Assembly (NCBI GenBank): GCA_009268125.1
Contig: WBOU01000028.1
Coordinates: 1 to 36,567, forward strand
Reading direction: 5' to 3'
Source of the DNA: Chloroflexia bacterium SDU3-3
GTDB lineage: Bacteria > Chloroflexota > Chloroflexia > Chloroflexales > Roseiflexaceae
DNA length: 36,567 nt
Every line of letters starts with the position of its first letter. Within the stretch, counting starts at the first letter, position 1. The position numbers and the translations under genes were made by a program. Of this stretch, positions 1 through 36,567 are shown one piece after another. The notes below the pieces were generated by a model that saw only the letters and a program-made list of their open reading frames with translations, made no database searches and had not been told where the DNA came from.

Positions 1-147
1 GCATGTCGGCTTCAACATGAAGCATGTCGGCTTCAACATGAAGCATGTCGGCTTCAACATGAAGCATGTCGGCTTCAACATGAAGCATGTCGGCTTCAAC
101 ATGAAGCATGTCGGCTTCAACATGAAGTATGTCAGCTCTGACATGAA
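1..147. repeat. 21-bp tandem repeat array, cut by the window edge
   Basis: Six identical 21-bp units run head to tail from position 1 to 126, followed by one decayed unit at 127-147. Each unit holds the dyad TGAAGC-N6-GCTTCA, so every copy can fold into its own 6-bp hairpin. One plus-strand frame reads as a heptapeptide repeat (MKHVGFN), but the period is a multiple of three, so an open frame is expected without coding. No ribosome binding site or family match supports a protein. The array continues off the left edge, so its full length is unknown. Confidence 0.9.
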
Positions 148-180
148 GCATGCCAATCGATACTATGGTGAGAGAGATGA

Positions 181-214
181 CAGCAGCCATCTTGTCTTTT
201 CAAGATGGCTGCTG
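181..214 (-). terminator. Hairpin downstream of the ABC exporter operon
   Basis: A perfect 14-bp stem (181-194 with 201-214) closes a 6-nt loop. It lies 30 bp beyond the stop codon of the minus-strand ABC gene. There is only a mixed pyrimidine tract after it on the minus strand, so it is a terminator-like hairpin rather than a textbook intrinsic terminator. Confidence 0.6.
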
Positions 215-244
215 CTGTGAGCTAGGTTTGAGCTTGTGCGGCAG

Positions 245-1990
245 CTAGGTGAGGTGGGCTAGCTCCTCGCAGGTGCCCGCGAGCTGGGCCAAGGTGCCGA
301 CGGCTGCCACGCGGCCATCGCGCAGCACCACCACCTGATCGGCGCGGGCCAGCGCGGCGCGGCGGTGCGATACCGCCAGGATGCTGCGGCCCGCCTCTGC
401 CATCAGGCGCTCCCACAGCGCCTGCTCGGTGGGGCCATCCAGCGCGCTGGAGAGATCGTCGAATACCAGCAGCTCGGGGCGGCGGATGAGCATGCGGGCG
501 GCGGCCACGCGCTGCACCTGCCCACCCGAGAGGCGCACGCCTCTCGGGCCGAGCTGAGTCTCCAGCCCCTGGGCGAAACCCGCCACATCGGCATCCACCG
601 CCGCCTGCCAGAGCGCCCGCTCTAGCGCATCCTCGCCCTGCTCAAGGCCCAGCAGCACGTTCTCGCGCAGCGTGGTGGAGAGCAGGCGCGGCACCTGGGG
701 CGTGTAGGCGGCCTGCGGCGGTACCAGCCGCTCCGCTGGAGCGCCGCGCCAGAGCACTTGGCCGCTGTCGTGGGGCAGCAGGCCCAGCGCCGCGCGCAGC
801 AGGGTGCTTTTGCCGCTGCCCACCCTGCCGGTGATGATGGTGACGCTGCCCGCCGCGAGGCTCAGGCTGACATCCCGCACGCCACGGCCGGATGAGGGGT
901 GGATGTAGGTGAGGCCGCGCAGCTCCAGCAGGGGCTGGCCCTGGCGCAGCGGCCCGATGGCGGGCGGCTCGGGCGCGGCGGGCGGGGCCAGCAGGGCCTG
1001 GGCTGGCTCGGGCCGCACCAGCTCGGCCAGACGGCGGATGGCCACCGCCTGCTGCTGGTAGTCGCCCAGGAAGGTGCCCAGCGTCAGCGGGAAGTTGGCC
1101 ACCGCGCCCAGATATGAGACGAAGAGCGCGAAGTCGCCCACGCTGAAGCTGCCCGCCGCCATGCGCTGCCCAGCCAGCAGCAGGAACAGGCCGGTGCCCA
1201 GCGTCACGGTCTGGCTATTTACGCCGTCGATCAGGGCCTGGGCCACGCGCTCGCGCACGGCGGCGCTGCGGCGGGCGTCGGCCAGGGCGCTGAAGCGGGC
1301 GGCCACCTGGGGGGCGGCGTCGGCCAGCTGGATGGCCTGGATGCCGCCCAGCGCCTCGCCTAGGAAGGCGGCGGCGGCCCCGCTGGTGCTGCGGCTGGCC
1401 TCGCGGTAGCGCAGCATCCGCCCCCAGGCCACACGGTACAGCCCCACCACCGCCAGCATGGGTAAAAAGGCGCACAGTGTGATCTTCCAGTCGATACTGA
1501 GCATGATGCCCAGCGCCACCAGGGTGGTCAGCGCCTCGCCGCCGATCTCGGGCAGCCAGGTGGGGAAGTCCGTCACCTCGCCCACATCGCTGTCGAAGCG
1601 GTCCACGGCGTCGCCGGGGGCCACGGGCTGCTCCTGCGCGCCGGGGCGGCGCAGGATGGCGGCCAGGATGCTGCCGCGCAGCCGCGCGCCAGTGGTGTAG
1701 CGGAAGGTGTTGCCCACCCAGGTCTCGGCCAGCAGCGCGCCCAGGCGGGCGGCCTCGGCGGCTAGGTAGAGCGAGATCAGCCCCCACACGCCCAGCGCAG
1801 CCGGGGCCTCGCCGCTGAGCGTGTCGAACACGGCCTGCGCGATCAGGCCGGGGATGATCGGCCCCAGCAGGAAGATCAGGCGGGTGATGACCTGGAGCGC
1901 GTAGGTGCCAGGCATCGTGGCGATCAGCCGCCGGTTGAAGCTGATCGTATCGATGGTCTCGGTCGTATCCACGGTTGTCCTCTCGCTCAT
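245..1990 (-). CDS. ABC exporter half-transporter, degenerate-site subunit
   Basis: This 581-residue protein joins a membrane domain (about residues 20-320) to a nucleotide-binding domain (about 355-581), the layout of type IV ABC exporters. The Walker A motif GRVGSGKST is at 388-396, LSGGQ at 487-491, Walker B LLVFDD ends at D511-D512 and the H-loop histidine is H542. The residue after the Walker B aspartate is Asp512 where a catalytic Glu is normal, so its own ATP site should be weak. Its start ATG overlaps the TGA of the upstream ABC gene by 4 bp, which implies translational coupling. The two subunits should form a heterodimer in the cell membrane. The substrate (drug, lipid or peptide) cannot be told from sequence. 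Confidence 0.93.
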   Translation of the reverse strand: MSERTTVDTTETIDTISFNRRLIATMPGTYALQVITRLIFLLGPIIPGLIAQAVFDTLSGEAPAALGVWGLISLYLAAEAARLGALLAETWVGNTFRYTTGARLRGSILAAILRRPGAQEQPVAPGDAVDRFDSDVGEVTDFPTWLPEIGGEALTTLVALGIMLSIDWKITLCAFLPMLAVVGLYRVAWGRMLRYREASRSTSGAAAAFLGEALGGIQAIQLADAAPQVAARFSALADARRSAAVRERVAQALIDGVNSQTVTLGTGLFLLLAGQRMAAGSFSVGDFALFVSYLGAVANFPLTLGTFLGDYQQQAVAIRRLAELVRPEPAQALLAPPAAPEPPAIGPLRQGQPLLELRGLTYIHPSSGRGVRDVSLSLAAGSVTIITGRVGSGKSTLLRAALGLLPHDSGQVLWRGAPAERLVPPQAAYTPQVPRLLSTTLRENVLLGLEQGEDALERALWQAAVDADVAGFAQGLETQLGPRGVRLSGGQVQRVAAARMLIRRPELLVFDDLSSALDGPTEQALWERLMAEAGRSILAVSHRRAALARADQVVVLRDGRVAAVGTLAQLAGTCEELAHLT

Positions 1991-3723
1991 ACTAGCTCCT
2001 CGGCCATGCCCAGGCGCAGCAATGCCGCAAAGCGGGATGCGGGGTCGGCGGCCAGCGCGGCGCGGCGGCCAAGCTCGGCCACGCGCCCGTTTTCCAGCAG
2101 CAGGATGTGGTCGGCGCGGCGCAGCGTCTCCAGCCGGTGGGCGATGATAACGCCCGCTCGGCCATCCAGCAGCCGCGCGAAGGCGCGGTCGAGCAGCGCC
2201 TCGGTGGCCGGATCGAGCCGCGAGGATGCCTCATCGAGGATGACCAGGCTGGGCTGGCGCAGCAGCAGGCGGGCGCACGCCACCAGCTGGGCCTGCCCAG
2301 CCGAGAGGCCCACGCCGCCCGGGCCGAGCTGGGTCTCCAGCCCTTGGGGCAGCGCTGCGAAGAGCTCGCGCAGGCCCAGGGCATCTAGGGCCTCCCAGAT
2401 CGCCGCGTCGGGGGTGGATGGGTCGAACATGGCGATGTTCTCACGCACGCTGGCGGCGAAGATCTGCACATCCTGCGTGACCATGCCCACGTGGCGGCGT
2501 AGGCTGGCCGCATCCAGCTCGCGCAGGTCGTGCCCGCCCAGCGAAATATGGCCCGCGCCGGGGTCGTAGAGGCGGCAGAGCAGGCGGGCCAGGGTGGTCT
2601 TGCCGCTGCCGGTGCGCCCGATCACGCCCAGCAGCTCGCCCGCGCCCAGGCGGAAGCTCACATCCCACAGCGCCGGGTCGCCATCGTCGTCGTAGCGGAA
2701 GCCCACGGCATCGCAGGCCAGCGCGGCGGGGCCAGGGGGCAGCGTGGCGCTGCCGGGCGGCGTGGCGGGCCGCAGGGCCAGCAGCTCGCCCACGCGGGCC
2801 AGGGCGGCCTGGGCTTGCTGGAAATCCTCGGCCTGGCCACGGATGTTCTCCAGCGGCCCGGCCAGCATGCCCACGTAGGATGTGATCAGGAAGGCCGCGC
2901 CGATGCTGACCGCGCCCTGGGCGTAGAGCCAGGCCGCCAGGGCCAGGCCCACGGCGTAGCCCAGCGCGAACATACCGTGGCTGCCGACGTAGATCAGCGT
3001 GCGGGCGATGAAGGCGCGCAGCAGCACGGCCAGCTGGCTGCGCAGCAGCGCGTCGAGCTGGAGCAGGATGTGGCGCTCGGCCCCGCTGGCGCGGATGTCC
3101 TCGGTGGCGCGCAGCCGCTCCTCAAGGAAGGCGGCCAGATCGGCCTCGGACTGCAGCGCGGCCTGCCAGCGGCCCGCGCCGAAGCGCTGGATGTGGCGCA
3201 GGGTGGCCAGCGCCAGCAGGGCGTAGAGGCTGACCGCCGCGCCCGCGCGCCAGTCCTCGCGCCAGAGCATGGCCAGCGTGCCCAGCAGCAGCAGGCCGTT
3301 GCCCAGCAGCGCCACCACGAACTCGGAGAAGAAGTTGGCCAGCGCGGTGGGGTCGCCGTCGACCCGCTCCATCAGCGCGCCGGGCGGGTTGTGGCGGTGG
3401 AAGCGCGGGTCGAGCGCGGCCACATGGCGCAGCAGGTCGGCGCGCAGGCGGTTGGTGGAGGCCCAGCCCACGTGCTCGCTGAGCGCGGTCGCGCCCACGC
3501 GCACGGCCTGGCCCAGCAGCCCCGCGCCCACGAATAGCAGCGCGGCCCAGGTCAGCGCCTCAGGCGGCCCGCCGCGCTCGGCGGTGTCGATAAAGGCCCG
3601 CATGATCTGCGGCCCCGCGAGGCTGATGCCGATGCCGCTCAGCAGCAGCGCGGCCATCAGGGCGGCGGGCCGCCACAGCGGGCGGATGTAGGTCGCCAGC
3701 ATATGGCGATGGGTGTGCAGCAT
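1987..3723 (-). CDS. ABC exporter half-transporter, consensus-site subunit
   Basis: This is the partner of the next ABC gene: 578 residues with a membrane domain (about 10-315) and an ATPase domain (about 335-578). Walker A GRTGSGKTT is at 369-377, the signature is LSAGQ (473-477) rather than LSGGQ, Walker B ends in D497-E498 with the catalytic Glu present, and the H-loop histidine is H529. The open frame extends upstream to 3798, but the ATG at 3723 is preferred because GAGAGAAAGAG lies just upstream, while the earlier codons fall inside a palindrome. In heterodimeric exporters of the TM287/288 and BmrCD type, the altered signature faces the Walker site lacking Glu; the same pairing is seen here. 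Confidence 0.92.
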   Translation of the reverse strand: MLHTHRHMLATYIRPLWRPAALMAALLLSGIGISLAGPQIMRAFIDTAERGGPPEALTWAALLFVGAGLLGQAVRVGATALSEHVGWASTNRLRADLLRHVAALDPRFHRHNPPGALMERVDGDPTALANFFSEFVVALLGNGLLLLGTLAMLWREDWRAGAAVSLYALLALATLRHIQRFGAGRWQAALQSEADLAAFLEERLRATEDIRASGAERHILLQLDALLRSQLAVLLRAFIARTLIYVGSHGMFALGYAVGLALAAWLYAQGAVSIGAAFLITSYVGMLAGPLENIRGQAEDFQQAQAALARVGELLALRPATPPGSATLPPGPAALACDAVGFRYDDDGDPALWDVSFRLGAGELLGVIGRTGSGKTTLARLLCRLYDPGAGHISLGGHDLRELDAASLRRHVGMVTQDVQIFAASVRENIAMFDPSTPDAAIWEALDALGLRELFAALPQGLETQLGPGGVGLSAGQAQLVACARLLLRQPSLVILDEASSRLDPATEALLDRAFARLLDGRAGVIIAHRLETLRRADHILLLENGRVAELGRRAALAADPASRFAALLRLGMAEELV

Positions 3724-3763
3724 ATAGCTCTTTCTCTCAGGTGTGCGGCTTTTCATAACGAAA

Positions 3764-3830
3764 TGCGGCCATGGGCGCACTGGTGCCCATGGCCGCAAAA
3801 AAGACCATGGGGCGAGTACGCCCTATGGCC
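3764..3830 (-). promoter_or_regulatory. Twin hairpins in the ABC operon leader, possible attenuator
   Basis: Read on the minus strand, the first hairpin (3830-3803) has a 12-bp stem with one G-T pair and one mismatch and is followed directly by six T (3802-3797), a proper intrinsic-terminator shape. The second hairpin (3797-3764) has a perfect 13-bp stem. The two share the GGCCAT-GGGC core, so an arm of one could pair with an arm of the other. Both sit between the likely promoter region and the start at 3723. Attenuation is inferred; an ordinary terminator plus a palindromic repeat is the alternative. Confidence 0.45.
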
Positions 3831-4136
3831 GCATCAGAAAATGGTCGCCGCCAGCCGCACGCGCCGCAGCCCGCGCCAAATAGCCCATTTTAGTGGGCCT
3901 TCAGCGCATTGGGAAGGGCAGCAGATGCCGCAGGGTCAGCGCACCTATTGTGCTGTGTGCTTAACGCTCAGGCGCACTCCAACCAGTGCAAGAAGACATG
4001 ATCTCGATTGTACGAGCTGTTGCTGACATGGCTGGTGTTACTCCTTGATTAGAGAAAGTGGGGGCAGCATAGCATAGCCTTGTGTGGCGGGCAAGCGACT
4101 TTTGGCCGATGCGCTCTCGATACCCAGAAGATCTTC
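3831..4136. other. Intergenic region upstream of the ABC operon
   Basis: No convincing coding frame is seen. The stretch must hold the promoter of the minus-strand ABC operon, but no clear -35/-10 pair stands out by eye. It lies downstream of the ArsR gene and next to a copy of the dispersed repeat. Confidence 0.4.
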
Positions 4137-4237
4137 AAGGCACCAAGACATTAAGGGGACAATCTCCACCGAAGGCTTCAACGGGTAGGATCTGTGTCTC
4201 TTTTCCCCCTTCGAGCCTTCGTGTCTTCGTGGTAAAA
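4137..4237. repeat. Dispersed intergenic repeat, copy A
   Basis: The segment holds a partial CACCAAGACA-type block (4137-4158) and, facing it, a block ending CCTTCGTGTCTTCGTGGT (4194-4237). The same two blocks recur near 8280, 13034 and 22035. The copy lies just downstream of the ArsR gene stop. Confidence 0.7.
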
Positions 4238-4260
4238 CGGTTCTCTTGCTGCCCAGGCAG

Positions 4261-4587
4261 CTAGGCGCTGGCCTGCGCGGCCAGAATGGCGTCGAGCAGG
4301 CCGGGGAAGCGCGCGTCTAGATCCTCGCGGCGCAGCGAGACAAAGCGCTGGGTGCCATCCACCCGCGAGCGGATCACGCCCGCCTCGCGCAGCACCCTCA
4401 GGTGGTGCGACAGCGTCGAGCGCACGATACCCATCTCGAAGGTGCCGCACATCTGCTCGTGTGTGCTGGCCAGGATCCGCACGATCTCGATGCGGTGGGG
4501 GTCGCTGAGCGCGGCGAATATTTCGGTCAGCTGGATGGCGTCGCGGTCGGGGTGGTAGATCTCGGGCACGGCTTCTTCCTTATCCAC
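4261..4587 (-). CDS. ArsR-family winged-helix repressor
   Basis: This 108-residue protein fits the usual ArsR/SmtB length. The helix-turn-helix core runs from about FAALSDPHRIEIVRIL (29-44) through STLSHHLRVLREAGVI, ending in a beta-wing around SRVDGTQRFVSLR. It starts with GTG, preceded by a weak ribosome binding site and a TATAAT box at 4602-4607. It is divergent from the MFS transporter and most likely represses that gene and itself through the operator between them. There is no ELCVCDL-type metal box; a lone Cys occurs near residue 47, so the inducer may be an organic compound rather than a metal. Confidence 0.9.
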   Translation of the reverse strand: MDKEEAVPEIYHPDRDAIQLTEIFAALSDPHRIEIVRILASTHEQMCGTFEMGIVRSTLSHHLRVLREAGVIRSRVDGTQRFVSLRREDLDARFPGLLDAILAAQASA

Positions 4588-4601
4588 AAGCGATCTTGCC
4601 T

Positions 4602-4607
4602 ATTATA
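4602..4607 (-). promoter_or_regulatory. -10 box of the ArsR gene
   Basis: A perfect TATAAT on the minus strand lies about 15 bp before the GTG start, which predicts a very short leader. The -35 region at about 4625-4630 (TGAATA) is weak and directly abuts the palindrome at 4632-4651. Confidence 0.6.
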
Positions 4608-4631
4608 GCCCAGAACTGAGGCTTTATTCAT

Positions 4632-4651
4632 ATTTCGATATACATCGAAAT
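4632..4651. promoter_or_regulatory. Perfect palindrome, probable ArsR operator
   Basis: ATTTCGAT-ATAC-ATCGAAAT is a perfect 8-4-8 dyad in the divergent promoter region, touching the -35 of the ArsR gene. Its half-site core TCGAAAT occurs twice more at 4714-4733. The geometry fits a dimeric winged-helix repressor. Confidence 0.65.
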
Positions 4652-4701
4652 AATGATATCACATAGGTCTTTTGGCCGAGTGTGGAAGCGCGGCATGCTC
4701 C

Positions 4702-4733
4702 TATACTGCCGTTATTCGAAATCTGTCGAAATA
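4702..4733 (+). promoter_or_regulatory. MFS gene promoter with second operator
   Basis: A TATACT box at 4702-4707 is followed by two direct TCGAAAT elements three bases apart (within 4714-4733), about where transcription would begin. A repressor bound there would block the MFS gene. Confidence 0.5.
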
Positions 4734-4747
4734 GTGAAGAGGATGGC

Positions 4748-5920
4748 ATGAACCCGCGCATTCTGCTGCTGACGCTTGGGACATTCGCTATCGGGACCGA
4801 GGGCTATGTGATCGCGGGCGTGCTGCCGACCATCACGGGCGACCTAGGGGTGTCGATCGCCGCTGGCGGTATGCTGGTGACGGTGTTCGCGCTGGTGTAC
4901 GCGCTCGGCTCGCCGGTGCTGGCAGCGCTGCTGGGCCACTGGCCGCACCGCCAGGTGCTGCTGGGCGGGCTGGCGGTGTTCACGCTGGGCAACCTGCTGG
5001 CGGCGCTCGCCCCGTCGTTTGGCATGCTGGTGTTCGCACGGCTTATCGCGGCGCTCGGCGCGGCGCTGTATACGCCCACTGCCTCGGCGGCGGCGGTGGC
5101 GCTGGCCCGCCCCGAGCGGCGTGGCCAGGCGCTCTCGCTGGTGAGCGGCGGCCTGACGGTGGCCATCGTGCTGGGGGTGCCGCTGGGCACCTGGGTGGGC
5201 CACGCCTTCGGCTGGCGCATGACCTTTGTGATGGTGGCGGTGATGAGCGGGCTGGCCCTGCTGGGCGCGGCGCTGCTGCTGCCCAGCTTCGCGGCCAGCG
5301 CGGCGCTGGGGCTGCGCCAGCGCATGGCACCGCTGGCCCGCCCGCCGTTCCTAGCCGCGCTCAGCCTCTCGGTGATCTGGATCACGGGCGCGTTCACGGT
5401 CTACCCCTACCTCTCGCCGCTGCTGGGCCAGATCACGCACATGGACTACGCGGGCGTGAGCTTGATGCTGCTGATCTTCGGTGTGGCCAGCATGCTGGGC
5501 ATCTTCTTGGGCGGCTACATAGCCGATCGCTGGGGTAGCGGGCTATCGATCCCGATCAGTCTGGGCGTGCTGATCCTGACCATGGCGCTGCTGCCGCTGG
5601 CAGCGGCCACGGGCGCGGGTGCGGCGCTGGCCATAGCGGTGTGGGGCGTCAGCGGCTGGTCGGTCTCGGTGCCGCAGCAGCACCGCCTGATCGCGCTCGC
5701 GCCGAGTGATGCGGCGGTGGCGCTGGCGCTGAACAGCTCGGCCATGTACCTGGGGCAGGCCCTGGGCGCAGTGGTGGGTGGCGCGCTGGTGGATGCGTCG
5801 CAGGTGTGGCTGCTCGGCCCGGCGGGCGCGGCTATCGAGGTGGCGGCGCTGGCCGCGGTGCTTCTGGCCATGCGGCGGCCTTATTCACAGGCAGGTTCAG
5901 CCGCCGAGCAGACGGCGTAG
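4748..5920 (+). CDS. MFS efflux permease, drug:H+ antiporter type
   Basis: A 390-residue polytopic protein with about 12 hydrophobic segments, the size and pattern of DHA1-family exporters (AraJ/Cmr-like). The first segment contains LGTFAIGTEGYVIAGVLP, typical of this group, and a motif-A-like loop (LLGHWPHRQVLLGG) follows helix 2. The start is placed at 4748 because AGAGGA sits just upstream; an in-frame ATG at 4682 has no such site and would run through the promoter. Divergent ArsR control suggests induction by a toxic compound. The substrate cannot be read from sequence. Confidence 0.92.
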   Translation: MNPRILLLTLGTFAIGTEGYVIAGVLPTITGDLGVSIAAGGMLVTVFALVYALGSPVLAALLGHWPHRQVLLGGLAVFTLGNLLAALAPSFGMLVFARLIAALGAALYTPTASAAAVALARPERRGQALSLVSGGLTVAIVLGVPLGTWVGHAFGWRMTFVMVAVMSGLALLGAALLLPSFAASAALGLRQRMAPLARPPFLAALSLSVIWITGAFTVYPYLSPLLGQITHMDYAGVSLMLLIFGVASMLGIFLGGYIADRWGSGLSIPISLGVLILTMALLPLAAATGAGAALAIAVWGVSGWSVSVPQQHRLIALAPSDAAVALALNSSAMYLGQALGAVVGGALVDASQVWLLGPAGAAIEVAALAAVLLAMRRPYSQAGSAAEQTA

Positions 5921-5955
5921 GCCGCGCTGCGCTATACTGATAGTGCCTTGCCCAA

Positions 5956-5996
5956 AGGCCCTGCGCTGTCGCCTGTTGCGCGGCGGCGCAGGGCCT
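5956..5996 (+). terminator. Hairpin downstream of the MFS gene
   Basis: An 11-bp perfect stem (AGGCCCTGCGC at 5956-5966 with its complement at 5986-5996) closes a 19-nt loop. No T tract follows, so it may act only partly or as a 3' stabiliser. Confidence 0.5.
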
Positions 5997-6126
5997 AGCG
6001 CATGTTGGCTGTCGATAGGCAGGTGGGCCTTGACCGCTTTATCGGACCTCCTCGTAGAGTTGTTGTTGCCTGGAGGGATTTGGGCACCGGACATCGTTGG
6101 TAGTCTTTGAATTGGGCATTATTTGG

Positions 6127-6636
6127 CTAACAATAAGGGCCAATACAATTGATAGCCGAAGCGAACACAAGTATGATACCTGCGAACATGCCAAAAAACG
6201 CAAGGCTTACACCCATTGGTGCCCACACAAACGAATAGCGTAGGTACCTACGTAGTTGCCAGATTTGCAAACTGCTTGCTATTGCCACTGCGAATAACCA
6301 TCTCGGGGTAGTAGGAAATGGTTGCAGGAACAATATTCCAAGGGCAAAAGTTATTATATGGATTGGCCAGAGCCATTGCTTTAGTGGAACGAATCGATAG
6401 AGGACTATTGATTGCATACCGATCACAATTACTGCAGTAAATGTGGTGAAGGCAATCATACCTACATCTGGCACAGTAGACCATAGATCTATCCTGCTGT
6501 ATATCTGGAGCCATGTAGGGATTGCGGTATTTACCAGCCCACTAAAGAAGCTAATGATAACCCACTGTAGCCAATCGCTTTGGTTTGGTGTGGTAATGGT
6601 TGCTCTATCAGATTGATGATTGCGCATTACATGCAA
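6127..6636 (-). CDS. Orphan integral membrane protein, AT-rich
   Basis: A 169-residue protein with about four hydrophobic segments (roughly residues 24-45, 56-80, 90-108 and 138-163) and a polar N-terminus. I recognise no family. The coding region is far poorer in GC than its neighbours and uses A/T-ending codons (ATA, ATT, TTT) that the rest of the window avoids, which suggests recent acquisition. It stands alone between the MFS gene and a broken GTPase gene. The frame is open over 510 bp of AT-rich DNA and gives a coherent membrane profile, so it is probably a real gene. Confidence 0.65.
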   Translation of the reverse strand: MHVMRNHQSDRATITTPNQSDWLQWVIISFFSGLVNTAIPTWLQIYSRIDLWSTVPDVGMIAFTTFTAVIVIGMQSIVLYRFVPLKQWLWPIHIITFALGILFLQPFPTTPRWLFAVAIASSLQIWQLRRYLRYSFVWAPMGVSLAFFGMFAGIILVFASAINCIGPYC

Positions 6637-6765
6637 GCCCTGTAGATGTTATTCCTGAGCAGCAGTATCGCTCGTTGGTTTTCATTAATCAATCACTCAA
6701 GTGCATAGTAAAGTCATCTGAGATATCCTGATCCGTAGATGGACATTCTATCTGCTGCAGAAGGT

Positions 6766-7165
6766 ATGAGCGAGCGGGTGAACGCCCAGGTTGCGCTGCT
6801 GGGAGCGCCTATCGTCGGCAAGACAACGCTGCTTTCGCCTGCTCCGGTGTGCGGATATGGTTATCTATGGGTACTCGGCGGCGCTGGGCGGTGAGGCCAT
6901 CCAGTCGGCGGCGCTGCGGCGCATCGTGCTGCTCGCGTCGGCGCTGCACAAGACGTGGGATTCTATCCCGTGGCTGCTGGTGCTGAACAAGAGCGATCTG
7001 GCGGATGTGCCGCCGCTCTCCCCCGATCTGCCGCCCATCCAGGGCAGGCCCGCCCTGCCCGCCGTGGTCCCGCGCGACCTCATCCCCCCGCATGTGCCTG
7101 CGGTTGCCTGCGTCGCCACCGAGGGCGTGGGCGTGGCCGATGTGTGCGCGCTGTTGCCGCGCTGA
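6766..7165 (+). pseudogene. Broken MglA-like small GTPase
   Basis: Frame one starts at ATG 6766 and encodes a P-loop, GAPIVGKTTLL (6802-6834), then stops at 6894. The rest of a Ras/MglA-like GTPase continues one frame over from about 6848: ADMVIYGYS, the guanine-specificity motif LVLNKSDL, and a C-terminal VACVATEGVGVADV segment like the G5 region of bacterial MglA-type proteins. Only a few codons lie between the P-loop and the beta-4 strand, where intact relatives have some 60 residues with switch I and the DxxG motif. The gene therefore suffered an internal deletion plus a frameshift and cannot make a working GTPase. Confidence 0.72.
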
Positions 7166-7171
7166 GCCACA

Positions 7172-7208
7172 GCGGGGAGCGCGGGGTGAATATCCCCGCG
7201 CTCCCCGC
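7172..7208. terminator. Strong hairpin between convergent genes
   Basis: A perfect 15-bp GC-rich stem (7172-7186 with 7194-7208) closes a 7-nt loop. It sits between the 3' end of the broken GTPase and the stop of the minus-strand epimerase gene, so it can serve both strands. No T tract is present. Confidence 0.6.
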
Positions 7209-7212
7209 GCCC

Positions 7213-8175
7213 CTAGCGCGCCGCCAGCCGCCCGCGCCAGAACTCCAGCACGTCGCGCACGATCTCGGTCATGCCGATTGTCGGCTCCCAGCCGGTGGCC
7301 GCGCGCAGCTTGCTGTTGTCGCCCTTCAGGATCGGCTCATCCGATGGCCGCATGCGCGCCGGGTCGGCCTTCACGCTGGCGGGCACGCGCCCGTACTCCA
7401 GCACCATGTCCACAATATCGCCGATGCGCGTGGCCTCACCCGAGCACAGGTTGTAGACCTCGCCGGGTGCGCCGCGCTCTAGCAGCAGCCACAGCGCCCG
7501 CGCCACATCGGCGGTGTGGGTGAAGTCGCGGCGCGGCTCTAGGTTGCCCACGTGGATGAACGGCTCCTGCATGCCCAGCTCGATCTGGGCCATCTGGCGG
7601 CAGAAGGTCTGGATGGAGCAGCGGTCGCCCTGCTGCGGCCCCACGTGGTTGAACGAGCGCGTCACAAGCACGCTCATGCCGAAGTTGTCGTGGTACTGCA
7701 GGCCGGTCATCTCGGCGGCGGCCTTGCTCACGCCATAGGGGCTGAGCGGGCGCAGCGCGTGATCCTCGCGGATGGGCACCTCGTCGGGGCGCACAATGCC
7801 GTACTCCGCGCTGGTGCCTGCGATGTGCACGCGGGCCTCGGGGCGGTGGCGGCGCACCGCCTCCAGCACGTTGATCGTGCCCTCCACATTGGCGCGCATG
7901 GTGGCGATAGGCGCATCCCACGACTCGCTGGGGTAGCTCTGCGCCGCCAGGTGGTAGACGCGGTCGGGGGCGGCGGCGGCGATGGCGCGGTCGATCGAGA
8001 AGGCGTCCTCGATGTCGCCCTCGTGGAAGGTGACGTGGCCGTACAGCTTCTCGATCGGGCGGGGGTCGCTGCGCCAGCGCTTGAAGGCGTGTATCTCAAG
8101 GTCGGGCAGGGTCAGCAGGTAGTCGGCCAGGGCGCTGCCCACTGGCCCGGTGATGCCGGTGATGAAGATCCTCAC
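7213..8175 (-). CDS. GDP-mannose 4,6-dehydratase / 4-keto-6-deoxy reductase family
   Basis: A 320-residue extended short-chain dehydrogenase acting on nucleotide sugars. The N-terminal Rossmann motif is TGITGPVG (6-13), and the catalytic residues are the T121-S122 pair and Y147-x3-K151 (YGVSK). The segment RPSDEPILKGDNSKL near the C-terminus is characteristic of the Gmd/Rmd group, which supplies GDP-deoxysugars for surface glycans. I cannot separate dehydratase from reductase with certainty; the length slightly favours the reductase. The start is GTG at 8175, because AAAGGAG lies 5 nt upstream; the frame stays open to 8304 without a better site. The gene appears monocistronic. Confidence 0.88.
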   Translation of the reverse strand: MRIFITGITGPVGSALADYLLTLPDLEIHAFKRWRSDPRPIEKLYGHVTFHEGDIEDAFSIDRAIAAAAPDRVYHLAAQSYPSESWDAPIATMRANVEGTINVLEAVRRHRPEARVHIAGTSAEYGIVRPDEVPIREDHALRPLSPYGVSKAAAEMTGLQYHDNFGMSVLVTRSFNHVGPQQGDRCSIQTFCRQMAQIELGMQEPFIHVGNLEPRRDFTHTADVARALWLLLERGAPGEVYNLCSGEATRIGDIVDMVLEYGRVPASVKADPARMRPSDEPILKGDNSKLRAATGWEPTIGMTEIVRDVLEFWRGRLAAR

Positions 8176-8279
8176 GGGTGCTCCTTTATGGCTTCGCGGC
8201 ACGCGCCGCGCAGGCATGTGCGTTTGGCTGGCCATCATACCATAAGGCGCATCGTGGGCGTAGCTGCCAAAAGATTCCT

Positions 8280-8314
8280 CACCACCAAGACTCCACGGCA
8301 CCAAGAGAGAAAAT
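8280..8314. repeat. Dispersed intergenic repeat, copy B
   Basis: A single CACCACCAAGACTCC-type block followed by GGCACCAAGAGAGAAAA. It matches the copies near 4137, 13160 and 22035 and lies between the epimerase gene and the zinc-ribbon gene. Confidence 0.7.
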
Positions 8315-8368
8315 GAATGGGCGGATCACGGCGATACCAGTGAACCAACCGTGTTTGTCCCTGCGGCG

Positions 8369-9133
8369 CTACCGTGATGCACTGGGCGACCAGCCGCACT
8401 GCGGGCAGCTTTCTTTGTTGGGCGGGATGCTGGCCCCGCACGCGCGGCACTGGGATGCGCGGATGTTAGGCCGCGCCATCTCGGGGCTGTTTTCCTTGCT
8501 GCCTGCACTTGGCTTGCCCTCATCCTCGTAGGACCAGCCGCAGGCGGGGCAGCGGGTCTGGAAGGGCGGGATGTCGGCCCCGCACCCCAGGCACAGGGCT
8601 GGCTCGCTCAGGTCGACCACCGTCGTGCTCTGCTCGATCTCCTCATCGGTCATGGTGCGGGTCTTTCGCTGATCCTCGTAGGACCAGTCGCAGGAGGGGC
8701 AGCGGGTCTGGAAGGGCGGGATGTCGGCCCCGCACCAGATGCAGAGCGCGGCCTCGCTCAGGCCGACGGCGACAAGCTCGTGGTCGGCCTGTGGCTGGCG
8801 GGGTGGCGCGGCTGGCGCGGCTGGCAGCGCGGCTTGCCTGGGCCTAGCTTGCCAGCCGCAGTGCCCGCAGGCCCTGGGGCCTGCGCTTAGGCCCGCACCG
8901 CACGCCGGGCAGAAGGTGGGGGCCGCCTGATCAAAGATCTCCTCTTTTTCCTCCGCCGAGCGCTGAAACCACTCAAGTCGCCCGCAGTTGGCGCAGGCGT
9001 AGATCAGGTCATATGTCGCAAACCACCCGGAGCGAACCGCGTCGCGGGAGAGATATTTGATAAATGTATTTCCGCTGCAGTGCGAGCAGATCAGCAGCCG
9101 ATGCGCGATGCGAAAGATTTGTGGCTCAGACAT
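8369..9133 (-). CDS. Multi-zinc-ribbon protein with duplicated modules
   Basis: This 254-residue soluble protein is built almost wholly of CxxC pairs: C16/C19, C47/C50, C75/C78 with C89/C92, then three similar ribbons at C131/C134-C145/C148, C181/C184-C195/C198 and C229/C232-C243/C246. Each of the last three reads CxxCGAxIPPxxxxCPxCxW. A low-complexity Ala/Pro/Gln linker (about 97-117) separates the two halves. Such double zinc ribbons usually mediate protein or nucleic-acid contacts; no enzymatic domain is visible. GAGAGGGG upstream supports the ATG at 9133. Function unknown. Confidence 0.85.
   Translation of the reverse strand: MSEPQIFRIAHRLLICSHCSGNTFIKYLSRDAVRSGWFATYDLIYACANCGRLEWFQRSAEEKEEIFDQAAPTFCPACGAGLSAGPRACGHCGWQARPRQAALPAAPAAPPRQPQADHELVAVGLSEAALCIWCGADIPPFQTRCPSCDWSYEDQRKTRTMTDEEIEQSTTVVDLSEPALCLGCGADIPPFQTRCPACGWSYEDEGKPSAGSKENSPEMARPNIRASQCRACGASIPPNKESCPQCGWSPSASR
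8522..8765. repeat. Internal 150-bp-period duplication in the zinc-ribbon gene
   Basis: The segments 8522-8615 and 8672-8765 are near-identical, including long runs without a difference, at a spacing of exactly 150 bp (50 codons). They encode two of the C-terminal ribbons. Such DNA identity points to a recent in-frame duplication. Confidence 0.85.
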
Positions 9134-9225
9134 ATGTGTTTCCCCTCTCTATTAGAGCTGCTCCCAGAACATGTACGCAGCGAGACCGTTTTTGATTCAT
9201 GGCGCTTGACAGCCATGGTAGAATA

Positions 9226-9237
9226 GAACATGTGTTC
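9226..9237. promoter_or_regulatory. SOS-box-like palindrome GAACATGTGTTC
   Basis: GAAC-ATGT-GTTC is a perfect 12-bp palindrome and fits the core of the LexA/DinR box of Gram-positive bacteria (GAAC-RNRY-GTTY). A TTGACA at 9206-9211 lies just upstream, though no -10 at standard spacing is evident. The site is about 90 bp before the VOC gene. A partial copy, GAACATGT, occurs near 9171 toward the divergent zinc-ribbon gene. Confidence 0.45.
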
Positions 9238-9326
9238 GGTAGTCTGGCCGCTAAAACGACACATCCCCTGGCGGCAATTCCATGTCTGGCAATCTGGGAA
9301 GAGAAAAACGAAAAAAGGAGAGGCTC

Positions 9327-10094
9327 ATGGTCACCTACGCGACGGCGAAGCAGGCTGGCACCCCCACGTGGCTTGATCTGATGACCCCCAACATGGACGA
9401 GTCTAAGGCATTCTATCAGGCTGTGCTCGGCTGGGAGTACGACGGCGGCGAGCCGGAGTTTGGCGGCTACACCACCGCCACGGTGGCTGGTCAGCAGGCG
9501 GCGGGCCTGATGAACCTGATGCCTGCCACACCTCCGATGGCGGCGGGCTGGTACCTCTACTTCGCCACCGATGATATCGAGGCCGATGCGGCGCGGGTCG
9601 AGGAGCTGGGCGGCAAGGTGGTCTACCCGCCGATGGCGGTGGGCAGCTTCGGCTCGATGGCCACCTGTACCGACCCGACGGGCGCGACCTTCAGCCTGTG
9701 GCAGGCCAACGAGCATATTGGCACCGGGGTGGTGGGCGAGCCGGGCGCTGCGGCGTGGTACGAGCTGTACACCACCAATGCCGCGCAGGCCCGCGATTTT
9801 TACGCCGCCCTGCTCGGGGCCAGCGTCAGCCCGATGGAGGAGATGGAGTACTACGTGCTCAAGCACGGCAGCGAGGAGCTGTGCGGGATAATGCAGATCG
9901 ACCCCTCGTGGGGCGATTTCCCGCAGCAGTGGGGCATCTACTTCGCTGTGCCCGACACCGATGCGGCGGTCGCCACTGCCACCGCGCACGGTGGCTCCCT
10001 GCTGGGCACGGTCGACGACTCGCCGTTTGGCAGGCTGGCCACCCTGGCCGACCCGCACGGCGCGATGTTTAAGATCGTGCAGCTTCCCGCCTAG
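9327..10094 (+). CDS. Two-domain VOC (glyoxalase-fold) protein, Rv0577-like
   Basis: A 255-residue protein with two vicinal-oxygen-chelate domains. The first begins GTPTWLDLMTPNMDESKAFYQAVLGWEY and ends CTDPTGATFSLWQ; the second begins AAWYELYTTNAAQARDFYAALLG and ends LADPHGAMFKIVQ. The order and wording match the mycobacterial CFP32/Rv0577 type. Members lack one agreed reaction and have been linked to methylglyoxal or small-molecule binding. AAAGGAGAGG just upstream selects the ATG at 9327 over the in-frame ATG at 9282. It is monocistronic and ends at a strong hairpin. Confidence 0.88.
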   Translation: MVTYATAKQAGTPTWLDLMTPNMDESKAFYQAVLGWEYDGGEPEFGGYTTATVAGQQAAGLMNLMPATPPMAAGWYLYFATDDIEADAARVEELGGKVVYPPMAVGSFGSMATCTDPTGATFSLWQANEHIGTGVVGEPGAAAWYELYTTNAAQARDFYAALLGASVSPMEEMEYYVLKHGSEELCGIMQIDPSWGDFPQQWGIYFAVPDTDAAVATATAHGGSLLGTVDDSPFGRLATLADPHGAMFKIVQLPA

Positions 10095-10119
10095 CTTCCC
10101 GCCAACCCTCGAAACACAA

Positions 10120-10150
10120 AAGTGCGCCGCGTATGGTACGCGGCGCACTT
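10120..10150. terminator. Bidirectional hairpin between convergent genes
   Basis: A perfect 14-bp stem (10120-10133 with 10137-10150) with a 3-nt loop separates the VOC gene from the minus-strand STAS gene. The minus strand continues with a T-rich TTGTGTTT, so termination is most convincing for the STAS gene. Confidence 0.7.
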
Positions 10151-10168
10151 GTTGCTGACCCCTGCTGC

Positions 10169-10969
10169 CTACCAGGCCACGGCCTCGCCCCTACCAAGGC
10201 GCTGCATCGCGTAGGCGAAGCCCGCCTGCAGGTTGGCGCAGGTGGCCATGTCGCTCAGGCTCACGCCCAGCTGCACGATCGTCTGCGCGATCTCGGGGCG
10301 GATGCCCACCAGCACCATGTCTGCGCCCAGCAGCTTCACCGCCCGCGCCGCCTGGATGAGGTGGTGCGCCACATCGGTGTCCACCACGGGCACGCCGGTG
10401 ATGTCCAGCAGCACGATGCGGGCCTGCTGCTCGGTGATCTCGGTGAGCAGCGTGGCGATGATCCCCGAGGCGCGGCGATCATCCAGCGTGCCCACCAGCG
10501 GCATCACCAGCACGCCGCTGACGATCGGCACGATCGGGGCCGACAGCTCTTGGATGACCTCTTGGTGGGCGCGCTCGACGGCGCGGAAGAGCGCGAGCTT
10601 GGCGTGGTCGGCGATCGCGCACACCTGGGTGATCATCGCCTGCATGCCGCTCATGTCGCCCTGATAGTGTGGCAGCAGGTGGCGGATGACGATCTCGTTG
10701 GCGACCATGATCGAGCGCATCATCTCCTCGATGCCGTAGCCGCTGCGCACCCGCTCGGGCGCGCGCATCAGCCAGAACGAGGCGAAGTGCTCCTGCTTGC
10801 CCTCGGCGATGTCGCGGCCATACAGCGCCATTCCCCGCTCGGCGCTGGGCCGGAACTGCTCGATCTGCTGCTGCTGGTAGCCGCCGCCCGCCTGTGCGAC
10901 GACGGCGATCGCCACATCCTCGACGATGGCGGAAAAGTGCTGCTGAAAAAGATCGGTGAGGGTTGGCAT
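10169..10969 (-). CDS. RsbR-like STAS-domain stress regulator
   Basis: A 266-residue protein with an N-terminal helical, globin-like sensor region (1-135) and a C-terminal STAS domain (about 140-260). The linker LSAPIVPIVSGVLVMPLVGTLDD and the segment LLDITGVPVVDTDVAHHLI (188-206) are the hallmark of RsbR co-antagonists; T198 matches a threonine phosphorylated by RsbT-type kinases in Bacillus. Such proteins build stressosomes that control an alternative sigma factor or second-messenger output. No RsbS, RsbT or sigma gene is adjacent, so it is an orphan here. GAGAAGG lies upstream of the ATG. Confidence 0.9.
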   Translation of the reverse strand: MPTLTDLFQQHFSAIVEDVAIAVVAQAGGGYQQQQIEQFRPSAERGMALYGRDIAEGKQEHFASFWLMRAPERVRSGYGIEEMMRSIMVANEIVIRHLLPHYQGDMSGMQAMITQVCAIADHAKLALFRAVERAHQEVIQELSAPIVPIVSGVLVMPLVGTLDDRRASGIIATLLTEITEQQARIVLLDITGVPVVDTDVAHHLIQAARAVKLLGADMVLVGIRPEIAQTIVQLGVSLSDMATCANLQAGFAYAMQRLGRGEAVAW

Positions 10970-11187
10970 GGCTGGCCTTCTCTATACGATGCTGCTGTTT
11001 GTCGGCTTTTAAGCGCGCGGCGTCGGCTGTTGCTGGGATGTGCAAATGCACGTACATGAAGACTATATCATGCGACCCAAACAAACGAGCAACAAGAGAA
11101 ACGTGGGGTGCGCTTGTTTTACGACCATTGCTATGGTGTCGCGATCTTGCGACACCTTGCGCTGAGCGCCCTGGTCAGCCGTTGGGG

Positions 11188-11562
11188 CTACAGCGCAACT
11201 GGGGCCGAGAAATTGATGATATTGCCATCGGGGTCGCGCAGCCACACCGAGCGCCGCCCCCAAGGCTGGGTCGTCGGCGGCTTGAGGATGTCGGCCCCCA
11301 GCGCGCTCAGCCGCGCGTGCTCGGCGTCGACATCCGCCACCTCGAACTCGATGGTGTAGCCGCCGCTGCCGCCGCCAAACGATAGCCCTGGCCAGATCTG
11401 GCCGATGCCATCCCTGCGGAACAGCGAGAGCGCGGTTGCGCCCAGCGGGATGCTCACGAACAGCTCGTCCGTCGGCACGTCGGTCTGGAGCACGGCGCAG
11501 TAGAAGTCGCGCAGCCTAGGCACGTTGTCGGTGATGATGCAGATTCCGCTGAAGTGGTGCAT
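11188..11562 (-). CDS. Single-domain VOC family protein
   Basis: A 124-residue glyoxalase-fold protein. It opens with GICIITDNVPRLRDFYCAVLQ and closes with VWLRDPDGNIINFSAP, the usual ends of a VOC domain. Relatives include dioxygenases, antibiotic-binding proteins and uncharacterised stress proteins; the metal ligands are not clear enough to choose. It is the last gene of an apparent AraC-DinB-VOC operon, about 36 bp after the DinB gene, with GAGGATGG before the ATG. Confidence 0.85.
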   Translation of the reverse strand: MHHFSGICIITDNVPRLRDFYCAVLQTDVPTDELFVSIPLGATALSLFRRDGIGQIWPGLSFGGGSGGYTIEFEVADVDAEHARLSALGADILKPPTTQPWGRRSVWLRDPDGNIINFSAPVAL

Positions 11563-11598
11563 ATGCCATCCTCACGGCTTTTCGTATCTGTTAAAAGG

Positions 11599-12084
11599 TT
11601 AGGCGCTTTTCTCGAAGAAATCCCAGCCATCCAGCGAGGGCGGCTCGATGCCCAGCCCGGTGATGATCGCCCGCACCTGGGTGCGGTGCTCGGCGGCGTG
11701 GTCGAGCGCCTGGGTGTAGAGGATGGCCTTGGGCACTTGGCGTATCTCGCCATCCCAGTCGATCGGCACGGCCTCGCCCGGCTGCAGCTTGTCGGCCCAC
11801 TCCAGCAGGCCCGCGCCGGTGATCTGTGCCGACTCGACCATCTCGGCGATGGTGAGAAGCGGCATGTCGCGGGCGCGCACCGGTGATAGGCCGGTGCTGA
11901 TACGCGAGAAATACGAGCGCTCGGATGTGACCATGTGCTGGAGCGTCTGCCGGATGCTGCCGAAGGTGCCGATGGCAGTGCTGTCGAGCTGCTCGTCGCT
12001 GAGCGTGGTGCAGAAGGCGATCAGCTTGGTGTTGGCCCACACGTGGTGGCGCAGTAGCGTGGTGAGCGTATCGGGTGCGGTCAT
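11599..12084 (-). CDS. DinB-family four-helix protein
   Basis: A 161-residue protein of the DinB/YfiT-like superfamily. The expected metal-binding histidines are present: H50 in LQHMVTSE and H129/H133 in ALDHAAEHRTQ. The family includes thiol-dependent transferases and many proteins of unknown role. A strong AAGGAGGAG precedes the ATG. It lies 10 bp after the AraC-type regulator gene, so the two are almost certainly cotranscribed. Confidence 0.88.
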   Translation of the reverse strand: MTAPDTLTTLLRHHVWANTKLIAFCTTLSDEQLDSTAIGTFGSIRQTLQHMVTSERSYFSRISTGLSPVRARDMPLLTIAEMVESAQITGAGLLEWADKLQPGEAVPIDWDGEIRQVPKAILYTQALDHAAEHRTQVRAIITGLGIEPPSLDGWDFFEKSA

Positions 12085-12094
12085 GGTCTCCTCC

Positions 12095-12928
12095 TTAGTT
12101 AGGCTGTTCTGGGCGACCCTGGCGCGAGCGGGCGCGGTAGGCGGATGGCGGCATGCCCACCACCGCGCGAAACTCGCGGACGAAGTGCGGCTGATCGTAG
12201 AAGCCGAGTTCGGCGGCGAGCTGGCCGATAGGCATGGCGTAGCCCCTGCGCAGCGCCTGGCGCGCGCTGTCGATGCGCAGCAGGCTGGCGTACTGCTTGG
12301 GCGACATACCCACGTGGCAGTGGTAGATGCGCTCTAGCTGCCGCTGGCTGATCGCCAGCCGGTCGGTCACCTGCGGGATGGCGTGCGGGCTCGCTGCGTC
12401 GCGCAGCAGGGCCAGCGAATAGGGGATGATCTTATCCTGCGGCTTGGCCGAGGCCAGCCGCGCCAGCAGCCAGGCATCCAGCAGCTGTACTCGCATCTCC
12501 AGTGTCCTGGCGCTATACAGCCGGTGGTAGAGCTCGGGCATGCGCGTGTGTCCCACTGCGTCGAGCAGGCGCGTGGTGTTGCGCAGCTCGCCCAGCGGCA
12601 CGCCGAGGAAGGGGTAGGCCCCGCCCTCGCGGAACCGCACGCCGACCATCTCGATGCTGCCCAGAAAGCCCATGCGGCGGGAGATGGTGGTGTCCCCATC
12701 CAAAAAGATCGGCTCGCCGATGCCCTCGCCGTCGAGCAGCGCCGGGCCGCCGAAGTTGAAGGCCAGCCCGTAGCCACCGCGCGGGTGCATGTACTCCTCG
12801 TGGCGCTGCCGCAGCGGCGCGGCGCGCGAGAACGCCCAGTAGCTCTGGATGTAGGGCCGCAGCGCGGGGCTGGGCGAGGCTAGGCGGAAGCCGAGGTCGG
12901 TGAGCGTCGGGTCTGGGTTCGCGCCCAT
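12095..12928 (-). CDS. AraC-family transcriptional regulator
   Basis: A 277-residue regulator with an N-terminal cupin-like ligand domain (about 10-160, with RPYIQSYWAFSR and a GGYGLAFNFG core) and a C-terminal double helix-turn-helix (about 180-265). The second helix-turn-helix has the signature GQLAAELGFYDQPHFVREFRA, followed by GMPPSAYR. It heads the operon with the DinB and VOC genes and probably controls it. AGAGG precedes the ATG. No clear operator was recognised upstream. Confidence 0.92.
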   Translation of the reverse strand: MGANPDPTLTDLGFRLASPSPALRPYIQSYWAFSRAAPLRQRHEEYMHPRGGYGLAFNFGGPALLDGEGIGEPIFLDGDTTISRRMGFLGSIEMVGVRFREGGAYPFLGVPLGELRNTTRLLDAVGHTRMPELYHRLYSARTLEMRVQLLDAWLLARLASAKPQDKIIPYSLALLRDAASPHAIPQVTDRLAISQRQLERIYHCHVGMSPKQYASLLRIDSARQALRRGYAMPIGQLAAELGFYDQPHFVREFRAVVGMPPSAYRARSRQGRPEQPN

Positions 12929-13033
12929 GGGGTTGCCTCTGGGTTGCAGATCGTTTGGTGTGCATAGTATACCGGAGCAGTCAATGCGGCGTCAGAGGCT
13001 TTGGATGGATCTCAGAGCCTAGGCATTCTTGAT
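12929..13033. other. Divergent promoter region, left part
   Basis: This short stretch should hold the promoter of the AraC operon. I see no clear -35/-10 pair; GTGCATAGTATACC at about 12959-12972 is a symmetric AT-rich element of uncertain role. A repeat copy follows, then about 130 bp upstream of the DJ-1 gene. Confidence 0.35.
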
Positions 13034-13160
13034 CCACCAAGGGTTTTTTACCACGAGGACACGAAGGCTCGAAGATTATTATCACTTCTTTTTTCGAATC
13101 TTTGTGCCTTCGCGGTTATTGGTTCCTTTTTCCCCTTGGTGTCTTAGAGTCTTGGTGGTA
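13034..13160. repeat. Dispersed intergenic repeat, copy C, long inverted form
   Basis: The unit is framed by CCACCAAG (13034-13041) and CTTGGTGG (13151-13158). Inside, an ACCACGAGGACACGAAGG block (13050-13073) faces a degenerate inverted partner (13094-13118), with about 17 of 24 positions matching. The right end carries the CACCAAGACTC-type block in reverse. It resembles a small non-autonomous hairpin element and is the most complete copy in the window. Confidence 0.75.
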
Positions 13161-13292
13161 GAAGAATCGCCTTTTCTATGGATCGGATTCGCCGACCCGC
13201 CCGACATGTCGAAAAAGTACAATCTTTCTCGTCCGCCGTGCCCTATGCTGTGCCCATCGAAGCGAATGATAGACGAAAAGATGAGGGGTAGT

Positions 13293-13949
13293 ATGAGCAC
13301 AGCGATGACGGTTGGGATCATTGTTTTTGATGGCGTGCTGACATCTGAGGTCGTGGCCCCTGCCGAGGTGTTCGCCACTGCGGCTGGGCAGAGCTGGGGC
13401 GCGGGCATCCGCGTGTGTCTGATCGGCGTCGACCCGCGGCAGCAGCAGATCCGCACCGAGGAGGGGCTGCGCCTGGGCGTGGATGCCACGGTCGCGGATG
13501 ATCTGCCCTGCGATGTGCTGCTGGTGCCCGGCGCGAACGACATGGCCCCGCTGATCGACAACGCGGCGCTGCGGGCCTATATCGAGCGCCACCACCAGGG
13601 CGGGCAGTGGCTGGGCAGCGTCTGCGCGGGGGCCTTCCTGCTGGGCGCGGCGGGTGCGCTGGATGGCAGGCAGGCCACCACATGGTTTGGCGGCGAGGCC
13701 AGGCTGCAGGAGCGCTACCCGGCGGCCCAGGTCGTCATCGATCAGCCGGTGGTGTTCGACCGGCGGCTGGTGACGGCCAACGGCGGCCTGGTGAGCTACT
13801 CGGCGGCGCTGGCGCTGCTGGGGCGGCTGGCGGGTGCCGAGCGCGCCCGCGAGGTCTACGAGGCGCTGGGGCTTGACCGCATGCTGGGCTGGGATGCGCT
13901 CAGCCAGGCGATCGCGCAGCCCGAGGCCGCCGAGCAGGCGGCCCGATGA
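13293..13949 (+). CDS. DJ-1/PfpI family protein
   Basis: A 218-residue class I glutamine-amidotransferase-like protein. It has the nucleophile-elbow cysteine C111 in GSVCAGAFLLGAAGALDG and an upstream acidic residue E25 in APAEVF, as in DJ-1, PfpI and isonitrile hydratases. The wording around C111 and ATTWFGG is closest to the isonitrile-hydratase/ThiJ branch, but the substrate is uncertain. The start at 13293 follows GAGGGG; the frame is open further upstream through the repeat, which is not coding. Its stop overlaps the start of the EamA gene (ATGA), implying coupling. Confidence 0.88.
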   Translation: MSTAMTVGIIVFDGVLTSEVVAPAEVFATAAGQSWGAGIRVCLIGVDPRQQQIRTEEGLRLGVDATVADDLPCDVLLVPGANDMAPLIDNAALRAYIERHHQGGQWLGSVCAGAFLLGAAGALDGRQATTWFGGEARLQERYPAAQVVIDQPVVFDRRLVTANGGLVSYSAALALLGRLAGAERAREVYEALGLDRMLGWDALSQAIAQPEAAEQAAR

Positions 13950-14836
13950 GCCGCACACATATGCTGGCGCTGCTGCTGCTGGGCGCGGTCTGGGGCGCGT
14001 CGTTCCTGTTCATCGGCGTGGCGGTCGCGGCGCTGGGGCCGTTCCCGCTGATGTTCCTGCGGGTGGCGCTCGCCAGCCTGGTGCTGCTGGCGATCATCGC
14101 GCTGCGGCGGGAGCGCGCTGCGTTGGATGTGCGTGGGCGCTGGCGGCAGTACCTGCTGGTGGGCCTGCTGAACTCGGCCATCCCTTTCTCGCTGATCGCC
14201 TACGCCGAGCTGCGCATCCCGGTCTCGCTCTCGGCCATCCTCAACGCTACCACGCCGCTGTTCACCGCGCTGATCGCGGCGCTGTGGGGCGGCGAGCCGC
14301 TGACGCGGCGCAGGCTGGCCGGGGTGGCGCTGGGCGTGGTGGGCGTGGCGGTGCTGATGGGCGGCGGCACATTCGGCGCTGGCCAGATCGTGGGCATCCT
14401 GGCCATGCTGCTGGCCTCGTGCTTCTATGGGGCGGGCACGGTCTACGCCGCGCGGCGCATCCACGGCCTGCCGCCCGTGTTCGCCTCGCTCGCGCAGCTG
14501 CTGGGCGCGTCCGCCGCCCTCGCCATCCCCGCCGCGCTGAGCCTGCCGCACACGCCGCCGTCGCCGGAGGCGCTGGCCGCGCTGGCAGCCCTGGTGCTGC
14601 TCTCCACGGTCGGGGGCTACCAGATCTACTTCTTCCTGCTACGTGAGATCGGCCCCACGTCGACCTCAAGCGTCACCTTTATCGTGCCGCTGTTCGGCTG
14701 CCTGTGGGGCGCGCTGCTGCGCCACGACACGCTGGGGGCCAATGTGCTGGTCGGGATGCTGGTGATCTTCGCGAGCGTGGCGCTGGTGCTGCGCGCGCCG
14801 CCAAGCCGGGCCGCCACAGCGGCGGCCCGGCCCTAG
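13946..14836 (+). CDS. EamA/DMT-family transporter
   Basis: A 296-residue protein with ten predicted membrane helices in two EamA repeats. The first opens LLLGAVWGASFLFIGVA and the second VGILAMLLASCFYGAGTVY. The motif PLFGCLWGALLRHDTLG near the last helices is typical of RhaT/YdcZ-like drug/metabolite exporters. It likely exports a metabolite or amino acid. It is translationally coupled to the DJ-1-like gene, so the pair may detoxify and export the same compound; that link is inference. Confidence 0.92.
   Translation: MSRTHMLALLLLGAVWGASFLFIGVAVAALGPFPLMFLRVALASLVLLAIIALRRERAALDVRGRWRQYLLVGLLNSAIPFSLIAYAELRIPVSLSAILNATTPLFTALIAALWGGEPLTRRRLAGVALGVVGVAVLMGGGTFGAGQIVGILAMLLASCFYGAGTVYAARRIHGLPPVFASLAQLLGASAALAIPAALSLPHTPPSPEALAALAALVLLSTVGGYQIYFFLLREIGPTSTSSVTFIVPLFGCLWGALLRHDTLGANVLVGMLVIFASVALVLRAPPSRAATAAARP
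14805..14831. terminator. Hairpin over the 3' end of the EamA gene
   Basis: A perfect 11-bp stem (14805-14815 with 14821-14831) with a 5-nt loop overlaps the last codons of the EamA gene. It also lies downstream of the convergent GNAT gene. No T tract follows. Confidence 0.5.
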
Positions 14837-14862
14837 CGCCAGCGCGGGCCTGATCGGGGCAG

Positions 14863-15294
14863 CTAGTCGGCCTCGATCAGGCCCCACTCGCGCACCTGAT
14901 CCTGGTTCTTAAAGATGGCCATGGCGGTGCGCATGCGCGCGAAGCCCAGCTTCTTGTAGAATGGCTCCTTGCCGACGGCGGCGTACAGGATGATCTTCTT
15001 GTGGCCCTTGGCGCTCTCGACCAGCCGCGAGACGATGCCCTTGCCGAGGCCGTGGCCCTGGTACTCGGGGTGCACCGCCACATCGGCGATGTAGGCGCAG
15101 TCCAGCCCATCCGAGAGCACGCGCCCCGCGCCCACCAGCTTGCCCTCGTGGAACACAAAGCACTGGTAGCGGCTGTTGCCGAAGACGATGATCAGATCTT
15201 CGGCCCGCTTCTCGCCTAGGGGTGCGATGCGGTAGAGATCGGAAAGCTCCTGCCAGTCGATGGTTTCGGATGATGCGGCCCAGGTGAACTTCAT
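14863..15294 (-). CDS. GNAT-family N-acetyltransferase
   Basis: A 143-residue acetyltransferase. The acetyl-CoA pyrophosphate loop is at 72-86, VAVHPEYQGHGLGKG, with the Q79-G80-x-G82-x-G84 pattern. The C-terminal KEPFYKKLGFARM is the usual end of the fold. It resembles the small YjdJ/aminoglycoside-acetyltransferase-like group; the acceptor is unknown. AAGGAG precedes the ATG. The gene follows the TMEM175-like gene by 27 bp in the same direction. Confidence 0.92.
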   Translation of the reverse strand: MKFTWAASSETIDWQELSDLYRIAPLGEKRAEDLIIVFGNSRYQCFVFHEGKLVGAGRVLSDGLDCAYIADVAVHPEYQGHGLGKGIVSRLVESAKGHKKIILYAAVGKEPFYKKLGFARMRTAMAIFKNQDQVREWGLIEAD

Positions 15295-15321
15295 GAGATG
15301 CTCCTTGTGCGATGTGGTGCG

Positions 15322-15906
15322 CTAGTGCTCGCGCTGGGCGATGGCGTGCTCGATCCGGCTGTCGGGGATGAGCCAGATCAGCGCGCTGAACGCGTAGAGC
15401 GCCTGGCCCGCCCAGGGCAGCACAAAGCTGAGGATGATGGCGGCGATGTAGATCAGCGGCGAGAGCTTGCCCTTCCAGTCGCGGCCAATCGCCTGCCGCA
15501 GCATCGAGCTCGCCCCGTCGGTCTTGATGATCGACTGCTGCAGCAGCCAGTAGGCGCAGGCGGCCATCAGCAGCACAAAGCCGTAGAGCGCCGATGGCTG
15601 CGCGGCGAACTGGTTCTCGCCCATCCACATCGTGACAAAGGGCAGCAGCGAGAGCCAGAACAGCAGGTGCAGGTTGGCCCACAGCACGCGGCCCGTCACG
15701 TGGTGGGCGGTGTGCAGCATGTGGTGGTGGTTGTTCCAGTAGATGCCCACATACACGAAGCTGAGCACATAGCTGAGGAAGGCTGGCAGCAGCTCGCGCA
15801 GCGCCGCGAACGTGGCCTCGTGCGGTGCCTTCAGCTCCAGCACCATGATGGTGATGATGATCGCGATCACGCCGTCGCTAAATGCCTCAAGTCGGTTCTT
15901 TCCCAC
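15322..15906 (-). CDS. TMEM175/DUF1211-like potassium channel
   Basis: A 194-residue membrane protein with six hydrophobic segments. The first contains the family hallmark RLEAFSDGVIAI (5-16), where RxxxFSDGVxAI lines the pore of bacterial and lysosomal TMEM175 channels. A histidine-rich stretch NNHHHMLHTAHH lies after the second or third helix. Bacterial members work as tetrameric K+-permeable channels. The start is GTG at 15906, after GAGAGGGAGAG. It leads the two-gene unit with the acetyltransferase. Confidence 0.9.
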   Translation of the reverse strand: MGKNRLEAFSDGVIAIIITIMVLELKAPHEATFAALRELLPAFLSYVLSFVYVGIYWNNHHHMLHTAHHVTGRVLWANLHLLFWLSLLPFVTMWMGENQFAAQPSALYGFVLLMAACAYWLLQQSIIKTDGASSMLRQAIGRDWKGKLSPLIYIAAIILSFVLPWAGQALYAFSALIWLIPDSRIEHAIAQREH

Positions 15907-15979
15907 GTGTCTCTCCCTCTCCGGTGGCGAACTTCTCAGGGTGGCATCCAGCTGCGATTATACACGCCCCACTGGCAGA

Positions 15980-16933
15980 TCAGATCCGCGCGACGATCTC
16001 CACTGGGTTGCCGTCGGGGTCGAGCACCCAGGCGGCCCGCAGCGCGCCCAGGAAGTCGTGCGGGGCGCTGACGCCGGGCACGCCCTCGGCCAGCAGCGCG
16101 GCGTAGGCGGCGTCCACATCGTCGGTCCACACCACCACCTCGGCGCGGGGCGGGCTGCCCTGGCCCAGCGGCAGTCCGTGCATGGCCTCGCCCGCCGACC
16201 TCGCCGCCAGCCCCAGCACGAGGTCGCCCAGCCGCAGCTCCACATGCACCGGCTCGCCCTCGCTGGGCGTGCGGAAGCGCTCGACAAAGCCGAAGCGCTG
16301 GGTGTAGAAGCGCGCCGCCGCCTCGACATCGGCCACGTAGTAGTTGACCGAGGGGCTGCGGAAGTCCGCGCGGCCCGCGTGCGGCGGTGCAATCAGCTCG
16401 CTGAAGTCGAGATCGCCCGCTGCGACGGGCGTGGCGAACCAGCCGCCCAGGGCCAGGTTGTGGTGGGCGATGATCTGCGCGGCGCTCAGCTCGCCGCTGT
16501 CCCAGGTGCTGTGGCCGTCGCTTATGAGCCGCACGTCGTAGCCCAGGCTGGCGGCGCGGCGGGTGGTGGTGTCCACGCACTGGTCGGTCTGGATGCCCAT
16601 CACCACCAGCGTACGCGCGCCCAGCGCATCCAGGCGCTCGCGCAGGCCGGTCTGGTGGAACGAGTCCGGCGTGGTCTTCTGCACGATCAGCTCGCCGGGC
16701 TGCGGGGCGAGCGCGGGGTGCAGCCCATTGCCAGGCGCGCCCGGCGCAAGCGGGTGGCCCTCGCCGCCCATGTGCTGCACGAACACCACCGGCACCCCGC
16801 GCGCGCGGGCCTGCCCCAGCAGCCCGGTGATGGTGGCCAGCAGCTCTTCGCCGCGGTGCACAGGCGGGATGATCAGGCCGTCGAACATGCCGATCTGGAC
16901 ATCGATCACCAGCAGGGCGGTCGGCGTGGGCAT
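15980..16933 (-). CDS. Isochorismatase-type hydrolase fused to a VOC domain
   Basis: A 317-residue two-domain enzyme. Residues 1-175 form a cysteine hydrolase with the full triad: D11 in LLVIDVQ, K86 in VQKTTPDSF and C119 in GIQTDQCVDTT. The family includes isochorismatases, nicotinamidases and amidohydrolases; the sequence fits the general YcaC/YrdC-like branch. Residues 193-315 form a VOC domain, beginning PSVNYYVADVEAAARFYTQRFGF and ending WVLDPDGNPVEIV. There is no stop or frameshift between them. AGAAGGAG supports the ATG at 16933. The substrate is unknown. Confidence 0.9.
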   Translation of the reverse strand: MPTPTALLVIDVQIGMFDGLIIPPVHRGEELLATITGLLGQARARGVPVVFVQHMGGEGHPLAPGAPGNGLHPALAPQPGELIVQKTTPDSFHQTGLRERLDALGARTLVVMGIQTDQCVDTTTRRAASLGYDVRLISDGHSTWDSGELSAAQIIAHHNLALGGWFATPVAAGDLDFSELIAPPHAGRADFRSPSVNYYVADVEAAARFYTQRFGFVERFRTPSEGEPVHVELRLGDLVLGLAARSAGEAMHGLPLGQGSPPRAEVVVWTDDVDAAYAALLAEGVPGVSAPHDFLGALRAAWVLDPDGNPVEIVARI

Positions 16934-17009
16934 CGCGGCTCCTTCTGCATAAGCACAGATGTACGTTTGGTCAGGAGCGCTCAGTATACGCTATGGCCAT
17001 ACGCCCTCC

Positions 17010-17027
17010 ATCCGCCTGCGGGCGGAT
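17010..17027 (-). terminator. Hairpin after the propeller lipoprotein gene
   Basis: ATCCGCC-N4-GGCGGAT makes a perfect 7-bp stem just beyond the stop of the minus-strand lipoprotein gene. It is short and has no T tract. Confidence 0.4.
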
Positions 17028-17034
17028 TGCGGCG

Positions 17035-18825
17035 CTATGGGATGCCCCAGAGCTGCACCTGCCCGCCGGTGACGACCCCGACTAGCTTCCCCAGCGGCCC
17101 GATGAAGACCTGGTCGGCGGGGGTGGGGATATGGTGCAGCAGCGTGCCGTCGCTCAGGCGGTAGAAGCGCACGCCGTGGTTCTGCCAGACGATCAGGAGC
17201 TGGCGGTCGTAGGAGAAGCTGAACTGGGTGGGCGATGGTACTCCCGGCGGTATGTTGCCCACCTCAAGCAGCCAGCCATCTGCAAAGCGCATGCGTGGTT
17301 CCAGATCATCCACATCCCATGTCATGATCGTGTGATCCTCGCCCAGCCCGCCGAGCATCGCGCCGTCGGGGCTGAAGACCATGCGGATGACCGGCGACTG
17401 CGCCTGTGCCTGGTGGAGCAGCGTGCCGTCGCTGGCACGCACCACCCGCAGCCCGCCCGCTCTGTCGGCGACCGCCAGCCGCTGGCCGTCGTCGCTGAAT
17501 AGCAGCGCGCTGATCGGATGATCGAGCTGCAGCGTGCTGCTGATCGCGCTCGGCCCCGGCGGCGCGTATGGCCCGCGGTCGCCGTCGCGGATGTTGAGCG
17601 TCACACCGTCGTCGGTCCAAGCGATCACCCGCGTCGCCGGGCTGATCGCGCCGACATACGTGCTGTAGTTGCTCACGCCCGGGCCGCCCGCGCTGCTGTC
17701 CCAGGCGTGGCTGGCCTTGCCATCGCGGATGGACCACGCGCTGGCCTCGAAGGCGACGGCCTCGAACAGGGTGTAGCGCCCATCCACGGTCAGGGTGCCA
17801 CCGTCGGGGCTGTAGCGCAGCTGCTGAGTCGCGCCGATCATCCCCGAGAAGCTCGCGCGGTCCAATCCTGCGGGCGCATCGGTGAGCTGCCCGTCGATCA
17901 CGCCCCACAGCCAGAGCGCGTGGCCGGATGCGGCGAGCGTTTGCCCATCCGGGCTGAAGGCGGCGCTCATGAACCAGGGGACAGCGATCTCGTCCACGCT
18001 GCCATCGTTGAGATCCACGATGTGGATGGCGGTGCTGTAGGTGATCAGCGCGGCCAGCGTGCTGTCGGGGCTGAAGGCGATGCGGTCGCTGTCCTGATCG
18101 GCGTAGACCACGCGCCCGTCGGATGTGCGCGTGATGGTGACGCCCGGCACCGGCGCGCTGTCAAGCGGCATGAGGGTGGCCTCGAATGCGCCTGACGGGC
18201 TGGCATAGGCTCGTGTGCCCTGCGGCGCGGGGAGTGTCGCCATGCGCGCGGTGGGCTGCACCGATCCGTCGCGCAGGCTCCAGATCATCACCTGCTGCTG
18301 GCCCTCTTTGGTCTGGGTGAGGTAGATGTGCTCGCCGCCCTTATCGAACGCTATGTCTGTGGTCGCGTCGCCTAGATCGTCGAACCGCAGCAGGCTGCGC
18401 GATTCGATGTCGAACAGCGCGATGCCAGCGGCGGTGAGCACCGCCAGCAGGCTATTGTCGGGCGAGATCGCGGCGGATATCGGCTGGCCGATCCCCACCG
18501 TGCGCAGCATGCGGAGCGACTGGATGTTCTGCTCGGTGATCGTGGTGTGCGAAAGCTCGGGCGTGGACTGCGGCGTGCCGACGATAAGCGCGCTGAGCGT
18601 GGTAGCAGTGGCTTCTTCGAGGGTTGGTGTGGCGATCGCTTGGGGGGTGGGGCTGCGTGCTGTGCCCGCCTGGGTAGGCGCTGGTGCGGGCGTAGCGGTG
18701 CTTGGCGCGGATGGTTGTGCTGGCGGTGGCGGTGGGCTTGTTGCTGGCGGCGCGGGCACAGCTGGGCCGCACGCGGCCAGCAGCATCACACCGGCGGCGT
18801 AGATCATCGGCAGCTTCGAGCGCAT
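17035..18825 (-). CDS. Lipoprotein with WD40-like beta-propeller
   Basis: A 596-residue secreted lipoprotein. The signal peptide ends in the lipobox LLAAC (C19), followed by a Pro/Ala/Thr-rich linker to about residue 75. The rest consists of beta-propeller blades with repeated phrases such as ISPDNSLLAVLT, FSPDGQTLAASG, FSDDGQRLAVAD and FSPDGAMLGGLG, and short ends like VRASDGTLL or WDVDDL. Such proteins sit on the outer face of the membrane and bind partners; no catalytic motif is visible. AAGGATG precedes the ATG. The gene seems to be transcribed alone. Confidence 0.85.
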   Translation of the reverse strand: MRSKLPMIYAAGVMLLAACGPAVPAPPATSPPPPPAQPSAPSTATPAPAPTQAGTARSPTPQAIATPTLEEATATTLSALIVGTPQSTPELSHTTITEQNIQSLRMLRTVGIGQPISAAISPDNSLLAVLTAAGIALFDIESRSLLRFDDLGDATTDIAFDKGGEHIYLTQTKEGQQQVMIWSLRDGSVQPTARMATLPAPQGTRAYASPSGAFEATLMPLDSAPVPGVTITRTSDGRVVYADQDSDRIAFSPDSTLAALITYSTAIHIVDLNDGSVDEIAVPWFMSAAFSPDGQTLAASGHALWLWGVIDGQLTDAPAGLDRASFSGMIGATQQLRYSPDGGTLTVDGRYTLFEAVAFEASAWSIRDGKASHAWDSSAGGPGVSNYSTYVGAISPATRVIAWTDDGVTLNIRDGDRGPYAPPGPSAISSTLQLDHPISALLFSDDGQRLAVADRAGGLRVVRASDGTLLHQAQAQSPVIRMVFSPDGAMLGGLGEDHTIMTWDVDDLEPRMRFADGWLLEVGNIPPGVPSPTQFSFSYDRQLLIVWQNHGVRFYRLSDGTLLHHIPTPADQVFIGPLGKLVGVVTGGQVQLWGIP

Positions 18826-19005
18826 AGAGTCATCCTTGGGTTACAGGCGGCGCGTGTTCGCGCCGTATGCCGCAGGGCCGTTGGGCTGTCGGCGATAGCC
18901 AACTGGCAAAATCATAGCCGACCATGCGTCTTGCTGCCTGCGCCTGCAGATGGAGCAGCGGCGCATCCCTTGGACGAAATGCGCGAAGGTCTTGCGCGCT
19001 GACCG

Positions 19006-20205
19006 CTAGCTTTGCGCCCGCTCCACCTGCTGCCACGCCTGTGTGACTTTGCCATGGCGGTCAACCTCGATCAGCAGGGTGGTGGGCAGTCTCTCCTGTT
19101 GACTGCCATAGTTGATTCGCTGCTGAATAGATTGGATGGCATCCTCAAGAAAATAATAGATCTTGTTAGCGCTGCTCATTTCCTGTTTTCGAAACCGGTT
19201 TGCCTGCTCGTAATAATCTCTGGGGTCTTCCCACAATTTGACGCGCCACATAGCGCCGATATTCTTTGTTTGTCTTCGGGTAAGCTTGTCTATTTCCTTT
19301 AGGCTCTGATCCCATTGAGCTATATCGCGCTGGATTTCTTCAATACGCTGGACTGCGACTGCATGGCTGGTTGGCAGCGCGTATCGTACTTCTGCCGCTG
19401 TGGCGCGAATGAGTGCTGCCATCGCCCAGCGCTGGCAGATCTGGATATACTTCTGGAAAGCCTGCTGAAACTGTTTGATCTCCAAAGCTGGGTCGAACCA
19501 TCCTACCATGTTCATCTGTGAGATTTGCTGTTGCATGTTCTGTAGCCGTAGTGCGCAGTGCTTCATGATTTTCCCGCACTCGTGATCAATGGTGTCGACA
19601 TTCTGCACAAAAGCGTGGATATCGATCTCGGTGAGTGTGCCTCCCGCGATAGATGTGTGGAGTGAGTGCAGACGCTCTAGGCTATACGCCAGTGTTGCTC
19701 GTTCTTCATCCTCAAGCCATGTCTGAATTTCACCAAGCCGCTTCTCAATCTGTTCGAGCCTGCGGTTGATATCGGACAAATAGTGCTGTGCAGTGATCAC
19801 CGCCAGTCCCTGCCAGATCGCCGTGGCCACCAGCGCAGGCGAGAAGGCCGCGCTGATCAGCGAGCCATGGCCGATGATCTGCCCTTGTGTGTTCACCGCA
19901 ATAGCGCGTAGCCCTCCCTCTAGTGATTGCATCATGGTGGCGCTGCCGCTGGCGATCTGGGATGCGATATGGGGCGCAAACTGCACAGCGTAGAGCTGCG
20001 CGGTGGTTGCCATGTTGATGGCGGTGGGCACCAGGTGCAGCAGCGACTCCAGCCCATAGGCCGCGCTCTGGGGGATGTGCAGCAGTTTTCGCTCGTGGGT
20101 ATCGCTGGGGTCGTGGCGATAGATGAGTATATCCGGCTGCGCTTCGCTACCGACAAGAAGCGCATTTGATTCAGGGGTGTGATTGCTGTGAGATTCTGAG
20201 CTCAT
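19006..20205 (-). CDS. Coiled-coil protein with central hydrophobic segment, unknown family
   Basis: A 399-residue protein that I cannot assign. Residues 1-45 are polar, 46-135 are rich in Ala/Ser/Gly, with the strongest hydrophobic run at about 116-140 (ISAAFSPALVATAIWQGLAV). After it comes a long helical part with heptad-like spacing (HYLSDINRRLEQIEKRLGEI at 141-160, then 165-235 and 280-330). The pattern of a membrane-capable segment next to long helices resembles alpha-helical pore formers or membrane-anchored scaffolds. The DNA is less GC-rich than the surroundings. It starts 14 bp after the stop of the glycine-zipper gene, with GAGG before the ATG. Confidence 0.75.
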   Translation of the reverse strand: MSSESHSNHTPESNALLVGSEAQPDILIYRHDPSDTHERKLLHIPQSAAYGLESLLHLVPTAINMATTAQLYAVQFAPHIASQIASGSATMMQSLEGGLRAIAVNTQGQIIGHGSLISAAFSPALVATAIWQGLAVITAQHYLSDINRRLEQIEKRLGEIQTWLEDEERATLAYSLERLHSLHTSIAGGTLTEIDIHAFVQNVDTIDHECGKIMKHCALRLQNMQQQISQMNMVGWFDPALEIKQFQQAFQKYIQICQRWAMAALIRATAAEVRYALPTSHAVAVQRIEEIQRDIAQWDQSLKEIDKLTRRQTKNIGAMWRVKLWEDPRDYYEQANRFRKQEMSSANKIYYFLEDAIQSIQQRINYGSQQERLPTTLLIEVDRHGKVTQAWQQVERAQS

Positions 20206-20219
20206 GAGACCAACCTCGT

Positions 20220-20504
20220 TTATCGTTTAGCGGTTTTTTTGTGAGAACGTCGGTGGTTCTTTTTAAAGGCTTTTCGTACGCCATAGATTGCTAACCCAGT
20301 GATAGCTCCTGCCACAGCCCCAACTGGTCCAGCTGCCGCCCCGAATCCTGCACCTGCTCCAACTACTCCGATAGCGGTCATTCCTGAGGCTGCTATGGTC
20401 CCTGCGCCGACCGCTGCTCCAGCTGCGGCATGCGCGCCAGCCTCAAGCGGATCTCGCTGTTCTTTGATCTTCTTCGCCAATGATTTCGCAACATGGCTTT
20501 TCAT
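20220..20504 (-). CDS. Small glycine-zipper membrane protein
   Basis: A 94-residue protein with a basic N-terminus (1-20), a long Gly/Ala-rich hydrophobic core (about 25-77) full of GxxxG/AxxxG spacings, and a strongly basic tail (78-94, with KKNHRRSHKK). This resembles glycine-zipper or bacteriocin-like membrane peptides, which pack or oligomerise in membranes. AGAGAG precedes the ATG. It forms an operon with the coiled-coil gene 14 bp downstream. No named family is claimed. Confidence 0.72.
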   Translation of the reverse strand: MKSHVAKSLAKKIKEQRDPLEAGAHAAAGAAVGAGTIAASGMTAIGVVGAGAGFGAAAGPVGAVAGAITGLAIYGVRKAFKKNHRRSHKKTAKR

Positions 20505-20570
20505 CTTTGCTCTCTTCTGGCTGTGTAATGATCTGATATGCTGTTGCTTATGTGCATGGGCTACCCGCCC

Positions 20571-21350
20571 TCACCCCTCGACCAGGTCGCGCCGCGACTG
20601 GCTGAGGTACCAGTCCGACACGGCGTCGAGATCGAGCTGGGCGACCCCGCGCGCATCCTCCGCCGAGAGGGTCTCCCACAGCACCGCGCCGCTGGGCGCG
20701 ACGATGATGCTAGGGCACTTTTGGGCGGCGTGGGCGGCGTTGGCGCACACCACGTAGCGCTGGTTTTCGGCGGCGCGGCTGACAAGGTGGCTGCGCCACA
20801 CCGGGGCCTGGCTCTGGTTGCCCACCGCGTTGGTCATGTAGGCGAACACCTGCGCCCCGGCGCGGGCCAGCGCCTGCCACTGCTCGGGGAAGCGGATCTC
20901 GCGGCACAGCTGGATGCCTAGGCGCACCTGCTGGCCTGCGATCTCCAGCGTCGTCGTTTCTAGGCGACCCCCGGCGCTGAACGCGCCGCGCTCGCCGATG
21001 GCCAGGTTCACCTTGCGGTACACGAACTGCTCGCGCCGTGGCCCGTGGTAGATCCCCGCGTTGTACCAGCGCCCCTGCTCGTAGATGCACGACCCGAAGA
21101 CCAGATGCACGCGGCGGCGCTCGGCCTCGTCGCGCAGCGCGGCCAGGGCCTGGGCCAGCATCGCGGGGTCGATCTCGCCTAGGAAGGCCGGATCTTCGGC
21201 GTAGCCCGAGAGCGCGCCCTCGGGTAGCACCACCAGGGCGTCAGGCGGGGCATCGCCGAGCGCGGCGCGGATGGCGGCGAGGTTGCGGCAGATGTCCATG
21301 GCGGGCGTGTGCTGGGCGACGACGGCGGTGATAGTGGCTGCGGGATGCAT
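20571..21350 (-). CDS. Nitrilase-superfamily carbon-nitrogen hydrolase
   Basis: A 259-residue enzyme with the complete Glu-Lys-Cys triad: E44 in VLPEGALSGY, K113 in YRKVNLAIGE and C149 in IQLCREIRFPEQW. The fold and length match the amidase branch of the superfamily that cleaves non-peptide C-N bonds. The arginine after C149 and the GNQSQAPVWRSHLVSRAAEN region are typical of the CN-hydrolase group of uncertain substrate. The ATG at 21350 is chosen because the residues before it read like out-of-frame DNA. Confidence 0.9.
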   Translation of the reverse strand: MHPAATITAVVAQHTPAMDICRNLAAIRAALGDAPPDALVVLPEGALSGYAEDPAFLGEIDPAMLAQALAALRDEAERRRVHLVFGSCIYEQGRWYNAGIYHGPRREQFVYRKVNLAIGERGAFSAGGRLETTTLEIAGQQVRLGIQLCREIRFPEQWQALARAGAQVFAYMTNAVGNQSQAPVWRSHLVSRAAENQRYVVCANAAHAAQKCPSIIVAPSGAVLWETLSAEDARGVAQLDLDAVSDWYLSQSRRDLVEG

Positions 21351-21409
21351 GAGCTGCGCCTTTTCTCTGGATGTTGTGGGCGCACCACTATAGCATAGCC
21401 CCTGGGCCG

Positions 21410-21811
21410 CTAGTTCCGGTTCGGCCCGCCCAGCGCCTGCTCCATGAAGTCTACGCTCTCGGCCACCGTGATCGTAAACACCCCTGCCTGGCCCTCCTCG
21501 ATGGCCTGCCGCCACTGCTGGTAGCCCTCATAGAAATCGGGCAGCGGCGCGTACTCCTGCGCCAGGGCGGTGACGCTCTGATCCATGGCTTCCTCGCTAA
21601 ACGGCATGTGCCCCACAGTGTCTACCGAAACGCCGGGGTGGCTGGGGTGGCGGATGCGCAGGCCCTTCAGGCTCACGTGTACGATGATGCCGAGCGATAT
21701 GTGTCGCTCGATCTTTACGATTGTGAGGGTCGAGGTCTCTTCGTGCGAGCGGGTGTGGTAGCGCCACACCTGGCCAACCTTATAGCGCGGGCTGGTGGAA
21801 TCTTTGAGCAT
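21410..21811 (-). CDS. Conserved small protein of unknown function
   Basis: A 133-residue soluble protein. It begins MLKDSTSPRYKVGQVWRYHTR and contains VGHMPFSEEAMDQSVTALAQEY, then YEGYQQWRQAIEEGQAGVFTITVAESVDFMEQAL. I have an impression of similar hypothetical proteins in other bacteria but can name no family. The first half looks like a small beta-barrel (KVGQVWRY, LTIVKIE, IIVHVSLKGL). AGGGGA lies just before the ATG at 21811; the frame extends to 22210 but that part is not protein-like. Confidence 0.75.
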   Translation of the reverse strand: MLKDSTSPRYKVGQVWRYHTRSHEETSTLTIVKIERHISLGIIVHVSLKGLRIRHPSHPGVSVDTVGHMPFSEEAMDQSVTALAQEYAPLPDFYEGYQQWRQAIEEGQAGVFTITVAESVDFMEQALGGPNRN

Positions 21812-22034
21812 AGCGTCCCCTGTGGATGGTTGCTGCGCGACACTGCGCAGATCCGCGTCGCCATTGGGCTGCTTCGCTGGGGCATGCGGCGGTCTGAAGA
21901 GAAGAGCGTGCTGCGGCGAGGCTGCTGTCGGCATATGAGTTCGCCAATTACGCACCAGTATAGCAGGTGCTGTGCAAAAAATATAGCGATGCCTACCGAT
22001 ACGAGGCTCTATGCGCTGCTGATCAGCAGTATAG

Positions 22035-22078
22035 TTACCACCAAGACTCCAAGACATCAAGGAACAAGAAAAGATACA
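22035..22078. repeat. Dispersed intergenic repeat, copy D
   Basis: An ACCACCAAGACTCCAAGAC block followed by an A-rich end. It is the same block as in copies B and C and lies upstream of the manA cluster. Confidence 0.7.
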
Positions 22079-22226
22079 TACCACCAATGCACAACGATGC
22101 GAAGGCGGCAAGGCAGCCAGTCGTGCTGTGGGGACTTGGCATCTCGGTGATAAACATAATTGGCGTGCCGAGCATGTATAGGCCTTGCGCTTACGCCCGC
22201 AGTATGGCATCGCAGCGCGCTAAGCC

Positions 22227-22259
22227 TGCTATAATGACCGCAGTGCAGCGCTGCACTGC
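22227..22259 (+). promoter_or_regulatory. manA promoter with 20-bp perfect palindrome
   Basis: An extended -10 element, TGC-TATAAT (22227-22235), is followed 4 bp later by the perfect palindrome GCAGTGCAGCGCTGCACTGC (22240-22259), which would cover the transcription start. No good -35 is seen, as often with extended -10 promoters. The palindrome is 20 bp upstream of the manA start codon and is a likely operator. Confidence 0.65.
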
Positions 22260-22279
22260 ACAGATAAAGGGAGAGATAC

Positions 22280-23251
22280 ATGACAACACTTGGACCATTG
22301 CTGCTTGAGCGCAGGCTCGATAGCCGTATTTGGGGCGGGCATACGCTTGGTTCTTGGCTGGGTCTGGAAAATGCGCCAGCACATCTTGCCGAGTCGTGGC
22401 AGGTCTACGAGGAGAACCGCATCACCAATGGCCCTAGCGCAGGCAAGACGCTGGCCGAGCTGGTTTCCGAGCACGGCGCGGCGGTGGTTGGCACCCGCAG
22501 CTTTGATCGCTACGGTGCCGAGTTCCCGCTGCTGGCCAAGTTCATCGATGCCGACGACAACCTCTCGGTGCAGGTACACCCCAACGATGACTATGCCCAC
22601 ACCGTTGAGGCCGCTACAGGCTTTCACGGCAAGACCGAGGCGTGGTACATCCTGCATGCCGAGCCGGGTGCCGATATTATCCACGGCCTCAGCCGCCAAT
22701 CCTCGCGCGAGGAGTTCGCCGCCGCCGTGGCCGATGGCACGCTGATGGACCTGATGCGCCGCGTGCCGATCGCGGCGGGCGATACTATCTTTGTCCCGGC
22801 TGGCACCATCCACGCCATCAATGCTGGCACGCTGCTCTTCGAGATCCAGCAGAAGTCTGACCTGACCTACCGCGTCTACGACTACGATCGCCGCGATGCC
22901 TCGGGTAACACTCGCGAGCTGCACCTCGATCGCGCGCTGGACGTGATCGACTACGCCGAGTCGGCCCCTGCGATTGTGTCTCCCCAGCCGCTGGGCCTGG
23001 GCCGCGAGCTGCTGGTCAGCTGCCCCTACTTCGCCATGGAGCGGGTGCAGCTCACCGAGCAGGCCGCCCTGGCCACCGACCCGGCCACCTTCGAGCTGAT
23101 CTCGGTGATCGATGGCGTGGTCGAGCTAGCCTGGCTCGATGGCGTGCTGCGCCTGAAGACCGGCCAGTCGGTGGTGCTGCCCGCTGTGCTGGGCGACTAC
23201 CGACTCACCCCCGAGTCCAGCGCCGCGCTGCTGCGCTGCTACGTGCCATAA
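22280..23251 (+). CDS. manA: Class I mannose-6-phosphate isomerase
   Basis: A 323-residue zinc enzyme that interconverts mannose 6-phosphate and fructose 6-phosphate. The metal ligands are recognisable: Q98 and H100 in SVQVHPND, E120 in GKTEAWYIL, and a histidine in GTIHAINAGTLLFEIQQ. The length fits the short bacterial class I form. AAAGGGAGAG precedes the ATG. It is the first gene of a plus-strand cluster and could feed GDP-mannose synthesis together with the Gmd/Rmd-type enzyme encoded at 7213-8175. Confidence 0.93.
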   Translation: MTTLGPLLLERRLDSRIWGGHTLGSWLGLENAPAHLAESWQVYEENRITNGPSAGKTLAELVSEHGAAVVGTRSFDRYGAEFPLLAKFIDADDNLSVQVHPNDDYAHTVEAATGFHGKTEAWYILHAEPGADIIHGLSRQSSREEFAAAVADGTLMDLMRRVPIAAGDTIFVPAGTIHAINAGTLLFEIQQKSDLTYRVYDYDRRDASGNTRELHLDRALDVIDYAESAPAIVSPQPLGLGRELLVSCPYFAMERVQLTEQAALATDPATFELISVIDGVVELAWLDGVLRLKTGQSVVLPAVLGDYRLTPESSAALLRCYVP

Positions 23252-23252
23252 T

Positions 23253-23288
23253 TATCGCTCGGGCGCGGCGCGATTGCCCGAGGCGATA
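23253..23288 (+). other. Hairpin between manA and the methyltransferase gene
   Basis: TATCGCTCGGGC (23253-23264) pairs with a downstream complement (23276-23288) with one bulged base. It lies inside the putative operon, so it may give partial termination or protect the manA 3' end. Confidence 0.45.
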
Positions 23289-23323
23289 GCGTGCCGCGCC
23301 TGGGTCTTACCCGAGGTGCTGTG

Positions 23324-24112
23324 ATGCCCGACCTACCACCCTTTGTGCTCCCCAGCGGCGATGTCGACTGGGAGGTGCTGTTTCAGGTCTATGAGTTTGT
23401 GCAGTTCCGCCAGCTAGCCGACGCGCTGACCACCAGCGAGGTCGGCTTTCTTGAGCAGGTGCTGGTATTGCCTGAGGGCGGGGCGGTGCTCGATCTGGCC
23501 TGCGGCGCTGGGCGACACGCCCTGGAGCTAGGGCGGCGCGGCTATTCGGTAGAGGGTGTGGAGATCAACCCGGCGCTGGTGGCCTACGCTGGCCGCTGTG
23601 CCTACGAGGACGCCACGCGGGTGCGTTTTGTCGAGGCCGATATGCGCACGGTCGAGTATGCCGCGCAGTTTGACTCGGTGCTGATCATGAACAGCAGCCT
23701 TGGCTTTTTCGACGACCAGACCAACCTGCAGGTGCTCAAGGCCTGCGCTGGCGCGCTGGTGCAGGGCGGCAGGCTGCTGCTGCAGTGCATCAATCCCTAC
23801 CGTATCGAGAGCTACTTGTCCGGCTTTCGCAGCGGGTGGTACGGCTTGGCTGGCGGCTATGTGCTGCGCGAGGCGCACTTCGACCCATCGAGCGCCAGCC
23901 TGCGTATGCAGTACCGCTTTGTCTCGCCTGCCCTGGGGATCGATGCCCAGCACCCCGGTGATAGCATCCGGCTCTATGGCTTTCCCGAATTGCTCTCCAT
24001 GCTGCGCACCGTCGGCCTGCGCCCCGTGAGCGTGTTTGGCGATGCGGTGCTGCCCGCCGTATCATTCGAGGAAGAGAGCCAGTGGCAGGTGGTGGTGGCC
24101 GAGCGCGGCTAG
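23324..24112 (+). CDS. Class I SAM-dependent methyltransferase
   Basis: A 262-residue methyltransferase. Motif I is VLDLACGAGRHALELGRRG, followed by the acidic ribose-binding end of beta-2 (VEGVEINPALV) and FVEADMRTVEY. The segment DSVLIMNSSLGFFDD stands at the motif IV position. The acceptor substrate is unknown. GAGGT lies upstream of the ATG at 23324, which I prefer to the GTG at 23291. Confidence 0.88.
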   Translation: MPDLPPFVLPSGDVDWEVLFQVYEFVQFRQLADALTTSEVGFLEQVLVLPEGGAVLDLACGAGRHALELGRRGYSVEGVEINPALVAYAGRCAYEDATRVRFVEADMRTVEYAAQFDSVLIMNSSLGFFDDQTNLQVLKACAGALVQGGRLLLQCINPYRIESYLSGFRSGWYGLAGGYVLREAHFDPSSASLRMQYRFVSPALGIDAQHPGDSIRLYGFPELLSMLRTVGLRPVSVFGDAVLPAVSFEEESQWQVVVAERG

Positions 24113-24243
24113 GCCACCGAAAAACCAGGCCCGCGTGCGTTGGATACAGTGCGCCAGGTAGGCATCGACGGGCGCGTGTGGTGCGATGGTTTGCTGCGCT
24201 ATCTGCTGGCGCTGGCGCAGCCTGTGGGACAGACAAGGGATAG

Positions 24244-25014
24244 ATGATAGCTTTTTTTGATTCTGGTCTTGGCGGCCTGTCGGTCTTTTCCGAGGTGCGC
24301 TCGCTGCTTCCGCGCTACGATCTCGCCTATTTTGCCGATAGCGCGTTTTGTCCATATGGTCCGAAGTCGGTCTCATTTGTCCGCGAGCGCTCGCTTACCA
24401 TTGGCCGCTGGCTGATCGACCAGGGCGCGCAGATGCTGGTGGTGGCCTGCAACACCGCATCCTCGGCGGCGCTTGAGATGCTGCGCGATCAGCTGCCCAT
24501 ACCCGTGGTGGGCATGGAGCCGGGGCTGAAGCCCGCCGTCGAATCGACCCGCAGCGGGCGCGTAGGCATCCTTGCCACCACCGGTACGCTCTCGGGCGGG
24601 CGCTTCCACAAGCTGGTCGAGCGCTTCGCGGGCGGGGTCGAGGTGCTGACGCAGCCCTGCGCGGGCTGGGTCGAGCAGGTTGAGGCGGGCGATCTTTCCA
24701 GCGATACGACGCGCGGCATGGTTGCCCGCTATGTGGTGCCGCTGGTGGCTCGTGGGGCCGATACCCTGGTGCTGGGCTGCACGCACTACCCCTTCCTGCG
24801 CCCGCTGGTCTCCGATGTGGCGGGGCCAGGGGTCTCGATCATCGATACCGGGCCTGCGGTGGCCCGCCAGGTGGCCCGGTTGGTAGCCTGCCACGAGATC
24901 GCGCCTGAGCAAGGCCGTATCTACGGCTGGACGAGCGGCGATCCCGCCGATGTTTCGCCCGTGCTGCGGCGGCTTGTGCGCGAAGATATGCCGCTAGCCC
25001 ATAGTACGATCTAG
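24244..25014 (+). CDS. murI: Glutamate racemase
   Basis: A 256-residue cofactor-independent racemase supplying D-glutamate for peptidoglycan. It opens with IAFFDSGLGGLSV (D6-S7 at the substrate site). Both catalytic cysteines are present: C69 in VVACNTASSAAL and C179 in LVLGCTHYPFLRP. AAGGGA precedes the ATG. The gene lies about 130 bp after the methyltransferase gene and ends at a very strong hairpin. Confidence 0.95.
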   Translation: MIAFFDSGLGGLSVFSEVRSLLPRYDLAYFADSAFCPYGPKSVSFVRERSLTIGRWLIDQGAQMLVVACNTASSAALEMLRDQLPIPVVGMEPGLKPAVESTRSGRVGILATTGTLSGGRFHKLVERFAGGVEVLTQPCAGWVEQVEAGDLSSDTTRGMVARYVVPLVARGADTLVLGCTHYPFLRPLVSDVAGPGVSIIDTGPAVARQVARLVACHEIAPEQGRIYGWTSGDPADVSPVLRRLVREDMPLAHSTI

Positions 25015-25027
25015 CAGCTGGCTGGCG

Positions 25028-25079
25028 CGGCACGCAGCAGGGCCGGTGGGGGTGCCCCCACCGGCCCTGCTGCGTGCCG
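25028..25079. terminator. 25-bp perfect palindromic terminator
   Basis: Arms 25028-25052 and 25055-25079 are perfectly complementary over 25 bp with only two central bases. It lies between murI and the convergent LLM gene and can serve both strands. No T tract follows on either side. Confidence 0.75.
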
Positions 25080-25095
25080 GGGTGCTGTTGGCTGT

Positions 25096-25863
25096 CTACA
25101 GCGCCTCGCGCGCCTTCACCAGCCGCTCGACCGGTGCGATATCGAAGGGCGCACCCAGCCCCAGGATGAAGTGGGTGGCCCCAGCTTCGATGTAGGCGGG
25201 CAGATCATTGATCTCATCCGCATCACGCAGCGCCACGGTTCGCTCGATCTCGCTGGGGTCGCGGCCTAGCTCGCTGCACCACTCGTTGAGCACTTGGTTC
25301 TTGCGCGCAAAGGTTTCCACTGGCCCAAAGCCATTCCACATGGTGGCATACTGCGCCGTGAGCTTCAGCGTGACCTTCTCGCCGCCACCACCGATCAGGA
25401 TGGGGATGTCGCGGGTCGGGGGCGGGTTGAGTTTTTCAAAGCGCTCTTTGATAATGGGCAGCGATGTGCGCAGCCACTTTAGTCGGTCGGGCGCAGTGCC
25501 AAACTCATAGCCGTAGTTCGTGTAGTCTTTTTCGAACCACCCGGCCCCGATGCCCAGGATCAGCCGCCCGCCGCTGATATGGTCGAGCGTGCGCGCCATG
25601 TCGGCCAGCAGATTGGGGTTGCGGTACGAGTTGCATGTGACAAGGCAGCCCACCTCGGCGCGGCTGGTCAGCATCGCCATGGCGGTCAGGGTTGTCCAGC
25701 CCTCGAAGTGCAGCCCATCCGGGTCGCCCGAGAGCGGGTAGAAGTGATCCCAGTTCCAGATCGTATCAACCCCGGCGTTCTCCACCGCCTTCACCGCCTC
25801 GGCAAAGGCAGGGTAGGTGGTGTGCTGCGGGTGAATCTGCACGCCAACGCGGATCTTGGTCAT
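25096..25863 (-). CDS. LLM-class F420-dependent oxidoreductase
   Basis: A 255-residue luciferase-like monooxygenase-fold protein (TIM barrel). It begins RVGVQIHPQHTTYPAFAEAVKAVE, with WNWDHFYPLSGD after beta-2, LDHISGGRLILGIGAGWFEKDY as the family signature, and IPILIGGGGEKVTLKL in the cofactor region. This branch is usually annotated as F420-dependent and occurs in actinobacteria and Chloroflexota. The substrate is unknown. GAGGGAGAA selects the ATG at 25863. Confidence 0.9.
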   Translation of the reverse strand: MTKIRVGVQIHPQHTTYPAFAEAVKAVENAGVDTIWNWDHFYPLSGDPDGLHFEGWTTLTAMAMLTSRAEVGCLVTCNSYRNPNLLADMARTLDHISGGRLILGIGAGWFEKDYTNYGYEFGTAPDRLKWLRTSLPIIKERFEKLNPPPTRDIPILIGGGGEKVTLKLTAQYATMWNGFGPVETFARKNQVLNEWCSELGRDPSEIERTVALRDADEINDLPAYIEAGATHFILGLGAPFDIAPVERLVKAREAL

Positions 25864-26093
25864 GGTGTTCTCCCTCTGCTTTCTTTTCAATAGCGTATAG
25901 TACCACGCTCTAGGTGATTCTGGCTGTTGCCCGCGATTTTGCGTTTTTTCTTAGCAAGTAGCCCTTTTTTGTCACACTTTAGCAGTAGTTTGCTTTCTAG
26001 ATGCCGTATCTACCTGCTGCTGTTTGGCATGGCTGATGTGCATGTCGGTGGCTCCAAGCGCCTGCGCAGATGTTCCAAGGTTTAGCACCATTT
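25864..26093. other. Non-coding stretch upstream of the LLM gene
   Basis: AT-richer intergenic DNA with several T runs. It should contain the LLM promoter on the minus strand, but no clear boxes were identified, and no convincing gene is present. Confidence 0.4.
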
Positions 26094-26282
26094 GAATAGG
26101 CTCTTGCGGGACGCGAATAGGCTCTTGCGGGACGCGAATAGGCTCTTGCAGGACACGAATAGGCTCTTGCAGGGCGCGAATAGGCTCTTGCGGGACGCGG
26201 ATAGGCTCTTGCAGGACGCGGATAGGCTCTTGCAGGACGCGGATAGGTTCTTGCAGGACGCGAATAGGTTCTTGCAGGACGC
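26094..26282. repeat. 21-bp minisatellite, nine units
   Basis: Nine 21-bp units run head to tail (first at 26094-26114, last at 26262-26282), followed by a decayed part. They share GGCTCTTGC or GGTTCTTGC and differ at a handful of fixed sites. The units keep frames open on both strands. One plus frame gives an NRLLQDA-type heptad repeat and two minus frames give Ser/Cys- or Pro/Arg-rich repeats. Most unit-to-unit differences change the amino acid in each frame, so there is no sign of selection for a protein. Confidence 0.9.
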
Positions 26283-26610
26283 GAGTAAGGCTTGGCGGAA
26301 GATGCAGATGCTCTGAGTGAACTGTCCATGGTGGGAAGCGCTCTTGGGAATGGTCGCGATAATCCGCCCCAGGGCGGATACCTGTGGCCTTTCGCCTATG
26401 CTAGAGTTTCTAACGTTGTCATTCGCATACACGAGAGAGAGGGGGATATGCAACACCGTTTCACAAATGTGCTTGCCCACATAATCGCACGAGTATCCCT
26501 GCGGGTGTGGGCGTAAACTAATCGCCGCGCTAAAAACCTGATCGGATCGCCTCGGCGGATGGCCCCGCAGCATATGCGGTGGTGCTATCTGTGCGCGCTT
26601 CTTGATCATT
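26283..26610. other. Intergenic DNA after the minisatellite
   Basis: I see no supported gene here. Short open frames exist on both strands, but they extend from the repeat and lack good ribosome binding sites. Confidence 0.4.
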
Positions 26611-26623
26611 TTCTATACACACC

Positions 26624-26736
26624 GACGCCACAGGGCCGCTCGTGCCCTGTGGCGTCTTGATCTCTTGCATACCGTCGCCGGTTAATACCGGCAGCTGTTC
26701 AGCCGACCACAGGCATTGCCCGTGGTCGGCTTTTTT
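26624..26736 (+). ncRNA. Three-hairpin block ending in an intrinsic terminator, possible small RNA
   Basis: Three hairpins follow each other: a perfect 13-bp stem (26624-26636 with 26644-26656), a 5-bp GCCGG/CCGGC stem with a 6-nt loop (26677-26692), and a 9-bp stem (26702-26710 with 26722-26730) followed at once by six T (26731-26736). The last is the clearest intrinsic terminator in the window, yet no plus-strand gene precedes it for over 1.5 kb. A small RNA ending there is plausible. A leader of the RNHCP gene, or terminators of decayed genes, are alternatives. Confidence 0.4.
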
Positions 26737-26822
26737 GTGTGGTGTTTGGCGGCGTGCTGTCGGATGGTTTTCTTGATCTAGTGAGCGTCGCGCTCTTGGC
26801 GAGCGCGGCGGAGGAGTGACAT

Positions 26823-27014
26823 ATGACAGGGGTGTTTGTTTCCAAGCTGCCGAAGGGCGGGGCTGCTGCGGCGGCCTATCGGCCCTGGCCCAAGCTGTAT
26901 CGCAGCGTCGGTTTTTTTCTGGGCTGGCGCGATCACGTGTTCAAGTGCCGCCCACCATACCGCCGAGGAGCAAACCCTTGTCACGATCGTTCTACCATAA
27001 AGCACGCACCCTGA
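26823..27014 (+). CDS. Possible 63-residue upstream ORF
   Basis: An ATG with an excellent GGAGGAG six bases upstream starts a 63-codon frame that overlaps the beginning of the RNHCP gene by 37 bp. The product (MTGVFVSKLPKGGAAAAAY...) matches nothing I know. It may be a small protein or an upstream frame that tunes translation of the RNHCP gene. The ribosome binding site is its only real support. Confidence 0.35.
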   Translation: MTGVFVSKLPKGGAAAAAYRPWPKLYRSVGFFLGWRDHVFKCRPPYRRGANPCHDRSTIKHAP

Positions 27015-27487
27015 GCAGCCCCCGCCCTGGCCAGCATTGGACTGCCGAGCCTTTGTTTACCTGTGTGGGCTGCGGCCTGCCCGTGGTCTGCGACCCGCTG
27101 GCCTCGGGCGTGCAGAACCGCAACCACTGCCCAGCCTGTTTGACCTCGCGCCATATGGACTGGCGCACGGCGGGCGACCGGCTCTCAAGCTGTCGCGCCG
27201 CCATGGAGCCGGTGGGGCTCACCACCAAGCGCTCGCGCAACAAATATGCTCGCGAGCGCGACGGCGAGCTGATGCTCATCCACCGTTGCAGCGGCTGCGG
27301 CAAGCTGGTCATCAACCGCATCGCCGCCGACGACAGCGCCGATGCGCTGCTGGAGCTATTCGCACGCTCGCAGCAGGCCCCGCCCGAGCTGCTGGCGCTG
27401 CTGCGCGATGAGGATCTGGCCATGCTCACGCCGGATGATGAAGATCTGGTGCGCGAGCGCTTGTTTGGCAGCGCTATGGCGCGCTGA
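26978..27487 (+). CDS. RNHCP-domain zinc-binding protein
   Basis: A 169-residue protein with the RNHCP domain: FTCVGCGLPV (C29, C32), then RNHCPACL (48-55), which names the family, followed by DRLSSCRAAMEPVGL and HRCSGCGKLVINRIAADD (C104, C107). The cysteines and the histidine likely bind zinc; the function of the family is unknown. TTG at 26978 is chosen as start because GAGGAG lies 7 bp upstream and the N-terminus then matches relatives in length. The frame is also open from GTG 26816. Its last 14 bp overlap the convergent lipoprotein gene. Confidence 0.85.
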   Translation: MSRSFYHKARTLSSPRPGQHWTAEPLFTCVGCGLPVVCDPLASGVQNRNHCPACLTSRHMDWRTAGDRLSSCRAAMEPVGLTTKRSRNKYARERDGELMLIHRCSGCGKLVINRIAADDSADALLELFARSQQAPPELLALLRDEDLAMLTPDDEDLVRERLFGSAMAR

Positions 27488-27935
27488 TCGCCTTGTAGAC
27501 TGCTGGCTCGGTGTGCTGCTGTGCCGAGTTGATCAGAATCTGCTCTATCGCGCTGGAGGGGTCGTCGTAGACGACGGCGACCCCTCCGCCATGCTGCACC
27601 ACGCTTTGGCGATAGACCGAGATGGTGCTAGTCTCGCCAGTGGCGCTATCTGGCAGCTCGACAATAAAGCCACGGTAGCCGAGCTTGTTGATTGGCGTAA
27701 AGCCTTTACTAGCTGGTACAAGCTGGGCAAGCTGGGCAAGGATCGCGCTGGTCTCTGCGTCGTCGATTTGCCAACGCGGATTGGGCCTGCCCGAAAAGAT
27801 GTCGAGCGTGACGTATGCTACAGGGCTGCTCGGTGTTGTGGTGGTGGCTGTTTGCTGCTGGTCGGGCATGCATGCTGCAAGCAGAACAAGGGCATAAAGG
27901 CATAGGGCGATGCGGAAAACAGGGGCTGGGTTCAT
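27474..27935 (-). CDS. Small lipoprotein
   Basis: A 153-residue protein with a signal peptide ending in the lipobox LLAAC (C22) and a Thr/Gln-rich linker. The mature part starts VTLDIFSGRPNPRWQIDD, a phrase I associate with a group of uncharacterised bacterial proteins, and continues LGYRGFIVEL. It probably sits on the outer face of the membrane. GAGGATAAT precedes the ATG. The 3' end overlaps the RNHCP gene on the other strand by 14 bp. The function is unknown. Confidence 0.8.
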   Translation of the reverse strand: MNPAPVFRIALCLYALVLLAACMPDQQQTATTTTPSSPVAYVTLDIFSGRPNPRWQIDDAETSAILAQLAQLVPASKGFTPINKLGYRGFIVELPDSATGETSTISVYRQSVVQHGGGVAVVYDDPSSAIEQILINSAQQHTEPAVYKAISAP

Positions 27936-28172
27936 CGTATTATCCTCGGCTGTCCTGATGCTGAAGGGTTGCGGTATCGTGCTGTCTAGGTATGTTGGGA
28001 TAGTTCGTACCGCGCTAGATAGTGACTATATGTTACGATACTGCCTCGTATCTTGCCAAGTATAGCATATGCATGTGATTATCAACATAAGCGATCTATA
28101 TGAGCTTTTTGCCCAGGTCTCTAGTGGTCTGTGAGTCTTACATACCTCTATACAAGCCTGATCATCCAACGA
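27936..28172. other. AT-richer intergenic region
   Basis: About 240 bp with no gene, containing AT-rich patches such as AGTATAGCATATGCATGTG. GTATCGT (27974-27980) and ACGATAC (28035-28041) form a distant inverted pair. The promoter of the minus-strand lipoprotein gene should be here. Confidence 0.35.
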
Positions 28173-28220
28173 CCAGCGCCCGCCGAATCACTTTTTGGAG
28201 AGTGATTCGGCGGGCGCTGG
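28173..28220 (-). terminator. 20-bp perfect hairpin after the glycoside hydrolase gene
   Basis: Arms 28173-28192 and 28201-28220 pair perfectly around an 8-nt loop. It lies 34 bp past the stop of the minus-strand hydrolase gene and has no T tract. Confidence 0.65.
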
Positions 28221-28254
28221 CTGCAGAAGGCTGGTAAAACAGAATTGCGGGCTG

Positions 28255-30456
28255 CTATTGTGCGCCCACGGCCCGGCACTGGGCCTGGAGGGCCTCGCCG
28301 CCCTGCGCGCTGACGCTAGCCGACTGGGTCTGGTCGCTCCACTCTAGCCGCCCGTTCTCGAAGTACTGCACCACGGTGGCCACGCCTCCCACCTGCTCTA
28401 CCTGCTCGCCGGTGAGAGCCGCGCCCAGCCGCCACGGGCCGAAGATCTGCTGGTAGAAGCCCTGGAAGCGCGGTGCGACCTCGATGGGCTGGGCTGGCAT
28501 GGCCATGCCGCGCAGCGCGATGCTGAGCGGCTGGGGCTGCAGGGCGCTTTCGATCTTCCCGATGTCGCCCTGCGCGCCGCCTGGGGTCTTGCCGCCATCC
28601 AGATCGAGCACCAGCACGCCGCGCTCGAAGTATTGAGTCACGGCTTCGCCGCGCATATCTTCCACCGCCTCGCCCAGCGGCCTGCCAAAGCTGGTCTCGC
28701 CGCCCAGCTGCTCCCATGCCAGCCGGAACCAGCTTTTCACATGGTAGGGCGTGCCGTCGATCTGGATGGGCGCAAGCGATCCGCTGGGCAGCCTGGCCCC
28801 CGCGCTGGTCAGCGGCAGGCTGGTATCCACGTTGCTGGGCAATGCGGGCACCGCATCGGCCCGGAAGATCTCGGCGGCAGGTTTGAGCGTGTCGTCGGGG
28901 CGATAGAGGCCAAAGTGCTCCTCGCGGGTGTCCCAGCGCATGGTCTTGCCCGCATCGTAGTCGCGCAGGGTCCACGCGATCACGCCGCTGGTGCGGCTCT
29001 GCGCAGGCCCCATAATGTCGCGGTAGAGCCCGGCCTGCACCTGCTCGCTATAGTTTGGGGCGACACACTGCGGGCCGGTCGGCCAGCCGAACTCCTCCAC
29101 AATCATGGGCTTATCGGTCTGGGCGCGCACGGCATCGAGCTGCTGCGCGGTAAGGCCAGCGTTGTAGATATGCACGCTGACCAGATCGCTGAAGTCGATC
29201 GCGCGCCTGCCATCGGCGCCGGGTACCAGCAGGTGCTCGGGCTGGGCCATGCCCACCGTCACCAGGTGGTTTGGCGCGACGCGATGGATCTCGTCGGCCA
29301 TATTGCCGAGCCAGTCCACCACCTTGGCGCTGTCGTCATTCCATGTGCTGTACTGGTCTGGCTCATTGTGGATGTCCCAGGCCAGGATGCGGTCGTCGCT
29401 GGCGAACGCGCCGACGACTGTGTCGATGTAGGCGATATCGCGGGGGAAGCGGTCGCTGCTACTGCGCACAAAGCTGCTGTAGAAGTCGAAGAGCGTCACG
29501 ACCGCACGCATGTCGAGCGCGCCAATGATCTGGATGATCTCGCGCAGGCGTGGCAGTAGCTCGGGCGTGATCTTGCCGTTGTCGCTGTTGCTGCCGGTCA
29601 TGCTATAGGGCACCAGGATGCGCACCGTGTTGATGCCCAGCTGATCGCGGGCCATGCGCAGCTCGCGCTCGATCTGGGGCGCGTTCCAGCTTCTCCACAT
29701 CTCGGCCCAGGGCCACCACTGCGGGTAATAGTTCACGCCACGGATACGCACGACCTCGCCGCGCAGCACCAACTGCCCGCCCTGCGCGCTGACAAAGCTG
29801 CCAGGCGTGGGGATGTACTGGGGCGGGCGCAGCTCGCGCTCCAGCATGCCCAGCTGCACCAGCTGGTCGGAGCCAGCGTGCTCGGGGTGGTACTCGAAGC
29901 GGGCGCGCTCGTACCATTGGGTCAGGTAGGTGCCGCCATCGGTTGGGCTGGTCTCCATCTGCGCGGGCGTGATCGGCAGGCCGAACAGTGCCACCGACTC
30001 GGCCATGCTTGTGCCGCCAAGACCGTCGAACTCTAGCCCATGGCCTGCCCAGTACGCCCAGAACTCCGGCGCGATGGCCTGGCCTGTCTCGGCGAAGTAG
30101 TTTGGCGTATCGGGGCTGCTCTTGGGCATGCTGGCCCAGTCGCGGCCCTGCGCGGCCAGCGCCTCGACCCCCAGCCGACCGATCTGCACGTCGTAGGGGG
30201 CCGGATTCTCGGGGTGCAGCTCCAGCCTGGCCCGCTCGAAGCGCTGCGAGGCTCTGCCATCGGCGGATTGCTCTTGGGCGGCCAGCGGGTAGCCAAAGAT
30301 GGCCAGCCCGCCCTGCTCCTCCCAGAAGCTGCGAAGCCGACCGTCGATGCAGCTGGCGATGCCGGGCACGTTAAAGCATCGCGGGGCAGCCTGGGCGGCC
30401 TGGGCCTGTGGCATCAGCGCGGCGAACAGAAGTAAGAAGATAACAAATCTACGCAT
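28255..30456 (-). CDS. Secreted GH5-like glycoside hydrolase with LGFP-like modules
   Basis: A 733-residue exported enzyme. A signal peptide (about 1-21) is followed by two LGFP-like modules (about 40-95 and 125-205; FGYPLA...RFERARLELHPEN, FGLPIT...WYERARFEYHPEH). The catalytic TIM barrel (about 225-535) has acid/base E365 in DIHNEP and nucleophile E455 in VEEFGW, as in GH5/clan GH-A. Two further modules follow (about 560-625 and 670-715). LGFP modules are thought to bind cell-wall or surface glycans, so the enzyme may act on beta-mannan or beta-glucan while held at the surface. The ribosome binding site is weak. Confidence 0.85.
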   Translation of the reverse strand: MRRFVIFLLLFAALMPQAQAAQAAPRCFNVPGIASCIDGRLRSFWEEQGGLAIFGYPLAAQEQSADGRASQRFERARLELHPENPAPYDVQIGRLGVEALAAQGRDWASMPKSSPDTPNYFAETGQAIAPEFWAYWAGHGLEFDGLGGTSMAESVALFGLPITPAQMETSPTDGGTYLTQWYERARFEYHPEHAGSDQLVQLGMLERELRPPQYIPTPGSFVSAQGGQLVLRGEVVRIRGVNYYPQWWPWAEMWRSWNAPQIERELRMARDQLGINTVRILVPYSMTGSNSDNGKITPELLPRLREIIQIIGALDMRAVVTLFDFYSSFVRSSSDRFPRDIAYIDTVVGAFASDDRILAWDIHNEPDQYSTWNDDSAKVVDWLGNMADEIHRVAPNHLVTVGMAQPEHLLVPGADGRRAIDFSDLVSVHIYNAGLTAQQLDAVRAQTDKPMIVEEFGWPTGPQCVAPNYSEQVQAGLYRDIMGPAQSRTSGVIAWTLRDYDAGKTMRWDTREEHFGLYRPDDTLKPAAEIFRADAVPALPSNVDTSLPLTSAGARLPSGSLAPIQIDGTPYHVKSWFRLAWEQLGGETSFGRPLGEAVEDMRGEAVTQYFERGVLVLDLDGGKTPGGAQGDIGKIESALQPQPLSIALRGMAMPAQPIEVAPRFQGFYQQIFGPWRLGAALTGEQVEQVGGVATVVQYFENGRLEWSDQTQSASVSAQGGEALQAQCRAVGAQ

Positions 30457-30593
30457 AGCGGTATGCTCGTTTCATGGGTGAGGTGCTGGGAATAGATGAC
30501 GCGGCGGTGCGCGTGCCGATCGCGTGTGGCGGTAAGGCGATCATTGTGTGCTGGCATTATAGCATCGTGGCACGGGGCGCGGGGGAATAAAAA

Positions 30594-30630
30594 AAGGCCA
30601 GCCTACGCATGTGGCGCGTAGACTGGCCTT
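30594..30630 (-). terminator. Intrinsic terminator of the subtilase gene
   Basis: A 15-bp stem with one mismatch (30594-30608 with 30616-30630) is followed on the minus strand by a run of seven T (30595-30589). It sits 11 bp past the stop codon. Confidence 0.85.
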
Positions 30631-30641
30631 GGGGTAAAGGG

Positions 30642-32669
30642 CTAGCGGGCGACGAGCGGCATATATGCCCGTGGCTCTATCGAGATCATCACCTGGATTG
30701 ACTTGACTGCGTTCAGCAGGCCAGCGCCGGTGTCGGCGGCGGTGCCATTGGCGATCGGCGACGCGCCTTGCTCCATCAGCATCTCGGCGGCGCTGCTGTT
30801 AAAGGGCTTGCCGTGGGTGCTGGCGTACTCCTTGATCAGCGCGGCCACGCCTGCGGCATGCGGGGCGGCGGCGGAAGTGCCATAGAAGCGATTGGCGTTC
30901 CCGAAGAACGATGTTAACCCGCCGTCGGTGGCGGCGAAGTCGGGCTTATTGAGCACCTGGGGCGTGGCCAGCGCTGCGGCTGGGGTGCGCGCCAGGTTGA
31001 CGCCATCGCTCGCGCCCGCCGCGTAGGTGAGCGGGCCGAAGTAGTGGGTTGCCGGCCCAAGCGAGGTGAACGTTTCGGGCGTGTTGCTGTTGTTATACGG
31101 GACAGCGGCCACGCCGATGCCCTCGGCCACCGCCACGTGGTCGCCCACCGATGGCCCGAAGCTGTCGACGCTGTTGTTGCTGGCGTTATACTCGGTGGCC
31201 GTGATGCCACGAGCGCTCTGAAACACGTACTTGATACGCGGCGTGCCGCTGCCAGTGTAGCGCCCGATGATCAGCGCGTAGGTTTTGCCCGCAGCCCCCG
31301 ACCATCCGGTGATCTCCACTGGCGACTGCGTGCCGGTGTAGCTGCTTTGGGTGCCATTTGAGTCGGTGGCGCGCGCCACCAGCTGATTGGTGCTGGTATC
31401 AATGATGAAGATGTCGAGATCGGTAGCGATGCCGAACCACGGCTCGGCCCACTGGAACTCCATCACCGGCGACATGCCGCTAGCCCCGGCGGTGAACGCG
31501 CTGGTGGCATCCTGGCCGCTGCCGGGGTTGAAGTTGTGACAATCCTTGGGTTTTTCCTGCGCAGGGACCGGGCTGCCATCGAACATCGTGAAATCGGGGC
31601 AGGCCATGGGGCGGTAGGCGCTAGCCTCGTAGGATGTGATGTTGTTCCCGGCGTTGTCGCGCTTGTTGGCGTTGCCCGCCGCCGTGAAGTGCGGGATGCC
31701 CTTGGCGGCATTCTCGCGGATGGCGAGGTTCACCGGGCCATCTTGGAAGAACGGCTCGCCATAGAACACGATATCGTCGGTGATGATATCCATGCCCGCG
31801 TTGCCCAGGTCGCGGATGTTGTCGGCCATCTCGTACATGCTGCCGCCCGCCGTGGCGAAGGCCAGGCTGGCATCGGGAGCGAGGTCGTGCACGATCTGGA
31901 GCATCGCACGGCCCTCATCGCTTTGCAAGGCGGCGTCGTCGCTGGCCTCGTGCACCACCTCCACCGGCGTGGTGTCGCCGCATGGGTTGTCCGCCCCAGG
32001 CAGATCGCCCGCCTCGATGTCCTGCTGGGCAGTGGTGATCGAACCCTCTTTATCATACGAGTCGGAAACCACGCCCACTTTCACGCCGCTGCCAGTGACA
32101 CTGTAGGTGGTTCGTGCCTCGGCGGCCTTCAGCTGGGTGTCGCCCTCGCTCAGCACGCCGGTGGGGCAGGTAGCGGCGGCGGTGGTGCGCCGCGCGGCCA
32201 TGCTGGCGGACACGGGCTGCTCGCTGCGGTGGCGCGGGGCCAGGGCCTCGCCCACGTAGGCCACCGCGCCCACGGCGGACACCGCGTCGAGGCTGCCCGG
32301 CGGCACATAGGCGTCGATCACGCCGAAGCGCTCGGACACGTGGCGGATGGTCGCGCCAGCGGCCACCAGCGCGGCCTGGGTAGTGGGCGACACATCGCTG
32401 ACGCGGATGCTGGCCAGCACTGCGCCATCGGCGCTGAACTGCATGCTGCCCGGCCCGCTGGCGGGCAGGCTCAGTGCGCCTGCCACCTGAGCGCGCGACC
32501 TGCTGGCCATGGCGGGCGCGCTCAGCTGGGCCAGCCTGCTGCTCAGCTTCCCATCGGCTTTGCCTGTCTCACCCTGGGCGGAGACAGGCATGGCGATACA
32601 CAGCACGATCATCGCGGGGAGGCAGCGGATTCCGAGCCATCGTCGGCTGGAAGGGCGGTTGTGGGTCAT
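30642..32669 (-). CDS. Secreted subtilase, S8/S53-like with Glu at the His position
   Basis: A 675-residue exported serine peptidase with a signal peptide (about 1-32) and a propeptide-like part to about 190. Asp203 in GVVSDSYD and Ser599 in FYGTSAAAPHAAG occupy the subtilisin Asp and Ser positions, and N334 in TAAGN the oxyanion site. At the His64 position stands E252 in SDEGRAMLQIVHD, as in sedolisins. A beta-sandwich insert (about 400-485) interrupts the catalytic domain. The C-terminus ends in RAYMPLVAR. AGGAAAG supports the ATG at 32669 rather than the open frame up to 32807. Confidence 0.88.
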   Translation of the reverse strand: MTHNRPSSRRWLGIRCLPAMIVLCIAMPVSAQGETGKADGKLSSRLAQLSAPAMASRSRAQVAGALSLPASGPGSMQFSADGAVLASIRVSDVSPTTQAALVAAGATIRHVSERFGVIDAYVPPGSLDAVSAVGAVAYVGEALAPRHRSEQPVSASMAARRTTAAATCPTGVLSEGDTQLKAAEARTTYSVTGSGVKVGVVSDSYDKEGSITTAQQDIEAGDLPGADNPCGDTTPVEVVHEASDDAALQSDEGRAMLQIVHDLAPDASLAFATAGGSMYEMADNIRDLGNAGMDIITDDIVFYGEPFFQDGPVNLAIRENAAKGIPHFTAAGNANKRDNAGNNITSYEASAYRPMACPDFTMFDGSPVPAQEKPKDCHNFNPGSGQDATSAFTAGASGMSPVMEFQWAEPWFGIATDLDIFIIDTSTNQLVARATDSNGTQSSYTGTQSPVEITGWSGAAGKTYALIIGRYTGSGTPRIKYVFQSARGITATEYNASNNSVDSFGPSVGDHVAVAEGIGVAAVPYNNSNTPETFTSLGPATHYFGPLTYAAGASDGVNLARTPAAALATPQVLNKPDFAATDGGLTSFFGNANRFYGTSAAAPHAAGVAALIKEYASTHGKPFNSSAAEMLMEQGASPIANGTAADTGAGLLNAVKSIQVMISIEPRAYMPLVAR

Positions 32670-32772
32670 GTGGTGTTCTTTCCTGTTGTGTGTTTGGGCT
32701 GGTTGGGGAGAAGAGGCTGGGTCGTTCTTTGCTACTCTGGGAGATCTTACCACAAAACATCGCGCGCCGCCG

Positions 32773-34002
<1,230 letters not shown>

Positions 34003-34045
34003 GGGTCGCTCCTATCATCAGCTCGGTGGCTTCTCCGGCACAGAA

Positions 34046-34078
34046 AAGAGGGCGCGGGCCACTGGCCCACGCCCTCTT
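34046..34078 (-). terminator. Hairpin terminator of the sugar isomerase gene
   Basis: A 15-bp stem with one mismatch (34046-34060 with 34064-34078) and a 3-nt loop is followed on the minus strand by CTTTTCTG. It lies 26 bp past the stop of the isomerase gene. Confidence 0.7.
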
Positions 34079-34103
34079 CTACGCAGCGGCGGAAGATTCA
34101 GCC

Positions 34104-34865
34104 CTACGCGCGCCCGATCGAGCGCAGGTAGTTCAGGCTGATGCCCACGCTCTCCAGCGGCGGGCGCTTGCACACATCCTGCTCGACCACATAGTACTCC
34201 ACGCCGATCTCATCGCCCACGGCGAACAGCGCGGGGAAGTCCAGCGTTCCCGACCCGACCTCGGCGAACTCCTGCTCGGGGGTGTCGGCCATGTCCTTGA
34301 TGTGCACCAGCGGCACGCTGCCGGCCATGCCGCGCAGCAGCGCCTGCGGGTCTACGCCCGCCTTGGCGACCCAGTACACATCCAGCTCCGACTTCACCAG
34401 CGCGGGGTCGGCCTCCTCGAACAGCAGCGCCAGGCCGGTGGCGTCGCCGTAGCGCTGGAACTCGAAGTCGTGGTTGTGGTAGCACAGCTGCATGCCGTGC
34501 TCCTTGGCCTTGCGGCCATACTCGTTCAGCTGCTGGCCCAGGCGGCGGTAGTCGTCGCCGCTGGTGCGGCGCTCCGGCGCGAGGTAGGGCACCACCGGGT
34601 ACTTGCCGCCCAGCACGGCCAGGTTCTCCAGCCACAGGTCGGCGTTGCTCTCGAACTTATCCAGGCCGATGTGCATCCCCGACACGGACAGCCCCAGCGT
34701 ATCAAGCTCGCGCCGCAGCTGGGCGGCGGTCATATCGCCAAGCGTCACAAGCTCCACCGCGCGGTAGCCCAGCTCCGCAAGCGCGCGGAGCGTCCCAACA
34801 TAGTCGGCGGCCACGGCCTCGCGCAGGGTGTACATCTGAACAGAGATAGGGTTTGCTGATGCCAC
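34104..34865 (-). CDS. Sugar phosphate isomerase/epimerase (xylose-isomerase-like TIM barrel)
   Basis: A protein of about 253 residues of the AP-endonuclease-2-like TIM-barrel family. It begins ISVQMYTLREAVAAD and holds the family pattern ELGYRAVELV, LCYHNHDFEF (His and acidic residues at the metal site), ELDVYWVAKAG and VHIKDM. It probably interconverts a keto sugar or cyclitol. The GTG at 34865 is favoured as start since AAGGAG stands 6 bp upstream; the ATG at 34880 would contain that site inside the coding sequence. The two differ by five residues. Confidence 0.88.
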   Translation of the reverse strand: MASANPISVQMYTLREAVAADYVGTLRALAELGYRAVELVTLGDMTAAQLRRELDTLGLSVSGMHIGLDKFESNADLWLENLAVLGGKYPVVPYLAPERRTSGDDYRRLGQQLNEYGRKAKEHGMQLCYHNHDFEFQRYGDATGLALLFEEADPALVKSELDVYWVAKAGVDPQALLRGMAGSVPLVHIKDMADTPEQEFAEVGSGTLDFPALFAVGDEIGVEYYVVEQDVCKRPPLESVGISLNYLRSIGRA

Positions 34866-35125
34866 AATAGACTCCTTCATGAAGCTACATCGCTTTCACC
34901 GCCATGGTTCCGCGTTCACCGTTTTTTGTCAAGGGCAGCAAGACCGAGATAGCGCAAATGTTGGAAAAAACTGCTCTGCCGCGCCTTTCGGGGCGCTACC
35001 GCTGCGGGATGGATTATGGCCAGCAGGCTCTTGCTTACGCCTTCGCCGGATGGGCCAGGCCGATCCGTTTTTTGTAGAATCGCGTAGAGAAGCCAGGAGC
35101 GGCCAAGTGCGAGGAGAGAACACCA
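34866..35125. other. Divergent promoter region
   Basis: About 260 bp between the isomerase gene and the FAD oxidoreductase gene. A TAGAAT at about 35076-35081 could be the -10 of the plus-strand gene, without a good -35. No gene is visible. Confidence 0.35.
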
Positions 35126-36400
35126 ATGCATGTGCTGATTATTGGCGCTGGGGTTGCGGGCCTCACATGCGGGCGCGAGCTGCTGCGCGCCGGGCACCAT
35201 GTCACGCTGCTGGAGGCATCCGATGGCCCCGGCGGGCGCGTGCGCAGCGATGTGGTGGGCGGCTACACACTCGACCGTGGCTTCCAGGTGCTGTTCGAGG
35301 CCTACCCCGCCGCCCAGCGCCAGCTCGACATGGCCGCGCTCGACCTGCGGCGCTTCGACCCCGGCGCGATCATCTGCGCGGCCGGCAGGCGCCTGCCCAT
35401 CGCCGACCCGCTGCGCGACCCGGCCAGCGCGCTGGCTACGGCGCTCTCCCCCGCCTTTACCCCCGCCGACAAGCTGCGGGTGGCGCGGCTCGCGCTGGAG
35501 CTGCGGGCGCAGGGTGTGGATGCGCTGCTCTCCGGCGAGGATCGATCGAGCCTAGCGTTTCTGCTGCAGCGCGGCTTCAGCATGCGCAGCATCGACCTAT
35601 TCTTTCGCCCGTTCTTCGGCGGCGTGCTGCTCGACCCGGATCTTGAGACCAGCGCCAAATGCCTGAAGTTCGACTTCAAGATGCTGGCATCCGGCGGTAT
35701 CGCGGTGCCCGCCAATGGCATGGGCCAGATCAGCGCGCAGCTGGCCGCCCCGCTTGAGGCGCAGGGCCGCATCCGCTATGGCTGCCGCGCCGCCGCACTG
35801 CTCTACGAGGGCGGTCGCGTCACCGGCGCGCAGCTGGAGCATGGGGATGCCGTGCACGCCGACGCGGTGGTGGTTGCCACCCCCGCCCCCGAGGCAGCCC
35901 GGCTGAGCGGAGATCCCATTGCGCTGGGTGCGCGCGGCACCGCCACGCTCTATCTGGCAGGCGATATGCAGCTCTACCAAGGCAAAAAGCTGCTGCTCAA
36001 CCCCACCCCCGGCGCGCTGGTGAACAACGCCCAGCTGATGACAAACATCAGCCCGGCCTACGCGCCCCAGGGTAAGCACCTGCTAAGTGTGGCCACCACC
36101 CGCACCCCGCCCGGCGACGACATGGCGCTGTTCAAGGCCGCGCTACGCGACCTGCACCACATGTTCGCGGGCGACCCGCTGGCCCAAGCCGCGCTGACCA
36201 GCTACCAGCCGCTGCGGGCCTACCGCATCCCGTTCGCGCAGTTCGCCCAGCCAGCTGGCATCCACCCGCAGCTACCCGACAACCGCACGGGGCACCCCGG
36301 CCTGTTCTTCGCCGCCGAGTTCACCGAGGCCAGCAGCATCAATGCCGCGATGATCAGCGGCGAGAAGTGTGCGGTTGCGGTGCAGCAGGATGTAGCGTAA
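35126..36400 (+). CDS. FAD-dependent amine oxidase/phytoene desaturase-like protein
   Basis: A 424-residue flavoprotein. The N-terminal dinucleotide fold is VLIIGAGVAGLTCGRELLRAGHHVTLLEA, followed by GPGGRVRS, the second FAD motif of the amine oxidase/phytoene desaturase group. The C-terminal FAD-contact region reads GLFFAAEFTEASSINAAMISGEKCA. The substrate is open; carotenoid-like or amine substrates are possible. GAGGAGA supports the ATG. The gene is monocistronic and ends at a strong hairpin. Confidence 0.9.
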   Translation: MHVLIIGAGVAGLTCGRELLRAGHHVTLLEASDGPGGRVRSDVVGGYTLDRGFQVLFEAYPAAQRQLDMAALDLRRFDPGAIICAAGRRLPIADPLRDPASALATALSPAFTPADKLRVARLALELRAQGVDALLSGEDRSSLAFLLQRGFSMRSIDLFFRPFFGGVLLDPDLETSAKCLKFDFKMLASGGIAVPANGMGQISAQLAAPLEAQGRIRYGCRAAALLYEGGRVTGAQLEHGDAVHADAVVVATPAPEAARLSGDPIALGARGTATLYLAGDMQLYQGKKLLLNPTPGALVNNAQLMTNISPAYAPQGKHLLSVATTRTPPGDDMALFKAALRDLHHMFAGDPLAQAALTSYQPLRAYRIPFAQFAQPAGIHPQLPDNRTGHPGLFFAAEFTEASSINAAMISGEKCAVAVQQDVA

Positions 36401-36407
36401 AACGCAA

Positions 36408-36438
36408 AACCGCCGCCGAGCACTGCTCGGCGGCGGTT
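36408..36438. terminator. Bidirectional terminator between the FAD gene and 5S rRNA
   Basis: A perfect 14-bp stem (36408-36421 with 36425-36438) with a 3-nt loop. On the minus strand it is followed by TTTTGCGTTTTA, which suits the end of the rRNA operon. On the plus strand CTGTTGTTT follows, serving the flavoprotein gene. Confidence 0.8.
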
Positions 36439-36450
36439 CTGTTGTTTGGT

Positions 36451-36567
36451 GGGCGCGCGGACCTTGTCTCCCAGCTCCAGGGGAGCCAGTACCTTCAGCG
36501 CTGCGGTGTTTCACGACCCGGTTCGAGATGGGACGGGGTGGGGCCACCGCGCTCAACGCACGCCACT
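36451..36567 (-). rRNA. rrf: 5S ribosomal RNA
   Basis: Read on the minus strand, this stretch has the 5S landmarks: CCCCGTCCCATCTCGAACC, CGTGAAACACCGCAGCGC, GGTACTGG and GGGAGACAAGGTCC. Helix I forms between 36557-36564 and 36452-36459 (GGCGTGCG with CGCGCGCC). The gene is essentially complete within about 115 nt, with its 5' end at or within a few bases of the window edge. It probably closes an rRNA operon lying outside the window. Confidence 0.93.

Follow-up and report, generated by a model that had tools for sequence, protein, structure and literature searches.

What could be encoded by two adjacent genes on a Chloroflexia contig, one specifying a small Gly/Ala-rich miniprotein and the other a long helical protein, when neither resembles an annotated family? 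We addressed this question within a window of 36,567 nucleotides, meaning the whole stretch of DNA that was analysed, which belongs to a contig of 36.6 kb in a genome of 6.76 Mb. The pair lies on the minus strand and would be transcribed in the order zipper gene (20504..20220), 14 bp, large gene (20205..19006). The zipper gene (20220..20504) starts with ATG and codes for 94 residues; the intergenic gap (20206..20219) contains GAGG; and the large gene (19006..20205), also with an ATG start, codes for a 399-residue candidate JukB-like effector. An earlier sequence-only reading of the locus had described this two-gene architecture, and both frames were recovered as described. Purine-rich stretches resembling ribosome-binding sites precede both starts, AGAAGAGAG in front of the zipper gene and GAGG in front of the large gene, and together with the 14-bp spacing they suggest an operon. 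No promoter-like match was returned by a scan of the minus strand.

The base composition of the pair sets it apart from its surroundings. As had been observed in that reading, both genes are poorer in GC (0.545 and 0.540) than their neighbours (0.645-0.70), and the GC content at third codon positions (GC3) is 0.40 in the zipper gene and 0.64 in the large gene, against 0.78-0.90 in typical neighbours. Because of this low GC and outlying GC3 in both genes, horizontal acquisition of the pair is suggested. One neighbouring open reading frame (15298-16071) is also low, with a GC3 of 0.59, and a second low-GC stretch occurs in the window at 6001-7000 (GC 0.50). The search for repeats bounding an inserted element yielded only weak, chance-like ones, and the flanking WD40 gene is not conserved in the family genomes, being present in just 2 of 26, its own genome included. 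Among the immediate neighbours scanned in the window (a nitrilase, the WD40 protein and manA), no defence gene, transporter or immunity gene was recognised.

Annotation of the two proteins agreed with the earlier statement that no known family accommodates them: scans against Pfam, NCBIfam, PHROG and PADLOC gave no gathering-level match for either, and searches of PDB sequences with protein or profile produced nothing credible. Candidate identities of the zipper protein as LeoB/LeoBC, a tape-measure protein or a holin were discarded, the matches reflecting low complexity.

The large gene is more than a chance reading frame, since it has a paralog in its own genome and homologs in several phyla. 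The paralog is full-length and 37% identical, carries an additional N-terminal membrane segment and has no zipper gene beside it; upstream of it lies an open reading frame (L002:412-924) which, judged from its sequence, resembles a macro domain (ADP-ribose binding). A single-protein scan of the genome_contigs collection gave no match, nor did a viral scan with A1. Homologs are sparse among relatives of the host (4 of 400 genomes of the phylum and 7 of 158 of the class), and distant ones occur on an Acinetobacter plasmid and in the Faecalibacterium phage FP_oengus. Searches seeded with these two distant homologs reached a wider family found in Proteobacteria and Bacillota, with further members in Chloroflexota, on plasmids and in phages, the Bacillota/phage branch being joined to the rest by profile comparison (E 1e-14, 98%). 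The FP_oengus copy (L011:5932-6984) lies by itself between the terminase and portal genes and on the opposite strand, a moron-like placement of the kind often taken by phage accessory genes, which makes it a candidate superinfection-exclusion or defence gene. Throughout this distribution the large-gene homologs lack the zipper, the same-genome paralog included, so that the idea of a conserved two-gene cassette fails, for this particular pair, through the independent occurrence that the sequence-only reading had itself named as refuting it.

A functional context for the family is provided by its genetic coupling to JukA. Juk (jumbo phage killer) systems are characterised by an early block of infection by nucleus-forming jumbo phage. 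The one known from Pseudomonas aeruginosa consists of JukA and JukB (Cell 2025, doi 10.1016/j.cell.2025.02.016, cited in PMC13282480). In the review PMC13282480, JukA is described as the sensor, as a recruiter with diverse effectors and as one of the most common immune proteins in Gram-negative bacteria, and JukB as a tetrameric pore former acting on the vesicle of early phage infection. A jukA gene directly precedes the homolog on Azotobacter pAcX50d (PADLOC JukA, E 4e-51) and on a Pantoea plasmid (2e-21), and a JukA domain is fused to the homolog in Sphingomonas (E 8e-34) and Methylomonas (4.5e-37). Across 58 distinct genome loci we counted 19 JukA fusions, 6 cases of adjacent JukA on the same strand, 3 with JukA elsewhere nearby, and 30 solo loci, four of which are fragments. 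The family of the large protein is thus genetically coupled to JukA, through fusions and adjacencies that are seen in the proteobacterial relatives and are absent from the window locus itself. Profile searches for JukA gave no match in the host genome (PADLOC PDLC04111) and none in any of the 158 genomes of the class (PADLOC PDLC04113). The model of a JukA-fused relative has a mean pLDDT of 66, its linker and beta part being uncertain.

Some of these loci showed additional particularities. In Tepidiphilus olei, an open reading frame combining a zinc ribbon with a glycine zipper (L068:3769-4239) lies about 130 bp upstream of the JukA-fused effector, and its T. margaritifer copy (L069) appears to be frameshifted. 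Among the fused proteins from Novosphingobium and Sphingobium (L080, L081 and L082), two (L080 and L082) contain a JukA-like part that apparently lacks the Gly/Ala hydrophobic stretch.

Defence genes are likewise found around the relatives. The type I restriction gene hsdR lies near the relative in Kosakonia and likely in Citrobacter, ZacC near that of Sphingobium (L081 is just downstream of it), and a NERD-UvrD gene and an abortive-infection gene near that of Sphingomonas. The L. plantarum relative is flanked by an Eco57I-type enzyme on one side and AbiH on the other, BrxL (BREX) occurs near the relative in Mesobacillus, and helicases of the MrfA and SNF2 types, the latter read from sequence alone, accompany Chloroflexota relatives. 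This association is descriptive, covering the loci of the relatives alone. In Kosakonia the JukA-effector fusion is directly downstream of hsdR (L033:1255-6053), and the Citrobacter locus (L035) has the same open reading frame lengths and spacing. Taken with the coupling to JukA, the assignment of the family to defence is well supported. A defence-island or mobile setting, which the sequence-only reading had suggested checking, is seen among the relatives, some of which lie beside defence genes, on plasmids or in phage, but not among the window neighbours scanned.

The predicted structure of the large protein points to the other component of the Juk system. An AlphaFold2 model built on a 48-sequence alignment (pLDDT 75.8, pTM 0.69) comprises a beta head contributed by both termini (about 15-115 at the N-terminus and strands 375-393 at the C-terminus) and a bundle of six long helices (123-370), the first of which starts hydrophobic (116-140). 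This layout agrees with the single hydrophobic stretch and long helices noticed beforehand, the stretch (116-137) being marginal; no N-terminal hydrophobic segment, anchor or signal peptide was found in the protein. Conservation within the family peaks in a core delimited by invariant alignment columns, which covers residues about 124-146 (codons 19768..19836, minus strand) and reads ...ATAIWQGLAVITAQHYLSDI in the window protein and ...QIASVVVAQKHLADI in relatives. Residues A139, Q140, L143, D145 and I146 are invariant, and the resulting AQxxLxDI...L core falls where the first long helix begins, in its hydrophobic part.

Against a library of 350,000 chains, VIA-align placed JukB (9jht) first for this model (Z 13.4, 174 residues, rmsd 3.4; next row, Z 12.8), helical bundles reaching Z near 13 by chance, and Foldseek placed it third (prob 0.93, E 0.063). 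JukB came to the top of the structure matches after the link to JukA had been found independently by sequence. The PADLOC JukB profile gave no match to the large protein up to E 1; a bridging protein (L017), in turn, matches PADLOC JukB (8e-23) as well as the two-row window-family profile (E 9.5e-4). Comparison of the window family with JukB-like proteins by hhalign paired equivalent positions with a score of 44.4 (prob 65%), whereas none of 20 block-shuffled controls exceeded 36.1 and the reversed control scored 20.2, and another pair of alignments (A7 vs A10) gave 81%. Fold and profile comparisons together make distant homology between the large protein and JukB probable, as distinct from membership of the JukB family. 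JukB-like genes occur in 8 of the 158 genomes of the class, which, as noted, contain no JukA. Two more of them were observed in the host genome itself (L098:1432-2664 on contig C1 and L099:1411-2718 on contig C11), matching PADLOC JukB with E 1e-17 and 2e-16.

How such effectors would reach a membrane differs within the family. An N-terminal membrane anchor is present in 23 of 26 JukA-less relatives and in none of the 6 JukA-adjacent ones (Fisher p 9e-5, relatedness ignored); the three exceptions are a protein at a contig edge and, in Acinetobacter, two proteins whose hydrophobic insert is internal. The anchor is not obligatory, because both it and JukA are missing in the case of FP_oengus phage and of several members from Bacillota and Chloroflexia. 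Since the window protein lacks an anchor and its genome lacks JukA, the zipper gene occupies the place expected for a membrane module. Its product has basic ends and two Gly/Ala-rich halves that are both hydrophobic (Kyte-Doolittle 1.61 and 1.55); it contains 16 basic and 3 acidic residues in all and is predicted to form a two-helix membrane hairpin. That the frame is a gene is argued only from its arrangement, the ribosome-site-like sequence and its composition; no homolog was found in 158 genomes of the class or in a viral scan. A derivation of the zipper from a piece of JukA or JukB is not supported, the similarity not being consistently above that of shuffled sequences: composition-matched shuffles reached the score of the zipper against the JukA C-terminus in 7 of 400 cases for one JukA and in 34 to 278 of 400 for three others.

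On this basis we consider it somewhat probable that the two genes form an anti-phage module of the Juk type without JukA, gained by horizontal transfer, in which a JukB-like effector is combined with a zipper membrane partner. The 399-residue protein would be distantly related to JukB and to the effectors fused or coupled to JukA. Upon phage infection its helical bundle, with the hydrophobic first helix, would insert into or disrupt a membrane, either that of the cell or that of a phage-derived vesicle, a mechanism made probable by the analogy to JukB. The zipper hairpin would replace the hydrophobic C-terminus of JukA, or the N-terminal anchor of the JukA-less relatives, keeping the effector membrane-bound and perhaps gating it. 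Anti-phage activity and pore formation are inferences, and so, as none of the other genomes searched contained the zipper, is its role as membrane partner of the large protein; as an anchor or gate it is a reasonable, if unproven, proposal. The earlier guess of a membrane-active or abortive-infection system therefore fell in the right area, given the JukA coupling, the defence neighbours and JukB as best fold match, even though its conserved cassette did not hold. A more far-reaching version, which strikes us as possible but doubtful, is that the JukA sensor has been replaced by the zipper peptide, effectors of this kind being run by three interchangeable modules (JukA, an anchor of their own, or the zipper), and that Juk-like immunity thereby reaches bacteria devoid of JukA.

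The large protein may instead be a solo defence effector, upstream of which an unrelated or decaying small gene lies by chance. The absence of the zipper from every other genome searched, the existence of relatives without anchor, JukA or zipper, and the contrast in GC3 between the two genes would all fit this explanation. It is nevertheless rather unlikely in our view, as the 14-bp spacing and ribosome-site-like sequences suggest an operon, the low-GC island is common to both genes, and JukA-less relatives are nearly always self-anchored, which the window protein is not. Less credible still, and in our judgement improbable, is a toxin-antitoxin-like pair whose zipper is a membrane inhibitor silencing a pore-forming large protein until infection: a short basic membrane peptide whose gene directly precedes that of a candidate membrane-active protein, in a family with a membrane-acting context, would suit such a system, but no other family member has a partner of this kind, and for the usual one, JukA, the role described is that of sensor and recruiter rather than inhibitor (PMC13282480). 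A two-part bacteriocin or secreted pore-forming toxin, to which a small Gly-rich peptide with a helical protein and weak matches in Foldseek to ClyA (rank 29, E 0.23, TM about 0.2) might lead, is very improbable given a large protein without signal peptide or N-terminal anchor, relatives fused to intracellular JukA and sited with defence genes, and scanned neighbours among which no processing leader, transporter or immunity gene was recognised; nothing pointed to the bacteriocin-type role once envisaged.

The preferred reading of a Juk-type module without JukA can be situated among known systems. With the Juk system the locus shares relatives fused to or directly following JukA, a predicted helical bundle best matched by 9jht and a candidate membrane-acting helical protein of comparable size, but it differs in having no JukA, no PADLOC JukB match and a 94-residue zipper upstream instead. 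The JukB-like genes of the same genome and class (L098, L099, L017/L102 and L103) are likewise JukA-less and comprise an N-terminal part, a hydrophobic Gly/Ala stretch and a coiled-coil core alignable to the window protein, whereas they match PADLOC JukB (E 1e-17 to 8e-23) and carry the Gly/Ala stretch within the protein. The JukA-fused or adjacent proteobacterial effectors (e.g. L019, L033, L037 and L056) match by profile over the whole length and keep the invariant AQxxLxDI core, but are 14-21% identical to the window protein and possess a JukA domain. ClyA-type alpha pore-forming toxins have in common a long helical bundle with a hydrophobic helix, and differ in that the fold match is weak, the window protein has no secretion signal and the beta part is another one.

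Gene fusions and adjacencies now tie an unannotated family to JukA, and its predicted fold ties it to JukB. Many members are equipped with JukA or with an anchor of their own, which gives a testable rule for the route of these effectors to the membrane, and the family constitutes a source to be screened for new defence genes, in which the window pair represents a natural minimal case without the sensor.
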